Assembly: GCF_000469545.1 (NCBI RefSeq) | Contig: NZ_KI273072.1 | Span: 62,001 to 126,000, forward strand | Reading direction: 5' to 3' | DNA: 64,000 nt | DNA from: Mitsuokella sp. oral taxon 131 str. W9106 | GTDB taxonomy: Bacteria; Bacillota; Negativicutes; Selenomonadales; Selenomonadaceae | Shown: positions 1-64,000 of the stretch, piece after piece | Position numbering within the stretch: position 1 is the stretch's first letter | Layout of the letters: each line of letters starts with the position of its first letter | The notes under the pieces: generated by a model | What the model saw: only the letters and a program-made list of their open reading frames with translations | Databases searched by the model: none | Told to the model about the DNA's origin: nothing | Translations under genes and position numbers: made by a program

Positions 1-1077
1 TATGAGGAAGTCCTCGCCCTGCCGCCGTTCGGCGTGGCGCGTGAGGAAAAGCAGGCGATGCTGAAAGAGGAACTCCTGCATTTGACACAATACCATCAGG
101 CGCACTGCGCGCCTTATGCGCGCATGATGGACACGGTCGGATTTTCGCCCAGGCGCGTAGGGCGGGCGGAGGACATCCCGTTTCTGCCCGTTCGCCTGTT
201 CAAGGAAATGGAGCTTTGCAGCGTCACGAAGGAAGCCGTGTTCAAGACGATGACGTCGTCGGGTACGACGGGGCAGCAGGTATCAAAGATCTTTCTTGAT
301 CGCGAGACGGCGACGAATCAGCAGAAGACGCTCGTGCGCATCGTCTCCGACTGGACGGGCAGGAGCCGCATGCCCATGCTCATCATCGACTGCCCGTCCG
401 TCGTCCGAAATCGCGCGATGTTCTCGGCGCGCGGCGCGGGCATCCTCGGATTTTCGATCTTTGGGCGAAAGAAGCTCTATGCCCTGAATGATGCGATGGA
501 GCTGCAGACGGACGCGATCCGCGCATTCCTCGCCGAGCATGCGGGCGAGCGGATCCTCATCTTCGGCTTTACCTTTATGGTTTGGCAGCACTTTTGCAAG
601 GCACTGAAGGCGGCTGGCGAGAGGCTGCCCCTCGAAAATGCCGTGCTCATACACGGCGGCGGCTGGAAGAAGCTCGCCGCAAAGGCCGTGTCGCCTGCGG
701 CGTTTCGCGCGGCACTGCAGGAGGTCTGCGGCGCGGTCGAAGTCGCAGACTACTACGGCATGGTCGAGCAGACGGGCTGCATTTATCTTGAGTGCGAGCA
801 CGGGCACCTCCATGCGAGCACGTATTCCGACGTCATCGTGCGCCGCGCGGCGGACTTTTCACCCGCGCCCTTTGGCGAGCGCGGCATCATCGAAGTCGTG
901 TCCCTCCTGCCGAAGTCGTACCCTGGGCACGCGCTCCTCACGGAGGACGAGGGCATCGTGCTCGGCGAGGACGACTGTCCGTGCGGGCGAAAGGGAAAGT
1001 ATTTCAAGGTGGTCGGCAGGCTGAAGCACGCGGAGCTAAGGGGGTGCAGCGATACCTATGCAGCAGCATTCAAATGA
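1..1077 (+). CDS. luxE-like: LuxE-family acyl-protein synthetase, 5' end outside window
   Basis: The reading frame is open from base 1. GTG at 34 is the first in-window start, but the residues before it (YEEVLALPPFGV) look like genuine family N-terminus, so the true start is probably upstream. The product resembles LuxE acyl-protein synthetases, which activate a fatty acid with ATP and hold it as a thioester for reduction by LuxC. Visible are a nucleotide-binding-type TSSGTTGQQVSK motif about 75 residues after the GTG, an HGGGWKK motif near the middle and a Cys-rich DCPCGRKGKYFK tail. It overlaps the following LuxC homologue by 20 bases, so the two are co-translated. No luciferase (luxA/B) or luxD is seen; the context is glycan synthesis, so the acyl product is presumably used there (inference). 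Confidence 0.85.
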   Translation, partial: YEEVLALPPFGVAREEKQAMLKEELLHLTQYHQAHCAPYARMMDTVGFSPRRVGRAEDIPFLPVRLFKEMELCSVTKEAVFKTMTSSGTTGQQVSKIFLDRETATNQQKTLVRIVSDWTGRSRMPMLIIDCPSVVRNRAMFSARGAGILGFSIFGRKKLYALNDAMELQTDAIRAFLAEHAGERILIFGFTFMVWQHFCKALKAAGERLPLENAVLIHGGGWKKLAAKAVSPAAFRAALQEVCGAVEVADYYGMVEQTGCIYLECEHGHLHASTYSDVIVRRAADFSPAPFGERGIIEVVSLLPKSYPGHALLTEDEGIVLGEDDCPCGRKGKYFKVVGRLKHAELRGCSDTYAAAFK

Positions 1078-2272
1078 CGGGATGGAGCGGGCGGACGTGA
1101 CCTACGTGGTCGGGACGAAAGAGACCGAGGCGCAGATGGAGCTGCTGCGCCCGCTTCCGATCTTTTCCAAGGAATCGAAGGACTTCCTCGCGGCGCTTGC
1201 GGAGAGGATTCTATCCGACGCGGAGGCCAAAGCGTATCCCGACGTCGTGACGCTCGGCTTTTGGTGCCGCCCCGCCTCGCTCCGCCAGATGGAAAAGCCG
1301 TATGTGGGGGAGCGGAACCGGCTCGGGCGCGGCATCGCCTTTCACGTCGCGCCCGCGAACGTCGCGGTGAACTTCGCTTACTCGTGCCTTGCGGCATTCC
1401 TCGCAGGAAATGCGAGCATCGTGCGCCTGCCGTCGAAGGATTTCCCGCAGGTCAGGATCCTGTGCCGCCTCGTTTCGGAAGTCTTGCAGGAATATCCCGC
1501 TCTCCTGCCGTATTTCCTCTTCGTACGCTATGGGCATGAGCCTGCGATCAACGTGCGATATTCCAGCCTCTGCCAGACACGCGTCGTATGGGGCGGTGAC
1601 GCTACGATTGCGGCGGTGCGCCGTGCGCCGCTTGCGCCGCGCGCGCGTGAGATCCCGTTTGCCGACCGACACTCGCTCGTCGTGATCGATGCGGACGCCT
1701 GCCTTGCGGCAGATCGCGCGCGCATCGCGCAGGCCTTTTATCGCGATACCTATCAGAGCGACCAGAACGCCTGCACCGCACCGCACTTCGTCGTATGGCT
1801 CGGCAAAGCGGCGCGCGTGGAGGCGGCGCAGGAAGCCTTCTGGGGCGCACTGCACGAATGCCTAAAGACGCGCTATGCACTGCAGCCCGTGCAGGCCGTT
1901 GCGAAGCTTGCGGCACTCTATCGGCTCGGCGCGTGCACGGAGGCGCGAAAGGCGCCGATGCCCGATAACCTCATCACGCGCGTGCACGTGCGTGTGCTCC
2001 CCGAGGTGCTTCCTGACTGCAAGGTGGGAAGCGGATTCTTCATCGAGTACGCGGCGCGGGATCTTGCGGAGATCCGTCCGCTCTGCACGCGCGCCTGCCA
2101 GACGCTGTCGTATTACGGCGTACCGAGGGAGACGCTTTTGGATGCCGTCCTTTCGATGCGCCCCGCTGGCGTCGACCGCATCGTGCCGATGGGGCGCACG
2201 ATGGATTTTGCACTCGTCTGGGACGGCGTGGATCTCGTGCGGGCGATGAGCCGCGTCGTTTCGCTCGTTTGA
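1058..2272 (+). CDS. luxC-like: LuxC-family acyl-CoA / acyl-protein reductase
   Basis: A 404-residue homologue of LuxC fatty-acid reductases (aldehyde-dehydrogenase fold, PF05893), which reduce an acyl thioester to an aldehyde with NADPH. The motif GRGIAFHVAPANVAVNF followed by GNASIVRLPSKDF is characteristic of the family, and YQSDQNACTAPHFVVW lies where the catalytic Cys region is expected. The ATG at 1058 lies inside the end of luxE, with a GGGGG tract about 13 bases upstream; ATG 1082 is an alternative start. The pair with LuxE would make a long or medium-chain aldehyde. What consumes the aldehyde is not shown; the aminotransferase about 280 bases downstream is one possibility (inference). 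Confidence 0.85.
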   Translation: MQQHSNDGMERADVTYVVGTKETEAQMELLRPLPIFSKESKDFLAALAERILSDAEAKAYPDVVTLGFWCRPASLRQMEKPYVGERNRLGRGIAFHVAPANVAVNFAYSCLAAFLAGNASIVRLPSKDFPQVRILCRLVSEVLQEYPALLPYFLFVRYGHEPAINVRYSSLCQTRVVWGGDATIAAVRRAPLAPRAREIPFADRHSLVVIDADACLAADRARIAQAFYRDTYQSDQNACTAPHFVVWLGKAARVEAAQEAFWGALHECLKTRYALQPVQAVAKLAALYRLGACTEARKAPMPDNLITRVHVRVLPEVLPDCKVGSGFFIEYAARDLAEIRPLCTRACQTLSYYGVPRETLLDAVLSMRPAGVDRIVPMGRTMDFALVWDGVDLVRAMSRVVSLV

Positions 2273-2290
2273 ATCAAAGGTTTGGTGGCT

Positions 2291-2464
2291 ATGGCAACGA
2301 AGGCGTTCGTGATCTTAGACGGCGATTTGGGTGAAGACCTTGTGCCGCGATACCAGCAGGAGAAATCAGCAGGCGCATTTTCCATCGCCGGCTATGCGAG
2401 GATCGAGCATTGGCACTTACTCGATGGCATGAAGGGAATGCAGAGGCGGAGCGCGTGCTCCTAA
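2291..2464 (+). CDS. Small hypothetical ORF, possibly a gene remnant
   Basis: A 57-residue ORF between luxC and the next aminotransferase, starting MATKAFVILDGDLGEDLV. I do not recognise it. Its composition is more protein-like than the Arg-rich shadow frames around it. After residue MKG the -1 frame continues NAEAERVLLKEILGDTGHV before a stop, which could mean a frameshifted remnant, but this is weak. The space may simply be non-coding. Confidence 0.25.
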   Translation: MATKAFVILDGDLGEDLVPRYQQEKSAGAFSIAGYARIEHWHLLDGMKGMQRRSACS

Positions 2465-2549
2465 AAGAAATATTGGGGGACACGGGCCATGTATGAAAAT
2501 GCGCTGACGGAAACCGTGACGGCTTACGTTGCAGTCAAAGAAGGGCAGG

Positions 2550-3671
2550 ATGGAAAAAGGCATGAGCATTATGGTGACGCGCTCGTCGATGCCGCCGATC
2601 GAGGAGTATATCGAGGAAATCCGGGATATTTGGCAATCGCGCTGGCTGACCAATATGGGCGAAAAACACCAGGAATTGCAGAAGGCGCTCAAGGCGTACA
2701 TGAAGGCAGAATACGTTGAGCTGCTCGTCAACGGGCACATGTCACTGGAACTCACGCTGCAGGCAATGAACCTCACCGGTGAGGTCATCACGACGCCGTT
2801 CACGTTCGCTTCGACGACACATGCCATCGTGCGCAATGGTCTTACGCCCGTTTTTTGCGATATCAGGGAAGAGGATTACACGATGGATGCGTCGAAGATC
2901 GAGCCGCTCATTACCGACCGCACGTCCGCGATCCTGCCCGTCCATGTTTACGGGAACGTCTGTGCGGTGGAGGAGATCGGGCGCATTGCGAAAAAATATG
3001 GGCTAAAGGTCATCTACGATGCGGCGCATACGTTCGGCGAATGGTATAAAGGACGCGCCGTTGCAGATTACGGCGATGCCGCCTGCCTGAGTTTCCATGC
3101 GACGAAGGTGTTCCATACAATAGAGGGCGGAGCCGTTGTCTACCACGATGCAGAACTCGGACAGAAGCTCTACGATCTGAAGAACTTCGGCATACACGAC
3201 GCGGAGCACGTCGAGGCTGTCGGCGCGAACGCGAAGATGAATGAGTTTGCCGCTGCAATGGGACTTTGCAACCTGCGGCACTTGGATGAAGAGATGGAAA
3301 AACGGAAATGCGTTGTTCTTGCGTACCGCGAGCAGTTGGAGGGCATCAAGGGGATTCGCTTGTGCACGCCGCAAAAGGATCTCGTGCCCAATTATGCGTA
3401 CTTTCCCATCGTGGTCGAGGAGAACGTATTCGGCAAGACGCGCAACGAAGTATTCGAAGCGCTCGCAGAAGCGGATATCAAGGCGCGCAAGTACTTCTAT
3501 CCGCTTACCAATACGTTTGACTGTTTTCACGGCAAGTATGATGCGGACGCAACGCCCGTCGCACGCCATATCGCGAACCGCGTGCTGGCGCTGCCGCTCT
3601 ACGCCGGCCTTCCCGCAGGCGATGCAAGACGCATCTGCAGCACGATAGCGGTACTGGCAGACGCATCGTAA
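2550..3671 (+). CDS. DegT/DnrJ/EryC1-family PLP aminotransferase
   Basis: Sugar aminotransferase family (PF01041) that transfers an amino group, usually from glutamate, to a 3- or 4-keto nucleotide sugar. The PLP-binding lysine is about Lys186 in SFHATKVFHTIEGGA; the aspartate of IYDAAHTFGEW and the N-terminal PFTFASTTHAI substrate-side motif are also present. Full length at about 373 residues. ATG 2550 follows AAGAAGGGCAGG; ATG 2562 is an alternative and a TTG at 2529 is less likely. It sits between the LuxC/LuxE pair and an OGT-like transferase. The exact sugar (or possibly a LuxC aldehyde) cannot be told from sequence. Confidence 0.85.
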   Translation: MEKGMSIMVTRSSMPPIEEYIEEIRDIWQSRWLTNMGEKHQELQKALKAYMKAEYVELLVNGHMSLELTLQAMNLTGEVITTPFTFASTTHAIVRNGLTPVFCDIREEDYTMDASKIEPLITDRTSAILPVHVYGNVCAVEEIGRIAKKYGLKVIYDAAHTFGEWYKGRAVADYGDAACLSFHATKVFHTIEGGAVVYHDAELGQKLYDLKNFGIHDAEHVEAVGANAKMNEFAAAMGLCNLRHLDEEMEKRKCVVLAYREQLEGIKGIRLCTPQKDLVPNYAYFPIVVEENVFGKTRNEVFEALAEADIKARKYFYPLTNTFDCFHGKYDADATPVARHIANRVLALPLYAGLPAGDARRICSTIAVLADAS

Positions 3672-3691
3672 CATGGGGAGGAGGAAGGCGC

Positions 3692-5251
3692 GTGTCGAGA
3701 AGTCGGACGGAAGTATACCGCGAGGCCCATGCGAAGTGGGCGGCGGGGCAGTATGGCGAGGCGGAGCATATCATGCGCGCGCTTTGGGAGGGGTCGGATG
3801 GCCTTCGCGCACTGCATGAGATGCTGTTCGTCGCGTACGTGCTGCGCGACGAGGGAAAGCCGGTCTCGGAGCTTCGCCTCCTGTTGGATTTGCTGGAGTC
3901 ATTCCAGAACGACCAAAATGCAGTGCTTCTCGCTGATGCGTGGAGCATGGCAGGGGCGGCTCTTCGCCTGCTGGGCGAGAGCCGCCTCGCCCTCGATGCA
4001 TTCTTGCAGGCGACAGACATAGAACCGAACGCGGCACAAAAACTGGTTGAGTGCAGCAATGCGATCTTTACGGCAAACGCGATTGAAGGGATTACGTCAG
4101 AAGAGATGCAGGAACTCTACGCGGGTTATCGCGCACTCCTTGCAAAGCGTGAAATTGCCCCCTTGGCGCCCGTCCGCTATGCACACGATGCACTTCGTAT
4201 CGGCTATCTGTCTGCCGACCTTCGGGATCATCCCGTTGCTGCGTTTGTCCAATCGCTTTTTAGAGGATACGATAGAACGCGTTTTTCCATCTACGCATAC
4301 TCGCTTGCCAAACGCGAAGACGTGGTGACGGAGCGCCTCCGGGCAGGCGGGGCAATTTGGCGTTCGATGCAAGGCGAAACCCATGAGCGTATTGCCGCAC
4401 AGATTCGCGCCGATGAGATCGATGTGCTCGTTGATCTCGCCGGGCATACGGCAGGAAATGCCCTGCCCGTCTTCGCCTATCGTCCTGCGCCGGTGATGAT
4501 TTCGGGCATTGGCTACATGGGGAGCACGGGGCTGCTTGAAACACGTGGCTTTCTGTCGGATGTCCATTGCGCACCGGATGCGCAGTCGCCGTACTTTGTC
4601 GAGCCGCTTTTGCGCTTGCCGCACAGCCATTTTTGCTATGCGCCGTACAGCAAATTTCCTACACCGGGCGAGCCGCCGTGCCAATCGCACGGCTACGTGA
4701 CATTCGGCTGTTTCAATCAGTTCGCAAAGGTCACAGATGCGATGCTCGCGAACTGGGCGCAAATCCTTGCCATCCTGCCGGACGCGCATCTCGTGCTCAA
4801 GCACAAGCTTCTCGGCATGGAGGAAGGACGCGATTATGCGAGGAAGCGGCTCATGCGACTGGGGCTTCCATTTGATCGCGTAGAGCTGCGCGGCTATACG
4901 TCAGACTATCTTACGGAGTACCATGACATCGATATTGCACTCGATACGAGTCCCTATACGGGCGGGCTCACGACGTGCGAGGCGCTCTACATGGGCGTTC
5001 CTGTCGTGACGCTCGCAGGTGCGTACCACGGCGCACGCTTCGGCGCGAGCCTCTTGGAAAATGTCGGGCTTGGCGAACTCGTTGCCGGCGATGCGGGCGA
5101 ATACATCGCACTTGCCGTGCATTTTGCGCATGAATGGGAATTGCTCCGCCTGCTGCGGCAGTCCATTCGCCCGCAGATGGAGTGCTCGCCGCTTATGGAT
5201 GGAACAGGTTACGTGCGTACCGTGGAAGAAATTTATGAGATGCTCGTATGA
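3692..5251 (+). CDS. SPINDLY/OGT-type GT41 glycosyltransferase with TPR-like N-terminus
   Basis: A 519-residue protein. Residues 1 to about 130 are helical and TPR-like (YREAHAKWAAGQYGEAEHIM, and a second unit ending LDAFLQATDIEPNAAQ). The rest matches the O-linked GlcNAc transferase catalytic region (PF13844): RIGYLSADLRDHPVAAF, VDLAGHTAGNALPVFAYRPAP, CFNQFAKVTDAMLANWAQIL and the nucleotide-sugar site DIALDTSPYTGGLTTCEALY. Members add a hexose or HexNAc to Ser/Thr of proteins; bacterial copies in glycan clusters are often linked to flagellin or adhesin glycosylation. GTG 3692 is chosen because of the strong GGGAGGAGGAAGG just upstream. The acceptor is unknown; no flagellin gene is in the window. 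Confidence 0.9.
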   Translation: MSRSRTEVYREAHAKWAAGQYGEAEHIMRALWEGSDGLRALHEMLFVAYVLRDEGKPVSELRLLLDLLESFQNDQNAVLLADAWSMAGAALRLLGESRLALDAFLQATDIEPNAAQKLVECSNAIFTANAIEGITSEEMQELYAGYRALLAKREIAPLAPVRYAHDALRIGYLSADLRDHPVAAFVQSLFRGYDRTRFSIYAYSLAKREDVVTERLRAGGAIWRSMQGETHERIAAQIRADEIDVLVDLAGHTAGNALPVFAYRPAPVMISGIGYMGSTGLLETRGFLSDVHCAPDAQSPYFVEPLLRLPHSHFCYAPYSKFPTPGEPPCQSHGYVTFGCFNQFAKVTDAMLANWAQILAILPDAHLVLKHKLLGMEEGRDYARKRLMRLGLPFDRVELRGYTSDYLTEYHDIDIALDTSPYTGGLTTCEALYMGVPVVTLAGAYHGARFGASLLENVGLGELVAGDAGEYIALAVHFAHEWELLRLLRQSIRPQMECSPLMDGTGYVRTVEEIYEMLV

Positions 5252-5399
5252 ATCGATAGCGACTGCCTGAAAGCAAGGCAGGGAACCCATAAAGAAAGAG
5301 GTGCCGTCTTATTCCATTGCCGCAGACGATTCTGCACGCATTATGAGCGATAAAAACCTCGTCCTATCAGCGTATGGATTGAAAAAGGAGAGAACTGCC

Positions 5400-7832
5400 A
5401 TGATGAAGGAGATTCAATGCGCCGACTTCTCACAGGCCAACCGGGAATTGTTTCTCGACGATGCAAAAAGCCGATTGGGCATGACCTTGTGTGCTGGTTC
5501 GTATTGGGTGCAGGGCGTCTTCGATGCGGGCAGCTACGACGTGAATGCCATTGCGGGCAAATACACGGCGATTGCGCATCGCGTCCGGCTGGAGCTCGGA
5601 CAGAACCACGCGTACCGAAATGTTTCCGCCTATCCGTTTGAAGCGGTTTCCCTGATCGCGGGCGGGAGCGCCGACGGGCACCACAACACCTCGCCGAACC
5701 GCAATCAGATCCTCATCGGGAATGATGTTTGGATCGGCTGCGATGTGCTCATCCTGAGCGGCGTTCGCATTGGCGACGGTGCGGTCATCGGCGCGGACGC
5801 CGTCGTGACGAAGGACGTGCCACCGTACGCAGTCGTCGTCGGAAATCCCGCGCGCATCGTCAAGTATCGTTTTGACGAAGATACGATAAAGAAGCTGCTC
5901 GATATCCGATGGTGGGACTGGGAGCCTGCTGCCATCGAGGAGGCGCGCGGCTATATGCAGGATCCCCGCGCTTTTGTCGATCGCTTTTGGAAGCAGCCGG
6001 CGCCGCTGCCCGTGACCGAGTGGACGAAAAGAATTGCGAAGCTGCAGTCGGGCGGCAAAACCGTGTATTACATGCGTGCGGATTTCGGCTCGACCGATGC
6101 GGTATGGATGCGCTTCCTCTGCCGCTTTATCGAGCGGTTCGGGGCAGGGGACGAGGCGGCGCTTTGCTTGGAAACGCCGCCTATGGCAGAATGCCCGCAT
6201 GACTATGCCGTGCTTGCCTGCCTGATCGAGCAGATGGGAAGCCGCGCTCCCGCGCTCCTGACGCATGAGAGCCGCGCGGCGTTTTCGGAGTGCGTGTTTC
6301 CTTATGTCGGCGTGTTCCTGACGACGAAGGAAGCCGTTTCGCTCGAAGGCGTCCGTCTTGCGGAGGCGGACGGTGTCCGCGTACGCTACGCCCTCGATGC
6401 GCCGCCGTTCCTTTGGCCGATGAAAGAGGAGCATTTGCCGCTGCCGCGAGACGTTTGGAACGCGACGATGGAAAAGTGCATCATGTGGCGGCGGGAGAAA
6501 CTCCTCGAAATGGTCTTAAAAGGGCGGTACGACGAGGCCATGGCTGCGATCTGGAATATCGCCGCTACGCTGTACGAATACAATCAGTTCTACGTCGACG
6601 ATGTGACAGAGGCAGCGCTTCGCGCACTGTCCCTGCTGCTGCCCGCAAGTGAAAAGCCCGTCCCGCAGGGACGGCACGAGAGGCGAATCCTCTTTTACGA
6701 TGCGTTCGGGCTAGACACCCGCGGGCTCGCACAGATTTACCTGCGCGCACTTGCCCCGCTTGCGGATGCGCTCTGCTACATCGCGCCGATCCATGCGCAG
6801 GGGAAGATGCCTTCGCTCGAAGCCGCCGTGCATGCGGCGGGCGGGGAGCTCCAGTACCTGCCGCTCGGACCGAACGCGGCGACGTACCAAAGCCTCTGCT
6901 CGGTGATCGACGCATTCGCGCCGACGCACAGCTTCCTCTACACGAAGCCGTGGGATGTGACTGGACTGCTCGCGTTCATGCGCCTTGAAGGGCGCAGCGT
7001 GCGCTATCAGATCAATCTCACGGACCATGCGTTTTGGCTCGGGCAGAACGCATTTGACTACAGCTTGGAGTTCCGCGATTTCGGCGCCTCACTCTCGCGC
7101 GACTTCCGCCGTATCCCTGAGGGGAGGCTGCGCCTTCAGCCGTTCTATCCATTCGTGGAAGAAGGCGTTCCGTTTCAGGGGTTCCCATTTGCGCGTGAGG
7201 CGGGCGATTTCGTCATCTTTTCGGGCGGTCAGCTTACGAAGACGATGGACGAGCAGCTCACGTATTATCGGATCGTCGCGCAGATCCTTCTCGACTTCCC
7301 GCAGGTGAAATTCTGGTATGCGGGCGTTGGCGACGGGCGATACCTCGCCTCGCTCGCGCAGCAGTTCCCGGGGCGCGTCGTGCACACGGGCGAGCGGCAT
7401 GATTTGCTCGCCATACTCGAGCACGTCGATATGTATCTCTCTACTTGTCCCGTCGGCGGCGGGCTCATGACGCAGTACGCGGCGCTCGCGGGGAAGCCGC
7501 CCTATATCCTCGACTACAATGACTACCACTACGGCTTCCTGCTCGACGAGGCGAATCTCGGCATCCACTTCACGCAGTACGATGCGTTCATGGCGGAGAT
7601 TCACCGCTATATCGGCGACGCGGATTATAGGCAGAAAAAGGACGCAGCGTTTGCCGCGCACAAGAACCTTCTGACGGCGAAAGAGTTTGCGGCAAATCTG
7701 AAGCAGATCGTGGAGACTGGGCAATCGAACTACCCGATTCACTTCTACGATGTCACGCCGAATATCCGCGGACAGGAACGCGTCTTTTTGGCGAATTATA
7801 AGAAAGCGCATCCGTTTCATCAGCCGGATTGA
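5400..7832 (+). CDS. Beta-helix acyltransferase fused to glycosyltransferase-like domain (paralogue 1)
   Basis: About 810 residues. The first ~190 form a left-handed beta-helix O-acyltransferase of CatB/NeuD type: hexapeptide repeats around [19 protein letters not shown], then [18 protein letters not shown] and the family's C-terminal helix. The second half starts near [20 protein letters not shown] and has the look of a GT-B transferase, with [24 protein letters not shown] and [20 protein letters not shown]. The ATG at 5400 (or 5403) follows AAAAAGGAGAGAAC; the longer frame to GTG 5301 lacks a good ribosome site. The next gene has the same architecture throughout, so this is a tandem duplication. 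A role in adding and acylating a sugar on the same glycan is inferred. Confidence 0.75.
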
Positions 7833-7876
7833 CATTGGAAAGGAAGTTTGGCCATAGAGCAGTGCAGGGAGGAATC

Positions 7877-10282
7877 ATGGTAACGGTGATGGAACATACG
7901 GGCGTTTCGGCAGGGATACGAGAGTTTTGGCTCGATGCAAAGCGGAAGTGGAAGGGCATCACGCTCGGCGCTGGCTCGTATTGCCGGCAGGCTTGGCTCG
8001 ACGCGGGCAGCCGCAATGCGGATGTGCTCATCGGCCGCTATGCCGTGATCGGCGCAAACGTCCGATTCATCGTCGGGCGTGCGCCAGACTGCCGCGGCGT
8101 CACGGCGTTTCCGTTTGAGGCACTGGCGCTCAAGCATGACGCGCATGAGAGTCTCGTGCCCTGCCGCAATCAGGTATGCATTGGAAACGATGCACAGATC
8201 GGCGACGATGCGGTCCTTTTTGGCGGCGTACGCATCGGTGACGGCGCGGTTGTCGCGCCGGGTGCTGTCGTAATGGAGAACGTGCCGCCCTACCATGTCG
8301 CGGCAGGCAATCCAGCGACGGCAGTTGAGGCGCGCTTCGATGCGAAAACGATACAGAAGCTCCTCGACATATGCTGGTGGGACTGGCCGCAGGAGGAGGT
8401 CGGGCAGGCGCGCGGATTCATGGGAGACGCGGACGCTTTCATCGCGCATTTTTGGCGCGAGCCGCCTGCCGCAGAGGAGACGCCATGGTCGCACAAGGCA
8501 AGGGCGCTGTACGAGCAGGGCATTCACATCTACTACATGCGCGCGGATTTCGGTTCGGGCGATACGGCATGGGAGCCGCTCGTCTTCGCGTTTCTCACGC
8601 GGTTTTCCGTTCGGGACAAGGTCGCACTTTTCCTCGAGATGCCGCCCTCTTCTGTGCATGCCGCTGCCTGTGCGACGCTCTTTGGCCTGCTCGGACAGCG
8701 CGGCAGCGACGCACCGCAGGTCGCTGTGCAGGAAATCGAGGAACCCTTCCCGCAGGCGGTATTCCCGTACATCGGAACATTCTTGATGACGAAGGAAGAG
8801 GAGTCGCTCCTTGGTCTTCAGCAGGCGGAGCGCTGCGGTGTTCGTGTCGCCTATGCGCTTGATTCGGCGGAGCTGCTCTTTCCGGCAGACGGGCGGCATG
8901 AGCCTGTCAAGGGCGGGGCGCACGCGGCAAAGCGGCGCATTTGGGATCAGCGCTTTGCATGGGAGCGTGAACGCATCTTGGATTACCTGCTCGCGCAGAA
9001 GACGGAGGCGGCAATGCAGCTCACGGCATCTGTGGCTGAAGCACTCTATGCGTACAATCAGCTCTATGTCGATGATCGTATCGAGAGTTATCTGCGTGCG
9101 CTCCAGTTGCTTCTGCCGCAGGTAGGGCAGCGCGCGGGGGAGGCGGGACGCGTCCTCTTTTACGATCGTTTCGGCTACGAATCGCGCGGGCTCGCGCAGA
9201 TTTACGTGCGCGCGCTCGCCGATCTCGCGGACGCGCTTTGCTACATTGCGCCGGCAGAGGCCGAGGGACGCATCCAAAAGCTCGAGGAAATTGTGCATGC
9301 GGCAGGCGGGCAGGTGCTCTATCTCGATCTCGCGCCAACCGTCGCGAACTACACGGCACTCTGCCGCGCCGTGCAGGCGTTCGCGCCCGCGCACAGCTTT
9401 CTCTACACCGAGCCACAGGACGTGACGGGCGTGCTCACTTTCATGCAGATGGAGGGCAAGAGCCGCCGATACCAAATCAATCTGACGGATCACGCGTTTT
9501 GGCTCGGCGCGAATGCCTTTGACTACAGCCTCGAGTACCGCGACTACGGCGCGGTCATTTCGCGTGACCGCAGGCGCGTGGAAGAAACGCGGATCCTCTA
9601 TCAGCCGTATTACCCCGTCGTTGACTACGACGTGCCGTTTGCCGGCTATCCCTTCGCGCGTGCGGCAGGTGATTTCATCATCTTTTCGGGCGGCTTTCTC
9701 TACAAGACGATGGATGCGGCAGGGACGTATTACCGCTTGGTGGGAACCCTGCTCGCGCGCTTCCCGCAGGTGAAGTTTTGGTATGCGGGATTCGGCGACG
9801 ACAGCGGCTTGCGCACGCTCATGGAGCGCTATCCTGGACGCGTATTCCATACGACGGAGCGGAAGGATCTTTACCAAATCCTCAAAAACATCGATATGTA
9901 TCTTAGCACGTGTCCACAGGGCGGCGGGCTTATGACGCAGTACGCGGCGCTCGCAGGAAAGCCGCCGTACATCCTCGACTACAACGGTTTCCATCACGGC
10001 TTCCTGCTCCACGAGGAGGAGCTCGGCATTCATTTCTGCGACTACGATGCTTGTCTGGCGGAGCTTTCGCGCTACATCGGCGACGCGGCGTATCGCCGGC
10101 AGAAGGACGCGCTTCTCATGAGCCGTGCGCGGCTCATCGACGCAGACGCGTTCCGCGCGAATCTGCAGGAGATCATGGCGCATGGGAAATCACGTTATCC
10201 TCTTCATTTTTACGATGCCGACGAAACGATTGCCCGGCAGGAAGAGATCTACTTCGAACGCTTTATTCAAGATGATGCGTGA
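7877..10282 (+). CDS. Beta-helix acyltransferase fused to glycosyltransferase-like domain (paralogue 2)
   Basis: About 801 residues and collinear with the preceding gene over its whole length. The N-terminal hexapeptide acyltransferase shows GNDAQIGDDAVLFGGVRIGD and VMENVPPYHVAAGNPATAV; the C-terminal half shows [47 protein letters not shown] and [23 protein letters not shown] 7877 is preferred for GGGAGGAATC in front of it; the frame also extends to a TTG at 7829 overlapping the previous stop. The many substitutions between paralogues, with the key motifs kept, suggest distinct substrates rather than a recent copy (inference). Confidence 0.75.
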   Translation: MVTVMEHTGVSAGIREFWLDAKRKWKGITLGAGSYCRQAWLDAGSRNADVLIGRYAVIGANVRFIVGRAPDCRGVTAFPFEALALKHDAHESLVPCRNQVCIGNDAQIGDDAVLFGGVRIGDGAVVAPGAVVMENVPPYHVAAGNPATAVEARFDAKTIQKLLDICWWDWPQEEVGQARGFMGDADAFIAHFWREPPAAEETPWSHKARALYEQGIHIYYMRADFGSGDTAWEPLVFAFLTRFSVRDKVALFLEMPPSSVHAAACATLFGLLGQRGSDAPQVAVQEIEEPFPQAVFPYIGTFLMTKEEESLLGLQQAERCGVRVAYALDSAELLFPADGRHEPVKGGAHAAKRRIWDQRFAWERERILDYLLAQKTEAAMQLTASVAEALYAYNQLYVDDRIESYLRALQLLLPQVGQRAGEAGRVLFYDRFGYESRGLAQIYVRALADLADALCYIAPAEAEGRIQKLEEIVHAAGGQVLYLDLAPTVANYTALCRAVQAFAPAHSFLYTEPQDVTGVLTFMQMEGKSRRYQINLTDHAFWLGANAFDYSLEYRDYGAVISRDRRRVEETRILYQPYYPVVDYDVPFAGYPFARAAGDFIIFSGGFLYKTMDAAGTYYRLVGTLLARFPQVKFWYAGFGDDSGLRTLMERYPGRVFHTTERKDLYQILKNIDMYLSTCPQGGGLMTQYAALAGKPPYILDYNGFHHGFLLHEEELGIHFCDYDACLAELSRYIGDAAYRRQKDALLMSRARLIDADAFRANLQEIMAHGKSRYPLHFYDADETIARQEEIYFERFIQDDA

Positions 10283-10333
10283 TCGATGCGCGGACGGTGT
10301 GCGACATGGAAAGGCTTGGCGAAAGGAATTATT

Positions 10334-11437
10334 ATGAAGATCAGTTTGGCGGTGCTCGATCGGCAGTTTCAACTGCATCAAGCGGAGTATGAGGCGGCAG
10401 CGCTTCGTGCGCTGCGTTCGGGCTGGTATATCCTAGGACCCGAGGTCGAAGGGTTTGAGCGCGAGTTTGCCGCTTACGTCGGCACGAAATACGCCGTCGC
10501 GGTCAATTCGGGACTCGATGCGCTGACGCTCACCGTCCGTGCGCTGGGAATTGGTGCAGGCGATGAAGTCCTCGTGCCGGCCAATACGTACATTGCGACA
10601 GCGCTCGCCGTGACGGAAAACGGCGCGAAGCCCGTATTCGTCGAGCCGGACGAGGCGTACGGAATCGCGGCGGATCGCATCGAGGCGGCGATTACGGAGG
10701 CGACGCGCGCCATCATGGTCGTCCACCTCTACGGACAGGCGTCTGATATGGACGCGATCCGCGCTGTCGCCGCACGCCATGCGATCCCCGTTATCGAGGA
10801 CTGCGCGCAGTCGCATGGCGCACGTTATGCAGGATACATGACGGGCGCGCTCGGACGCGCAGGCTGCTTCAGCTTTTATCCGACGAAGAATCTCGGTGCG
10901 TTTGGCGACGCGGGCGCCGTTACGACGGATGATGCGGAGCTCGCCGCCATGCTCCGCAAGCTGCGCAACTACGGCAGCAAAGTCAAGTACCACAACGAGG
11001 TCGCGGGCGTGAACTCGCGCATGGACGAGATACAGGCGGCGCTCCTTCGAACGAAGCTGCAGCACCTGCCGGAACTTGTCGCAGAACGTCGGCGCATTGC
11101 TGCGCGGTATGATGCGGCGATCCAAAATCCGCACATCGTGCTGCCGAAGGTGCGCGACGCAAAGGGCGATCACGTCTACCATCAGTACGTCGTGCGCACG
11201 AAGGCGCGCGACGCGTTTCAAGCGTACCTCAAGGAGGCGGGCATCGAGACCGTCATTCACTACCCGATCCCACCGCATCTCGCGGAGTGCTACGCGCGCC
11301 TCGGCGGCAGGCGTGGCGATTTTCCCATCGCGGAACGCTATGCGGATGAAGTGCTCAGCCTGCCGATGTTCAACGGCATGCGTGTGGAAGAGGCCGATTA
11401 CGTCATCGCGACGATAAATGCATGGAAAGGGGCATGA
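10334..11437 (+). CDS. fdtB-like: DegT-family aminotransferase, FdtB/QdtB-like (dTDP-3-amino sugar)
   Basis: 367-residue PLP enzyme. PLP lysine is about Lys185 in [28 protein letters not shown] carries the cofactor Asp; [15 protein letters not shown] and [18 protein letters not shown] match the family strongly. It is followed two bases later by an FdtA-like 3,4-ketoisomerase, the normal partner of FdtB/QdtB enzymes that make dTDP-3-amino-3,6-dideoxy-hexoses, which is the main reason for the specific assignment. The start at ATG 10334 follows GCGAAAGGAATT; an upstream ATG at 10286 is in frame but poorly supported. No dTDP-sugar synthesis genes (rmlAB) are in the window. Confidence 0.85.
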
Positions 11438-11438
11438 T

Positions 11439-11864
11439 ATGCAGGTCATCAAGTACGTATTCCAGCCGCACGGCGACGCACGCGGGCAGCTCATCGCACT
11501 CGAGGAGCTGCGCGACATTCCCTTTCGCATTCGGCGCGTCTATTACATGTACGACACGGGCGAGGGAGTCGTGCGCGGCAAGCACGCGCACAAGTCGCTC
11601 GAGCAGATCCTCGTCTGCATCCACGGGAGCTGCAAGGTACGGCTCGACAATGGGCAGGAGCAGAAGATCGTGCCGCTCGAAAAGCCGTACGAAGGGCTGT
11701 ATGTCGGCAGCAATATGTGGCGCGAGATGTTCGACTTCTCGCCGGATGCCGTCCTGATGGTGCTCGCGTCCGAGCTTTACGACGAGGCGGACTATGTTCG
11801 CAGCTACGAGGATTTTCTGAACATGGTGCAGGAAAGCAAAAATGCGAATGAGGAACAGGGATAA
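11439..11864 (+). CDS. fdtA-like: FdtA/QdtA-like dTDP-4-keto-6-deoxyglucose 3,4-ketoisomerase (cupin)
   Basis: A 141-residue WxcM/FdtA-type cupin. Family residues are visible: HGDARGQLIALE, the conserved RGKHAHKSLEQILVCIHGS with paired histidines, and LASELYDEADYVRSYEDFL at the C-terminus. The enzyme isomerises dTDP-4-keto-6-deoxy-glucose to the 3-keto form that the upstream aminotransferase would then aminate. ATG 11439 follows AAAGGGG immediately after the fdtB-like stop, indicating translational coupling. Whether the product is the galacto or gluco epimer cannot be decided here. Confidence 0.85.
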   Translation: MQVIKYVFQPHGDARGQLIALEELRDIPFRIRRVYYMYDTGEGVVRGKHAHKSLEQILVCIHGSCKVRLDNGQEQKIVPLEKPYEGLYVGSNMWREMFDFSPDAVLMVLASELYDEADYVRSYEDFLNMVQESKNANEEQG

Positions 11865-11879
11865 CGAAAGGATTTCAAG

Positions 11880-12608
11880 ATGGTAGCTATCATTATGGCA
11901 GCGGGCGTAGGAAGCCGCATCAGCCGGCATGTGGACAAGCCAAAATGCTTGCTCGAAATTGAAGGCGAATCCATCCTTCGCCGAACCGTGAAAATGCTGC
12001 TGCGCAATCACATTTCATCAGTCGTTGTGACCGGATACCAGCATCGGCAGATCGCGCGGGAATTGCAGGACTTGCAGGCAACGCTTCTCCATAACCCCTT
12101 TTACCGCGTGACGAACAGCTTAGGGTCGCTGTGGTTTGCACGGGATTATATTCAAGACGACGAGGACGTGATCCTCCTAAATGCCGACGTGTTCTGGGAA
12201 CAGGATATCCTCGACATTCTCCTTTTGGGAAAGGAGAATGCGCTTCTCCTCGCCGATTCGTCCGTGGAACGCTTGGAGCAGGGCGATTACTTTTTTGGCG
12301 TGCACGATGGGACGATCGTGAAGTACGGCAAGGATATGAAACGCGTGGACCGCACACATGAATACGTTGGCGTCGGCATCGTCCGCGCGGCTTTTGTGCC
12401 CGTTTTCTGCGATATGATGCAGTACATGATGGATTCTGAGCAGTACAACTGCTGGTGGGAGGATATTCTCTATCGCTGCAGCAGCGATCACGACGTTTAC
12501 ATCCGCGATATTGCCGGCCATTTCTGGGCGGAGGTCGACTACATCGAAGATTACGAGCGGATCATGAATTACATCTGCCAGCGCAATCAAGGCAAGGCGG
12601 CCGAGTAG
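11880..12608 (+). CDS. LicC-like nucleotidyltransferase (copy 1)
   Basis: 242-residue GT-A-fold nucleotidyltransferase. The signature IIMAAGVGSRISRHVDKPKC with conserved Lys, the metal-site VILLNADVFW and the C-terminal FWAEVDYIEDYERIMN match the phosphocholine cytidylyltransferase (LicC) branch, which also includes aminoethylphosphonate cytidylyltransferases. It activates a small phosphorylated head group as a CDP derivative. It differs clearly from the second LicC-like gene at 16383, so two activated head groups may be made, or one copy may handle a sugar phosphate. A methyltransferase follows directly. Confidence 0.75.
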   Translation: MVAIIMAAGVGSRISRHVDKPKCLLEIEGESILRRTVKMLLRNHISSVVVTGYQHRQIARELQDLQATLLHNPFYRVTNSLGSLWFARDYIQDDEDVILLNADVFWEQDILDILLLGKENALLLADSSVERLEQGDYFFGVHDGTIVKYGKDMKRVDRTHEYVGVGIVRAAFVPVFCDMMQYMMDSEQYNCWWEDILYRCSSDHDVYIRDIAGHFWAEVDYIEDYERIMNYICQRNQGKAAE

Positions 12609-12648
12609 ATGCGGCATGAGGCGGCTTGTGAGGAAAGGGAAGGACACG

Positions 12649-13401
12649 ATGGGAAATCGAATCGAGGGAGAAAGCGCGCCTGTCGGCTATGCGGCGATCC
12701 AAAATTTCTTTGAGGAGCGCAGCAGCCGTGCGGATGTCAGGAGCAAGTACAATTACGTCCTGTTCCAAGACGACCACCCGGAGCTGGCGGAGAAGCGCGA
12801 TGCGATGGAAAAGGAACGCATCGGCGCTATCCTGGCGCCGCACATCCATAAGGGAATGTGTGTGCTCGATCTCGGCTGTGGCATCGGGCGCTGGGGCGAG
12901 TACTTCCTGACGAAAGGCATACGCTACGTCGGCATGGATGGCAGCGCGGGCATGGTGGAGCGCGGTGCGGAAAACCTTGCGGGCTTTACGGGGAAAAAGC
13001 TCTTTCAGGGCTACGTGCAGGACTTCCCAAGACGTCTTGCCGAAGTGGGGGAAAAGGGAGCATTTGACATTCTGCTCGTCAACGGTGTGTTCATGTACCT
13101 GAACGATGCGGACTTTGTAAAGGCACTCCACGATCTGCGCGATTACGTTGCTCCTTCGGCACTCATCTACTTGAAGGAGAGCATGGGCGAAACGGAGCGG
13201 CTGACGCTGCAGCAGGTCGAGTCGGCAGAACTCAAGCAGGAGTACAGTGCCATTTATCGTTCGATTGCGGAATATCGAAAGGCATTTGAAGAGACATTTT
13301 CTGCGCCTTGCTACAAACGGCTGTCGGACGGACCCCTGTTTGCAAGCGGGCGCAACCGGAAAGAAACGCTCGATTATTACTTCGTGTATCAGCGTATTTG
13401 A
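12649..13401 (+). CDS. Class I SAM-dependent methyltransferase
   Basis: 250 residues with a Rossmann-fold methyltransferase core: motif I VLDLGCGIGRWGEYF near residue 70, VGMDGSAGMVERG (motif II acid) and FDILLVNGVFMYL (motif IV). ATG 12649 has AGGAAAGGGAAGG upstream; an ATG at 12616 is in frame but less well placed. It sits between a LicC-like gene and a beta-helix/TagF fusion. Methylating a sugar is possible; methylating an ethanolamine-type head group is another attractive idea in a lic cluster. Both are inference, since the family is too broad to fix the substrate. Confidence 0.75.
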   Translation: MGNRIEGESAPVGYAAIQNFFEERSSRADVRSKYNYVLFQDDHPELAEKRDAMEKERIGAILAPHIHKGMCVLDLGCGIGRWGEYFLTKGIRYVGMDGSAGMVERGAENLAGFTGKKLFQGYVQDFPRRLAEVGEKGAFDILLVNGVFMYLNDADFVKALHDLRDYVAPSALIYLKESMGETERLTLQQVESAELKQEYSAIYRSIAEYRKAFEETFSAPCYKRLSDGPLFASGRNRKETLDYYFVYQRI

Positions 13402-13431
13402 TCGGATCGTTGGGAAAGAGAGGATATTGAC

Positions 13432-15459
13432 GTGAATCAGCCAATGCGAATGGGAGCGCACTGTGTCGTAGGAAAGCGCGTCCAAATCGGAGCGCGCGTC
13501 GTCTTAGGGCATGGCGTCATCGTCGAGGACGGTGCGGTGCTTGGCGATGACGTCTGGATTGACAGCCATGCGATTGTGCGCGGCAATGCGCGTATTGGAG
13601 CGGGCGGTCACATTGGGGCGCACTGCATCATTGCCGAGTATCAGATGGACTTTTGCCGTGATCATGTATTTCGCGAACACCCGCTCGTGATCGGCGCGCA
13701 TGCACTCATACGCAGCGGCACGATTCTCTATGCAGGGTCGCAGATCGGATCATATTTTATGACGGGGCACAACGTCATGGTGCGCGAGGATGTGACGATC
13801 GGCGATCACGTCAGCATCGGCAACTACTCCGACGTGCAGAACGAGGTGCAGATCGGCAGTTACGTCCGCCTGCACAGCAATGACCGCATCGAGCAGCTCT
13901 CGCGCATCGACGATTACGTTTGGCTCGCGCCGGGCGTTGAGCTCACGAACGACCCGACGCCGCCGTCGGACGACATGGCCGGCGTGCACGTCCATTCCTT
14001 CGCCGTGATCGGCGCACAGGCGACCGTCCTGCCGGGGTGCGAGATCCAGGCGGGAAGCCTTGTCGCAGCGGGCTCTGTCGTGACGAGGGACGTCGCAAAG
14101 GAAACGGTCGTCGCGGGCAATCCCGCGCGCTCCATGGGCAGCGTGCGCACGGTGCACCGCAGGGGCGCGCATGCGGAGGAGGCGGCGTACCCGTGGCGCG
14201 AGCGCTTCTCGCGTGCGATGCCGTGGGACGGCGTCGGCTATTCGGCGTGGGCAAGAGAGCAAGCGCCCGCAGCGCACAAGGAAAGGCGCAAGATCCGCGT
14301 CGCGTTCCTCATGCAGAATCCCTACTGCTGGGACAAGCAACGCCCCGTCTGCGAAACGCTCTGCGCTGATGAGGCTTTCGAGGTGCTCGGTATCGTCGTG
14401 CCAGGCTACGAATGCTACGACATCGGCGTGCGTCCGTTCGGCGCATGGGGCGCAGAACACGAATACTTCCATAATCTTTACGACGGGCTCATCGACGCGG
14501 TGGGAGGAGACGGAAAGCTCATCGACCTGCGCGACTATGCACCCGATTACGTATTCTATCAGCGCCCCTATAACATCGTCTTTCCGCCTGCGCTGAAGTC
14601 GGGCTACGTCGGCCAGTTCGCGAAAGTCTGCTACCTGCCTTACTGCACGAATGACGTGAAGCCGTTTGAGCGCAACATCACGTCCCTGCACGATTTCTTT
14701 GATCCTGCGTATCTTTACTTTGCCGAGGGCAGGAGCATGCACGCGGCGTTTTTCCAGGAGTACGGGGCACGTATTGCGGCGGGGACATTTCGAAACGTAC
14801 TGACAGGCTATCCCGTGCTCGAGCGCGCGTACATGGAGCGCGCGAACTACGTGCCCGGCGAGAAGCTGCGCGTCCTTTGGACGCCGCGCTGGAGGTATGC
14901 AAATCCGATCGGAGGCAGTCACTTCCCGCAGTACAAGGATAAGATCATCGCGTGGAAGCAGGCGCATGAAGCGGAAATGGAACTCACGGTCCGTCCCCAT
15001 CCGCTGCTTTGGCAGAACATGATCAACGAAGGCTTTATGACGCGCGAGACGACGGAGGCGTACAAGGAAAAACTTCGGCAGGCGGGGATTGCGCTCGACG
15101 CGAACGCACTTGTCGAGGATACGTTCCGCACGACAGACGTGCTCTTGACGGACAGCTCGTCAATCGTCGATGTGTTCTTCCTCTCCGCGCGTCCCATCAT
15201 ATACTGCCCGTATACGGACGATCTCAACGAGGAGTACCAGCAGATGTTCACAGCGATGTACATCGCGCGAAGCTGGGAAGAAGTCGAACGGTATCTCGCG
15301 CTGCTCCTCAGCGGCGAAGATCCGCTGCGCAAGCATCGCGAAGCACTTGTCTCGGAATTTTCGAAACTGCATATCGGCGCGACGCAGCGCGTCGTGGAAA
15401 CGCTTCGGGAAGACGGCATGAAACAAATCGAAAAGGAGGGAAATCGTGTCCGGGATTGA
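13432..15459 (+). CDS. Beta-helix acyltransferase fused to CDP-glycerol glycerophosphotransferase-like domain
   Basis: 675 residues. Residues 1 to about 240 are hexapeptide repeats (VVGKRVQIGARVVLGHGVIV through VTRDVAKETVVAGNPARS), giving a long left-handed beta-helix. From about residue 285 the protein resembles TagF/CDP-glycerol transferases (PF04464): KIRVAFLMQNPYCWDKQRP, VLWTPRWRY, ELTVRPHPLLW and the C-terminal TDVLLTDSSSIVDVFFLSARP. Such enzymes move a polyol- or choline-like phosphate from a CDP carrier. GTG 13432 follows GGGAAAGAGAGGA. It overlaps licA by 14 bases, and it is the only intact gene in the cluster that could transfer a CDP-activated group, which matters because licD is broken. 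Confidence 0.75.
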   Translation: MNQPMRMGAHCVVGKRVQIGARVVLGHGVIVEDGAVLGDDVWIDSHAIVRGNARIGAGGHIGAHCIIAEYQMDFCRDHVFREHPLVIGAHALIRSGTILYAGSQIGSYFMTGHNVMVREDVTIGDHVSIGNYSDVQNEVQIGSYVRLHSNDRIEQLSRIDDYVWLAPGVELTNDPTPPSDDMAGVHVHSFAVIGAQATVLPGCEIQAGSLVAAGSVVTRDVAKETVVAGNPARSMGSVRTVHRRGAHAEEAAYPWRERFSRAMPWDGVGYSAWAREQAPAAHKERRKIRVAFLMQNPYCWDKQRPVCETLCADEAFEVLGIVVPGYECYDIGVRPFGAWGAEHEYFHNLYDGLIDAVGGDGKLIDLRDYAPDYVFYQRPYNIVFPPALKSGYVGQFAKVCYLPYCTNDVKPFERNITSLHDFFDPAYLYFAEGRSMHAAFFQEYGARIAAGTFRNVLTGYPVLERAYMERANYVPGEKLRVLWTPRWRYANPIGGSHFPQYKDKIIAWKQAHEAEMELTVRPHPLLWQNMINEGFMTRETTEAYKEKLRQAGIALDANALVEDTFRTTDVLLTDSSSIVDVFFLSARPIIYCPYTDDLNEEYQQMFTAMYIARSWEEVERYLALLLSGEDPLRKHREALVSEFSKLHIGATQRVVETLREDGMKQIEKEGNRVRD

Positions 15460-16390
15460 CGCGAAGGAAGCCCTGCAGGATGCTTGGCAGTGCAACGCAG
15501 AAGCCGTCTTGGCCTCCGCTATCGTCATGCATGCACTGGGGGAGAGGGCTATCTCCGTCGCGCGCATGAAAGAGGGCATGACGAACGATTCCTTCCTCGT
15601 GACGACGCCGCGCGGGAAGTACATCGTTCGCTTGAATGGCATTGGCTCTGGGCACCTCATATCCCGCACGCAGGAAGTGCGGACGTATGCCTTGCTGAAG
15701 GGGGTTGGCATCAGTGACGAAGTGCTTGCAATCGATCCGACATACCGAGGCGGGTACAAGATCTCGCGCTACCTGAAGGGCGCGCGCCCATGTGACCCAC
15801 GTTGCGAGTCGGACGTGCGCCTTGCGATGCAGCACCTTCGCTGTTTTCATGCGCTTCATCTGCATGTCTCCTATGCGTTCGATGTTTTTGCGGAGATACT
15901 GCGGTACGAAGCGCTCGTTCGTGAAATAGGGGGGGACATATGTTCGATTGATTATGCCGCGACGAAGGAACGCGTGCTCTCCCTGCAGGTGCTCCTTGAA
16001 CCGCTTCCCAAAGAGATGGGCCTCGCACATATCGATGTCGTGCCCGATAATGTCCTCTTTTCGGGCGGACGGACGTACCTCATCGACTGGGAGTACGCGG
16101 CTCAGGCGGATCAGCATCTCGATCTCGCGATGTTTGCTGTCTATGCGGGTTACGATGAAAAAGAAACGCGTCGGCTGCTCGCGCTTTACTTCGATAGGAA
16201 GCCCGCACCGTACATCACGGCAAAGGTCTTTGCCTACATGGCGGCGGCAGGACTCTTATGGAGCAATTGGTGCGCTTTTAAGACATCGTGCGGTGAAACC
16301 TTCGGACACTATGCCGACCTTCAGTACGAGTACGCGCGGAGGTTTCCAATCTTAGCACGGCACATATTGGAAGGAGACGGCGATGCATAA
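15446..16390 (+). CDS. licA: LicA-type choline/ethanolamine kinase family protein
   Basis: 314-residue APH/choline-kinase fold. Visible are TNDSFLVTTPRGKYIVRLNG (ATP loop), the catalytic-loop stretch LAHIDVVPDNVLF with Asp, and the metal-binding YLIDWEYAAQADQHLDLAMF. LicA phosphorylates imported choline as the first step of phosphocholine decoration. GTG 15446 is well supported by AAAAGGAGGGAAATC. It overlaps the upstream fusion gene and, downstream, licC by 8 bases, so licA-licC-licB-licD form one coupled unit. Confidence 0.8.
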   Translation: MSGIDAKEALQDAWQCNAEAVLASAIVMHALGERAISVARMKEGMTNDSFLVTTPRGKYIVRLNGIGSGHLISRTQEVRTYALLKGVGISDEVLAIDPTYRGGYKISRYLKGARPCDPRCESDVRLAMQHLRCFHALHLHVSYAFDVFAEILRYEALVREIGGDICSIDYAATKERVLSLQVLLEPLPKEMGLAHIDVVPDNVLFSGGRTYLIDWEYAAQADQHLDLAMFAVYAGYDEKETRRLLALYFDRKPAPYITAKVFAYMAAAGLLWSNWCAFKTSCGETFGHYADLQYEYARRFPILARHILEGDGDA

Positions 16391-17114
16391 AGCCAAACGC
16401 GCCGTCATCATGGCGGCAGGGCGCGGCAGCCGCCTCGATCCCTTGACGCGCACCGTGCCGAAACCCTTGCTTCCCGTTCGCGGCAGCACGTTTCTGGAAC
16501 GTGCCATCGCAGTGCTTCACGAGAGCGGCATTGAGGAAATCCACATTGTCGTCGGCTATCTCGCCATGGCCTTTGCGCCGATTGCCGCACGCGACCGGCG
16601 CGTGCATCTCATCGAAAATCCCTATCACGGTTCGTGCAATAATATTTCGTCGCTCTACGTGGCGCGGGCGCATTTGGAGGATGCGGTCATACTCGACGGT
16701 GATCAGTGGATTGCCAATCCGATGATCCTTGCCCCACAGTTCGAGCATTCGTGCTATTGCTGCACGAAGCCACAGCGCGAGACGAGGGAATGGCTGCTCA
16801 CCGCCCCGCACGGACGCGTCGTCTCCTGCAGCCGGACGGGCGGCGTGCCAGGCGCGGCGGACTGGCAGCTTTGGAGCGTGTCATTTTGGACGGCGAAAGA
16901 CGGACAGAAGCTGCGCCGATTCGTCGAAGAAGACTTTGCGAAAGAGGCGAATCGCGATCTCTACTGGGACGATATCGCGCTCTTTCTGCACCCAGATGCA
17001 TTTTCACTCGGCATTCGTCCCGTGAAAGAAGGCGACCTAATGGAAATCGATACGTGTGCAGAGCTCGCCGCATTCGATCCTGCCTATCAGACGGCAGCAG
17101 GGGAGCAGAGATGA
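16383..17114 (+). CDS. licC: LicC-type phosphocholine cytidylyltransferase (copy 2)
   Basis: 243-residue nucleotidyltransferase with AVIMAAGRGSRLDPLTRTVP followed by KPLL, AVILDGDQWIAN as metal site, and the SCNNISSLYVARAHLEDA and WQLWSVSFWT segments typical of LicC. The enzyme converts phosphocholine plus CTP to CDP-choline. Its position between licA and licB is the classic lic arrangement and supports the substrate better than for the first copy. Its stop overlaps the ATG of the permease gene (ATGA-type junction). Confidence 0.8.
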   Translation: MHKAKRAVIMAAGRGSRLDPLTRTVPKPLLPVRGSTFLERAIAVLHESGIEEIHIVVGYLAMAFAPIAARDRRVHLIENPYHGSCNNISSLYVARAHLEDAVILDGDQWIANPMILAPQFEHSCYCCTKPQRETREWLLTAPHGRVVSCSRTGGVPGAADWQLWSVSFWTAKDGQKLRRFVEEDFAKEANRDLYWDDIALFLHPDAFSLGIRPVKEGDLMEIDTCAELAAFDPAYQTAAGEQR

Positions 17115-18031
17115 TGATGCGCGGAGCAATTGGCATTGGGCTTTTGAGCGGCCTGCTTTGGGGCATCAACAACGTGCTCGTTGCACGGGCTGGGGATATA
17201 GCAGGAGAAGCGTTTTTCCTGCCGATCGTATTTGCCTCCTGCAACGACCTTTGTGCGGCGGCAACGCTCCTTTCGATTACCGCGCTGCGCGGGAAGCTAT
17301 GGACGATGGCTTCCAACCTGCGGTCGGCAGGCGGAAGGCGTGTCGTGCTTGCCGCACTCGTCGGCGGACCTTTCGGGCAAACGATGTATTTTTTCGCGAT
17401 CGCCAAGGCAGGTGCGGCGCCGGCGCTCCTCGTCACGGCACTCTATCCGATTGTCGGCTGTCTCTTGGCGCGATTCTTCTTGCATCAGGGCATGACGCGG
17501 CGCATGTGGGGCGGCATTGTGCTGTCGGTGGCAGGCGCGATGCTCGTCTGCGGCGGAGGCGGTATGGCAGCACATTTTCCTGAATCCTTTTTGTGGGGAA
17601 TTGCCTGTGCACTTTGTGCTGCGCTCGCGTGGGGGAGCGAGATCGTCCTCGCGATCTTGGGCATGAAGACGGTCGAGCCACATGAGGCGGTCACGCTGCG
17701 CGAGGGTGTATCGGGCCTGACGCTCGCCGCAATCGTCCTATGCTTGCCGGAGGCGCGCCTTGCGGCAGGTGCTTTCGTTCTGCAGAGCGAGGCGCTTCTT
17801 CTCGTGGCGGCGGGAGTCGCAGGCGGTCTTTCGTACGCCTTTTGGTATCGGGCGAACAACGCGCTCGGCTGTGCGCGCGGAACGGCGACGAATGCGACGT
17901 ACATGATTTGGGGCGTTGTGCTCGGCGCATTGCTGCATGGCATAGACACCTTGACCGCTTCGGCGGTCTGTGGCTGTGCGCTTATTTTCATCGGTGTCGC
18001 CGTCGTCGTATGGCAGCAGGAGGAAGCATGA
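17111..18031 (+). CDS. licB: LicB-type permease of the DMT/EamA superfamily
   Basis: 306 residues with ten apparent membrane segments in two EamA repeats, beginning GIGLLSGLLWGINNVLVARA and later WGIACALCAALAWGSEIVLA. LicB proteins import choline for the pathway; the assignment rests on location between licC and licD, as EamA sequence alone would not define substrate. ATG 17111 overlaps the licC stop; a much longer upstream extension of the frame to 16706 is Arg-rich and is a shadow of licC. The stop overlaps the licD start. Confidence 0.75.
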   Translation: MMMRGAIGIGLLSGLLWGINNVLVARAGDIAGEAFFLPIVFASCNDLCAAATLLSITALRGKLWTMASNLRSAGGRRVVLAALVGGPFGQTMYFFAIAKAGAAPALLVTALYPIVGCLLARFFLHQGMTRRMWGGIVLSVAGAMLVCGGGGMAAHFPESFLWGIACALCAALAWGSEIVLAILGMKTVEPHEAVTLREGVSGLTLAAIVLCLPEARLAAGAFVLQSEALLLVAAGVAGGLSYAFWYRANNALGCARGTATNATYMIWGVVLGALLHGIDTLTASAVCGCALIFIGVAVVVWQQEEA

Positions 18032-18249
18032 AACGCGATATGGTTCGGGACGGTTTTTTCGTGACCGTGTCTCGCCAAAGGATTTGGGAAAAGGAACTTG
18101 AAATTTTTTCTGTCTTTGATTCGCTTTGTGAAGTGTACGATATTTCTTATTTTGCTGCGTTTTGGACGCTGCTCGGCGCAGCGCGCCACAAGGGATTTAT
18201 TCCATGGGATGATGACAACTCAGGACTATTTTCGCGAAATGAGGATTGA
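18028..18249 (+). pseudogene. licD: licD remnant: phosphocholine transferase N-terminus only
   Basis: The 73-residue product carries the LicD family core start: SLCEVYDISYFAAFWTLLGA followed by ARHKGFIPWDDD. Normal LicD proteins are roughly 260-280 residues and continue with a DID-type motif after WDDD. Here the frame goes astray right after WDDD and stops at 18249; the neighbouring frame reads TTQDYFREMRIDP before a stop, as expected if a deletion removed a few codons and shifted the frame. The downstream glycosyltransferase begins four bases later. The phosphocholine transferase of the pathway is therefore probably dead at this site. Confidence 0.8.
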
Positions 18250-18252
18250 TCC

Positions 18253-19374
18253 ATGACCAGCATTGTGATCCTGAGCTACAATACGCTCGCTTTGACGCGC
18301 CTCTGCATCGAGAGCATTCGCACCTATACGGCGGCGGATTCGTACGAGCTGATCGTCGTCGACAATGGCTCGGCAGATGGCTCGCGCACGTGGCTCAAGG
18401 AGCAGGAAGATATCCTTCTCCTATGCAACGAGACGAACCGCGGATTTGCAGGCGGCTGCAACCAAGGGATGCGGGCGGCGCACGGGGATAGCCTGCTGCT
18501 CCTGAACAGTGATACGATCGTCACACCACATTGGCTTACGAATCTTCGCCGCGCGCTCTTTTCGGCTCCTGACATTGGCGCCGTCGGAGCTATGACGAAT
18601 GCAGCGTCCAATGGGCAAATGCTTCCCGTGCACTACGATGGACTGGAGCAGATGGAATCGTTTGCGGCGCGGTTCAATGTACCCGATCCATCGAAATGGC
18701 AGCCGTGGTTCATGCTCGTCGGATTCTGCCTTCTTATTCGGCGCGAGGCGTACATCGAGATAGGCGAACTTGACGAGGCGTTTAGCCCCGGCTACTACGA
18801 GGACGACGACTATGCGATCCGCCTGCGGCAGGCAGGATTCGACATTCTGCTTGCGCAGGATACGTTCATCCATCACTTCGGCTCGGCGTCGTTTCGGAAG
18901 GAGAACGATTCGGAAAAGAGTACGAAGATGCAGGCGCTCAATCGCAGAAACCGCGTTTATCTCGGAGAAAAGTGGGGGCTTGGCGAGGACTATGCGCTAT
19001 CGGTTGATTGCTCCATGCTGCTGCCCGCTGTGCTGCCGAAAAAGGCAAAGGTCACGCTGCTCGATTTTCGCTACGGGAAAAATATCTACCCGCTTCGCGC
19101 GCGGCACCCCGAGGCGGAAGTCTGCGGCATCTTAGTCGGCGCGTGCCCTCTGCTGTGCCCATCGCCGCGCGTTGCGGTGCGCCGCGCGGCGAATCTGGCG
19201 GAGGCGGCGCATGCCGTGCAGGCGGGACAGGACTTCATTGTCGTGCTCACGCTCGCCGCGTATCAAGAAGAGCAGGAGACGGTTCGCATCCTGCAAACGA
19301 AACTAAATGGAAACGGGCAGGTCGTCTACAGCGATGCAAACGGGACGTACCAAATCGGGCGAGTCGGGCGATGA
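18253..19374 (+). CDS. GT2 glycosyltransferase
   Basis: 373 residues. The GT-A family 2 domain occupies about residues 1-240: TSIVILSYNTLALTRLCIES, LIVVDNGSADGSRTWL, the DXD-like LLLLNSDTIV and the catalytic-side region YYEDDDYAIRLRQAGF. The last 120 residues (after YLGEKWGL) are a less typical tail. It belongs to the rhamnosyltransferase/O-antigen-type branch and would add one sugar from a nucleotide donor in the cytoplasm. It begins four bases after the broken licD. Confidence 0.9.
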   Translation: MTSIVILSYNTLALTRLCIESIRTYTAADSYELIVVDNGSADGSRTWLKEQEDILLLCNETNRGFAGGCNQGMRAAHGDSLLLLNSDTIVTPHWLTNLRRALFSAPDIGAVGAMTNAASNGQMLPVHYDGLEQMESFAARFNVPDPSKWQPWFMLVGFCLLIRREAYIEIGELDEAFSPGYYEDDDYAIRLRQAGFDILLAQDTFIHHFGSASFRKENDSEKSTKMQALNRRNRVYLGEKWGLGEDYALSVDCSMLLPAVLPKKAKVTLLDFRYGKNIYPLRARHPEAEVCGILVGACPLLCPSPRVAVRRAANLAEAAHAVQAGQDFIVVLTLAAYQEEQETVRILQTKLNGNGQVVYSDANGTYQIGRVGR

Positions 19375-19422
19375 ACGGAAACGGCGGAGGCGGGACGCGC
19401 AGGCGAACCAAAGGGGCGCAAG

Positions 19423-21063
19423 ATGGAAAAACGGCAGGATATGCAGGAAAACAAGATTACGATTATCGCGCAGTGCGGCGCGGACGGCACGTCTGCCATG
19501 CACGCGTACGCGGAGGCGCTGATCGTGCCGGAGGGGTACGAAGCGGAATGCATCGAGATTCCGCACGCAGAATCAGTAGCCGCGGCGTACCAGCGTGCGA
19601 TGGAGCAGAGCTCCGCAAAGTACAAGGTCTATCTTTCTGCCGGCAGCGTCATCGTCAAGGCGGATTTTCTCGCCGAGATGATTCGGATCTTTACGGCGGA
19701 CGAGACGATCGGACTCATCGGCGCCGTCGGCACGGATCAGCTCTCGGCGAGCGGCATCATGGCGCGGTCGCCGCGCATTTACGGACGCCTGCTCTACTGG
19801 GACGGAAGCCAGTTCTCAGGAGAACAGGCGGCGGACGGCGTGCAGGATGTGATGGCGGTCACGGGCGAACTCATCGCGACGCAGTACGATACGGACTGGC
19901 GCTGCGACCTCTTTGTGCATGACTGCTTTTGGTCGGAGGCGCAGTGCGCAGAGTTTCGACGGCGCGGTCTTCGCGCCGTCGTGCCGCAGCAGGCGGAGGC
20001 GTGGGTGCTCGCAGCGAAGAACGCGCCCTTTCATGCGCCGAGCAGGGAGGTTTTCCTCGATACGTATTCCAAGGACATTTACCCGCTCGTTTCCATCGTC
20101 ATTCCGACGTACCGCACGGAATTTTTCCGGCAGGCGCTTTTGAGCGTGCTCGCGCAGACATACCGCAATCTCGATATTTTTGTGACGGACAACGCCAAGG
20201 ACAATGGGACAGAGGAGATGATGGCGCGCGCGTTTTCGGACGACGCGCGCATCCACTACGAGCACCATGCCGGCTACACGCCCGAGGAGAACTGGGCGCG
20301 TGCGCGCGCCTATGACAATCCCAATGCGGAGTATGTCAACTGGCTCATGGACGATGACCTCTTTCTGCCCGAAAAGATCGAAACGATGATCGACTACTTC
20401 TTCGCGAATCCCGGCATCAGTCTCGTGACATCGTACCGCGAATGCATCGACGAAAACGGGAATAAATTGCCCGATCTTCCCTATACGAAGCCGTTTGTAC
20501 ACCATGTGACGCGGATTCGCGGCGAGGAGCTTGGCGCGTATATCCTGCGGCACTGCATCAATGTCGTCGGCGAGCCGACGACGCCGCTCGTGCGCAAGGC
20601 GTTTCTGCTGGACGGGCACGATCTCGGCTGGACAGGGTGCGAGGGACGCTATCTGATTTCGGACTTTCCGACGTGGCTGCGCCTTTTGGCGCAGGGCGAT
20701 GCGATTTATTTGCCGCAGCCGCTGAGCCGATTCCGCATGCACGAGGGCAATGAGAACTGGGATCCAGTCGTGCGGTGCAAGGGATACGTCTGCATGGCGA
20801 TGGAAATCGAGGAAGCGATTCGGCGCAATGTCTTTCTGAACACGGCAAAGGAACGGCGCGAGGCGATCACCGTCTGGCTCGCCATCGTCTCGGACTTTCT
20901 GCAGGAAGCGAAGTGCGCTGAGGCACTCGGCGAATGGCAGGACGTGCAGATGCTCATGCAGTGGGTTGCCGCCATGGCGGCAGCACCGCAGGAAGACTAC
21001 CAGATCCAGTTTGGCAGCGGTTCGGCGATGGCGCGGCTGATTCAGCAGGAGGCAGGAACATGA
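19423..21063 (+). CDS. Two-domain GT2 glycosyltransferase with StrF-like N-terminal domain
   Basis: 546 residues. Residues 1 to about 205 resemble the StrF-type domain (PF13712), with VYLSAGSVIVKADFLAEMI, TIGLIGAVG and an HDCFWSEAQC segment. A canonical GT2 domain follows: PLVSIVIPTYRTEFFRQALL, IFVTDNAKDNGTEEMM, and WLMDDDLFLPEKIETMID with the DDD metal site. The C-terminal ~120 residues are helical. ATG 19423 has AAGGGG nearby; ATG 19441 is an alternative. The stop overlaps the next gene's ATG, indicating coupling. Confidence 0.85.
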   Translation: MEKRQDMQENKITIIAQCGADGTSAMHAYAEALIVPEGYEAECIEIPHAESVAAAYQRAMEQSSAKYKVYLSAGSVIVKADFLAEMIRIFTADETIGLIGAVGTDQLSASGIMARSPRIYGRLLYWDGSQFSGEQAADGVQDVMAVTGELIATQYDTDWRCDLFVHDCFWSEAQCAEFRRRGLRAVVPQQAEAWVLAAKNAPFHAPSREVFLDTYSKDIYPLVSIVIPTYRTEFFRQALLSVLAQTYRNLDIFVTDNAKDNGTEEMMARAFSDDARIHYEHHAGYTPEENWARARAYDNPNAEYVNWLMDDDLFLPEKIETMIDYFFANPGISLVTSYRECIDENGNKLPDLPYTKPFVHHVTRIRGEELGAYILRHCINVVGEPTTPLVRKAFLLDGHDLGWTGCEGRYLISDFPTWLRLLAQGDAIYLPQPLSRFRMHEGNENWDPVVRCKGYVCMAMEIEEAIRRNVFLNTAKERREAITVWLAIVSDFLQEAKCAEALGEWQDVQMLMQWVAAMAAAPQEDYQIQFGSGSAMARLIQQEAGT

Positions 21064-22310
21064 TGCAGGATGATTGGATCCACGTATGCTACGCCATGCA
21101 CGATGGCGGCGGCTTTGCCAAATACGTCGGCACGAGCATGGCATCCCTGCTCGCGAACACGAAGGCGCGTGTCGCGCTTCATCTTCTGCACGACGCGACG
21201 CTGACGGAGGAAGACCGCGCGAAATTTTCCGCGCTCGTTTCGCGCTATGGGGCGCGCGCACGGATCGCGTTCTATCTGCTGGAGCAGCTCGCGGCGGAGC
21301 GGATTGCGTATCTCACGCGGGAAATTGCGGGCATGGCGGAATCGCGCTTCGGTCCTGCGGCACTCTATCGCCTGCTCGCAGCAGACGTCCTGCCGAAGGA
21401 TATTTCGCGCATCATCTACCTCGACGCCGATACGGTCGTGAACCTCGACATCGCCGCGCTCTACGCGGAGCGGACGGGGGAAAACGGCTTTGCCGTCTGC
21501 CGCGAGGACGTGGTCACGCGCAGCCTTCCTGCACCGCAGTACCTGCGTACGGCGGGGCTTGTGGCAGGAGGGAAATACTTCAATTCGGGCGTCCTGCTCA
21601 TCGACCTTGCGGCGTACCGGCACTGCGTGCATGATGTGCTTGCGGGCGGCGTGCAGCTCCTGCGGAAATGCCCGGAATGTTTCTGCTACGATCAGGACAT
21701 CCTGAATTTCTTCTTCGCGGAGGGGGCAGCGGACCTGCCGCTTCGCTACAATGATTTCGTCGTGTCCGCACGCCGCGTCGGGGAACGGGAGATAAAACCG
21801 CATATCTATCACTACGCGGGCAAGGCGCTCGACGTCATGGCGACGGAAGACGCGTACAACCGGCTCTTCGTGCATTGCTTCGCGCAGACGCCGTGGTACG
21901 ACGCTGCCTTCCTCATGCGCCTGACGGAACATCTGCGCACCGCCTACGAATCGCGCAAGAAAACGCTCGCCCGCATGACGGATCTCGCCGCAGGGCGCAT
22001 GCGGCAGCTCTACGGAAGTGCGGCGATGGAACCCGCGGTGTGCGATGCCTTTGCGCTCCGCGCTGGTGAGTCGTACCGTATCGTCGTCGATGCGGCAGGC
22101 GAGCTCGTCGTCGGGCGGCTCATCGCCGCGATGAAAGAGAAGCGCGATGGCTTGCACATTTTCTTCTTCGATGGCTACGATGCGCTCGCGCCACATCTCG
22201 TGCGGGCAGGATTTGAAAAGGAAAAGGATTTTTTCGACGGGCGCATATTCCTGCCTGCCGGATCGGGCGGCTGGCAACTGTCGGGGACGGATCTTTTCGA
22301 TGGGCTGTAG
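21060..22310 (+). CDS. GT8 family glycosyltransferase
   Basis: 416 residues. The N-terminal ~290 match the LgtC/GspA GT8 family: VCYAMHDGGGFAKYVGTSMA, the metal-binding DXD in IIYLDADTVVNLDIAALY, YFNSGVLLIDL and the C-terminal His motif PHIYHYAGKALD. Members transfer galactose or glucose from UDP-sugars with retention. The final ~110 residues form an extra domain of unknown role (ends GSGGWQLSGTDLFDGL). ATG 21060 overlaps the previous stop; an upstream extension of the frame is a shadow. Confidence 0.85.
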   Translation: MMQDDWIHVCYAMHDGGGFAKYVGTSMASLLANTKARVALHLLHDATLTEEDRAKFSALVSRYGARARIAFYLLEQLAAERIAYLTREIAGMAESRFGPAALYRLLAADVLPKDISRIIYLDADTVVNLDIAALYAERTGENGFAVCREDVVTRSLPAPQYLRTAGLVAGGKYFNSGVLLIDLAAYRHCVHDVLAGGVQLLRKCPECFCYDQDILNFFFAEGAADLPLRYNDFVVSARRVGEREIKPHIYHYAGKALDVMATEDAYNRLFVHCFAQTPWYDAAFLMRLTEHLRTAYESRKKTLARMTDLAAGRMRQLYGSAAMEPAVCDAFALRAGESYRIVVDAAGELVVGRLIAAMKEKRDGLHIFFFDGYDALAPHLVRAGFEKEKDFFDGRIFLPAGSGGWQLSGTDLFDGL

Positions 22311-22358
22311 GGCATAGCCTTCGCGCGGCATGACGTGTGACAGGGAAGGGATGGAAAT

Positions 22359-23477
22359 ATGAAAAAGAACGATGCTTCGTATCCGATAATGGCGGGCAGG
22401 AAGCTTTTTACGGCAGGGCCTGTTCGAGAGATTCGCAGCGTGTTGAAAGCAGAGGCACGGGGAAGCGCGTATATGCGCACCGATGATTTTCGGAACTACA
22501 CGAAGGCCTTGTGCACGAAACTGCAGGCCGTCTTGGAAACGCAGAACCCTGTCCTGCTGGTTGCGTGCTCTGGGACCGGCGTCATGGAAATGGCCGTTGT
22601 CAACACGCATCCGCAGATGGCGCTTGTCATCGGGAACGGCCATTTTGCCCACCGTTGGGCAGAGATCTTGGACAGTCATGGATTCCCCTATCATGTATGC
22701 GCAGATGACACGTATGCGGGCGTGGAAGAATATTATCGGCACGATGGAAGCAAATACACGTATGATGTCGTGTTCGGTACATTTTGCGAATCATCGACGG
22801 GAAGATTGCTGTCGGAGATTCCTAAAATCAGCGAACGAATTCATCGCAACAAGGGGATCTTCGTGCTCGACGCGGTTTCCGGGCTTGTCGTGAACCCGTT
22901 GAAGACAGATGAATGGGGCGTGGACATGGTCATATCCTGCGCACAGAAAGGATTTGGCGTGGCGCCCGGCCTTTCCATCATCAGCCCAAGCGACCGTGCG
23001 CTTGCCCTGTGCAGACAGCGGCCGTGCACGAGCTATTACTTCGACATTGCCCGCTATGTGGAAGACTACCAAAGAGGCAGCACGCCGTACACGCCGCCGG
23101 TATCGCTCATGCATGCGCTCGACAAATCCTGCGACTTCATTCTGAGGCAGGGGGGCAAGTATATCCAAACTTGTGCCAAGCGGACGGGAGAGCTGCGCGA
23201 GCAGATGAAAGGGCTGGGCTTTTCCATTACGGATGAGGCACATCTTGGAAACTGCATCACGGAGTTCTCCGTGCCGGATGCATGGCATAAGGCCGGCATT
23301 TCCTGCGATGCGATCGTAAGCCGCCTGCGCGTCATGGGCTATGAGACGGTGCCGAAGGATCAAAAGTCTTTCCGCGTCGGCAACTATAATATCTTCCGCG
23401 CAGAGGAAATCCGGGATTTCGTGTCAGCGGTCCGAACCGTGCTCCGTTCGATGGAGCGCAATCTCCAAGCGCATTAA
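22359..23477 (+). CDS. Class V PLP aminotransferase (PhnW / alanine-glyoxylate type)
   Basis: 372-residue Aminotran_5 enzyme. PLP lysine is about Lys197 in VISCAQKGFGVAPGL; VACSGTGVMEMAV and LDAVSGLVVNP are the family cofactor motifs. Length and pattern fit alanine-glyoxylate or 2-aminoethylphosphonate aminotransferases. In a cluster with LicC-like cytidylyltransferases an aminoethylphosphonate role is imaginable, but no PEP mutase is in the window, so the substrate stays open. GGGAAGGG precedes ATG 22359. It is the last gene of the glycan cluster; a new promoter lies 50 bases downstream. Confidence 0.8.
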   Translation: MKKNDASYPIMAGRKLFTAGPVREIRSVLKAEARGSAYMRTDDFRNYTKALCTKLQAVLETQNPVLLVACSGTGVMEMAVVNTHPQMALVIGNGHFAHRWAEILDSHGFPYHVCADDTYAGVEEYYRHDGSKYTYDVVFGTFCESSTGRLLSEIPKISERIHRNKGIFVLDAVSGLVVNPLKTDEWGVDMVISCAQKGFGVAPGLSIISPSDRALALCRQRPCTSYYFDIARYVEDYQRGSTPYTPPVSLMHALDKSCDFILRQGGKYIQTCAKRTGELREQMKGLGFSITDEAHLGNCITEFSVPDAWHKAGISCDAIVSRLRVMGYETVPKDQKSFRVGNYNIFRAEEIRDFVSAVRTVLRSMERNLQAH

Positions 23478-23525
23478 GGAAGAGCAGGGCTGCCTGCCGG
23501 ATGGGTTGGGATCAGGGAAAGCATC

Positions 23526-23554
23526 TTGTCAAAAAACGCGATTTTTCGTATAAT
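23526..23554 (+). promoter_or_regulatory. Sigma-A/70-type promoter of the polyamine operon
   Basis: TTGTCA at 23526-23531 and a perfect TATAAT at 23549-23554 with a 17-base spacer. It lies in the gap between the aminotransferase stop and speD, so the polyamine genes have their own start point, expected near 23561. Confidence 0.75.
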
Positions 23555-23578
23555 GGAAAGCGATAAAGTGAGCGGATA

Positions 23579-23617
23579 AAAGACAGATGGACAGGCGGCG
23601 CCCGTTCATCTGTCTTT
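23579..23617 (+). promoter_or_regulatory. Leader hairpin between promoter and speD
   Basis: Arms 23579-23592 and 23604-23617 pair over 14 positions (one G-T) around an 11-base GC-rich loop. Only three T follow, so it is a poor intrinsic terminator. It lies within the predicted 5' leader, about 20 bases before speD, where it could act as an attenuator, RNA-stability element or translation control. Termination of upstream transcripts is the alternative. Confidence 0.55.
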
Positions 23618-23639
23618 CCGTGCGGAATTGCGTAAGGTA

Positions 23640-24440
23640 ATGGAAGGACGGAACGTCGGTTTGGAAGGAAAGCTGAAATTATACGGGTTCAACAACCTGA
23701 CGAAATCCTTGAGTTTCAATATTTTCGATATTTGCTACGCGAAGTCGCAGCGCGAGCAGCGCGACTACATCGAGTACGTCGACGAGCAGTACAACTCCGA
23801 GCGGCTGACGAATATCCTGCTGCACGTGACGGAGATGATCGGCGCGCACGTCCTCAGCGTCTCGAAGCAGGACTACGACCCGCAGGGCGCGAGCGTCGCC
23901 TGCCTCATTTCCGAGGAGAACGCAGCGGGCGGAAAGAGACCCGTCTTGAAAGTGGGCGATGAGATCCTCGCACACCTCGACAAGAGCCATGTGACGGTAC
24001 ACACGTACCCAGAGTTCCACCCCGAGACGAGCATCGCGACGTTCCGCGTCGATATCGACGTCGCGACGTGCGGCGAGATCACGCCCTTGAAGACACTCGA
24101 TTACCTCATCGGCCAGTTCGACTCGGACATCATCACGATGGACTACCGCGTGCGCGGCTTTACGCGCGACGTCAAAGGGCGGAAGCTATTCCTCGACGAC
24201 AACCTCGCCTCGATACAGGAATACATCAAGGCGGAGACGCTCGCGGTCTACGATGCGATGGACATCAACGTCTACCAGGCGAATCTTTTCCATACGCGTA
24301 TGCTCATCAAGGAAATCGAGCTGCGCGATTACCTTTTCAACACGGATATTTACGAGATTCCGCCGAAGGAGCGTCTTGCGATCAGCAACAGCCTGCGGCG
24401 CGAGATGATTGAGATATACAGCGGGCGCAACGTGTTCTGA
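23640..24440 (+). CDS. speD: S-adenosylmethionine decarboxylase proenzyme (E. coli class)
   Basis: About 266 residues, close to E. coli SpeD in length and sequence: LYGFNNLTKSLSFNIFDICY, ARQDY-like SKQDYDPQGASV, DIITMDYRVRGFTRD and the C-terminal MIEIYSGRNVF. The autocleavage site is Lys115-Ser116 in LDKSHVTVHTYPEFHPE; the serine becomes the pyruvoyl group. The enzyme makes decarboxylated SAM, the aminopropyl donor for SpeE three genes on. The start is uncertain: ATG 23640 is used; TTG 23628 is in frame. First gene of the polyamine operon. Confidence 0.95.
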   Translation: MEGRNVGLEGKLKLYGFNNLTKSLSFNIFDICYAKSQREQRDYIEYVDEQYNSERLTNILLHVTEMIGAHVLSVSKQDYDPQGASVACLISEENAAGGKRPVLKVGDEILAHLDKSHVTVHTYPEFHPETSIATFRVDIDVATCGEITPLKTLDYLIGQFDSDIITMDYRVRGFTRDVKGRKLFLDDNLASIQEYIKAETLAVYDAMDINVYQANLFHTRMLIKEIELRDYLFNTDIYEIPPKERLAISNSLRREMIEIYSGRNVF

Positions 24441-24494
24441 GATGATTCGCACGATTGGCGCAACGCACTCAAATGCGGAATGGGAGGAGCATCG

Positions 24495-25952
24495 TTGGAA
24501 CGAATCGACTGCCATACACAGGAACGCGCACCCATCCTGGAGGCGCTCGAAGAATTCAAATCGCGGCGCATCGTGCCGTTTGACGTGCCGGGGCACAAGC
24601 GCGGGCGCGGCAATGCGGAGCTCGCGGGCTTTTTGGGCGATGCGTGCCTGTCCGTCGACGTCAATTCCATGAAAATGCTCGATAACCTCTGCCACCCCGT
24701 GTCCGTCATTCGCGAGGCGGAAGCGCTCGCGGCAGAGGCGTTTGGCGCGGCGCACGCGTTTTTCATGGTCGGCGGCACGACGTCCTCCGTGCAGGCGATG
24801 ATTCTCACGGCGGCGAAGCGCGGCGAAACGATCATCCTGCCGCGCAACGTCCACAGGAGCGTCATCAACGCGATGATTCTCTCCGGCGCCGTTCCCGTCT
24901 ACGTCAACCCGCAGACGGATGAGCGGCTCGGCATCTCGCTCGGCATGCGCTTCGAAGACGTCGAGCGCGCGATCCTTTCGCACCCCGACGCGAAGGCGGT
25001 CTTCGTCAACAATCCGACGTATTACGGCATCTGCTCGAATCTGCGCGCCATCACGGATCTCGCGCACGCGCACGGCATGATGCTGCTCGCCGACGAGGCG
25101 CACGGCACCCATTTTTACTTTCACGATGACCTCCCCGAAGCCGCCATGCATGCGGGGGCGGACATGGCGTCGATCAGCATGCACAAGTCGGGCGGCTCGC
25201 TCACGCAGAGCTCCATGCTGCTCATCGGGCCGAACGTCCACGCGGGCTACGTCCATCAGATCATCAATCTCACGCAGACGACGAGCGCCTCGTACCTGCT
25301 GCTCGTGAGTCTCGACATCTCACGACGCAACCTCGCGATTCGCGGGCGCGAGATGGTGGGGAACGTCATCCGCCTCGTCGCGTACGCGCGCGACGAGATC
25401 AACGCCATCGGCGATTACTATGCCTATGGCCGCGAGCTTATCGACGGCGATGCCGTCTGCGATTTCGATGTGACGAAGCTCTCGGTCTACACGCGTTCCG
25501 TCGGGCTTGCGGGTATCGAGGTCTACGACCTCCTGCGCGACGAGTACGACATCCAGACGGAGTTCGGCGACATCGCAAACCTGCTCGCCTACGTTTCCGT
25601 CGGCGATCGTCCGAAGGACATCGAGCGGCTCGTCGCCGCGCTCTCCGAAATCCGCCGCAATTACCGCAAGGATTCTTCCAAGATGCTGAGGGCGGAGTAC
25701 ATCGACCCCGAAGTCGTTGCCGCGCCGCAGGAGGCCTTCTACGCGGAAAAGGAGTCGCTCCCCATCGAGGAGACGGCGGGCAGGGTCTGCAGCGAGTTCG
25801 TCATGTGCTACCCGCCGGGCATTCCGATCCTGGCGCCCGGCGAGCGCATCACGGACGAAATCCTGGCCTACGTCCGCTACGCGAAGAAAAAGGGCTGCCA
25901 AATGACGGGACCGGAGGATATGAGCCTGCGTCGGCTCAACGTGATGAAATAG
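24495..25952 (+). CDS. Orn/Lys/Arg decarboxylase (aminotransferase-fold, short form)
   Basis: 485 residues of the SpeA/Cad family lacking the long N-terminal wing domain of the inducible enterobacterial enzymes. VPGHKRGRG, MVGGTTSSVQAMILT, LLADEAHGTHFYFHDDLP and the PLP lysine about Lys231 in SISMHKSGGSLTQSS are all present, and the C-terminal domain ends in CYPPGIPILAPGERIT. With agmatinase downstream, arginine to agmatine is the likely reaction, though lysine or ornithine decarboxylation cannot be excluded. GGGAGGAG lies five bases before TTG 24495, which is therefore preferred over ATG 24480, which overlaps that ribosome site. Confidence 0.9.
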   Translation: MERIDCHTQERAPILEALEEFKSRRIVPFDVPGHKRGRGNAELAGFLGDACLSVDVNSMKMLDNLCHPVSVIREAEALAAEAFGAAHAFFMVGGTTSSVQAMILTAAKRGETIILPRNVHRSVINAMILSGAVPVYVNPQTDERLGISLGMRFEDVERAILSHPDAKAVFVNNPTYYGICSNLRAITDLAHAHGMMLLADEAHGTHFYFHDDLPEAAMHAGADMASISMHKSGGSLTQSSMLLIGPNVHAGYVHQIINLTQTTSASYLLLVSLDISRRNLAIRGREMVGNVIRLVAYARDEINAIGDYYAYGRELIDGDAVCDFDVTKLSVYTRSVGLAGIEVYDLLRDEYDIQTEFGDIANLLAYVSVGDRPKDIERLVAALSEIRRNYRKDSSKMLRAEYIDPEVVAAPQEAFYAEKESLPIEETAGRVCSEFVMCYPPGIPILAPGERITDEILAYVRYAKKKGCQMTGPEDMSLRRLNVMK

Positions 25953-25962
25953 AGGGATTTGC

Positions 25963-26817
25963 ATGAATCTTTGGTTTACGGAGCATCATACGCCGCACGT
26001 GCGTTTTTCGATCCAAGTGGATCGCCAGATCTACTCGGCGCAGAGCGAGTTTCAGCGCATTGACATTTTCGAGTCCGAGGAGTTTGGGCGATTTTTGACG
26101 CTCGACGGCTACATGATGCTGACGGAGAAGGACGAGTTCATCTACCATGAGATGATGGTGCACGTGCCGATGTGCGTGCATAAGGACGTGCGCGACGTGC
26201 TCGTGATCGGCGGCGGAGACGGCGGGACGGTGCGCGAGCTGCTGCGCTACGGGAAAATCCGCCGCATCGACCTCGTCGAGATCGACGCGCTCGTCGTCGA
26301 GGCGTGCGGGAAGTACCTGCCGCAGACGGCCGCGGGGCTAAGGGATCCGCGCGTTTCCATCCACTACGAGGACGGGCTGAAGTTCGTGCGCCACGCGCAC
26401 GATGCCTACGACCTCATTCTCGTCGACTCGACTGACCCGTTCGGCCCGGGCGAAGGGCTTTTCACGAAAGAGTTTTACGGGAACTGCTGCAAGGCGCTGC
26501 GCGAGGACGGCATTATGGTCAATCAGCACGAGAGCCCGTTTTATGCGGCGGACGCCGAGGCGATGCAGCGCGCGCACAAGCGCATTGCGCTCTCGTTCCC
26601 GATCTGCCGCGTCTATCAGGCGCACATCCCGACGTACCCGTCGGGGCATTGGCTCTTCGGCTTCGCCTCGAAGCGCTACGCGCCGGTCCTAGGCGTCGAC
26701 TGGGCGCGCTGGAAGGCGCTCAAAATCCCGACGCGCTATTACAACACGAAACTGCACGCGGGCGCGTTTGCCCTGCCGACGTATGTGGAGGAGATGCTGC
26801 GCCATGTTGAAGGATAA
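25963..26817 (+). CDS. speE: Spermidine synthase (polyamine aminopropyltransferase)
   Basis: 284 residues, full family length. N-terminal beta domain FESEEFGRFLTLDGYMMLTE, then the methyltransferase-like fold with VLVIGGGDGGTVRELLRYG (decarboxylated-SAM loop), DLVEIDALVVEACGKYLP and the catalytic DLILVDSTDPFGPGEGLF. It transfers an aminopropyl group from decarboxylated SAM (SpeD) to putrescine or cadaverine. It overlaps the agmatinase gene by 14 bases. Confidence 0.95.
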   Translation: MNLWFTEHHTPHVRFSIQVDRQIYSAQSEFQRIDIFESEEFGRFLTLDGYMMLTEKDEFIYHEMMVHVPMCVHKDVRDVLVIGGGDGGTVRELLRYGKIRRIDLVEIDALVVEACGKYLPQTAAGLRDPRVSIHYEDGLKFVRHAHDAYDLILVDSTDPFGPGEGLFTKEFYGNCCKALREDGIMVNQHESPFYAADAEAMQRAHKRIALSFPICRVYQAHIPTYPSGHWLFGFASKRYAPVLGVDWARWKALKIPTRYYNTKLHAGAFALPTYVEEMLRHVEG

Positions 26818-27679
26818 TGTCGAAACGTTTCTCGGCTGCGATACGCCGTACGGGGAAGCGCGCATCGTGCTCTTCGGCGCGCCGTTCGACTCGACGACGT
26901 CGTTTCGCCCCGGCACGCGCTTTGCGAGCCGCACGATGCGCGCGGAATCATACGGGCTGGAGACGTACAGTCCGTATCTCGACCTCGACATGGAGGAGGC
27001 GCGCGTTTTCGACGGCGGCGACCTCGAACTCTGCTTCGGCGATACGGAGCGCGCGCTCGGCGATATCGAAGCGTTTGCGCACGGCATCCTCATGGACGGG
27101 AAAAAGCCTTTCCTCGTCGGCGGCGAGCATCTCGTGACCTTGCCCGTCCTGCGCGCGATGAAGGAGAGGTATGACGATCTCGCCATCCTCCATTTCGACG
27201 CGCATACGGATCTGCGCGAGGAATACCTTGGCGCGCGGCTCTCGCACGCGACGGTCATGCGCCGCGCCTGGGAGCTCGTCGGCGACGGGGGGCTCTTTCA
27301 ATTCGGCATACGGAGCGGCGAGCGCGCGGAATTCTACTGGGCGCGCGAGCACACGCAGTTGCAGAAGTTCGACTTCACGGGACTGCAGGAAACGATGGAG
27401 CGGCTTGCAGGGCGCCCCGTCTACCTCACCGTCGATCTCGACGTGCTCGATCCGAGCGTCTTCCCCGGCACGGGGACGCCGGAGCCGGGCGGCGTGACGT
27501 TCCTCGATTTGCTCGGTGCCGTGCGCTGCGTCCTGCGCCATGATCCTATCGTCGGCTGCGACATGGTGGAGCTCTCGCCGCACTACGACGCGAGCGGCGC
27601 ATCGACGGCCGCCGCGCTGAAGCTTTTGCGCGAAATGCTGCTCGCATGGGAAGCGCCGCAGATCCGCGCTGCAATATGA
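26804..27679 (+). CDS. speB: Agmatinase / ureohydrolase
   Basis: 291 residues of the arginase-agmatinase family. Mn2+-site motifs are visible: GGEHLVTLPVLRA, AILHFDAHTDLREEY and YLTVDLDVLDPSVFPGTGTP followed by EPGG. It hydrolyses agmatine to putrescine and urea, linking the decarboxylase upstream to SpeE. ATG 26804 lies within the end of speE; an ATG at 26768 is in frame but deeper in speE. Confidence 0.93.
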   Translation: MLKDNVETFLGCDTPYGEARIVLFGAPFDSTTSFRPGTRFASRTMRAESYGLETYSPYLDLDMEEARVFDGGDLELCFGDTERALGDIEAFAHGILMDGKKPFLVGGEHLVTLPVLRAMKERYDDLAILHFDAHTDLREEYLGARLSHATVMRRAWELVGDGGLFQFGIRSGERAEFYWAREHTQLQKFDFTGLQETMERLAGRPVYLTVDLDVLDPSVFPGTGTPEPGGVTFLDLLGAVRCVLRHDPIVGCDMVELSPHYDASGASTAAALKLLREMLLAWEAPQIRAAI

Positions 27680-27705
27680 GGGATTGCCTGCATGGGAGAA
27701 CATGA

Positions 27706-27737
27706 GACGAACGTACGGAAGGACGAACGTACGGAAG
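27706..27737 (+). repeat. Two tandem copies of a 16-bp repeat
   Basis: The unit gacgaacgtacggaag occurs twice head-to-tail in the 132-base gap between speB and the dehydrogenase gene. The unit contains the palindromic core CGTACG. It may be a slippage product or an operator pair; nothing in the sequence decides. Confidence 0.7.
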
Positions 27738-27811
27738 GGAAGCATGAAAAGAATGCGTGGAAACCGTCGGAATACGGGCGGATCAGCGGATAAAAGAGGA
27801 GGAATCTTACC

Positions 27812-29011
27812 ATGGGAAAGGCTTTGATCATCGGCGCAGGCGGCGTCGCAGGCGTCGCGATCCACAAGTGCTGCCAGAACAGCGAGGCGTTTGATGCCAT
27901 CTGCATCGCGAGCCGCACGAAGTCGAAATGCGACGCGTTCAAGGAAAAGCTCGGCGGCGGCAAGACGAAAATCACGACGGCAGAGGTGGACGCAAACGAT
28001 GTCGCGGCGCTCACGCGGCTCATTGAGCGCGAGGCGCCCGACGTCGTCCTGAACCTCGCGCTCCCGTATCAAGACCTCTCCATCATGGACGCGTGCCTCG
28101 CCACGAAGACGAGCTACGTCGATACGGCGAACTACGAGCCGGAGGACACGGCGAAGTTCGAGTACAAATGGCAATGGGCGTACCGCGCGCGATTCGAGGA
28201 AGCAGGCATCACGGCACTGCTTGGCTCCGGCTTCGACCCCGGTGTGACGGGGGTATTTTCCGCCTATGCGCTCAAACACCAGTTCGATGAGATTCACTAT
28301 ATCGATATATTGGACTGCAATGCGGGCGACCACGGCTACCCGTTCGCGACGAATTTCAACCCCGAGATCAACATCCGCGAGATCTCGGCGAGGGGCAGCT
28401 ACTGGGAGAACGGCGGCTGGGTCGAGACGGAGCCGATGGAGATAAAGCGCGTCTACGACTTCCCTGAGATCGGCAGGAAGGATATGTACCTCCTGCACCA
28501 CGAGGAACTCGAATCGCTCGCGAAGAACATTCCCGGCATCCGCCGCATCCGCTTCTTCATGACGTTCGGCGAAAGCTATCTGACGCATCTGAAGTGCCTG
28601 GAAGATGTCGGCATGACGTCCATCGAGCCGATTGAATTTGAGGGCAGGAAGATCGTGCCGCTTCAGTTTCTGAAGGCCGTCCTCCCCGATCCCGCGAGCC
28701 TCGGTCCGCGCACGAAGGGCAAGACGAACATCGGCTGCATTTTCCGCGGCGTGAAGGATGGCAAGGAAAAAACCTACTACCTCTACAACGTCTGCGACCA
28801 TGAAGCGTGCTACAAGGAAGTCGGCTCGCAGGCCGTCTCCTACACGACTGGCGTTCCTGCGATGATCGGCGCGATGCTCGTCATGAACGGCACGTGGAAA
28901 AAGCCCGGCGTCCATAACATCGAGGAGTTCGATCCCGACCCCTTCATGGCGGCACTCAATCGCTGGGGCCTCCCGTGGAAGGAAAGCTTCTCGCCGGAGC
29001 TCGTTGACTGA
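27812..29011 (+). CDS. Carboxynorspermidine/carboxyspermidine dehydrogenase (saccharopine-dehydrogenase family)
   Basis: 399 residues with an N-terminal NAD(P)-binding ALIIGAGGVAGVAIHKC motif and the lysine/saccharopine-dehydrogenase-like second domain (GSGFDPGVTGVFSAYALKH, FNPEINIREIS). CASDH reductively condenses aspartate semialdehyde with putrescine or diaminopropane to carboxyspermidine or carboxynorspermidine. AGGAGGAAT precedes ATG 27812. The decarboxylase for its product follows with a one-base overlap, which makes the functional assignment firm. Confidence 0.92.
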   Translation: MGKALIIGAGGVAGVAIHKCCQNSEAFDAICIASRTKSKCDAFKEKLGGGKTKITTAEVDANDVAALTRLIEREAPDVVLNLALPYQDLSIMDACLATKTSYVDTANYEPEDTAKFEYKWQWAYRARFEEAGITALLGSGFDPGVTGVFSAYALKHQFDEIHYIDILDCNAGDHGYPFATNFNPEINIREISARGSYWENGGWVETEPMEIKRVYDFPEIGRKDMYLLHHEELESLAKNIPGIRRIRFFMTFGESYLTHLKCLEDVGMTSIEPIEFEGRKIVPLQFLKAVLPDPASLGPRTKGKTNIGCIFRGVKDGKEKTYYLYNVCDHEACYKEVGSQAVSYTTGVPAMIGAMLVMNGTWKKPGVHNIEEFDPDPFMAALNRWGLPWKESFSPELVD

Positions 29012-30195
29012 TGGGGGCACTCGGTGCGTACAGCGTGGGCGCGCTCGGCGCATACGAGGCATACCGCGCGCTCTTTGCAGAGGTGCCGACGCCCGCGTAC
29101 CTCGTCATGGAAGACCGCCTGCGCGCGAACCTCGCCATCTTGAAAAAGCTCCAGGAGGAGACGGGCGTGCGCGTCCTGCTCGCGCAGAAGGCATTCTCGA
29201 TGTTTCATTTCTATCCGCTCATCGCGCAGTACCTATCGGGCACGGCGGCGAGCGGGCTCTATGAGGCAAGGCTCGCGCACGACTTCATGCCGAATCGGGA
29301 GAACCACGTTTTTTCGCCTGCCTATCGCGCAGCCGACATGGCAGAAATCGCGCAGATTGCCGATCACGTCGTATTCAACTCCTTTTCCCAGTGGGAGGCG
29401 CTCGGCAGGGGTGCGCTCGCGGCTGGCTGCACCTGCGGCCTTCGGATCAATCCCGAGCATTCGACGCAGGAGACGGCGATTTACGACCCGTGCGCTTCTG
29501 GCTCGCGTCTCGGCATCCGCCGGTGCGATTTTCGGGAGGAGCTGCTCGCGGGCATCACGGGGCTTCACTTCCATACGCTCTGCGAGCAGGGCGCAGAGCC
29601 GCTCGCGGAGACGCTCGACGCCGTCGAGGAGAAGTTCGGCGCGTACCTGCCGCGGATGAAGTGGATCAATTTCGGCGGCGGCCATCACATCACGCGCAAA
29701 GGGTATGACATCCCGCTCCTTCGGCAGTGCATTTCGCGCATGCAGGAGAAATACGGGCTCACGGTCTACATCGAGCCGGGCGAGGCGGTGGCACTCGATG
29801 CGGGGTTCCTCGTCACCGAGGTGCTCGAAATCGTCTCCGCCGATACGCCCGTCGCCATCCTGGACACGTCGGCGGCGTGCCACATGCCGGACGTGTTCGA
29901 AATGCCCTACCGCCCGCCGCTGCTCGGCGCAGGCGAGGCGGGAGAACGAGCGTATGCCTACGTGCTCGCTGGTCCTACGTGCCTCGCAGGCGACACGATT
30001 GGCACGTATTCCTTCGATGCGCCGCTCGCGATCGGCGACCGCCTCGTATTCGGCGACATGGCGATCTACACGATGGTCAAGAACAACACCTTCAATGGAA
30101 TGCCGCTGCCCGCGATCTGCGCCGCGAAACCGGGGGGCGAGGTCGAGATCGTGCGGCGGTTCGGCTACGAGGATTTTCGGATGCGCCTGTCGTAA
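29011..30195 (+). CDS. nspC: Carboxynorspermidine decarboxylase
   Basis: 394 residues of the alanine-racemase-fold group IV decarboxylases. PLP lysine is about Lys60 in VLLAQKAFSMFHFYP; GLHFHTLCEQG, WINFGGGHHITRKGYD and YIEPGEAVALDAGFL are the expected conserved blocks, and GPTCLAGDTIGTYSF lies near the active-site Cys. It decarboxylates carboxy(nor)spermidine to (nor)spermidine. The N-terminus carries a short internal repeat (GALGAYSV / GALGAYEA) absent from typical members, so an internal start is possible. Last gene of the operon. Confidence 0.92.
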   Translation: MGALGAYSVGALGAYEAYRALFAEVPTPAYLVMEDRLRANLAILKKLQEETGVRVLLAQKAFSMFHFYPLIAQYLSGTAASGLYEARLAHDFMPNRENHVFSPAYRAADMAEIAQIADHVVFNSFSQWEALGRGALAAGCTCGLRINPEHSTQETAIYDPCASGSRLGIRRCDFREELLAGITGLHFHTLCEQGAEPLAETLDAVEEKFGAYLPRMKWINFGGGHHITRKGYDIPLLRQCISRMQEKYGLTVYIEPGEAVALDAGFLVTEVLEIVSADTPVAILDTSAACHMPDVFEMPYRPPLLGAGEAGERAYAYVLAGPTCLAGDTIGTYSFDAPLAIGDRLVFGDMAIYTMVKNNTFNGMPLPAICAAKPGGEVEIVRRFGYEDFRMRLS

Positions 30196-30225
30196 AAGCC
30201 GTAAATAAATATGGAAGGCAAAATA

Positions 30226-30266
30226 AAATGCCAACGGGCGACTGGATTCGCTCGCTGGCATTTTTT
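30226..30266 (+). terminator. Intrinsic terminator after the polyamine operon
   Basis: AAATGCCA at 30226-30233 pairs with TGGCATTT, with additional inner pairs, and the right arm runs into six T (30261-30266). The other side of the stem is also A-rich, so it can terminate the convergent PfkB gene from the minus strand too. Confidence 0.8.
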
Positions 30267-30292
30267 GTGTGCCTGTGTGACGCGGTGCGATT

Positions 30293-31216
30293 CTAGGCGC
30301 GTTCCCTCAAAAACGCATCTAGCTCCTTCCGGTTCGGCAGGGCACTCCGGCCGCCGAGTGCCTGCGTGTTCATTGCCGCGACGGCGGCAGCGAGGCGCGC
30401 GGCCTCGGAAACGGTTTTTCCGCGCGTGAGGGCGTAGAGAAAGGCGCCGTGGTAGCTGTCGCCGCAGCCCGTCGTGTCGATGACGTGCGCCATTTGGCAG
30501 GCACGCTGATGGATGACCTCGCCGCCGCGCTCCATGAGCCATGAGCCGCGCACGCCGTCGGTCACCCCCGCGATTTTCGTATGGGACGTGAAGAGGGCGC
30601 GAACCATTTCCGCGCAGTCCGTGCAGCCCGTATGCTTTTCCGCGAAGTCGCGCGCGACGATGCAGATATCCGCCTGCTCTGCCAGCGTGCGCATTTCCGA
30701 GCGGTATCGGTCTGCCCCGCCGTCAAAGGAAATGCAGACGCCTGCGGCACATGCCGTGCGCATGGCCTCTTCGAGAATCCCCATGTGTCGTCCGTTGATA
30801 TGGAGCACACTGGCATAGGGGATGCGCGACAGGATGCCGTTTCTTGCGGCGGGGGACAGATTCTCCGTCCCGCCGCGCTGGAAATAGACGGCGCGCTCGC
30901 CCTTTTGGTTCACGAGGATGCTCGCGACGGCAGATGCTGCGCCGGGAAGGAAATGCAGGGCGCGCGTATCGACCCCGTAGGTCTGAAAGTCTGCACAGAT
31001 GGCACGCCCCGCAGCATCGTCTCCCAGCTCGTCGAGCATTTGGCAGGCGGCACCGAGTTTTGCTGCCGCCGCAAGTGCCGTTGCGACGGGACCGCCGCCT
31101 TCCATCTTGACGGCGCGCGCCTCGTGCACCGCACGCCCTGTGGGGAAATCCTCTACGGCCGTCAGGATGTCGAGCGTGGAAGCGCCGATGCCGATGAGGT
31201 CAAAGACCGCAGTCAT
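30293..31216 (-). CDS. PfkB-family carbohydrate kinase
   Basis: 307 residues, ribokinase-like. The N-terminal signature is GGGPVATALAAAAKLGA; the C-terminal signature with catalytic Asp is VIDTTGCGDSYHGAFLYAL. Substrate not determined; its start overlaps the stop of the ascorbate-type IIC gene by four bases, so it probably phosphorylates the sugar, or a dephosphorylated intermediate, handled by that PTS. Last gene of the minus-strand operon. Confidence 0.88.
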   Translation of the reverse strand: MTAVFDLIGIGASTLDILTAVEDFPTGRAVHEARAVKMEGGGPVATALAAAAKLGAACQMLDELGDDAAGRAICADFQTYGVDTRALHFLPGAASAVASILVNQKGERAVYFQRGGTENLSPAARNGILSRIPYASVLHINGRHMGILEEAMRTACAAGVCISFDGGADRYRSEMRTLAEQADICIVARDFAEKHTGCTDCAEMVRALFTSHTKIAGVTDGVRGSWLMERGGEVIHQRACQMAHVIDTTGCGDSYHGAFLYALTRGKTVSEAARLAAAVAAMNTQALGGRSALPNRKELDAFLRERA

Positions 31217-32580
31217 TCCTCTTCCTCGTAGTAGTTGATGACGTTCGACTTCGTCTTCAGGAACGAGGGGATGACGAGCACGGCGAGGAGAATGGCGAGG
31301 ATCGCGTAGACGCCCGTCATGCCGACCGCATTTGCCGCCTGCCCGATGAGGATGCCGAGCACGCCGAAGTCCGCGTCGCCGAACGTCGTGTTCTGGAAGC
31401 CGAGCGAGCCGAGGACGGGCAGGAGCAGCGCAGGCAGGAAGGTAATCGCAAGGCCGTTGATGAAGGCGCCGAACGCTGCGCCGCGCCTGCCGCCTGTCGC
31501 GTTCCCGAAGATGCCTGCCGTCGCGCCGCAGAAGAAGTGCGGCACGAGACCCGGAATGATGAGCACGCCGCCCACTGCGCCGAGGATGAGCATGCCGATG
31601 ATGCCGCCGATGAAGGAGCTGAGGAAGCCGATGACGACAGCCGTCGGCGCATAGGTGAAGAATACTGCGCAGTCCACGGCGGGGATCGCGTTCGGGATGA
31701 TTTTCGTCGCGACGCCCTGGAAGGCGGGGATGAGGTCGCCGAGGATCATGCGGACGCCGGCGTAGACGACGGTGACGCCGACGGCGAACTGCAGGGCGGC
31801 CATCAGCGCGAAGAGGAACGGCGACATCGAGCCGGAGAGCGTCGCGACATAGCTAGGACCTGCTGCAATCGCCGCGATGAGGTAGATGACCATCATCGTG
31901 AGCGCCGTCGACACCGTCGTATCGCGCAGGAACCCCCATTTTTCCGGGATTTCGATTTTTTCCGTGCTGTCTTCCGGCTTCCCGGCGAACTTTCCCGCCC
32001 AGGCGGAGAGGTAGTAGCCGAGACTGCCGAAATGCCCCATGGCGATTTCGTCGCCTTCCGTCACCTGCATCGTGTAGTGCTGGCCGATTGCCGGCGAGAT
32101 GGAGCTCCATGCGCCGAGGATGAATCCACCCACGAGGATGAGCTGCGTGCCCGAAAAGCCCGATGCGCCGAGCACGGCGGAGAGCAGGCATGCCATGAAG
32201 AAGCTATGATGGCCGGTCAGAAAGACGTATTTGTACTTCGTGAAGCGCGCGATGAGGAGATTGAAAATAAGTCCTACGACCAGAATGCTCATCGTCTCGA
32301 CGCCGAGCATTTTCTGTGCGACGGAGGTAATGGCCTCGTTGTTCGGCACGACGCCCGCGATGTGGAATCCCGTCTCGATCATCTTGCCGAGCGGGTCGAG
32401 ATTGGAGACGATGACACCAGCGCCCGCACTGAGCATGAGGTAGCCGAGTATGGGCTTGAGCGTTCCCGTCATGACTTTGTGGGCGGGACGCCTGAGGGCA
32501 ACAAGTCCGATGAAGGACACGATGCCGATTAGGAGCGCGGGCTGCGAGAGCACGTCGCGCAAAAATTCCAGGATTTCCAT
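31213..32580 (-). CDS. ulaA-like: PTS transporter subunit IIC, ascorbate (UlaA/GAT) type
   Basis: 455 residues with about ten membrane segments. LLIGIVSFIGLVALRRPAHK, LTGHHSFFMACLLSAVLG, QHYTMQVTEGDEIAMGHFGS and PGLVPHFFCGATAGIFGNAT match the UlaA family (PF03611). It translocates and, with IIB, phosphorylates its substrate. True L-ascorbate specificity is not assured: no UlaD/E/F/G catabolic genes are adjacent; a PfkB kinase is instead. Confidence 0.88.
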   Translation of the reverse strand: MEILEFLRDVLSQPALLIGIVSFIGLVALRRPAHKVMTGTLKPILGYLMLSAGAGVIVSNLDPLGKMIETGFHIAGVVPNNEAITSVAQKMLGVETMSILVVGLIFNLLIARFTKYKYVFLTGHHSFFMACLLSAVLGASGFSGTQLILVGGFILGAWSSISPAIGQHYTMQVTEGDEIAMGHFGSLGYYLSAWAGKFAGKPEDSTEKIEIPEKWGFLRDTTVSTALTMMVIYLIAAIAAGPSYVATLSGSMSPFLFALMAALQFAVGVTVVYAGVRMILGDLIPAFQGVATKIIPNAIPAVDCAVFFTYAPTAVVIGFLSSFIGGIIGMLILGAVGGVLIIPGLVPHFFCGATAGIFGNATGGRRGAAFGAFINGLAITFLPALLLPVLGSLGFQNTTFGDADFGVLGILIGQAANAVGMTGVYAILAILLAVLVIPSFLKTKSNVINYYEEEE

Positions 32581-32617
32581 AGCTTATGCCTTCCTTTCTG
32601 AAAAAGTCCATGCCTGC

Positions 32618-32908
32618 TTATTTTTCCGCTGCTTCCTTTGCCGAGGACTGAAGGAGTTCCAAAACGTCCTCCTTGATCTTCTTCTTGTTGATGTAGCTGC
32701 GGACAATGCCGACCTTTTTGCCTTCAAATTGATAGGCGAGTTCCTTCACGGTGATGATGAGGTCGCAGGGATGTCCCTGCGCTGCATTGAAATCGAGTGA
32801 TTCCACTTGGGCGGCGATCCCGTTTTCCTCGCAGATTTCCTCGATCTTCATTTTGAGCATCAGGCTGCTGCCGATGCCGTTCCCGCAGACGGTGATGATG
32901 TTGAGCAT
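32618..32908 (-). CDS. ulaB-like: PTS subunit IIB, ascorbate/lactose-cellobiose fold
   Basis: 96 residues. The phosphocysteine is Cys8 in ITVCGNGIGSSLMLKMKI, the diagnostic P-loop of this IIB class; HPCDLIITVKELA follows. It carries the phosphoryl group from IIA to the substrate bound by IIC. Encoded 37 bases before the IIC gene and 24 bases after the regulator. Confidence 0.92.
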   Translation of the reverse strand: MLNIITVCGNGIGSSLMLKMKIEEICEENGIAAQVESLDFNAAQGHPCDLIITVKELAYQFEGKKVGIVRSYINKKKIKEDVLELLQSSAKEAAEK

Positions 32909-32932
32909 GCTGCTTCCTCCTTTGCCATGCGG

Positions 32933-35050
32933 TCAGATCTCTTCCTGCAATTTTCCTAGGACGTAGGCATGCGCTTCCTTTTCCGTGCGCCGTGCGCAGA
33001 TCCCATCGCAGAAGCCCTCGTCCTCGAAGAGCACCATTAGGTCGGAGAGGACTTTCAGGTGCTGCACCTTGTCGACGGCGCAGAGAAAGACGACGACGCG
33101 CACGGGGTCGTAGTCGGGATTTCCAAAGGGAATGGGATCTTCCAGCGTGAGGATGGCGACGCCCACGCGCTTTGCCCCATCTTCCGGACGCGCATGCGGC
33201 ATGGCGAGCCCCGGCGCGATCACGATGTAGGGTCCCATCTCTCGCACGGTGCGGAGCATGGCCTCGGTATAGCGTTCTTCCGCCATGCCGAGGCGCTGCA
33301 TCATTGCGCCGCCATAGCGCACGGCAGCTTCCCAGTCCGCTGCCTTGACCCGCAGCGCGAGGCAGTCCTCGGTCAGTACATCCTTTAGCATAGGCATCTC
33401 TCCTTTCGAAGCAGCGGATTCTCCCTGCGTATCGAGGAGTGCGGCAAGCTCGTCGAGCAGCTTGGGGGAATCCAGGATAATCGCGTGGCGCGTCACGGCC
33501 TGCATCACGCCCTGCAGCAGCGATTCCGGCGCGCGCCGCCGAAGCGGCAGATGGCTTCCGAGCCGCAGGAGGTCGCGCTGCGTGAGGAGCGGCGCGACGC
33601 GAATGCAGGGCGGCGCGCAAGAACCGCATAGCAGCGCTTTCGGCAGCTCCACCGTCGTGATGATGAGCTCGGGAGCCGTTTCGGATAGTGCCTGCTGCGC
33701 TTGCCTGCGCGATACGGCCGCCATGATTTCCACGTTGAAAAATTTGCGCACTTTGGCGGCGATGAGTTCCGACGTGCCGATGCCGTGGTCGCAGACGACG
33801 AGCACGCGCCGTTTCTCCTCGCGAAGCCGTCCGTGCCGCTCGAGCGCCGCTCCGAAATGCAGGACGAAGTAGGCGACCTCGGCATCGCAAAACCGGCTTC
33901 CCGCCCACTCCTCCGCAGGGGCAAGCGCCTCGCGCACGGCCTCGAAAAGCCAGCTGTATTCCGCGCGGATCTCCGCAAGCAGCGGGTTTTCGATGGGAAC
34001 GCCTTGCTGCAGGCGGGAAATGGCAGGCCGCAGATGCGCGAAAAAGCCCTGAAACAGGCGCTCGTCGCGCGCCATAGCGGCATCGTTCAGCAGCGTGCCC
34101 ATGCACACCAGGATGCGCCCGGCGAGCGTATGAAGCGTGAACTCGGACGGATCGAAATCCCGCTCGTCGGCAGAAAGCCCGCTGCAGGAAAGCTGCAGGG
34201 CAATCGCGTGCTGCTCCGCGCGGGAAATGCTAAGATGAAAGCGTCGGGAAAGCCGTGCGGCAATCTTTTGCGCGGCGGCCTGCTCTCTCGGTGTGCGGCT
34301 TTCCTCGCATGGCATGGGAAGGGCGTTTCCGCCCCTCTGGCGCAGGGTGAGGATGGCGAGATGGAGCACGAGGGCAGAAAACCCCGTTTCGGAAAAGACG
34401 ACTGAAAGCGCGCCTTCCGCCTCGTGGATGCAGCGCTCGTAGAACGCGAAATCCGCTGCGTGGAGCTGGCCTTCAAACACGCGGGCAAGCACGTTGCGGC
34501 GCGCATCCTGCGGCGCGAGTGCAAGTTCTTCCTGCATGTGGTGTGCAAAGAGGCGAAATGCCATGGCGCGTATGGCGGATTCGTCTCCCGCAAGGCGGAT
34601 CCCGCGATTGGGCGCTGCCTCCACGCGAAATCCTGCACGGTGCGCGAGCACCTTTATCTGATGGACGTCGCGCACGATCGTTGCGCGGCTGACCGAAAGC
34701 TGCTCGGCCAAAAGCTCCATGCTGACGTAGGCCTGCTGGGACAAAAGGAAGGAAAAAATGCGCTGCGAGCGCTCCTCCGGCGATGGCGCGTATAGGTTCC
34801 CCTGGCGCTCGGAGAGGAGTGCCCGCAGCGAGGCGTTCCCGCGCACATCCGCAGGCAGCAGAATCCCGTTTCGCGCACTGCGGAGAAGCGGCGGAAGATG
34901 CATCTCGCGCAGGGTGTCATCCAAAAATTTCAAATGGTACTGCACGGAGCGCGTCGAGCGGTTGGTTTTTTCCGCAATCTCCCGCACGAGCAGCGGTCGG
35001 TCAGCGCGCCGAAGGACGCGCAGAATTTCCAGACAGCGTTCGTTAAACAT
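32933..35050 (-). CDS. PRD-containing transcriptional regulator with C-terminal IIB- and IIA-like domains
   Basis: About 705 residues, MtlR/LicR/ManR-type. N-terminal helix-turn-helix (REIAEKTNRSTRSVQYHLKF) and a second one (ELLAEQLSVSRATIVRDVHQ), PRD domains with conserved His, a IIB-like segment (RVLVVCDHGIGTSELIAAKV) and a mannitol/fructose-type IIA ending APGLAMPHARPEDG with the phospho-His. Start at 35050: AAGGAGGAGCAG lies just before it, better than the upstream in-frame start at 35089. No free IIA gene is nearby, so its IIA domain may phosphorylate the IIB protein as well as sense PTS state. It likely activates its own operon. Confidence 0.88.
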   Translation of the reverse strand: MFNERCLEILRVLRRADRPLLVREIAEKTNRSTRSVQYHLKFLDDTLREMHLPPLLRSARNGILLPADVRGNASLRALLSERQGNLYAPSPEERSQRIFSFLLSQQAYVSMELLAEQLSVSRATIVRDVHQIKVLAHRAGFRVEAAPNRGIRLAGDESAIRAMAFRLFAHHMQEELALAPQDARRNVLARVFEGQLHAADFAFYERCIHEAEGALSVVFSETGFSALVLHLAILTLRQRGGNALPMPCEESRTPREQAAAQKIAARLSRRFHLSISRAEQHAIALQLSCSGLSADERDFDPSEFTLHTLAGRILVCMGTLLNDAAMARDERLFQGFFAHLRPAISRLQQGVPIENPLLAEIRAEYSWLFEAVREALAPAEEWAGSRFCDAEVAYFVLHFGAALERHGRLREEKRRVLVVCDHGIGTSELIAAKVRKFFNVEIMAAVSRRQAQQALSETAPELIITTVELPKALLCGSCAPPCIRVAPLLTQRDLLRLGSHLPLRRRAPESLLQGVMQAVTRHAIILDSPKLLDELAALLDTQGESAASKGEMPMLKDVLTEDCLALRVKAADWEAAVRYGGAMMQRLGMAEERYTEAMLRTVREMGPYIVIAPGLAMPHARPEDGAKRVGVAILTLEDPIPFGNPDYDPVRVVVFLCAVDKVQHLKVLSDLMVLFEDEGFCDGICARRTEKEAHAYVLGKLQEEI

Positions 35051-35071
35051 CTGCTCCTCCTTTCTCGTTTT

Positions 35072-35077
35072 ATTATA
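35072..35077 (-). promoter_or_regulatory. Probable -10 box of the PTS operon
   Basis: TATAAT on the minus strand, 22 bases upstream of the regulator start codon. A good -35 is not seen at 17 bases (TGTTCT), consistent with an activator-dependent promoter. Confidence 0.5.
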
Positions 35078-35099
35078 CAAAACAATCAAAAATAAGAAC

Positions 35100-35460
35100 A
35101 GACAAGAGTTTGTTTCTTCGTTATGTGCAAAATGATACGATTCCTCGATGTGCAGCGATGCGTGCTCTCGTCTCCGCCAAAAAAAGAAGTCTTACGCGCC
35201 GCAGTCGGTGCCCAAGGCTTCTTGGAAAGGGGGCTTTTATCGTCAGGCGATATGCCACGTCTGTTCGAAGACGACCGGCGGCTGCCGCCCTGCGCGGCAA
35301 TGAGAGAATTCCACTGGGACGCACCGCGCGTTTCTCGGTCGCTTCATTCCGGGAGGCTTAGGAAGGCTTCGCATTTCCTCTTCAGATAATGGCAGGGTTG
35401 GTGGGAACATGGTACAATATTGTAACCCTGCAAATTCGGGAAATCAATTGAGAAAAAAGG
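35100..35460. other. Intergenic stretch with no supported gene
   Basis: About 360 bases between the PTS regulator and the tRNA promoter. Short ORFs exist on both strands (35123-35389 plus, 35121-35324 minus) but have no family features or ribosome sites. A 12-base palindrome TACAATATTGTA lies near 35411-35422; its role is unknown. Confidence 0.5.
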
Positions 35461-35461
35461 C

Positions 35462-35490
35462 TTGCATTTTGCATTTGAATCCGTTATACT
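35462..35490 (+). promoter_or_regulatory. Promoter of the tRNA cluster
   Basis: TTGCAT at 35462-35467, a 17-base spacer and TATACT at 35485-35490, 30 bases before the first tRNA. The three tRNAs and the terminator after them form one transcript. Confidence 0.75.
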
Positions 35491-35520
35491 AATTTAGTCG
35501 GTGCGCGAGTGCCGCATCAT

Positions 35521-35596
35521 TCCTCGATAGCTCAGTCGGTAGAGCACCTGACTGTTAATCAGGCTGTCGCAGGTTCGAATCCTGCTCGAGGAGCCA
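35521..35596 (+). tRNA. tRNA-Asn (anticodon GTT)
   Basis: Complete cloverleaf: acceptor TCCTCGA pairs with TCGAGGA, anticodon stem CTGAC/ATCAG region surrounds GTT, T-arm GGTTCGAATCC, discriminator G and an encoded CCA. Confidence 0.97.
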
Positions 35597-35598
35597 AT

Positions 35599-35673
35599 GG
35601 CGCCATCGTCAAGCGGTTAAGACACCGCCCTTTCACGGCGGGTTCATGGGTTCGAATCCCATTGGCGTCACCA
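35599..35673 (+). tRNA. tRNA-Glu (anticodon TTC)
   Basis: Acceptor GGCGCCA pairs with TGGCGTC (one G-T), anticodon TTC within CGCCCTTTCACGGCG, T-loop GGTTCGAATCC, discriminator A, CCA encoded. Confidence 0.97.
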
Positions 35674-35678
35674 CCTTC

Positions 35679-35754
35679 GGGCGATTAGCTCAGCTGGGAG
35701 AGCGCTTGCCTTACAAGCAAGATGTCAGCAGTTCGATCCTGTTATCGCCCACCA
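35679..35754 (+). tRNA. tRNA-Val (anticodon TAC)
   Basis: Acceptor GGGCGAT pairs with ATCGCCC, anticodon TAC within CTTGCCTTACAAGCAAG, T-loop AGTTCGATCCT, discriminator A, CCA encoded. Confidence 0.97.
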
Positions 35755-35766
35755 GTTGGAATGCAA

Positions 35767-35789
35767 GCCACCTTTCGAGGTGGTTTTTT
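35767..35789 (+). terminator. Intrinsic terminator after the tRNA cluster
   Basis: Seven-base stem GCCACCT/AGGTGGT closed by a TTCG tetraloop, followed by a T run to 35789. Textbook structure 13 bases after tRNA-Val. Confidence 0.92.
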
Positions 35790-35821
35790 GCTGTATATGG
35801 CACCAACATGAATAGGACAAT

Positions 35822-36880
35822 ATGATGGAATATCAGGCATTTCTTTCGGCACTGAAACGGGATCCGCTGCCGCACGTATTCCTGCTCGCGGGGGCGGAGC
35901 GTTATTTCGTCGACCGTGCGCGCACGGCGATCTTTGCGCGGCTCTTCCCCGGTGGGATCGGATTGCAGGACGGATTGCAGCGGCTGACGGGCACTGCCGA
36001 TATCGAGGCGCTGCTCGGCTACATCGAGACGGCGCCGTTCTTCGCCGATAAGAATGTCGTCCTCGTGACGGATGCGGCGTTTGCTTCCGAGAAAAAGGAA
36101 TCGGATGGAGCGGGCAAGGCGAGGGCAAATCAGAAGATGGATCGCCTGCTCGCCTTGCTCGCCGATATGCCAGCGTACAGCTATGTCGTCTTTCAGACGG
36201 AGACAAAGCCGGACAAGCGAAAGAAGTTCTGCAAGACGATCGAAAAGGCAGGGCTCGCGCTCGATGCGGATCCCGTTCGCGCGTGGAATATCGGTGGCTG
36301 GCTTACGGCGAAACTGCAGGCGATGGGCAAGGAACTCGACCGCGATGCCTATGATTATTTCACGGGCGCGGTCAGCATGATGCGCGAGATCTCGCTGGAG
36401 TACCTCGACAGCGAGTTTGATAAACTCACACTCTTCTCCAATGCGCCGCGCATCACGAAGCGCGAGATGATGACGGTCTTTGCGGGGATCCCCGAAGTCT
36501 CGTCATTCGCACTCCTTGATGCCATCAGCGAGCGAAAGGTGGAAAAAGCACTTATGCTCCTGCGCCGCCAGCTTGCGGACGGCACGTATTTTACGATATT
36601 GCTGGCGCTCATGACGCGCCATGTCCGTCAGCTTTGGCAGGCGGTCCTGCTGCAAAAAAAGGGCGTTCGCGGCAGGGCGCTCGCGAAGCCCTTGGAGCTC
36701 AATCCCTTTATCGCCGAGAAGCTCGGACGTGCGGCGATGCAGTTCCCCGAATATGCGCTCAAGGACGCCATGCTCGCACTCATCGATGCCGACTATCTCT
36801 TGAAGACGGGACAGGCGGGCGACGAGCTGCTGGAACACGCGGTCATCACGCTCTGTACGGCGCCGCGTGAGACTGCGTGA
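35822..36880 (+). CDS. holA: DNA polymerase III delta subunit
   Basis: 352 residues. Clamp-loader delta: an N-terminal AAA-like domain (FLLAGAERYFVDRARTAI, FFADKNVVLVTDA), and the helical C-terminal part with TYFTILLALMTRHVRQLWQA followed by LLQKKG and a FPEYALKDAMLALIDADYLL motif. It opens the beta clamp during loading. ATG 35822 or the adjacent 35825 is the start; no strong ribosome site. Stand-alone gene between the tRNA terminator and the convergent thiT. Confidence 0.9.
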   Translation: MMEYQAFLSALKRDPLPHVFLLAGAERYFVDRARTAIFARLFPGGIGLQDGLQRLTGTADIEALLGYIETAPFFADKNVVLVTDAAFASEKKESDGAGKARANQKMDRLLALLADMPAYSYVVFQTETKPDKRKKFCKTIEKAGLALDADPVRAWNIGGWLTAKLQAMGKELDRDAYDYFTGAVSMMREISLEYLDSEFDKLTLFSNAPRITKREMMTVFAGIPEVSSFALLDAISERKVEKALMLLRRQLADGTYFTILLALMTRHVRQLWQAVLLQKKGVRGRALAKPLELNPFIAEKLGRAAMQFPEYALKDAMLALIDADYLLKTGQAGDELLEHAVITLCTAPRETA

Positions 36881-36887
36881 GTCCGAT

Positions 36888-37493
36888 TCAGCGCGGCTCG
36901 CCCATCGCGTCCATGAGGCGGCGGATCGGCAGGAACTTTAGGATGATGCAGCAGATCAAAAATTCGGGGATGAGGTAGCTCGCGTTGAACGTCAGCGAGT
37001 AGAGCCATGCGCTCGTGCCCTCTGGCGCGTACGAGCTGAAAAAGACAACGCCCGAAATGAAGTGGCAAAGGAACCGCGCGAAAAATGCGAGCGCCGTTCC
37101 GAGGTAGATACGGTGCGCCCAAACGCCTGCCAGCCCCATCGCCATGTAGGGGAGCGGGTAGTCGAAGAGCACTTGGACGGGATGCACGATAAAAGGATCC
37201 TGCAGGATGTTCACCATGCCGTAGAGAAAGCCTGCGAGCGCGCCAACGTTCGCACCGTAGCGGTAGGAGAGCAGCAGGAGCGGGATCATCGCACCGGCTG
37301 TGACACTGCCGCCCTGCGGCATATGAAAGAGGCGAAATTGGTGCAAGACAATGGTCAGCGCGAGCATGAGCGCGATATGGACAAGCATCCGCGTCGATAA
37401 ATGGACGTGGCGCACGTAGAGTCCGCCCGAGGTCAGTGCAAAGACGCCGAGCAAGGCAAAGCCCGCAGCAGGGGCATTCAGAAGTTCAGACAT
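36888..37493 (-). CDS. thiT: ECF thiamine transporter S component ThiT
   Basis: 201 residues with about six membrane helices. LHQFRLFHMPQGGSVTAGAM followed by IPLLLLSYRYG matches the ThiT thiamine-binding signature, as do GFLYGMVNILQDPFIVHPVQ and FARFLCHFISGVVFFSSYAP. It captures thiamine and needs a shared ECF energizing module encoded elsewhere. Start at 37493 after GGAAGGGAGTGCC; a longer upstream frame is not supported. No TPP riboswitch motif is visible in the ~100 bases upstream. Confidence 0.9.
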   Translation of the reverse strand: MSELLNAPAAGFALLGVFALTSGGLYVRHVHLSTRMLVHIALMLALTIVLHQFRLFHMPQGGSVTAGAMIPLLLLSYRYGANVGALAGFLYGMVNILQDPFIVHPVQVLFDYPLPYMAMGLAGVWAHRIYLGTALAFFARFLCHFISGVVFFSSYAPEGTSAWLYSLTFNASYLIPEFLICCIILKFLPIRRLMDAMGEPR

Positions 37494-37679
37494 GGCAGGC
37501 ACTCCCTTCCGTAAGACGAAATGCGTTGATTCGCTGTGCGAAGCATAGCAAAACATGCACATATATTGTAACAAATATCAATGCGAAAGACAAGAAACGC
37601 TGATTAAAATAAGAGCGTGCGCATGATAAGCGGCGCAATGTGTGATTTAAGGCGTGAAGTTTGAAATAGGAGCGATACC

Positions 37680-38276
37680 ATGTTGAAGTGGGCCGTGATT
37701 TATTCGTCGGTGACGGGCAATACGAAGCGGATTGCCGAGGCAATCGCAGAGCAGGCGGAGGCAGACATCTTTCGCGTGCAGGACGCGCCAAAAGACGTGT
37801 CGGGCTATGACGTCGTAGCTCTCGGCTACTGGCTTCGCCTCGGACAGCCCGATCCGCTGATGCTGCAATACCTGCCGACGGTCCACGGCACGCGTGTCCT
37901 CTTCTTTCAGACGCATGGCACGGCGCCGACGAGCGAGCACGCGATCACGAGCTTTGCACGTGCGGGCTACGTCCTCGGGGACGGAAATGAAGTGCTCGGC
38001 ACATTCGGTTGCCGCGGCAAGATCAATCCCGCGTTGAAAAAGAAGCGTGAGAAGTCGGGCAGGACCGACCCGAACGATCCGCATACGGGACCGAAAAGCG
38101 AAGCGCGCTGGAAGCTCGCCTCGACGCATCCCGATGCGGCAGACATCGAGGCGGCAAAGGAATTCGTCGAGAACATGAAGCATAAGATCGCGACGAGGGA
38201 GCGCTATCTCGCGGCGAAGGCGGCGAAGATGAAGGCGGCAGCGGAAGCGGCCGCTCCTGGGAAAGCAGAATCCTAG
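37680..38276 (+). CDS. Flavodoxin-like protein with Lys/Ala-rich tail
   Basis: 198 residues. The FMN phosphate loop is IYSSVTGNTKRIAEAIAE at the N-terminus, and VVALGYWLRLGQPDPLMLQY and VLFFQTHGTAPTSE match the flavodoxin/BilS-like family (Flavodoxin_4). The last ~35 residues are an Ala/Lys-rich helix (AAKAAKMKAAAEAAAPGKAE). Probable electron carrier or FMN-dependent oxidoreductase; partner unknown. No clear ribosome site other than GGAGCG upstream. Confidence 0.85.
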   Translation: MLKWAVIYSSVTGNTKRIAEAIAEQAEADIFRVQDAPKDVSGYDVVALGYWLRLGQPDPLMLQYLPTVHGTRVLFFQTHGTAPTSEHAITSFARAGYVLGDGNEVLGTFGCRGKINPALKKKREKSGRTDPNDPHTGPKSEARWKLASTHPDAADIEAAKEFVENMKHKIATRERYLAAKAAKMKAAAEAAAPGKAES

Positions 38277-38383
38277 CGCGTGCGCGCGGCGTGCCGTGCA
38301 TTTCCCTCGCTTGCCTCACCAGAACCACATGGGGGAGCGCATCCTTTCGTGACATTCGGGGCAGAATCTGCGCCGGATCAATC

Positions 38384-38412
38384 TTGTCTTTTCCGATCGG
38401 AAACCGTATAAT
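38384..38412 (+). promoter_or_regulatory. Promoter of prmA-rsmE-mtaB
   Basis: TTGTCT at 38384-38389, 17-base spacer, TATAAT at 38407-38412, 31 bases before the prmA start. Confidence 0.75.
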
Positions 38413-38443
38413 AAAAGGACAAATCAGGAAAGGACGATGCGGA

Positions 38444-39397
38444 TTGGAATGGGCGGAAATCAGTATCGCGGCGAGCGCGGAGGAGACGGACGTCATTGCG
38501 GAGATATTCCACGAGGTCGGCGCATCTGGCGTCGTCATCGAAGACCCCGCACTCGTGCAGAGCTATCTTGAGGAGGGGCTGTACGACTACAGTGCGGTCG
38601 CATCCGAGGCAGAGGCGGATCGTGTGACGATCAAGGCGTACCTGCCTGCTGATGAAGATCTCGACGGACGCCTGCGCGATTTTGGGACGCGCGTTGAAAC
38701 GATGGCCAAGCGAATCGGCAGCAGCGAGAGGCACCCCATTTCGTGCCAGACCGTGCGGGACGAAGACTGGGAAGACAACTGGAAAGCGTACTTCCATACG
38801 GAGAAGGTCGGCGCGCTCATCGTCATTCAGCCCGCATGGGAGACGTATGAGGCGAGTCCCGATGACATCGTCGTCCGGCTCGATCCGGGATCCGCGTTCG
38901 GCACGGGCACGCATCCGACGACGGCGATGTGCATTCGCGCGATGGAAGAGCTCGTGCGCGGCGGCATGCGCGTCTTCGATGTCGGGACTGGCTCAGGCGT
39001 GCTCGCCATCGCGGCGGCAAAGCTCGGCGCGGGCGAGGTCCTTGCGATGGACTGCGAGCGCAGGGCAGCGCGGATTGCGGCGAGGAATGCTTCATGGAAT
39101 GGCGTGGATGGCATCGTAAGGACGGGCGTATCCGATTTGCTTGCCGCATTTGACGGCAAAGCGGATCTCATCTGTGCAAACCTCGTTGCCGATCTCGTCA
39201 TTCGCCTTTTCGAAGCGCTCGACGCGCATCTTGCGCCAGGCGGTGCGCTGCTCGCTTCGGGCATCATCGACACGCGTGTCGCCGACGTCACAAAGGCGGC
39301 GGAAGCGCGTGGCTTTTTGATCGACCGGATCATCGAGGAAGCGGGTTGGGCGGCGATGGTCATTCGCCGCACGGGCGAAGTGGAGGGCGGAGCATGA
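38444..39397 (+). CDS. prmA: Ribosomal protein L11 methyltransferase
   Basis: 317 residues. N-terminal L11-binding ferredoxin-like domain (ASAEETDVIAEIFHEVGASG), then the SAM domain with DPGSAFGTGTHPTT, VFDVGTGSGVLAIAAAKLG and DLICANLVADLVIRL. It trimethylates L11. TTG 38444 is the likely start, just after AGGAAAGGACGATGCGG and downstream of the promoter; the frame's upstream ATG at 38291 lies before the promoter. Stop overlaps rsmE ATG. Confidence 0.93.
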   Translation: MEWAEISIAASAEETDVIAEIFHEVGASGVVIEDPALVQSYLEEGLYDYSAVASEAEADRVTIKAYLPADEDLDGRLRDFGTRVETMAKRIGSSERHPISCQTVRDEDWEDNWKAYFHTEKVGALIVIQPAWETYEASPDDIVVRLDPGSAFGTGTHPTTAMCIRAMEELVRGGMRVFDVGTGSGVLAIAAAKLGAGEVLAMDCERRAARIAARNASWNGVDGIVRTGVSDLLAAFDGKADLICANLVADLVIRLFEALDAHLAPGGALLASGIIDTRVADVTKAAEARGFLIDRIIEEAGWAAMVIRRTGEVEGGA

Positions 39398-40125
39398 GAC
39401 GCCTTTTTTACCGCGGCATTCTCGCGGATAGGGTCGTGATCGAAGGGGCGGACGCGCACCATCTCATGCACGTCATGCGCGCGAGGTGCGGGCAGGAGCT
39501 TGTCGTCGTCGATGATGAGGGGAGCGTCGCGCGCATGGAGATCGTCGGCTTTTCGGCGGATGCCGTGCACCTGCGCCTCGTCGAACGCTTCGATGCAGAC
39601 ACGGAGCCGCCCGTGCATATCGCGCTCGCGCCGTGCCTGCTGAAGGGGGAAAAGATGGATCTTGTCGTGCAGAAGGCCGTCGAGCTCGGCGCGATGGAGA
39701 TCCTGCCAGTCGAGAGTGCGAACTGCGTCGTGCGCTATGACGTGAAGAAGCGGGAAGCGCGCGCGGCGCGCTGGCAGAAGATCGCTGACGAGGCGGCGAA
39801 ACAGTGCGGCAGGAGCGCGCGCGTCATCGTACATTCGATTCGGGATCTTCGCGCGTTCTTGCAGGAGATGCAGGCGCACACCTTGATTTTTTGCTATGAG
39901 AACGAGCAGCAGATGCCGCTCAAAGAAAGCCTGCGAACGCGTGAGGACAGCCGCTATGCAATCCTCATCGGGCCGGAGGGCGGTTTTTCGCTCGACGAGG
40001 CGGAGCAGGTCACTGCGGCGGGCGGCGTGAGCGTGACGCTCGGACCGCGCATCCTGCGCGCGGAGACGGCAGCGCTTGCCGCCCTCGCCGCGCTTCAGTA
40101 CGAAAAAGGAGATTTGGGCAGTTGA
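39394..40125 (+). CDS. rsmE: 16S rRNA (uracil-1498-N3)-methyltransferase
   Basis: 243 residues, SPOUT family: N-terminal PUA-like HHLMHVMRARCGQELVVVDD, catalytic trefoil knot with ILIGPEGGFSLDEAEQV and LGPRILRAETAALAALAALQ. Typical neighbour of prmA in Firmicutes. ATG 39394 overlaps the prmA stop; the stop overlaps mtaB. Confidence 0.95.
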   Translation: MRRLFYRGILADRVVIEGADAHHLMHVMRARCGQELVVVDDEGSVARMEIVGFSADAVHLRLVERFDADTEPPVHIALAPCLLKGEKMDLVVQKAVELGAMEILPVESANCVVRYDVKKREARAARWQKIADEAAKQCGRSARVIVHSIRDLRAFLQEMQAHTLIFCYENEQQMPLKESLRTREDSRYAILIGPEGGFSLDEAEQVTAAGGVSVTLGPRILRAETAALAALAALQYEKGDLGS

Positions 40126-41444
40126 AGGCAGCGCTTACGACACTTGGCTGCAAGGTCAATCAGTTCGAGACGGAGACGATGGAAGGGCTGTTCAAACAGC
40201 GCGGCTATGGCATCGTCCCGTTTGACGAGGCGGCGGACGTCTACGTCATCAATACGTGTTCCGTCACGAGCCTCGGAGACCGCAAGAGCCGTCAAGTCAT
40301 CCGCCGTGCCCATCGGACGAATCCTGCTGCGATCATCGCCGTCTGCGGCTGCTATTCGCAGGTCGCGCCCGACGCGATCCGCGCGATCAAGGGCGTGCGC
40401 GTCGTGCTCGGCACGAAGGAGCGCGGGCAGATCGTCGATTGCGTCGAGCGCGCGATGCGCGAGGACGGCGTATTGGACTTTGTCGGCGATGTGCGCGGGG
40501 CGCGTGTCTTTGAGGATATTCCGATCTATGACAGTCCCGAACGCACGCGCGCCTTCCTGAAAATCGAGGATGGCTGCGAGAACTTTTGCTCGTACTGCAT
40601 CATCCCGTACGCGCGCGGTCCCGTGAAGTCGCGCGAGGTCGCGCACGTGCGCCGCGAGGCGGAAAAGCTCGCCGCGCTCGGCTTTCACGAAATCGTCTTG
40701 ACGGGCATCCACCTCGGTGCTTACGGGCGCGACCTCGCAGCGGATGTGACGCTCGCGGACGCGTGCCGTGCCGTGCTTTCCATCCCCGCCATCAAGCGGC
40801 TTCGTCTCGGATCGCTCGAATCGATCGAGCTTTCGCCCGATCTCTTTGCGCTCATCCGTGAGGAGGAGCGCTTCTGCGCCCATCTCCACCTGCCGCTGCA
40901 GGCTGGCTCGGATCCCGTGCTTCGCGCGATGAACCGCCATTACACTACGGCAGGATTCGCGCGCCTCATCGCGCACGTGCGTGAGGAAGTGCCGGGGGTC
41001 GCCGTTTCGACCGATGTCATCGTCGGGTTTCCCGGCGAGACGGATGCGGACTTTGAGGCGGGACTTGCATTTGTGGAGCGCATGGGTTTTTCGCGCATGC
41101 ACGTCTTTCCGTACTCGCGCCGCACGGGAACGCCCGCTGCCGCGCGCAAGGACCAAGTGCCGGAACCCGTCAGGAAGGAGCGCGCGCATCGCATGCAGGC
41201 ACTTGCCGACCGCATGGCAGAAGCGTATCATAACGCCTTTATCGGGCGCGAGATGCGCGTGCTTTTCGAGACGGAGCACGAAGGGGAAACGGACGGACTT
41301 ACGGACAACTACATCCGCGTCTACACGAAAGACGCGGTGCGGGCGGGAGAGCTTTATGCCGTCCGCCTCGAATCCGCATACAAGGACGGCGTCTTCGGGC
41401 GCGTCCTCGCATGGATCGATCCATCGAACCCTTTAAGGAGGTGA
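40122..41444 (+). CDS. mtaB: tRNA t6A37 methylthiotransferase MtaB
   Basis: 440 residues. N-terminal MTTase domain with TLGCKVNQFE, VINTCSVTSLGD and VCGCYSQ cysteines for the first cluster; radical SAM CENFCSYCIIPYARGP; and a C-terminal TRAM domain (GREMRVLFETEHEGETDGLT). It methylthiolates t6A37 in ANN-decoding tRNAs, such as the Asn tRNA in this window. TTG 40122 overlaps the rsmE stop. Confidence 0.95.
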   Translation: MKAALTTLGCKVNQFETETMEGLFKQRGYGIVPFDEAADVYVINTCSVTSLGDRKSRQVIRRAHRTNPAAIIAVCGCYSQVAPDAIRAIKGVRVVLGTKERGQIVDCVERAMREDGVLDFVGDVRGARVFEDIPIYDSPERTRAFLKIEDGCENFCSYCIIPYARGPVKSREVAHVRREAEKLAALGFHEIVLTGIHLGAYGRDLAADVTLADACRAVLSIPAIKRLRLGSLESIELSPDLFALIREEERFCAHLHLPLQAGSDPVLRAMNRHYTTAGFARLIAHVREEVPGVAVSTDVIVGFPGETDADFEAGLAFVERMGFSRMHVFPYSRRTGTPAAARKDQVPEPVRKERAHRMQALADRMAEAYHNAFIGREMRVLFETEHEGETDGLTDNYIRVYTKDAVRAGELYAVRLESAYKDGVFGRVLAWIDPSNPLRR

Positions 41445-41448
41445 GAGT

Positions 41449-41796
41449 ATGAGTGATTGCATTTTCTGCAAGATCGCCGCAAAGGAGATCCCCTCGACAC
41501 GCGTCTATGAGGATGATATGGTCGTCGCGTTCCATGACCTTGAGCCACAGGCACCCGTGCACGTCCTCGTCATTCCGAAGAAGCACGTCGAGAGCCTTGT
41601 TGCGCTGAGGCAGGAGGATAGGGAGCTTGCCGCACATATCCTCATCGACGTCATCCCGAAGATCGCAAACGATCTCGGCATTGCTGAGGAAGGATTCCGC
41701 ACCGTCGCTAATACGGGTGACAACGGCGGGCAGACGGTCAAGCACCTGCACTTCCACGTGCTTGGCGGGCGCTTCATGAAGTGGCCGCCGGGCTGA
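41449..41796 (+). CDS. HIT-family (HinT-like) nucleotide hydrolase
   Basis: 115 residues, CIFCKIAAKEIPSTRVYEDD at the N-terminus and the catalytic histidine triad HLHFHVLGG near the end. HinT proteins hydrolyse nucleoside phosphoramidates. AAGGAGGTGAGAGT sits in front of the ATG, four bases after the mtaB stop. Confidence 0.95.
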   Translation: MSDCIFCKIAAKEIPSTRVYEDDMVVAFHDLEPQAPVHVLVIPKKHVESLVALRQEDRELAAHILIDVIPKIANDLGIAEEGFRTVANTGDNGGQTVKHLHFHVLGGRFMKWPPG

Positions 41797-41818
41797 CGGC
41801 TGACCCCCAAAAAAGAGA

Positions 41819-42060
41819 GCGTAAGTTGTAAAATAAATTGACGCAAAAAGTTCCATTTTGCAAACGGTTCAGTTAAACTTTTAGTAACGAAAAATGAAGC
41901 AGCTTATCGTGTGATGGCGATTCAAGAGAAGTTGCATAAGACAGGAAGCTGCATAAGCTACCAAAGTCTGGCAGAGCGATGCGACAATTAAACTTGCAAT
42001 TTGCCTCGAGATTGATCGCAAGGTTATGACGCAGCAGATTAACAATACGGTAATTTTCAT
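41819..42060 (+). pseudogene. Degraded stretch: IS30-like end plus helix-turn-helix remnant
   Basis: Bases 41819-41860 resemble the IS30-type end found at about 56155 (shared GTTGTAAAAT then an imperfect TTCCAT match). From about 41885 the plus strand can be read AYRVMAIQEKLHKTGSCISY then QSLAERCD and, after a stop, CLEIDRKVMTQQINNT, which resembles the DNA-binding start of WYL/DeoR-type regulators. Both assignments are weak; no intact gene lies between the HIT gene and the molybdoenzyme gene. Confidence 0.35.
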
Positions 42061-42066
42061 ACAAAA

Positions 42067-42110
42067 AAGGGATTCTATTCGTTATCTATGACGTTTGGAA
42101 TCTCTTTTTC
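42067..42110. terminator. Hairpin terminator between HIT and molybdoenzyme genes
   Basis: AAGGGATTC (42067-42075) pairs with GAATCTCTT (42098-42106); T-runs lie on both outer sides, so it can serve both strands. It ends the minus-strand molybdoenzyme gene (stop at 42120). Its sequence recurs at 52099-52140. Confidence 0.65.
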
Positions 42111-42119
42111 TTCCATTAG

Positions 42120-44117
42120 TTATTTTGCTCGTATGTTGACCAAAACGTCGTGTAAGGCGATCCCTGGCGTGCCGGTTCGCACCTCCCCCATATCGGCGGT
42201 CTGTCCTGCATTGAGCCAGTTGAGCGCAGAAAAGCGACTTTCCCCCTGCGGACAGAGAATCGTATCCTGTGGGACGGTTTCCGTGAGACCTACCGTGACG
42301 TGAAGTTCGCCCGTATCATTCCAGAGAATGGCGGCGCTGTTTTCGGAGAGACCTTTTGCCGCAGCGGCTTTGGGATGGAGAAAGACAATGGGGTGCTCGG
42401 GAAGCCGCGTTTCCGGCATTTGATGCTGACTGTTGATGTTTTGCTGTGCGTGCGGCGTTAGAAAATAGAATGGATACTCCTGTGTTGGAAAGAGAATGCT
42501 GCCCATGTCGGCGAGGGAACAGCAGTGAAATTTTCCATCATCTGTGGCAAATTGATGGTCTGCCCACGGGATGCCCGTGTCATAAGCGCGTGAGCCTTCT
42601 TCGAGTTCGCGCCAGTGCTGAATGGAAAGGCGCTCGTACACGAGGGGCGTAAAGGTTTCGTCAAGGAAATCGGCAGCCTCTTTTTGATGCGGGAACGTGC
42701 TCGTATGGGGGGCAAGTTCGTTGAGGCGGCGTGTCAATAAGCGGGCGATCTCAAGGTCACTCTTCGCCTCGCCGCGCGGCGGGATGGCGGGGGTGTTCAG
42801 TCCAACCCAATGATGAAAATATCCCGCGTAGGCATCGAGTTCCTCAAACTCGGTTGTGACGGGCAGAAACAAGTCGGACAGTGCGGCACTCTGCGTGAGG
42901 AATTTATCTGCTGTGACAACAAAATCAAGCTGTGTCCAAGTGGATAGAAGCTTTTGCAGAGAGACATCCTGACCGAGCGGATTGCGGCAGGCGATCCATA
43001 GGAAGCGAACCGGCGGGTCATGAAGGGCGGCAAGTGAATCGGCGAACTGGTTGATGTCGATGAAACGCGTATCACTGCGTCGCTGCATAATCGCATCAGA
43101 AAATAGAAGCATCCCTTGATGGGCATAGTTTACGCCGCCCCCTCTGCATCCAATGTTTCCCGTCAACATGGAGAGTGCGTCGATGAGTCGAACCGCGAAG
43201 CCGCCGTAACGATGTCGCTGCATTCCAAAGCCACACCATACGTGCATGGGATGGTTTTCTTCGATGAGCGCGGCAAGTTTTTGGACGGCATCCAGCGATT
43301 GTCCTGCGGTGCGCAGAAGCTCGTCTGCATCGAATGCCGAGAGGTCGCGCAGGAACGAGGATCCGCCTGTAATATGTGCGGGCATATCGTGTAGCATGTT
43401 GCGTTTTTCGAGCAGGTGGAGCAGGGCAAGTGCGAAGGAGGCATCGCTCCCGGGACGCAGCTGGATATAGTAGTCTGCTTTGCGTGCTGTTTCTGTAAAA
43501 ACGGGGTCAAGGACGACGATCGTCGCACCTCTGCGTCGTGCCTCGTAGAAATATGGCATACAGTGCACCGCTGTCCATGCGGGATTCACGCCCCAGAGGA
43601 GGATGAGCTTTGCCTGTGTGACATCACGAATGTTGGAGGTGATATTTGCGCCGAAATCGAAATACTGTGCATCGAGACCTGCGGAAAAGCAAGGGGTTCC
43701 CCGTGTCTGTGTGGTTGCGCCCAGACTGTTGAACATTCCTTCGACGGCACGGCGCAGGAGTCCCAAATTGCCCGAATACTTGTTGAGGCAGAGCGGCAGC
43801 GTTGAGCCGTAGGACGCTTTGATTTCTAAGATTTTGTGTGCGATGAGATCGATTGCCCGCGCCCATGAGATGCGCGACCATCTGCCGCTGCCGCGCCCAT
43901 GCTGGATCATCGGATGGAGAATGCGGCGCGGGTCGTAGATGGAGGAGAGAATGTGCTGGCGTTTGGAACATAGACGTCCTGCCGTGATGGGGTTCTGTGC
44001 ATCGCCGTAGAGATCCGTGATTTGTCCGTCCCGACTGCGTGCGATGATGGCGCAGGAGTCATAGCAGTTGCGCGTGCAGATATGGTGGGTGATTTGATCT
44101 GTTTTATGCGTGAGCAT
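42120..44117 (-). CDS. DMSO-reductase-family molybdopterin oxidoreductase without Tat signal
   Basis: About 665 residues. The [4Fe-4S] motif is ICTRNCYDSC with Cys14, 18, 22 and a fourth Cys near 50 in GRLCSKRQ. STLPLCLNKYSGN, GTPCFSAGLDAQ, LLWGVNPAWTAVH and the C-terminal molybdopterin-binding barrel (LPEHPIVFLHPKAAAAKGLS) are all present. Family members reduce S- or N-oxides or similar acceptors; the exact substrate is unknown. Start at 44117: the longer frame runs back through a strong hairpin. Unlike its paralogue upstream it has no twin-arginine leader and its cognate dmsC is broken, so it may act in the cytoplasm. Confidence 0.82.
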   Translation of the reverse strand: MLTHKTDQITHHICTRNCYDSCAIIARSRDGQITDLYGDAQNPITAGRLCSKRQHILSSIYDPRRILHPMIQHGRGSGRWSRISWARAIDLIAHKILEIKASYGSTLPLCLNKYSGNLGLLRRAVEGMFNSLGATTQTRGTPCFSAGLDAQYFDFGANITSNIRDVTQAKLILLWGVNPAWTAVHCMPYFYEARRRGATIVVLDPVFTETARKADYYIQLRPGSDASFALALLHLLEKRNMLHDMPAHITGGSSFLRDLSAFDADELLRTAGQSLDAVQKLAALIEENHPMHVWCGFGMQRHRYGGFAVRLIDALSMLTGNIGCRGGGVNYAHQGMLLFSDAIMQRRSDTRFIDINQFADSLAALHDPPVRFLWIACRNPLGQDVSLQKLLSTWTQLDFVVTADKFLTQSAALSDLFLPVTTEFEELDAYAGYFHHWVGLNTPAIPPRGEAKSDLEIARLLTRRLNELAPHTSTFPHQKEAADFLDETFTPLVYERLSIQHWRELEEGSRAYDTGIPWADHQFATDDGKFHCCSLADMGSILFPTQEYPFYFLTPHAQQNINSQHQMPETRLPEHPIVFLHPKAAAAKGLSENSAAILWNDTGELHVTVGLTETVPQDTILCPQGESRFSALNWLNAGQTADMGEVRTGTPGIALHDVLVNIRAK

Positions 44118-44131
44118 GGAAAACCTCGTTA

Positions 44132-44178
44132 AAAGGAAGCAGGAAACACATTCGTACGATGCGTTTCCTGCTTCCTTT
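44132..44178 (-). terminator. Strong hairpin between dmsC remnant and molybdoenzyme gene
   Basis: Perfect 16-base arms AAAGGAAGCAGGAAAC / GTTTCCTGCTTCCTTT plus three more inner pairs. On the minus strand the stem runs into TTTTAACG. It lies only 15 bases before the downstream start codon, so it could be a terminator or attenuator. Confidence 0.7.
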
Positions 44179-44181
44179 ATC

Positions 44182-44650
44182 TCAGTGAAACAAGGGGAAG
44201 GGGAGAACGGAGGCGTAGAAGAGCTGATGTCCGAGCAGCTCCCCAAGGGCAATCAGCAGAAACGCCCAGAGAGAAAGGCGATGTGCCGCAGCACGCGGTA
44301 CGGACATTTTCTTGAGCAGGAAGAGCGGCAGGAGTGCACCGACGGCAATGCGGAGAACGAGCCAGCCGGCCGGAAGCATCAGGTGTTCTGCCTGCACAAC
44401 AGCATAGGCAATGCTGATCACAATTCCCGCAATCAGGACGAGTGAAATGATGCGCACGAGGGGGAACTGCACCGTCTGTTTTTTCTGCAACAGCAGAAAC
44501 TGCAGGAGTGCCGGTCCCGCTGCAAAGGTCGTCAGCAGGAAGAACAGCAGGGGGAAGGGGGAGTCCCACGCAGGGCGTGAGGGGAGGGTGTAGACAAGGG
44601 AGGTCGAGAGAATGCTGAGCAGGCCGGCGACACTTCCCAGTATACCACAG
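44182..44650 (-). pseudogene. dmsC-like: DmsC-like membrane anchor, N-terminal part deleted
   Basis: About 150 C-terminal residues remain, beginning CGILGSVAGLLSILSTSLVY and containing PAWDSPFPLLFFLLTTFAAG, a typical mid-DmsC region. Family members are ~280 residues with eight membrane helices; about four helices and the quinol site side are lost. The frame runs directly out of dmsB, but out of register with it, so no fusion protein forms. The junction is near 44650. Confidence 0.75.
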
Positions 44651-44939
44651 AAGCGATGCAGCGGTCCTGATCGTGCATCACAATGCCGTCGTCGCGCTTT
44701 GTGTAGGCACTGGTTGGACACGCCTTCATGCAGGATGGTGCGTCGCAGTGATTGCAGGCGAGCGAGACGCTGACGCGGCAGGGCTGGGGGAGATCCTTTT
44801 CCTGCATATAGTACACCTTGCGCCAGTGGACAGAGGCTTCCTGCTGATAGAAGTTCTTGCAGGCAATTTCACACGCATTGCAGCCAATGCAGCGATCCGT
44901 ATGAACGAGAAAGGCATAACGTTTGCTCAAGAGACTCAC
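44650..44939 (-). pseudogene. dmsB-like: DmsB-like ferredoxin subunit, C-terminal half deleted
   Basis: The first ~95 residues are good DmsB: FLVHTDRCIGCNACEIACKN, SLACNHCDAPSCMKACPTSA and HDQDRCI. Where the third cluster (CxxCxxxC) should follow, the frame enters dmsC sequence in the wrong register and ends after 40 junk residues. Intact homologues are ~190 residues and bind four [4Fe-4S] clusters. See the intact DmsB at 49009. Confidence 0.8.
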
Positions 44940-44944
44940 TCCTT

Positions 44945-47133
44945 TCAGGCTTTCACTAGGGCGACAAAGTTATCGTGGAACGCGAGACCCGGTGAGCCGG
45001 TCGCTTTCTTTCCCATATCGGAGGGAATGGCGTGCAGGGTCGTGTTGATGTTAAACGGCGTATCCTTCAGCCACATCTCGTAGACGACGAGCGTATCGGG
45101 TGCAACTGTGCGCGTAAGATGCGTCTTTAGACGCACTTCGCCCTCGTTGTTGTAAAGGCGAACCATATCTCCCTCGGCAACATGGTACTGCTTTGCCGTA
45201 TTCGGATGAATCTCCACTGTCGGCTCGTGATGAATATTCGCCATCCAATCGAGGTTCTGGAACTGCGAGTTTATGCCGAGCTTCCAATGCGGGGAAATCA
45301 GCCGCAGGGGGTATGACTCGGGCACGTCCATCGGCTCGTTCCAGATCGGGAGCAGCTCGTGCCCTTCTGTTTGTGCCGTCTCGGATGCAAATTCGTATTT
45401 CCCCGACGGCGTTTTGAATTTGCTGTCCTGCCAGCCGATCAGACCCTTTACCGCCTTGCGCGGACCCTTTTTGAGTTCCTCCCAATGCGTGAGTCCGAAC
45501 TGCGCCAAAAATTCCGGGGAAAACTCAGCGGCAAGCCATTCATCGATACCGCCCGAGGTCGGATAGGTACAGCTTCCGGGCGAGAGCGCATTCAGGCGGG
45601 CGGAAAGCCCCATGGCAATCGCAAGATCGCTCCTTGCCTCGTACATGGGCGCGATTGCCTGCTCGTTGAGCGAGAGCCAGTAATGCCAGTAGGAGACGTT
45701 CAGTCCGGCGGTTTCAAAGGCACTCGTTACGGGGAGGACGATGTCGCTCATGGCGACGGTCGGCGTCATAAAGAGATCTGCCGTCACGACGAGATCCATG
45801 GACTCGAACGCCTTTTTTACAACGGCGGCCTCGGGATCCTGCATCATGGGGTTGCGGCAGGCGATCCAAAGCATTTTGATTGGGGGATCCTGTGCGTCCA
45901 GAACCTCACGGCCAAAATTATTGATGTTGATGATGCGGTCTTTTTCCGTGGCCGTTCCTGCGGGCGGCTTCATCTTCATGGCGTGATACTGGATGCCCCA
46001 TGTTTGGAGCTGCGCGTACTGTGCGCCGCCGCCGGAGGTTCCGATATTTCCTGTCATGGCAGCGAGCGTGTCGATGCAGCGGACGTTCTGACCGCCGTTT
46101 GTATGGCGCTGCATCCCGTATCCGATCCAGATGTTTGCGGGCTTGGTCGAGGCGTATTCCTGTGCCAGTGCCTCGATGACGCTTGCCTCGATGCCGGTCT
46201 CCTTCGACGCCCATTCAACGGTGATGTTTTCACGCAGATATTGGAGAAGTATTCTTCATAGCCCTTCGCATTCTGCTGCAGCCAATTCCTATCGACGAGA
46301 TCATGCTCTAGGATGTAGCTGGCCATGCCGAGTGCGAGAGCACCGTCCGTGCTCGCTTTGATCTGAATGTACCAATCCGCTTTCGAGGCGGTTTGGGTGA
46401 GGGTGGGGTCAATGACGACCACTTTGCAGCCCTGTCGCTGAGCCTGCTCGATGAGATACATGGAGTGCACCGAGCACCACGCGGGATTTGCTCCCCAGAT
46501 AATCAGGTATTTACTGTTGACGAGATCCTCGGGGTCGTTGTTCCAGATTGTCCCGAAGTCGAAGGTCTGCGCATCAATGCCCGCAGGCCAGCACGGTGTT
46601 CCCGTCGCCCGCGTTGTATGCCCGATGCTCGACATCATGCCCTCGACGCAGTAGTTAAGCAGGTTGAAATTGCCCGAGTACTTGTTGAGACAGATGGGGA
46701 GTGTAGAGCCGTATTCTTCCTTGATGGAGAGAATCTGCTTGGCAATGATGTCGAATGCTTCGTCCCAGCTGATCCGCTCCCATTTCCCACTGCTGCGCCC
46801 CACTTGGCGCATGGGGTATTTGATGCGATCCGGACTGTAGATGGATCGCGTATAGGAAAATCCCTTTGCACAGAGACGTCCATGTGTATACGTATTGGCG
46901 GGGTTGCCCTCGACGTATTTCAAAACGCCGTCTTTGACGGTCGAAAGAATGGAGCACGAGTCATAGCAGTTGCGCGGACAGGCACTTTGAAAAACCTGTT
47001 CGGATGCTTCCGCTGCAGCGGGACGGAACGGCGTTTTGTCCAGCGTGAGCGAAGACCCGATTCCAGCGGAAATGACGGCGGCGAGACTTCCCTTTAGGAA
47101 GGTTCGTCGGCTGAATGAATGCGGCGAATTCAT
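44945..47133 (-). pseudogene. dmsA-like: DmsA-like molybdoenzyme with Tat signal, frameshifted
   Basis: Two overlapping frames together give a full ~728-residue enzyme. N-terminal part (from 47133): twin-arginine leader SRRTFLKGSLAAVISAGIGS, the iron-sulfur motif SACPRNCYDSCS, and STLPICLNKYSGNFNLL. The C-terminal part carries MQRHTNGGQNVRCIDTLAAM and the barrel ending GLAFHDNFVALVKA. The shift lies near 46245-46260: the protein should read YEEYF then LQYLRENITVEWAS in the other frame, a one-base loss (or sequencing error). It would be an exported S/N-oxide-type reductase with DmsB and DmsC. Confidence 0.8.
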
Positions 47134-47696
47134 GAGAGAGCCTCCTTTTCAGAAGTGAAAAACAACTGGGCAGCCTTGCCGACCTGTCGGCAAAATGGCG
47201 TCGTGCTGTGTGCGGCGACGTGCTCCAAATGGGGAAAGATCCAGCAGAGCAGGTGATCCCGCAGGAAAGCGGCATAATGTGCAGCGATATCGGACTGGCC
47301 GTCGGCTTGCGGCGACGGCGAGAGACTGCGGAGCAGGCAGGCAGCAAAAGCGGCCTCGTAGTGGAGATGGTCGTCTGGGATGCGACCTTTGTCGGCAATC
47401 TCGATGCCGACGGCTCGATAGGCCTGACGGACGGACATGGTTTGCCTCGTCATGGTCATCCGATGGGGGGAGAGATAGGATGATTCGTACGGGGGAGCCA
47501 AGAGTTTCTGCGGCCCGACGAACAGGCGGTTGAAGTCAAAGCCCACATCATCTTCTTTTGGCGGGAGCACCAACTCTGATTGAAGATAAGCATTGGCAAG
47601 CCGAATGAATGTCTCACCCGCTGATATATTGCCGGCGTAATACGAAGAGAGTGCTTCATACAGCGCAGCGCGTTGTTCTATGTCTTGCGATAGCAT
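47130..47696 (-). CDS. torD-like: TorD/DmsD-family Tat-enzyme chaperone
   Basis: 188 all-helical residues. FNRLFVGPQKLLAPPYESSY is the characteristic TorD/DmsD stretch, and HLHYEAAFAACLLRSLS follows. It binds the twin-arginine leader and helps cofactor loading of the DmsA-like enzyme, whose start codon overlaps its stop by four bases. It is intact although its client is frameshifted. Confidence 0.85.
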   Translation of the reverse strand: MLSQDIEQRAALYEALSSYYAGNISAGETFIRLANAYLQSELVLPPKEDDVGFDFNRLFVGPQKLLAPPYESSYLSPHRMTMTRQTMSVRQAYRAVGIEIADKGRIPDDHLHYEAAFAACLLRSLSPSPQADGQSDIAAHYAAFLRDHLLCWIFPHLEHVAAHSTTPFCRQVGKAAQLFFTSEKEALS

Positions 47697-47782
47697 ATTT
47701 TCACCTCCTCCATCGGTTCAGGAATCGTTGAGAAAACAGACCCTCAAGTGCTTTTCTAAAGCCATTTTACTATAAATTAAAA

Positions 47783-47817
47783 CGACCAATTCTGTAGTCT
47801 TGTACAAGAATTGGTCG
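47783..47817 (-). promoter_or_regulatory. Perfect 11-bp inverted repeat upstream of torD
   Basis: CGACCAATTCT (47783-47793) and AGAATTGGTCG (47807-47817) with a 13-base spacer that contains TTGTACAA. On the minus strand TTTTAATTT follows, so it may terminate the regulator gene; its position ~90 bases before torD also suits an operator for the adjacent PucR-type regulator. Confidence 0.6.
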
Positions 47818-47849
47818 AAGTTTTGGAGAAACATACAATGCAAAGGCTG

Positions 47850-49022
47850 TTATTGTTTTAGATAGCGCAGAACGCGTAAAGACTGACAGGCAACATAGAA
47901 GAGGACACGGTGATCGGCAAGCGTGAGGTCAGCATCCAGGAGTTCGCTGATTTTACGGATGTGGTTGCGCAGCGTATTGGCGTGGATGAAAAGGCGCTGG
48001 GCAGCTGCGGGCAGCGATTCGTTTTCCTCAAAATATACTTCCAGTGTTCGCAGATAGGCTGTGTCATTTTTCTCATCGTAGTCGATGAGGGGGGCGAGCG
48101 TTTCCTGACAAAAGTCGTCGAGCTCCTCCGTGCGGACATGGGATAGGAGTTTTAAGATTCCTAAATCGGCATATAATGTAATGCCTTCCGTTGGATGGCG
48201 ATATCGGCCAAGACTCACCGCCTGTTTTGCCTCCTGAAAACTGCGGCAAAGATCGGCAGGAGCACGATGCAGGCGGCCGATACCGATGGAGGATGTGGGG
48301 AGAAACGCTGCACGCGCATGGAGTTCGTGCTGAAATCGTTCCACCATGCTGCAAAGACTCTGCCGACAGAGGTCTGACTGCTCCAGCAGGAGGACGAGCT
48401 GGTCGTCCAGCATCAAGGAGATCGGCTGCAGGAGGTGACGTGAGAAAAATCGTATGGCCTCTTGTTCGAGGAGGGCAAGATGGGATGACAGCTGCTCGGC
48501 GGAGCGTGTGAGGTCGAACTCCGCGACCACAACGTAATGCGGGCGATCCACGTGGTAGTTCCACAAGCGCCCGAGTGCCGTCATTTCATTTGACGATTCG
48601 AAGTTATGGTAGATCAGGTCATAGAGAAAATGTTCCCGGTAACGGCGGTCATGGTCGTCGATTTCTTGTCTGTGCCACAGTAAAAATGTTATATTGGATC
48701 CGAACTGTGCGAGCTGATCTTCCTGCTGTAAGGAAAGATGCTCCGAGGCCGTCGGAAGGACAAGCCATCCGTATGTGGCGTTCGCCTGCGCTAATGAGTA
48801 TAGGGTGAGCGTGGGGAAAGAGGCACTGCCCTGTTGAAGCAGCACCTGTCGGTTTCTTTGCAGCAGAGCAAGTACGTCAGAAGGGAAGTCTGCCGTCGCG
48901 GCAATGGGCGTCCCCACTGCATCGAGCACGAGGAGAGGGAGCCCCAGTGCGTGAGCAGCGCAGTTCATCTGCTCCTCGATGGAAAAGCCTGCCGAAGACA
49001 GGCCTGCCTCAATTGTGGTCAT
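47850..49022 (-). CDS. PucR/CdaR-type transcriptional regulator
   Basis: 390 residues. The C-terminal ~70 are the PucR helix-turn-helix (YFEENESLPAAAQRLFIHAN then TLRNHIRKISELL). The middle contains a GGDEF-like fold typical of these proteins (GRLHRAPADLCRSFQEAKQA); the N-terminal third is probably a sensor (MNCAAHALGLPLLVLDAVGT). Expected to control the molybdoenzyme genes around it. Its ATG overlaps the dmsB stop by 14 bases. Confidence 0.8.
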   Translation of the reverse strand: MTTIEAGLSSAGFSIEEQMNCAAHALGLPLLVLDAVGTPIAATADFPSDVLALLQRNRQVLLQQGSASFPTLTLYSLAQANATYGWLVLPTASEHLSLQQEDQLAQFGSNITFLLWHRQEIDDHDRRYREHFLYDLIYHNFESSNEMTALGRLWNYHVDRPHYVVVAEFDLTRSAEQLSSHLALLEQEAIRFFSRHLLQPISLMLDDQLVLLLEQSDLCRQSLCSMVERFQHELHARAAFLPTSSIGIGRLHRAPADLCRSFQEAKQAVSLGRYRHPTEGITLYADLGILKLLSHVRTEELDDFCQETLAPLIDYDEKNDTAYLRTLEVYFEENESLPAAAQRLFIHANTLRNHIRKISELLDADLTLADHRVLFYVACQSLRVLRYLKQ

Positions 49023-49569
49023 GATGTTCCTCCGTTCTCCAAAAACAGGTTGTCGGCTGTGCAGGAAGGATACAGATGGATGGGCGCGTGAACGTGGTCA
49101 TGGCATAGCTGTCTGCCATTTGCCGAAGATCCGGTGGAACCGTACGCATATCGACAAGGCGCAGCGCTCCCATCAAACAGGCATTGACACAGGCGGGCGG
49201 CAGGTCTTGCTGCAGGCGGTCCCAGCACAAGTCGCATTTATCGACCTTTTTCGTCTGTGGGAGCAGTCGCGGTGCGTGAAAGGGACAGGCCCCGACGCAG
49301 CGTCCGCAGCCTGTGCATGCGGTGCTGTGGTGAATCACAATTCCGTTTCGCAGCTTGCTGTAGCAATGGGATGGGCAAACACGGATGCATTCGGGAGCTG
49401 CGCAGTGGTTACAGGCGAGTGTGAGACAGTCATGGGAATCCTTCACGGTCTTGAGATGCCGAAATACCGTGTGAATGCCTGCGTGCTTATGGTTGCAGGC
49501 ATTTACGCAAGCATGACAGCCAATGCAGCGCGATAAATCAATCTGAAAGCCGAGCTGATGCGGTTTCAT
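49009..49569 (-). CDS. dmsB-like: DmsB-type four-cluster ferredoxin subunit (intact)
   Basis: 186 residues with four cysteine sets: SRCIGCHACVNACNH, ACNHCAAPECIRVCP, CTGCGRCVGACPFHAP and KVDKCDLCWDRL followed by ACVNACLMGAL. It passes electrons from a DmsC-type quinol dehydrogenase to the molybdoenzyme. Start at 49569 before a CAAGAGGGAGTTTGTCC upstream region. It may serve in place of the deleted dmsB at 44650. Confidence 0.88.
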   Translation of the reverse strand: MKPHQLGFQIDLSRCIGCHACVNACNHKHAGIHTVFRHLKTVKDSHDCLTLACNHCAAPECIRVCPSHCYSKLRNGIVIHHSTACTGCGRCVGACPFHAPRLLPQTKKVDKCDLCWDRLQQDLPPACVNACLMGALRLVDMRTVPPDLRQMADSYAMTTFTRPSICILPAQPTTCFWRTEEHHDHN

Positions 49570-49643
49570 TGGACAAACTCCCTCTTGTGCTACGGTGGTA
49601 TGATATAATATACAGGTGAATGTGTATTAGGAGAAATCTTACT

Positions 49644-50552
49644 ATGGCATATCGTAGCATTGATTTTGAGCATTGTCTACGTCGTTATCAGGGGGCTTCC
49701 TGCCATCGCTGTGAAATGATTTGTCCGAACAAGGCCATCCATGACGGGCAGATCGATGAACCATTATGCGATGACTGCGGGCTATGCACTGCGGTTTGTC
49801 CGATGGGGGCTGTCCGTGCACAGGTGGACTATGAGGAGCTGTTTGTGCGCATAGAGCAGATGGAAGAGCCTCTCCTCGTTTGTAAAAAAACATCCTCCTC
49901 CGGCCTTCCCTGTCTCGGGGTTCTCACGCGCCACATCCTCTGGGGCTTGGCATCGCGCAGGCCACTTCGTATCGACTGTTCCCGCTGCGCCTCATGCAGA
50001 CCTGCCGTGTCGAAGTGGCTGACACAGGAGGTGGCTGCTTGTAATGAAGCACTCGTTTTGTGTGGGAAACCTCCTATTATATGTGTACAGACGGATTCGC
50101 GCGAAAAGGAGGCAGCCGTCAGTCGTCGCTCCTTCTTTCGCGCGTTGTTTCAAGCGGTAGGAAACGAAATCGAAGAGGTTGCGAAGCACGAATCCGGCAT
50201 AATGTATGCCTTTTTGCCGCAGAATTTGCTGGTGCGGCAAGCGGTCAATCCGGCAGAGATGGCATCACTCCTCGTCGGGATCGAGGTAGGTGATGCGTGC
50301 GATGGGTGCCGTCTCTGTGAAAAGATCTGTCCGCATCAATCATTGCAAATTGTCCCGACGGAGGAGGGGGCGGTTCTTTCGTTTCGAGTGGAACGATGCA
50401 CTTCATGTGGCCTGTGCCAAGGGAATTGCCCGAAGTACGCCTTGAAAATTCACCCCGTCTTCGATGGGAAGAACCGTTTCATGATACGAATAGTCAAAAA
50501 AGAGACAACGCAAAACCATAACGAAAATCATTTTTTCTTGCAGCGTGGGTAA
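49644..50552 (+). CDS. Multi-cluster 4Fe-4S ferredoxin protein (NapF-like)
   Basis: 302 residues with a 2[4Fe-4S] ferredoxin pair at each end: CHRCEMICPNKAI and CDDCGLCTAVCPMGA near the N-terminus, CDGCRLCEKICP and CTSCGLCQGNCP near the C-terminus, and a CSRCASC motif between. A central Arg-rich RRSFFRALFQAV helix resembles NapF/YgfS-type accessory proteins. AGGAGAAA precedes ATG 49644; a short upstream in-frame start at 49620 is unlikely. Divergent from dmsB; probably electron transfer or maturation for the molybdoenzymes (inference). Confidence 0.8.
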   Translation: MAYRSIDFEHCLRRYQGASCHRCEMICPNKAIHDGQIDEPLCDDCGLCTAVCPMGAVRAQVDYEELFVRIEQMEEPLLVCKKTSSSGLPCLGVLTRHILWGLASRRPLRIDCSRCASCRPAVSKWLTQEVAACNEALVLCGKPPIICVQTDSREKEAAVSRRSFFRALFQAVGNEIEEVAKHESGIMYAFLPQNLLVRQAVNPAEMASLLVGIEVGDACDGCRLCEKICPHQSLQIVPTEEGAVLSFRVERCTSCGLCQGNCPKYALKIHPVFDGKNRFMIRIVKKETTQNHNENHFFLQRG

Positions 50553-50587
50553 GTATTTTGCTTTACAGTTGATAGGAGAGGGATTAT

Positions 50588-51979
50588 TTGATTTGGAATA
50601 AGCTAAACGATTTTTTTGACTTGCATGGCGACATTGCATCAATACAGGAGATTACAGAGCGGATCAATGCCGGCGTGCGATTTCGGGGGACGAATCTCAG
50701 TGTCCTGATGCTGGCGATCTTTATCGCCTCCATCGGGCTCAATATGAACAGCACGGCGGTCATCATCGGCGCGATGCTGATTTCTCCGCTGATGGGGTCG
50801 ATCCTTGGAATTGGCTATGGGCTTGCCCGTTATGACAGCACATACATTCGTTCCAGCGCAGGAAGTCTGCTCGCCCAAGTGATCATTTCGGTTGCCACAT
50901 CGACGCTTTATTTTTTCCTCACACCGATCGATGCCCCTTCGTCGGAACTGCTTGCACGAACATCGCCGACCATCTGGGACGTTTTGATTGCTGTCTTTGG
51001 CGGCTTGGCAGGAATCATCGGCGTAACACGCAAAGAGGGCGGGAATGTCATCCCTGGTGTTGCGATTGCAACAGCTCTGATGCCTCCTCTCTGCACCGCA
51101 GGATATGGCATTGCCACGGGCGTTATGGCGTATACCGTGGGCGCACTCTACCTGTTCTTTATCAACAGCTTCTTTATCTGTCTGACGGCATTCATCGTCC
51201 TGAAAATCATTGACATTCCCTCCAAGATAGAGCGGAACTCCGTGGAATTTTCAAGACAGAAACGCTACCTGATGGTCTTTGCAGTGCTTGTCACGCTGCC
51301 CAGCTGTTTCTTTGCGTATCAAAGCGTGCAGGAAAATCTGGAGAACGAGCAGGCGAAGATTTATATCGAGGAGAATTTCAAAGCACCACCTCGTCTGGCA
51401 ATCTCCTATACTTTGGATAACGAGAAGAAAATGCTGACAGTATTTACGACTGCCGGAATATCGGAGGATGATTTGACGGTATTGACAGAGAAACTGCATG
51501 AAAAGGCACATCTCAGAGCGTTCCAGCTAGAGATTTTTTCTGCGGAAGATCGCGAAAAGATGGAGGCGATGATCGATCAAAGACTCAGCGAGGTTGAAAA
51601 AAGAGCGATCCCCTCTGTGCAGGAACGGCAGACTGTGACCGCACTCAAATCTGCCCGCGAGGAAAGCGAGAAGCAGGGAGCTTACATATTGGACTGGAAT
51701 CGAGAGGCGCGTATTGTATTTCCGCAAATCTCCCGCATCGCTGTCGGGAGTGTACGCGCACCCGCCGGAACTGGGGATAAATCGGCTGCTCTGAGTGAAA
51801 CGCAAATTGCGTTCATATATCTGCAATCCGATATGGACGAAGCGTCGCGTGCTCGCTTGACCGAATGGATTTCGGACAAAGCAAAGAACCGTGTAGAGGT
51901 GCACTTCCTTCCTGAAGTCTCGGCAACAAATGAAAACAAAGGAGGAACTGTATCTGAGGACGGAGCCCACATATCGTGA
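50588..51979 (+). CDS. DUF389 membrane protein
   Basis: 463 residues. The TIGR00341/DUF389 core is the N-terminal ~220: LMLAIFIASIGLNMNSTAVI followed by IGAMLISPLMG, GVAIATALMPPLCTAGYG, and about six membrane helices. After the membrane region lies a ~230-residue soluble tail with Glu/Lys-rich helices and a C-terminal RVEVHFLPEVSAT strand. Function unknown; homologues are widespread hydrophobic proteins. GAGAGGGAT precedes the TTG start, 35 bases after the ferredoxin gene. Confidence 0.88.
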   Translation: MIWNKLNDFFDLHGDIASIQEITERINAGVRFRGTNLSVLMLAIFIASIGLNMNSTAVIIGAMLISPLMGSILGIGYGLARYDSTYIRSSAGSLLAQVIISVATSTLYFFLTPIDAPSSELLARTSPTIWDVLIAVFGGLAGIIGVTRKEGGNVIPGVAIATALMPPLCTAGYGIATGVMAYTVGALYLFFINSFFICLTAFIVLKIIDIPSKIERNSVEFSRQKRYLMVFAVLVTLPSCFFAYQSVQENLENEQAKIYIEENFKAPPRLAISYTLDNEKKMLTVFTTAGISEDDLTVLTEKLHEKAHLRAFQLEIFSAEDREKMEAMIDQRLSEVEKRAIPSVQERQTVTALKSAREESEKQGAYILDWNREARIVFPQISRIAVGSVRAPAGTGDKSAALSETQIAFIYLQSDMDEASRARLTEWISDKAKNRVEVHFLPEVSATNENKGGTVSEDGAHIS

Positions 51980-52086
51980 AAAAAACATGAGACTACATAA
52001 TCATTCAGATCGTGTAATTCTGTGCGTTTTTCATTGAGGCTCTTCATGGAGAAGGAGCCCATCTTTTTCCAGATAAGCTCCAAAGT

Positions 52087-52187
52087 TTATAACACACAAG
52101 AGAGATTCCATTCGCCTTACCTAGCGTTTGGAATCTCTCTTTCTTTGCAAAGAATCATTAGCCATCTTCCCCTCTCTTGTGTTATAA
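52087..52187. repeat. MITE-like element with terminal inverted repeats
   Basis: TTATAACACACAAGAG on the left and CTCTTGTGTTATAA on the right are inverted copies differing by two bases, 101 bases overall, enclosing a hairpin. No coding capacity. A related right end (AAAGAATCATTAG ... CTGTGTTATAATT) recurs at about 59072-59113, next to an IS3 remnant. Confidence 0.55.
52099..52140 (+). terminator. Hairpin inside the MITE-like element
   Basis: AGAGAGATTCCA (52099-52110) pairs exactly with TGGAATCTCTCT (52129-52140) and is followed by TTCTTT. Likely terminates the DUF389 transcript and resembles the hairpin at 42067. Confidence 0.7.
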
Positions 52188-52221
52188 TTTTCTTATATTT
52201 GAAACGTAGGAGGGAAGGCCG

Positions 52222-52620
52222 TTGTTTGCAAAGACTTATGGTGCGACGACCCTCGGAATAGATGGACGGATTATCGACGTTGAGGTGGATGTGTCGCCGG
52301 GGCTGCCGGGTTTTGAACTGGTGGGGCTTCCCGATACGTCGGTGAAGGAGTCGAAGGAGCGTGTGACGATGAATCTTGCACTCGCCGATGTGCGAAAGGA
52401 CAGCTCGGGGCTTGATCTGCCGATCGCCGTTGGTCTCCTTGCATCCTACGGTATGGTTCCGGAGGCGGCGGCGCAGAGTGCGCTTTTCTCAGCGGAGCTT
52501 TCTCTCGATGGAAACTGCCATCCGATCAGCGGCATTCTTCCAATGGCGATTACGGCATGTGAGCGGGGACTTGCGGAGTTTTACGTTGCTCCGTCCATTG
52601 CGGTGGAGAATTTCATCTGA
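52222..52620 (+). pseudogene. comM: comM (YifB, Mg-chelatase-like) truncated and internally deleted
   Basis: 132 residues of the N-terminal S5-fold domain of ComM: FAKTYGATTLGIDGRIIDVE, SPGLPGFELVGLPDTSVKES, SGLDLPIAVGLLASYG. ComM is normally ~500 residues with an AAA+ part; here the frame stops at 52620 before any ATPase motif. About 15 residues are also missing between KERV and TMNLALADVRK, where homologues have an RAAIKNSGY-like stretch. TTG 52222 follows GGAGGGAAGG. ComM is a branch-migration helicase in natural transformation; this copy is non-functional. Confidence 0.85.
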
Positions 52621-52658
52621 CAACATTTCTATTTTTGTATACTTCCTAGACATGGCGA

Positions 52659-52705
52659 ATCCCTACTGTTGTAATTTTTATTTTACAACAGTAGGGATCT
52701 TTTTT
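52659..52705 (+). terminator. Perfect 16-bp stem terminator after truncated comM
   Basis: ATCCCTACTGTTGTAA (52659-52674) and its exact complement (52683-52698), loop of eight bases, then CTTTTTT. Marks the border between comM and recombinase sequence. Confidence 0.85.
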
Positions 52706-52733
52706 ACTGTCCGTTCTCTAGAGAGCTGTCCAC

Positions 52734-53222
52734 TTGACGGAGGAGGAAATCAAACAGATTTTCGTCAAGGCACTGAATTCCTTGGTGGAAGTGAAAGAGA
52801 ACGTGATTGCAGAACTGCGATCTCTGATTGACAGCGTTTGCCAAACGAGGGAGCTGATGGAGGAACGGGATAAAGTAGAGCAGGAACTTCGCGTTTTGAC
52901 AGAACGGCTTGAAACACTGATTCGCGAGAATGCACGGGTGGCACAGGATCAGACGGCGTATCTGAAACAGGAAAATGAGATTCGCGCACTCTATGTGGAA
53001 AAGCAGGGACATCTGGCGACGTTGGATGAGCAAATTGCCGAGAGGGAGCGCAAGAGAAACACCTTGGAGGCCATGATTCAAGTGGTATGTGGTATCAACG
53101 GGGAGCAGGTTGAGTTCGATGAGGAGCTATGGGGCGGACTGCTCGATCACATTGTGGTCAAGGAGGACGGCACGGTAGTCGTTGTTTTCAAGGGAGGGAT
53201 TGAGATTGGTGTTGGGGGATGA
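52734..53222 (+). pseudogene. C-terminal fragment of a large serine recombinase (copy A)
   Basis: 162 residues, starting EEEIKQIFVKALNSLVEVKE and ending VVVFKGGIEIGVGG. It aligns end to end with the last ~160 residues of the recombinase at 56737, about 85 percent identical by eye. It is mostly coiled coil (EERDKVEQELRVLTERLETL). The catalytic domain and zinc ribbon are missing. Confidence 0.85.
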
Positions 53223-53390
53223 GTGCCTCTAGAAAAAAATAGATTCCATTATGCTCCCCATCCTACATTATAGTCAGATGCACATTCCTTTTCAAAGAGA
53301 ATGAGATTTTGGATATCGTAAAGCAGAACTGCATCACCACATTCGGTGGTTCTGTAGGAAAATCGGCATGGAGCGCCTACCGCGCTCAAG

Positions 53391-53920
53391 GGATGATGAA
53401 GATTGCCGTTCTGGATGCTGACCTCATAGCAAGGAAGCAACATAGATTTCCGAATCTCGTCTGTATGGAAACTATCTGGTTATCATAAATCCGGAGAAAA
53501 TGACGTACATTACGGCTTTATCGAGGCGTTTATTGAGCGGCTTAGCGAGAAGTACAACATCCGCGAAATTGTCTTTGAGCGACGTGACGCGGTACAGATG
53601 GTGCAAAACCTCGAGGGGATGAGCTTCACCGTTGTTCCATTCGGGTAGGGCTTTAAGGATATGGGGGCACCAACCAAGGAGTTGATGAAGCTGACGCTGG
53701 AAAAGAAATAGCGCACGGCGGGCATCCCGTCATGCGCTGGATGGCAGACAATATATTCATTCGCACCGATCCCGCAGGGAACATCAAGGCGGACAAGGAG
53801 AAGTCCACCGAGAAGATCGACGGCGTGATTGCACTCATCATGGCGCTGGATCGTGCGATTCGGTGTGGGAATGATACCTCCGCATGTGTCTATGATGAGC
53901 GAGGAATTTTGTTGCTGTGA
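53391..53920 (+). pseudogene. Phage remnant: short N-terminal piece fused to terminase large-subunit C-terminus
   Basis: The first piece reads MKIAVLDADLIARKQHRFPN (start near 53391-53394), then a one-base shift into KLSGYHKSGENDV; it resembles cobalamin-binding/radical-SAM-type phage proteins (weak). The frame then continues as TerL nuclease domain: YGFIEAFIERLSEKYNIREI, FERRDAVQMVQNLEGMSF with an in-frame stop at 53647, and, after a second stop and shift near 53720, HPVMRWMADNIFIRTDPAGN and IDGVIALIMALDRAI. Clearly decayed. Bases 53223-53390 contain only short frames. Confidence 0.65.
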
Positions 53921-53928
53921 ATTCGTGT

Positions 53929-54309
53929 TTATTCGAGCGGTTCCAGTTTTGACAGCGTGACCTTGTCGTATGCACCGTTTTTCTTATCTTCGGGATGGGG
54001 TTCCAATCCGATGATGGTAATATCTTTCTGCTCTGGGCCATACACCCAATACATTCGCATGGCGCGACTGGTTCGGTTCTCCAAATATGACTGCCAGACC
54101 TTTTGTCCGTACCGTCTGGTTAAATCTTGGATTTCGTGTGTATGGAGGCTTGGATAGAATGGATTGGAAGCAAGAAGTTTTAATGCTTTGCCCCATTTTT
54201 TATAAAGGTTGGCATCTGCTTTTGAAATACTTCCATCCATGCTCTCTTTGTGCAGACGCATCCACAGTTCAAGCATTTCAGGAATACCCATATGAATCGA
54301 AAAATCCAT
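53929..54309 (-). CDS. RelE/ParE-like toxin of a type II TA pair
   Basis: 126 residues. C-terminal half matches the RelE-like fold: QKVWQSYLENRTSRAMRMYW, VYGPEQKDITIIGLEPHPED, KKNGAYDKVTLSKL. Such toxins cleave mRNA on the ribosome, or act on gyrase in ParE members; which applies here is unknown. It starts two bases after the antitoxin stop, and the pair sits between phage terminase and portal fragments. Confidence 0.7.
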   Translation of the reverse strand: MDFSIHMGIPEMLELWMRLHKESMDGSISKADANLYKKWGKALKLLASNPFYPSLHTHEIQDLTRRYGQKVWQSYLENRTSRAMRMYWVYGPEQKDITIIGLEPHPEDKKNGAYDKVTLSKLEPLE

Positions 54310-54311
54310 AT

Positions 54312-54557
54312 TCAGAATCCGGAGAGGTCAATCGGTGCAGAAACTTTTCCTGCATTCAGATTGCGGATGGATTCATCCATCATCTGTAGCGTACGTTTCG
54401 ATATTTCCTCTGGACGAACCAGTTCTCGCGGCTCTAGCAGGATGATGCCGTTATCGTATTCCTGTACTTCGTAATAATCATATTTAGCACCGCGCAGTGT
54501 CAGACGTTTCTTTGCATCCAAGTGAGCCTGATAGCGACCTTTGATTGCAGCTTGCAT
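54312..54557 (-). CDS. AbrB/SpoVT-like antitoxin
   Basis: 81 residues. The N-terminal part AAIKGRYQAHLDAKKRLTLR followed by GAKYDYYEVQEYDNGIIL resembles swapped-hairpin AbrB/MazE DNA-binding domains; the C-terminal part (RTLQMMDESIRNLNAGKVSA) would wrap the toxin. ACGGAGGAATATGT lies right before the start. Upstream operator and promoter elements support autoregulation. Confidence 0.7.
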   Translation of the reverse strand: MQAAIKGRYQAHLDAKKRLTLRGAKYDYYEVQEYDNGIILLEPRELVRPEEISKRTLQMMDESIRNLNAGKVSAPIDLSGF

Positions 54558-54580
54558 ACATATTCCTCCGTTCTAAGGAG

Positions 54581-54594
54581 TGGGATTTCCCACA
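54581..54594. promoter_or_regulatory. Palindromic operator candidate of the TA pair
   Basis: GTGGGATTTCCCAC, six-base arms around TT, immediately upstream of the antitoxin ribosome site and just after the predicted transcription start. A flanking TTTGAT/ATCAAA pair surrounds the -10 box. Confidence 0.6.
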
Positions 54595-54607
54595 TTTGAT
54601 ATGGTTA

Positions 54608-54636
54608 GTATAAATCAAATTCGAATATTGTGCAAG
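54608..54636 (-). promoter_or_regulatory. Promoter of the TA pair
   Basis: On the minus strand, TTGCAC (54636-54631), 17-base spacer, TATACT (54613-54608). Start expected near 54601, next to the palindrome. Confidence 0.75.
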
Positions 54637-54696
54637 ACATGGGGATTGGGAGATTGCAGCGGACATAAAAATTACAAACCTGAAATGGAGGTTTCC

Positions 54697-54999
54697 ATGA
54701 ACTTCTTCACAAAACTCTTCCGTTCACGGGACAAGCCCAAGAATCACCTCGGCGGCTTGTCCTTTTTGTTTGGACAGACAGCGGCGGGCAAGGCGGTCAA
54801 TGGGAGGACTGCGATGCAGACAACAGCGGTTTACGCTTGCGTGCGCATCCTTGCCGAATCCATCGCAGGATTGCCGCTCCACGTCTATAAATACAAAGGG
54901 CAGGGAAAAGAGCGTGTGTATCTACCTCACTTTCGTTGGATTTTCTATATATTTTCATTATACTACAGTCCACCCAATAATATGATCAGAAACATATAA
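54697..54999 (+). pseudogene. HK97-type phage portal protein, N-terminal fragment
   Basis: The first ~70 residues are portal-like: MNFFTKLFRSRDKPKNHLGG, GRTAMQTTAVYACVRILAES and IAGLPLHVYKY. AATGGAGGTTTCC precedes the ATG. The normal protein is ~400 residues; homology stops near 54920 and the frame ends in unrelated AT-rich sequence. Terminase then portal is normal phage order, so with the TerL remnant this is one decayed prophage module. Confidence 0.75.
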
Positions 55000-55024
55000 A
55001 AAACACTAACTTTAATTTTTCGAC

Positions 55025-55053
55025 TTACATTAATAAAAGAACTGTGCTATTAT
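55025..55053 (+). promoter_or_regulatory. Promoter of the HxlR gene
   Basis: TTACAT at 55025-55030, 17-base spacer, TATTAT at 55048-55053, about 45 bases before the HxlR start codon. Confidence 0.6.
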
Positions 55054-55098
55054 TTCTAACAGGTCGTATGAACGATATGCAGACAGAAGGGAATCACC

Positions 55099-55503
55099 AT
55101 GACAAAGCCCCCCCATCGACAGATGAACAAATTCGGTTCTTGTCCCTTTGCTACGGCGCAAAAACTCATCGCAGGGAAATGGGCGATCCTCGTCATGCGT
55201 ACCCTTGCCGCCGGTGCAAGGCGCTTTGGCGAAATTCAAAAGGAAGTCGGCGCAACACAGGCGACACTTGCCACACAGCTGAAAACGCTTGAATATGAAG
55301 GCCTGCTGACACGCACCGCCTTCCCCGAAGTCCCGCCGCGCGTCGAATACGAGCTGACGCCAATCGGTTACGCGTTCACCCCCGTCCTCGATTGCATTGA
55401 AGTGTGGGGAAACCGCTACATCGACTATCTGCATCAACACACGACACAGGCAGAATCTCTGCCGCAGGAAGAACCCACTCTATCATCACATAACGAAAGG
55501 TGA
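55099..55503 (+). CDS. HxlR-family winged-helix regulator
   Basis: 134 residues. CPFATAQKLIAGKWAILVMR is the HxlR start, then RFGEIQKEVGATQATLATQL (recognition helix region) and VEYELTPIGYAFTPVLDCIE. The conserved Cys in the CPF motif often senses redox or electrophiles, fitting the DsbA-like oxidoreductase six bases downstream. AAGGGAATCACC precedes ATG 55099. Confidence 0.9.
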   Translation: MTKPPHRQMNKFGSCPFATAQKLIAGKWAILVMRTLAAGARRFGEIQKEVGATQATLATQLKTLEYEGLLTRTAFPEVPPRVEYELTPIGYAFTPVLDCIEVWGNRYIDYLHQHTTQAESLPQEEPTLSSHNER

Positions 55504-55509
55504 TGCCAC

Positions 55510-56211
55510 ATGAAAATCACATATTGGTCCGACTACGCCTGTCCCTTCTGCTACATCGGAGAGACACGCATGAAAAAAGCCATTGCCGCGATGGACACCA
55601 CCGAGCCGATTGAACTTGAAATGAAAGCGTTCCAGCTTGATCCAAATGCACCGCGAAAATCCGTAGGCAACATGACCGACCTCTTCGTACGCAAGTACGG
55701 ATTCTCGCCAGATGAAGCAGAAAAGCGCATCGACAGCATTACTGCCATGGGCAGACAGGAAGGACTGAACTTCAACTTTGTCGATGCCCAGTTTGTCAAT
55801 ACCGTGGATGCACATCGTTTGACCAAGTATGCACAAAGCAAAGAGCCGGAGCAAGCCGACCGTCTTATCGAGGTTCTCATGGATGCCTATTTCGGCAAAA
55901 ATGCCGCCCTCTCCGAACCCGATGTTCTGCGCTGTGCGGCACAGTCGGCAGGTCTTAATACGGAAGAAGCGGAAAAAGTGATCAAGTTCGACACGCTCTA
56001 TCTGGACGAAGTGCAGCAGGATGAAACGGAGGCCTATATGCGTGGCGTCAGCTCCGTGCCGCTCTTTATCATCGGTGATGAACGCATTGCCGGCGCAGAC
56101 AGCATCACACGGATGAAAGCCGCACTCCAAAAGGCACTGGAAAAAATAATTTTTGTAGGTTGTAAAATCAAGTTGCACAGGAAAAATTCCATAGCGGAAG
56201 CCTTATGGTAA
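55510..56211 (+). CDS. DsbA-family FrnE-like oxidoreductase with altered C-terminus
   Basis: 233 residues of the thioredoxin-fold FrnE group. The CXXC is CPFC at residues 11-14 (WSDYACPFCYIGETRM); MRGVSSVPLFIIGDERIAGA carries the cis-Pro. The last ~20 residues (after ALEKI) read through IS30-like end sequence (IFVGCKIKLHRKN), so the native tail was cut by an insertion, probably with little loss. Co-transcribed with the HxlR gene. Confidence 0.87.
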   Translation: MKITYWSDYACPFCYIGETRMKKAIAAMDTTEPIELEMKAFQLDPNAPRKSVGNMTDLFVRKYGFSPDEAEKRIDSITAMGRQEGLNFNFVDAQFVNTVDAHRLTKYAQSKEPEQADRLIEVLMDAYFGKNAALSEPDVLRCAAQSAGLNTEEAEKVIKFDTLYLDEVQQDETEAYMRGVSSVPLFIIGDERIAGADSITRMKAALQKALEKIIFVGCKIKLHRKNSIAEALW

Positions 56212-56566
56212 AATAGAGTTGAACAGACCAATCTACCAAAGGAGTCACGCTATGGAACAACTAGAGTGTACCACAAAATCGGAGCATCGCAAAGGGGCAC
56301 ATCTCACTTATGAAGAGCGCGTCATCATCCAGATCAGACATAGAGACGGACGCTCCCTTCGAGCATCGCACAGGAGATCGGCTGCGCGCCCAACACCGTA
56401 CACAACGAACTGAGGCGGGGCAGAGTTCTGCTCCACAACGGGAAGCGCGTGGGATACAGAGCTGTCAACGGTCAGGAAGTATACGAGAGCAACCGCGAAC
56501 ACTGCGGACGCCCCTCGTTGCATGAAAGCAAGAAAGCATTTCTCTCCTATGTAGTGAAGATGTTTC
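56155..56566 (+). mobile_element. IS30-family remnant (left end and transposase N-terminus)
   Basis: An end-like sequence with GTTGTAAAATCAAGTTGCAC begins about 56162 and overlaps the FrnE tail. ATG 56252 opens a transposase start (GAHLTYEERVIIQIRHRDG); after a frameshift near 56355 the helix-turn-helix continues as SLRSIAQEIGCAPNTVHNEL then RRGRVLLHNGKRVGYRAVNG. The frame ends by about 56566 in another element. The DDE domain is missing. Confidence 0.75.
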
Positions 56567-56567
56567 A

Positions 56568-56756
56568 GGAGATCCCTTCACCAACAAAGTGTACTGCGCC
56601 TCCTGCGGCAGCAAGTGTGAGCGTGACACTTGGACGAAGGGAACTAAGGTGTGGTCTTGCAGTCAGCTGCGCACGAAATGCGGATTGAAACGGCTGCCCG
56701 AATCCGAACTCAAGGAAGCGGCAGAATCCTTGTTCGGTGACTGCTTCCAGTTATGA
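56568..56756 (+). pseudogene. Zinc-ribbon fragment of another serine recombinase
   Basis: 63 codons reading GDPFTNKVYCASCGSKCERD, then VWSCSQLRTKCGLKRLPESE, a recombinase zinc-beta-ribbon with two CXXC-type pairs. It lacks catalytic and coiled-coil parts and overlaps the next recombinase in a different frame. Two adjacent recombinase genes, fused by deletion, are the simplest origin. Confidence 0.65.
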
Positions 56757-58188
56757 AATGCAGATGGCGCATTACAAGAACTACATCGAAAGCCGCGCCG
56801 ACTGGGATTTCGTCGGCATGTATTCGGACGAGGGGATCAGCGGCACCAACACAAAGAAGCGTGACGGCTTCAACCAGATGATCGAGGATGCCCTTGCCGG
56901 CAAGATTGACCTCATCATCACCAAGTCCGTCAGCCGCTTTGCGCGGAATACCGTGGATTCTCTGCAGAATGTCCGCAAACTCAAGGAAAACGGTGTAGAG
57001 ATTTACTTTGAAAAAGAGAACATATGGACATTTGATTCGCGTGGAGAACTCCTTATCACGATTATGTCGAGCCTAGCGCAGGAGGAGAGCCGCAGCATCT
57101 CGGAGAACACCACATGGGGTAAGCGCAAGCAGTTCGCCGAGGGCAAGACCAGTGTGGGCTACAGTGCCTTTCTCGGCTATGACAAGGATTTCAAAATCAA
57201 CGAGGAACAGGCGCAAGTGGTGAAGCTCATCTACAAACTCTTCCTTGGCGGGCGATCCTTCTATGCGATTACCAAGGAACTGGAGAAGCGCGGCCTCAAA
57301 TCCCCATCGGGAAAGGACAAGTGGTACATTTCCACAGTGCGCTCCATCCTCACCAACGAGAAGTATCGTGGCGATGCGCTGATCCAGAAAGAGTATACGG
57401 CGGACTTCCTCGATAAGACGCGACGGAAGAATACGGGTGAGATTCCGCAGTACTATGTGGAGGAACATCACGAGGCGATTATTCCGCCGGACTTGTTCGA
57501 CTTTGTGCAATCGGAGATAAAACGCAGAGAGCAGAACGGCAAGCACAGCGGCGTGAGCATCTTCGCGAACAAAATCAAATGCGGCTGCTGCGGCGGTTGG
57601 TACGGAGCGAAGGTATGGCACTCGACCGACAAATACCGCAGAGTCATCTATCGCTGCAACAAGAAATACGCCCACAAGGGCAAGCCATGCAGTACAAGGC
57701 ATCTGACAGAGGAGGAGATCAAACAGATTTTCGTCAAAGCATTGAACTCCTTGGTGGAGGTCAAAGAGAACGTAATTGCGGAACTCCGATCCCTAATTGA
57801 CGACGTTTGCCAAACTGTGGAGCTGACTGAGGAGCGTAATAGAATAGAGCAGGAACTTTGTGTTTTGGCAGAACGGATCGAAATACTGATTCAGGAGAAT
57901 GCGCGGGTGGCACAGGATCAGAATGCGTATCTGAAACAGGAAAATGAGATTCGCGGACTCTATGTGGAAAAGCAGGGAAATTTGGAAAAATTGGACGACC
58001 AAATCGCCGAGAGGGAGAGCAAGAGAAAGACCTTGGAGACCATGATTCAAGTGGTATGTGGTATCAACGAGGAGCAGGTTGAGTTCGATGAGGCGTTATG
58101 GGGCGGACTGCTCAATTACATCGTGGTCAAGGAGGACGGAGCGGCAGTCGTTGTTTTCAAGGGCGGGATTGAAATTGTAGGGGGATAA
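56737..58188 (+). pseudogene. Large serine recombinase lacking its catalytic serine (copy B)
   Basis: 483 residues. Present: TSSYEMQ-like start, GMYSDEGISGTN, KSVSRFARNTVDSLQNVRKL, recombinase domain (SPSGKDKWYISTVRSILTNE, KYRGDALIQKEYT), zinc ribbon (IKCGCCGGWYGAKVWHST) and the coiled-coil tail. Missing are the first ~20-40 residues with the YCRVS motif that supplies the nucleophilic serine; the frame begins GTG ACT GCT TCC directly in SSYEM sequence. It should therefore be catalytically dead. Its C-terminal 160 residues are repeated at 52734. Confidence 0.85.
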
Positions 58189-58194
58189 CTCTTC

Positions 58195-58292
58195 CTAGAA
58201 CTTCATCCCGAGGGAGAATCCATACGTCACATCCAGCGTACGGAATCCCTTGGTTTTTGTTGGGCGCAGCGACGAATACGTCATAGTCTTTG
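58195..58292 (-). pseudogene. C-terminal scrap of an outer-membrane beta-barrel protein
   Basis: On the minus strand the last residues read GFRTLDVTYGFSLGMKF and stop at 58195. Alternating hydrophobics with a terminal Phe are the barrel-assembly signature of Gram-negative outer-membrane proteins. Upstream in a shifted frame DYDVFVAAPNKNQG continues the same protein. Only ~33 residues remain before the IS3 remnant. Confidence 0.45.
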
Positions 58293-58299
58293 GGTACAA

Positions 58300-58990
58300 A
58301 TGCGCAATTTCGGACACAAAATCAACCGCAAGGCGGTGCAAGGGATTGTGCAGAAGCTTGGACTTCAAGTGCATTCCTTTACGCACAGAACGCACAAGTA
58401 CAGCTCCTACAGAGGGTTGTCGGAACGGTGGCAGACAATCTTCTGAACCGCAGATTAAAAATCTCTATCTCGCATCAGAAGATCGCAACGGATACGAGTG
58501 AGCGCAAATACTGGCTGCAGGGAGACGATGGAAAGCTCGTCGCAGACACAAACTGTATTTCGATCCGTATATGGATTTCTTTAATGCTGAGATTGTCAGT
58601 TTTCACATCGGACAGGACACCGTCTGCGATAGGGATTCAGTCCGCACTTGAGGAGGCAATTCGTGTGACAGCAGATTGTCCTTATCGGCGCACCTTCCAC
58701 TCCGACCAGGGGTGGAGGTATTAGATGAAGTTGTACACGAAACGCCTAAAGGAGGAGAGAATCTTTCAGAGTATGTCACGTAAGGGGAACTGTTTGGACA
58801 ACAGTGTAATGGAGAACTTCTTCGGACTCTTAAAGCAAGAGATTTACTATGGACGTATTTACCATAGTTACGAGGAACTTAAGATGGCGATCGAAAAGCA
58901 CATTGTTTACTACAACGAGCATCGCATCAAAGAATCTATCGGCTGGCTTAGTCCTGCACAGTATCGTCGCAGACCAAGCTGCATAATAAA
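58300..58990 (+). mobile_element. IS3-family (IS150-like) transposase remnant
   Basis: Pieces of the orfB integrase in several frames: NRKAVQGIVQKLGLQVHSFT and KYSSYRG, then (other frame) VADNLLNRRLKISISHQKIA, then CPYRRTFHSDQGWRY, a stop, and ERIFQSMSRKGNCLDNSVME with NFFGLLKQEIYYGR and YYNEHRIKESIGWLSPAQYR. Catalytic Asp and Glu regions are recognisable but the frame is broken at least three times. orfA is absent. Confidence 0.8.
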
Positions 58991-59090
58991 AGCGCAAAAA
59001 TCGCTTTTCTACGCTTTCAGGTCTAACTTTTTAGGGGCATTACACTGGCAGTTGGAATTTCTTTTTTGTAAAGAATCATTAGGAACATGA

Positions 59091-59456
59091 CTGGTCCTGT
59101 GTTATAATTTGTTATGTTGAAAGTTCTTTGATTATTTGCAAATAATTTTATCCATCCCGCAATATGTCCATGAAAAAAACTATGATAGTAATAGACTAGA
59201 GAATCCTCTCACTGGAAATTTTCTTTTGCGATGGAATAAGGTGGCAATAGCACAATCATCTTGAACTTGATTGTTTTACCGATCATAGCACTGTTTTTCG
59301 CAATATTATGATATGTGGCTGCAAAGTCCGGGGGAGAAGGTGCAGGTGGTGGGCGAATATCGCTTTACAACGCAGCGTCTGAAGGGGCGGCGACTTGTAG
59401 CAGATGTGTAATGGGATTGTGAGATTGATTGCAGGAACTTTATAAGGAGAGTATTT
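59091..59456. other. Intergenic stretch before the SIR2 gene
   Basis: AT-rich, about 365 bases. It contains the MITE-like right end to about 59113 and, at 59313-59411, a 32-codon frame MWLQSPGEKVQVVGEYRFTT followed by QRLKGRRLVADV that looks like a genuine protein C-terminus of unknown origin. No clear promoter could be assigned. Confidence 0.4.
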
Positions 59457-62027
59457 ATGACATTGGACGAGGTTATTGATTTAGCGTTGGATGGTAACAG
59501 TGTGTTGTTTTTGGGCTCTGGTTTTTCGGTCGGGGCTGTTAATAAGTGCGGAGAAAAGTTTTTGACCGGCGAGTCACTGAAACGTTATTTTGCAAAAAAA
59601 TGTGAGGAGTTGAGCGAGGAGGAGTATGCAAAGTATAATCTGGCAGATATTACCGAATATTATATAGATCAACCATCGTTATCCTTTTCTGAAAAAGAGA
59701 GCCGCAAACAGAATCTGATTCACGAGCTGCAAGACTTGTTTTGCGTTTCCGGTGTTGAGGATTATCATAACGTTATTTTATCCGTCCCGTGGAAACGGAT
59801 CTATACAACGAATTATGATGATGTTGTTGAGTTCTCATCTAAAGGGAGTGAGAATGAGAGAGTGCCGATTGTTTTGTCCGCATCGATTCAGGAATATATC
59901 AAGAAGAATATATGTGTGCACTTGAATGGATATATAAAAGAGCTTTCTGTACAAACTATGAAAGATGAGTTTAAACTTTTGGATAGTAGCTATACAAAAA
60001 GCACGCTTCAAGGAAACCCTTGGTTTGATTACATGAAGGAAGATTTCTTTGCAGCTGATAGGGTCGTCGTTATAGGTTATTCCTTCTCTACAAGTGATTT
60101 GGAGATCAATAGAATTTTTTTACTCCCCAATATTAAACAAAAGATCGTAATCATTTCCTATCCTGAGATACAGAAGGAGAAAATGACAGCAAACAGACTG
60201 AAAAAATATGGCACACTGTATACTCCGGGGATGCAAGGTTTTGCGGAGCGCATAGAAGGATGCAGAAAAAAATTCCGTCCATCGCCATTGGAAGAGAAGC
60301 CGTTTCTTTCTTTTTGTGAGTATGAGCCAACAAGCTTGGCACTAGAGAAACCTACCTTCGAAGAGTATAATCAGTTTTATGTTTACGGGAAATACAAGCA
60401 AAATATTTTTTTTCATAATGATGGACATTCAAGTAATCCATATGAATCTATCGTTTATCGAAAACAGGTAACGGATTTTGTTCAACGATATCAGGAGCAA
60501 AGCCGTAAAGTGTTTTTGATAACATCGGATTTGGGAAATGGAAAAACGATCTTTTGTGAAATGCTGAAAAGAGAAGTTCATAAATTTTGCAGGGTTTTTG
60601 TCTTTTTGCGAGATACAGAAGGGCTTGCAGAGGAAGTTGAACGCATTTCACAAATAAAAGAAAATGTCTTGGTCATTATTGAGGACTGCTATTCCTCCCT
60701 GCACATATTATCATATTTTTCTTATCATCCAATGCAGCATATAACTTTTTTGATGACAACAAGAATGTCGCTGTCGAGTCATGTTCGCATAAGGATAAAG
60801 GAAGAATTAGAACTCCGGCAAAAGGAACTTTTGGAGATACCCCTGCAAAAATTGGAGGATGAGGAGTGTAGGGGATTGGCAGAAATCTTTTGCAGAGAAC
60901 AACTGCGAAAAGGGTATTCTGAAGAAGCTCTCTATCACAGATTTACCAACGAGTGCAAATCCTCCATGGCAAATATTATATTGGATTTATTGGAAGCACA
61001 ACAGATCAAGGATAGACTGGAGAAGCTGATGGCCTCCACAATGCGTCCAGAAATGAAGGACGTTCGCGAAGTCGTTATTCTTGGGATGTGTATTTCAACA
61101 TGGAAATTGTCATTAACTCGAGATGATTTGTTTTTCTTGCTCAAGGTGGACAATTCTGCAGAAACCGAGATTGAAGAGAGAGTTGTATTGAAGGAGTTGA
61201 TTGGCGGGGATAACACGACGGAAGAACTTTTTGTAAAATCTTCTATTATCGCCGAATATATGGTAAAGCATGTAGTTGATGTGGGGGATTTGTGCTACAT
61301 CCTGAAAAAGACGATTGAGGCTCTTGATCGTTCCTATCGTAGTAATTCTCGTTATGAAGAGACACTCAAGGCAATTATATCACATGCAAATTATGCCTGT
61401 TTTACGAGCAAACAAGAGGATACACAAAAGATTAGTACAATAAAAGATTTGTATGAGTCTGTACGTAAGTTTAAATTTTACAGGGATAACCCATTTTATT
61501 GGGAGCAATATGCGTCGGCATGTATTGATGCTGGAGATTTTGATACAGCAAAGATATGCATTAGAAATGCCTATGATTGCGCAAAGGAAAAAGAACACTT
61601 TGTGCCCTTTCAGATAGAAACTGTGGAAGCAAGGTGTTATCTGGAACAGGCAAAAGATAACATATGTGGACTCAGCGCCAAAGAGATTCTGTCTGATTAT
61701 ATCACTGAGGCTCAGAAGCTCTTGTTAAGACATTATCACCATGAGGGGAACAACAAGCGATATTCTATTTCGATAGCAGAAAAGATCTTTGATTTGTATG
61801 AAGAGAAAAAGAGTGAGCTTACAGTTGAAGACTTTTCTCAATATATTAAGATTATGAAGACGTTTTCTGCCAAGTGGGGGATATCGAAAGATGTGGAGGA
61901 GATAGAGGAGAGAGAACTTGAGAGCTTCCTTAAATCTGCTCAGATGTCAATGGATGATGCAAATAAACAAATTTTACTGACAAAGAAAAGAAATGCTCGA
62001 AAGCCAAAGAAGTCTTTTTCTGAGTGA
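59457..62027 (+). CDS. SIR2-like NADase domain fused to P-loop (STAND-like) NTPase and helical repeats
   Basis: 856 residues. The SIR2_2 domain is residues 1 to ~270: nucleotide loop VLFLGSGFSVGA (Gly20-Ser24), TTNYDDVVEF with Asn119 and Asp121, His155 in VHLNGYI, and VVVIGYSFSTSDLEINRIF. A P-loop follows at about 357-364 (SDLGNGKT, Lys363) with Walker-B-like VLVIIEDCYSS near 405. The last ~300 residues are TPR-like helices (NPFYWEQYASACIDAGDFDT). SIR2-STAND proteins (Avs5-like) and other SIR2 effectors deplete NAD+ on phage sensing. ATAAGGAG precedes the ATG. Markedly more AT-rich than the chromosome, so acquired. The next gene lies 62 bases away. Confidence 0.8.
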   Translation: MTLDEVIDLALDGNSVLFLGSGFSVGAVNKCGEKFLTGESLKRYFAKKCEELSEEEYAKYNLADITEYYIDQPSLSFSEKESRKQNLIHELQDLFCVSGVEDYHNVILSVPWKRIYTTNYDDVVEFSSKGSENERVPIVLSASIQEYIKKNICVHLNGYIKELSVQTMKDEFKLLDSSYTKSTLQGNPWFDYMKEDFFAADRVVVIGYSFSTSDLEINRIFLLPNIKQKIVIISYPEIQKEKMTANRLKKYGTLYTPGMQGFAERIEGCRKKFRPSPLEEKPFLSFCEYEPTSLALEKPTFEEYNQFYVYGKYKQNIFFHNDGHSSNPYESIVYRKQVTDFVQRYQEQSRKVFLITSDLGNGKTIFCEMLKREVHKFCRVFVFLRDTEGLAEEVERISQIKENVLVIIEDCYSSLHILSYFSYHPMQHITFLMTTRMSLSSHVRIRIKEELELRQKELLEIPLQKLEDEECRGLAEIFCREQLRKGYSEEALYHRFTNECKSSMANIILDLLEAQQIKDRLEKLMASTMRPEMKDVREVVILGMCISTWKLSLTRDDLFFLLKVDNSAETEIEERVVLKELIGGDNTTEELFVKSSIIAEYMVKHVVDVGDLCYILKKTIEALDRSYRSNSRYEETLKAIISHANYACFTSKQEDTQKISTIKDLYESVRKFKFYRDNPFYWEQYASACIDAGDFDTAKICIRNAYDCAKEKEHFVPFQIETVEARCYLEQAKDNICGLSAKEILSDYITEAQKLLLRHYHHEGNNKRYSISIAEKIFDLYEEKKSELTVEDFSQYIKIMKTFSAKWGISKDVEEIEERELESFLKSAQMSMDDANKQILLTKKRNARKPKKSFSE

Positions 62028-62089
62028 CTATGATAGTAGAAAAAGACGAGGGGAAATCAACCTGAAATTGAAAGGTGGAACAACAAAAC

Positions 62090-64000
62090 ATGGCGCAAGA
62101 ATATATCGACTTTCCGGCAGCAGGAGAAGTACATCCAATCCCTGGGCGCAATACCCGCCATCTATATCATCACCAGCTGGATGCGATCCGCGCCCTTGAC
62201 CGTATGGACGAAGAACATGCCAGTTATAGTACCCTTGTGGTGCTTCCCACAGGGGGAGGGAAAACGTATACGGCTTCCACTTGGCTACTTCGTCATGCAC
62301 TCGACAAAAGGAAAAAGATCCTCTGGCTTGCCCATCGTCAGACGCTTCTTGACCAAGCTGCCGAATCCTTTCAGAATTTTGCCTACGCCGCTGAAATTCC
62401 CCACATATCATCTTTCCGCTATCGCATTGTGTCCGGTTCATCGAATCATGATAAAACGGTCAACATTGATCCGAAGGATAATTTGCTCATTATAAGCAAG
62501 GACAGTATTGGCAGGGAGTCCAATCTGGCACGTCTTGCCCCGTGGCTGGCTGGGGAGTCAGAAATTTTCCTCGTCGTGGATGAAGCGCATCACTCCACGG
62601 CAAAAACATATCGGCGCGTCATTGATTTCGTCAAGGAAAAGGTGGAGCATGTGAAACTGATTGGTCTCACGGCTACGCCCTTCCGTACTGCAGAGAATGA
62701 GCAGGGGCTTTTGGCGCATATCTATAAAGACGGTATGTCGGGGGGTAAATCGAAGAAAAATGACATCGGCATTGCCTACAAAGTTGACCTCAAGGAACTT
62801 ATCAATCGGCAGATACTTTCGCATCCTCATTTTGAAACCTACTACACGGATGAGGAGTATGGCAAAGATTTGGGGATTGAAGCATGGGAAAGCATCCAGC
62901 ACCTTGACACTCTTTCTCCCGAGCTGTCCCAAAGTATCGCTGAGAGCGGCCCCCGCAACAAATTGATTGTGGATACCTATTTGAAGAAGGCTGACGAATA
63001 TGGGCAGACCATTGTCTTTGCCGTCAGCATTGACCATGCGATTGCTCTCGCCAAACTTTTCAACAACGCAGGCATTAAAACCGAGTACATCGTATCTTCC
63101 ATCAAGGATATGGGAACTGGTGTGACCATCAGTGCCAAGGAAAACGATCGTAAACTTGAAGCCTTCCGCAGCGGTGATGTAGAGGTCTTGGTGAATGTCA
63201 ATATTCTCACTGAGGGCGTTGATCTGCCCATGACGAAAACCGTGTTCCTCGCGCGCCCCACCGTTTCTACCATTCTTATGACACAGATGATCGGCCGTGC
63301 ACTTCGCGGTGAAAAAGCGGGCGGCACCAATATCGCCTACATTGTCTCCTTTGTCGATAACTGGAATGAACACATCGCATGGGTCAGTCCGGATACAATT
63401 TTTGTCGGAGATAGCGAGTGGCCGCCGAAGGATAGTCCGGAGTATAAAAAGCAACAAATTCGATGGGTTGCAATTTCCAAAATTGAGGAATTTGCTGCTA
63501 TCCTAAACGATGCCATCGACACCACGCAGCTCGAGGCAGTTTCTTTTTGGGAGCGCATTCCTGAGGGAATGTATGCGTTCCAATACATCAATGAGGAGGG
63601 AATCGATTTCTCCTATCAGGTCATGATATATAACAGCACCCAAGACGCCTATGAGAAAATGATGCAGGCACTCCCAGATCTGTTTAAGGGCATCAATACA
63701 GATGACGAATATCTCTCCGACGATGCGCTGAACAACTTGGAGGCGGAATGCAAAAAGCGGTTTTTCCATCGTGACATGGTGCCGCCCTATGACCCAAGAG
63801 ATGTGCGGCATATCTTGAAATATTATGCGCAGAAGGAATCCGAGCCGAAATTCTATACGTTTGACCAAGTGGACAGGAACAAGCTCGATGTTCCCGCGAT
63901 TGCGCGGCACGTCTGGGACGAGGATCTTGGTCCAAAGAAGAGAAAAGAATATCTCGATGCTCTGTGGGAAGGCGTCGATGACAATCTTCTGCAGCTATTT
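62090..64000 (+). CDS. SF2 DEAD/DEAH-box helicase, 3' end outside window
   Basis: Open for 637 codons to the window edge. Motif I VVLPTGGGKTYTAST (Lys58), motif Ia WLAHRQTLLDQA, motif II VVDEAHHS at 164-167, motif III LTATPFRT, and motifs V-VI NILTEGVDLP and QMIGRALRG at about 399-407. Helicases of this restriction/defence type translocate on nucleic acid. AAAGGTGG lies 11 bases before ATG 62090. Short spacing to the SIR2 gene suggests an operon. Any C-terminal nuclease or other domain lies beyond the window. Confidence 0.88.
   Translation, partial: MAQEYIDFPAAGEVHPIPGRNTRHLYHHQLDAIRALDRMDEEHASYSTLVVLPTGGGKTYTASTWLLRHALDKRKKILWLAHRQTLLDQAAESFQNFAYAAEIPHISSFRYRIVSGSSNHDKTVNIDPKDNLLIISKDSIGRESNLARLAPWLAGESEIFLVVDEAHHSTAKTYRRVIDFVKEKVEHVKLIGLTATPFRTAENEQGLLAHIYKDGMSGGKSKKNDIGIAYKVDLKELINRQILSHPHFETYYTDEEYGKDLGIEAWESIQHLDTLSPELSQSIAESGPRNKLIVDTYLKKADEYGQTIVFAVSIDHAIALAKLFNNAGIKTEYIVSSIKDMGTGVTISAKENDRKLEAFRSGDVEVLVNVNILTEGVDLPMTKTVFLARPTVSTILMTQMIGRALRGEKAGGTNIAYIVSFVDNWNEHIAWVSPDTIFVGDSEWPPKDSPEYKKQQIRWVAISKIEEFAAILNDAIDTTQLEAVSFWERIPEGMYAFQYINEEGIDFSYQVMIYNSTQDAYEKMMQALPDLFKGINTDDEYLSDDALNNLEAECKKRFFHRDMVPPYDPRDVRHILKYYAQKESEPKFYTFDQVDRNKLDVPAIARHVWDEDLGPKKRKEYLDALWEGVDDNLLQLF

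Follow-up and report, generated by a model that had tools for sequence, protein, structure and literature searches.

A licD remnant and a TagF-like candidate transferase at a lic locus of Mitsuokella sp. oral taxon 131

The closest described counterpart of the locus analysed here is the Lic-1 pathway, encoded by licABCD in Haemophilus influenzae and Streptococcus pneumoniae, in which LicD is the transferase (PMC10434233). According to the same source, Lic-1 homologues occur in every bacterium surveyed that carries phosphocholine on carbohydrates, licABCD has been used to predict glycan-linked phosphocholine, and surface phosphocholine interacts with host proteins. The LicD-family protein mf1 has been confirmed in vitro as a recombinant phosphocholine transferase and is, so far as the authors of PMC11982090 know, the only one. 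The licD gene need not adjoin the other three, since in Proteus mirabilis O18 wzx lies between licABC and licD (PMC8027243). Among the matches listed in our literature search, which covered few subscription journals, no TagF-like phosphocholine transferase was recognised.

Here, we describe a lic locus in a window of 64,000 nucleotides from Mitsuokella sp. oral taxon 131 str. W9106 (Table 1). The locus resembles Lic-1 in that the best PDB matches of LicA, LicB and LicC are pneumococcal and most of the choline-site residues checked are kept; unlike in Lic-1, licD is almost certainly a dead stub, and a functional transferase of this type is missing.

Table 1. Coordinates of the lic locus and its flanking genes within the window
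Feature	Position	Strand	Basis or remark
Hexapeptide domain plus PF04464 TagF-like domain	13432..15459	+	PF00132 and PF04464 over cut-off
licA, choline kinase	15446..16390	+	best PDB match pneumococcal LicA 4r77, 5.5e-30
licC, phosphocholine cytidylyltransferase	16383..17114	+	best PDB match pneumococcal LicC 1jyk, 2.3e-23
licB, choline permease, DMT/EamA type	17111..18031	+	pneumococcal LicB 7b0k/7paf, E 1.2e-25; EamA
licD stub	18028..18249	+	PF04991 positions 1-30 of 227; ends just past WDDD
GT2 glycosyltransferase	18253..19374	+	PF00535; 3' flank of stub, probable deletion end

The initial annotation had called licA, licC and licB intact and translationally coupled, and the closer comparison agrees: licA, licC, licB and the stub each overlap their predecessor by a few bases, and the pneumococcal LicB structures are the only PDB match of the permease at E up to 0.01. 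In LicA, 10 of the 13 positions examined are kept, namely N181, D194, E196 and seven (T29, D176, V178, Y197, W251, W254, Y268) of the eight residues that contact choline according to PMC4364537; positions 31 and 32 differ, and the remaining contact, Glu213, is Tyr. This last substitution counts against the choline reading. Eight positions were considered in LicC. Two of them, D105 and D192, were taken from PMC6697681 and are both kept; among the other six, D107, W136 and Y190 are unchanged, positions 129 and 173 carry different residues, and position 216 falls outside the alignment. LicC has the Asp residues of pneumococcal LicC and not the Glu residues reported in PMC6697681 for Treponema denticola PntC. 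None of the window proteins is assigned to LicA, LicC or TagF by NCBIfam: the matches considered, which for two of the proteins are the top 25 of 45 and the top 25 of 36 families, are below cut-off. From the conserved residues and the similarity, the three genes look functional.

The licD reading frame, by contrast with these genes, was reported to end after 73 residues near the WDDD motif, and it does. Residues 34-63 match the start of the LicD family at 39.3 bits (E 9.7e-10); the match stops at WDDD and the frame closes 10 residues after GFIPWDDD, leaving the motif present and the full domain of about 227 positions absent. A conserved D and R stand at fixed places past the motif in 49 of 49 relatives, all picked by the GFIPWDDD motif itself, and are missing from the stub. 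The four best distinct full LicDs among the loci compared are 50-65% identical to the stub over 60-70 residues, and its single NCBIfam match, to choline phosphotransferase Mf1, is below cut-off. The GT2 gene begins where the rest of licD would lie, and more than 80% of the LicD domain is gone. The N-terminus of the GT2 protein is complete, aligning from residue 1 or 2 with its homologues in locus L059, and the gene is the probable end of the deletion that removed licD. The search for other licD genes that had been proposed earlier returned nothing besides the stub in the whole genome (2,313,357 bases, 25 contigs, completeness 100), and two full LicD queries found no further part of the gene in the window (next matches E 0.055 and 0.18). 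Because most of licD is missing, one base change is insufficient as an explanation. We are highly confident that the stub is a real, dead 5' remnant of licD and not a whole gene with a frameshift.

Two further suggestions made about the stub did not hold. One was that traces of the following codons persist in another frame. When a profile built from 48 stop-free LicD stretches was applied in three frames to the 36 bases past the motif, 827, 749 and 2858 of 3000 random stretches of the window scored equally well or better (scoring windows of 6, 8 and 10 residues, respectively), which is no better than chance. The last 18 bases of the range 18028-18270, in which the truncated gene had been placed, belong to the GT2 gene. 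A frameshifted but complete licD was rejected, given no trace above chance and no further part in the window or the genome. The other suggestion was phase variation. Positions 18001-18300 contain two runs of six T and no longer homopolymer, and their one tandem repeat is a triplet present three times at the licB end. Around the stub only short two-copy repeats occur, the longer ones imperfect; across 13000-19500 there are two imperfect repeats of period 12-13 and about two copies. A phase-variable lic locus was rejected for want of a repeat tract and of a 3' part of licD: since that part is nowhere in the genome, slippage would be unable to restore licD, and resequencing of 18150-18270 would be unable to yield a full gene.

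The stub is also distinct in base composition. Its GC content is 44.6% (43% at third positions), compared to 57-62% (66-71%) in licA, licC, licB and the GT2 gene, and 222-base windows with GC as low make up 0.16% of 614 local windows and 8.5% of 3189 across the whole window. This locally unusual composition suggests that the licD had an origin separate from licABC and was acquired from outside.

Immediately upstream, and overlapping licA by 14 bases, lies a gene for a protein of 675 residues with a hexapeptide domain of acyltransferase type and a PF04464 domain, the TagF-like part being encoded at 14269-15456. The PF04464 domain scores 36.9 bits against a curated cut-off of 22.1 and is the only PF04464 match in a search of the whole genome; NCBIfam matches of the protein are below cut-off. 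Its known counterparts are the TagF/TarL CDP-alcohol phosphotransferases. The domain is modelled with a GT-B fold (11 sequences in the alignment, mean pLDDT 87.5), and VIA-align places TagF 3l7i best, with Z 23.2 over 318 residues (rmsd 3.6), and TarL at 20.6; the UDP-GlcNAc 2-epimerases, at Z 22.9, are tied with TagF. Foldseek puts the epimerases first, its best 50 rows being nearly all nucleotide-sugar 2-epimerases by title and none TagF, and TagF leads the fold matches only after VIA-align. A PDB sequence search with the domain alone gave nothing at E up to 1, and one with the PF04464 alignment gave two weak matches and no more, to TarL (E 0.43) and to Xys1 (E 0.53); in this weak alignment with TarL the TD-x-SS motif of the domain is aligned. 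Unlike TagF and TarL, the protein is fused to a hexapeptide domain, is linked to licABC and comes from a genome without TagD over cut-off. RPHP and D-x-[ST]-S motifs are common to licA-linked PF04464 forms and to most of their class, whereas TagD-linked forms mostly carry KPHP and HDSGS, with the G170 protein as an exception.

We surveyed 189 genomes of the same family, the Selenomonadaceae. LicA was found in 21 (E up to 1e-40), LicD in 82 (E up to 1e-5) and a match to a PF04464-type profile in 65 (E up to 1e-15); the profile was built from G000 (the genome studied here), G010, G026, G038 and G056, which match by construction. In a tree of the best LicA piece per genome, with 21 of 21 kept, 16 sequences form one group (98/96), and we read all 16 neighbourhoods. 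A PF04464-type gene is located upstream of licA in nine (G000, G010, G026, G038, G056, G118, G120, G121, G225), directly so in seven and with a frameshifted tagD-like gene between in G026 and G225. Pfam was run on the licA-linked proteins of seven of the nine, with G120 and G225 resting on the profile and similarity; the G225 copy is cut by a contig end, and that of G026 scores 18.9 against the Pfam cut-off of 22.1. Four of the remaining neighbourhoods have a sulfatase/phosphodiesterase-family gene (G016, G020, G047, G201), two have an intact licD (G224, G226), and one has none of these three kinds of gene (G116). LicD (E up to 1e-5) is absent from six of the nine genomes with PF04464 beside licA, is present only as the stub in ours, and is encoded on other contigs in G026 and G225; the stub is the only licD beside licA among the nine.

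G224, with licD, is sister to G026 and G225, with PF04464 (100/99), and G226 joins next (100/99). The tree thus indicates that the last-step gene is swapped within one LicA lineage. When four labels are placed on the tree they are clustered, with 6 changes and 0 of 200 shuffles as low, as vertical descent would give likewise. Within the main LicA group, licD adjoins another candidate transferase gene in two genomes, ours and G201, and is broken in both. In G201 an in-frame stop splits licD (L101:7661-8566) beside licC-licA-licB and a sulfatase-family gene; this genome has another LicD elsewhere. A counterexample outside the main group is G060, where licD is open and occurs together with a LicA-bearing fusion and a gene of the sulfatase family. 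Scanning named genomes yielded seven loci: five from Selenomonas, including oral species, and two from MAGs. Four of the seven were read. PF04464, licA, licB and licC stand in a row in L159 and L163, both from Selenomonas, and the stretches examined in the MAG loci L158 and L164 held no lic gene. The five named Selenomonas loci are probably from the same genomes as those surveyed and are not independent.

Sulfatase/phosphodiesterase-family proteins of about 700 residues are encoded beside licA or licC, or beside LicA-bearing fusions, in eight genomes (L052, L054, L065/L107, L101, L102, L103, L104, L106), one of them cut by a contig end. A family search confirmed PF00884 in five of the eight loci, and these proteins are a possible third class of last-step enzyme.

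The PF04464 domain also occurs outside lic loci. In a tree of 37 rows with long branches, built without contained duplicates and without matches shorter than about 250 residues, the partial G225 copy among them, the licA-adjacent domains occupy about four places, among relatives from genomes without LicA, and 500 of 500 label shuffles were as low. LicA at E up to 1e-6 occurred in one of 23 genomes checked, ours; among the others, 15 g13 genomes and G124 carry PF04464 relatives of the same motif class in the absence of LicA. The protein from G124 and the licA-adjacent protein from G056 share 62% identity. These relatives in genomes without LicA indicate that the class is not choline-specific and serves other donors too, and licA adjacency is the main evidence pointing to choline.

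One alternative donor would be CDP-glycerol. No TagD (TIGR01518) was found over cut-off in our genome, where the only match, below cut-off, is an HldE-type gene. TagD matches over cut-off occurred in one of 36 genomes tested, and in 35 of 36 when weaker ones were included. Those examined in G000, G010, G056 (two) and G121 were HldE domain II or HldE-like, and the matches in G038, G118 and G120 are equally weak. With the examined matches being HldE or HldE-like, CDP-glycerol is not an obvious donor in our genome and is disfavoured. However, G170, a member of the PF04464 class, lies near a TagD-like gene, which speaks against the choline reading, and together with the tagD-like genes of G026 and G225 this suggests that CDP-glycerol may serve as a donor now or may have done so ancestrally. 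The frameshifted gene between PF04464 and licA is at L053:12355-12730 (-) in G026 and at L095:739-1114 (+) in G225. The frameshift is the same in these two genomes, which differ at other sites, and TagD may be abandoned there; both also carry other TagD-like matches.

A further comparison is with PntC-type, LicD-linked 2-aminoethylphosphonate clusters. The full LicD nearest to the stub by bit score (G005, 59% over 61 residues) belongs to a cluster with PEP mutase; in this the present locus differs, as our genome has no PEP mutase match. A role in aminoethylphosphonate use is therefore unlikely and is disfavoured, the LicC residues also being of the choline type. A class V aminotransferase at 22359-23477 of the window has 24-28% identity to aminotransferases that relatives encode next to a LicD or PEP mutase gene.

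The initial annotation had proposed that phosphocholine transfer was lost, phase-variable or done by another enzyme. The last of these is favoured, because licABC in relatives is often accompanied by a different candidate transferase and has no licD next to it; CDP-choline as the donor of the candidate is a prediction. Our candidate for a phosphocholine transferase that replaces LicD is the TagF-like protein, and we propose it tentatively, with a confidence just short of evenly balanced. The cell would import choline by LicB, phosphorylate it by LicA and activate it to CDP-choline by LicC, steps predicted from similarity and from the residues kept. The TagF-like GT-B domain encoded upstream of licA would then place phosphocholine on a surface glycan, which the hexapeptide domain may acetylate. 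Once the TagF-like enzyme served, licD would have been free to decay to its dead 73-residue 5' end. We give somewhat less credence to the broader reading that the last step is exchangeable in the Selenomonadaceae, with LicD as one of several alternative enzymes, a TagF-like GT-B enzyme substituting for it, the sulfatase family providing a third, and the licD described here dying after such a swap. If TagF-like enzymes do take CDP-choline, a genome without licD could no longer be assumed to lack glycan-bound phosphocholine, and a new donor would be added for a large enzyme family.

The strongest competitor, though in our judgement unlikely, is that transfer has simply been lost: licD would have been deleted recently, licABC would not yet have decayed, and the TagF-like gene would serve another modification. 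The death of licD, the only classical transferase found, would fit this, as would the TagF-like relatives in genomes without LicA and the apparently orphan licA of G116. Recent loss is hard to reconcile with six relatives that lack licD and keep licA, licB and licC beside the TagF-like gene, and the active-site residues of LicA and LicC are mostly kept. Less probable again is transfer by an enzyme encoded elsewhere, either an unrecognised enzyme of the island or a member of, for example, the sulfatase/phosphodiesterase family. The family's presence beside licA or licC in four relatives of the main LicA group and in four others argues for the latter, and PptA, a pilin phosphocholine transferase, belongs to the alkaline phosphatase superfamily (PMC10434233). 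However, the best match to the licA-linked form within the window (E 0.48) is not a convincing relative, and the passages on PptA in PMC10434233 tie it to phosphatidylcholine pathways, describe the pathway supplying its donor as unidentified and report no evidence for Lic-1 and PptA together.

It is very improbable that CDP-choline instead enters phosphatidylcholine through a CDP-alcohol phosphotransferase, with no glycan transferase needed. A precedent is Treponema denticola, in which a LicC-LicA fusion feeds phosphatidylcholine synthesis. Against this, a single PF01066 match (E up to 0.001) was found in each of the 16 genomes with LicA that were tested, compared to one in 13 of 14 genomes without LicA (E up to 1e-40) and two in the other; no extra CDP-alcohol lipid transferase accompanies LicA, and the route is disfavoured. 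An assembly or sequencing artefact, with a full licD in the cell, seems similarly far-fetched. The assembly is a draft of 25 contigs, but the stub lies well inside a contig of 132 kb, the GT2 gene follows without a gap and with a complete N-terminus, and no other piece of the domain occurs in the whole genome. Transfer by the TagF-like protein thus remains our preferred, if tentative, reading.

Other genes in the window also have counterparts near licD or in glycan loci of relatives. Just upstream of the TagF-like gene, at 11880-13401, two genes may be the remainder of another activated-group module that lacks its licD. One encodes a second nucleotidyltransferase, with 71% identity to a licD-neighbouring gene of G020 (L071), and the other a methyltransferase, with 65-66% identity to licD-neighbouring genes of G001 and G002. 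Farther upstream, at 3692-5251, 5301-7832 and 7829-10282, are genes for a GT41-like protein and two proteins of more than 800 residues, in which Pfam finds hexapeptide repeats only. Relatives of these proteins are encoded in several surface-glycan islands of Selenomonadaceae.
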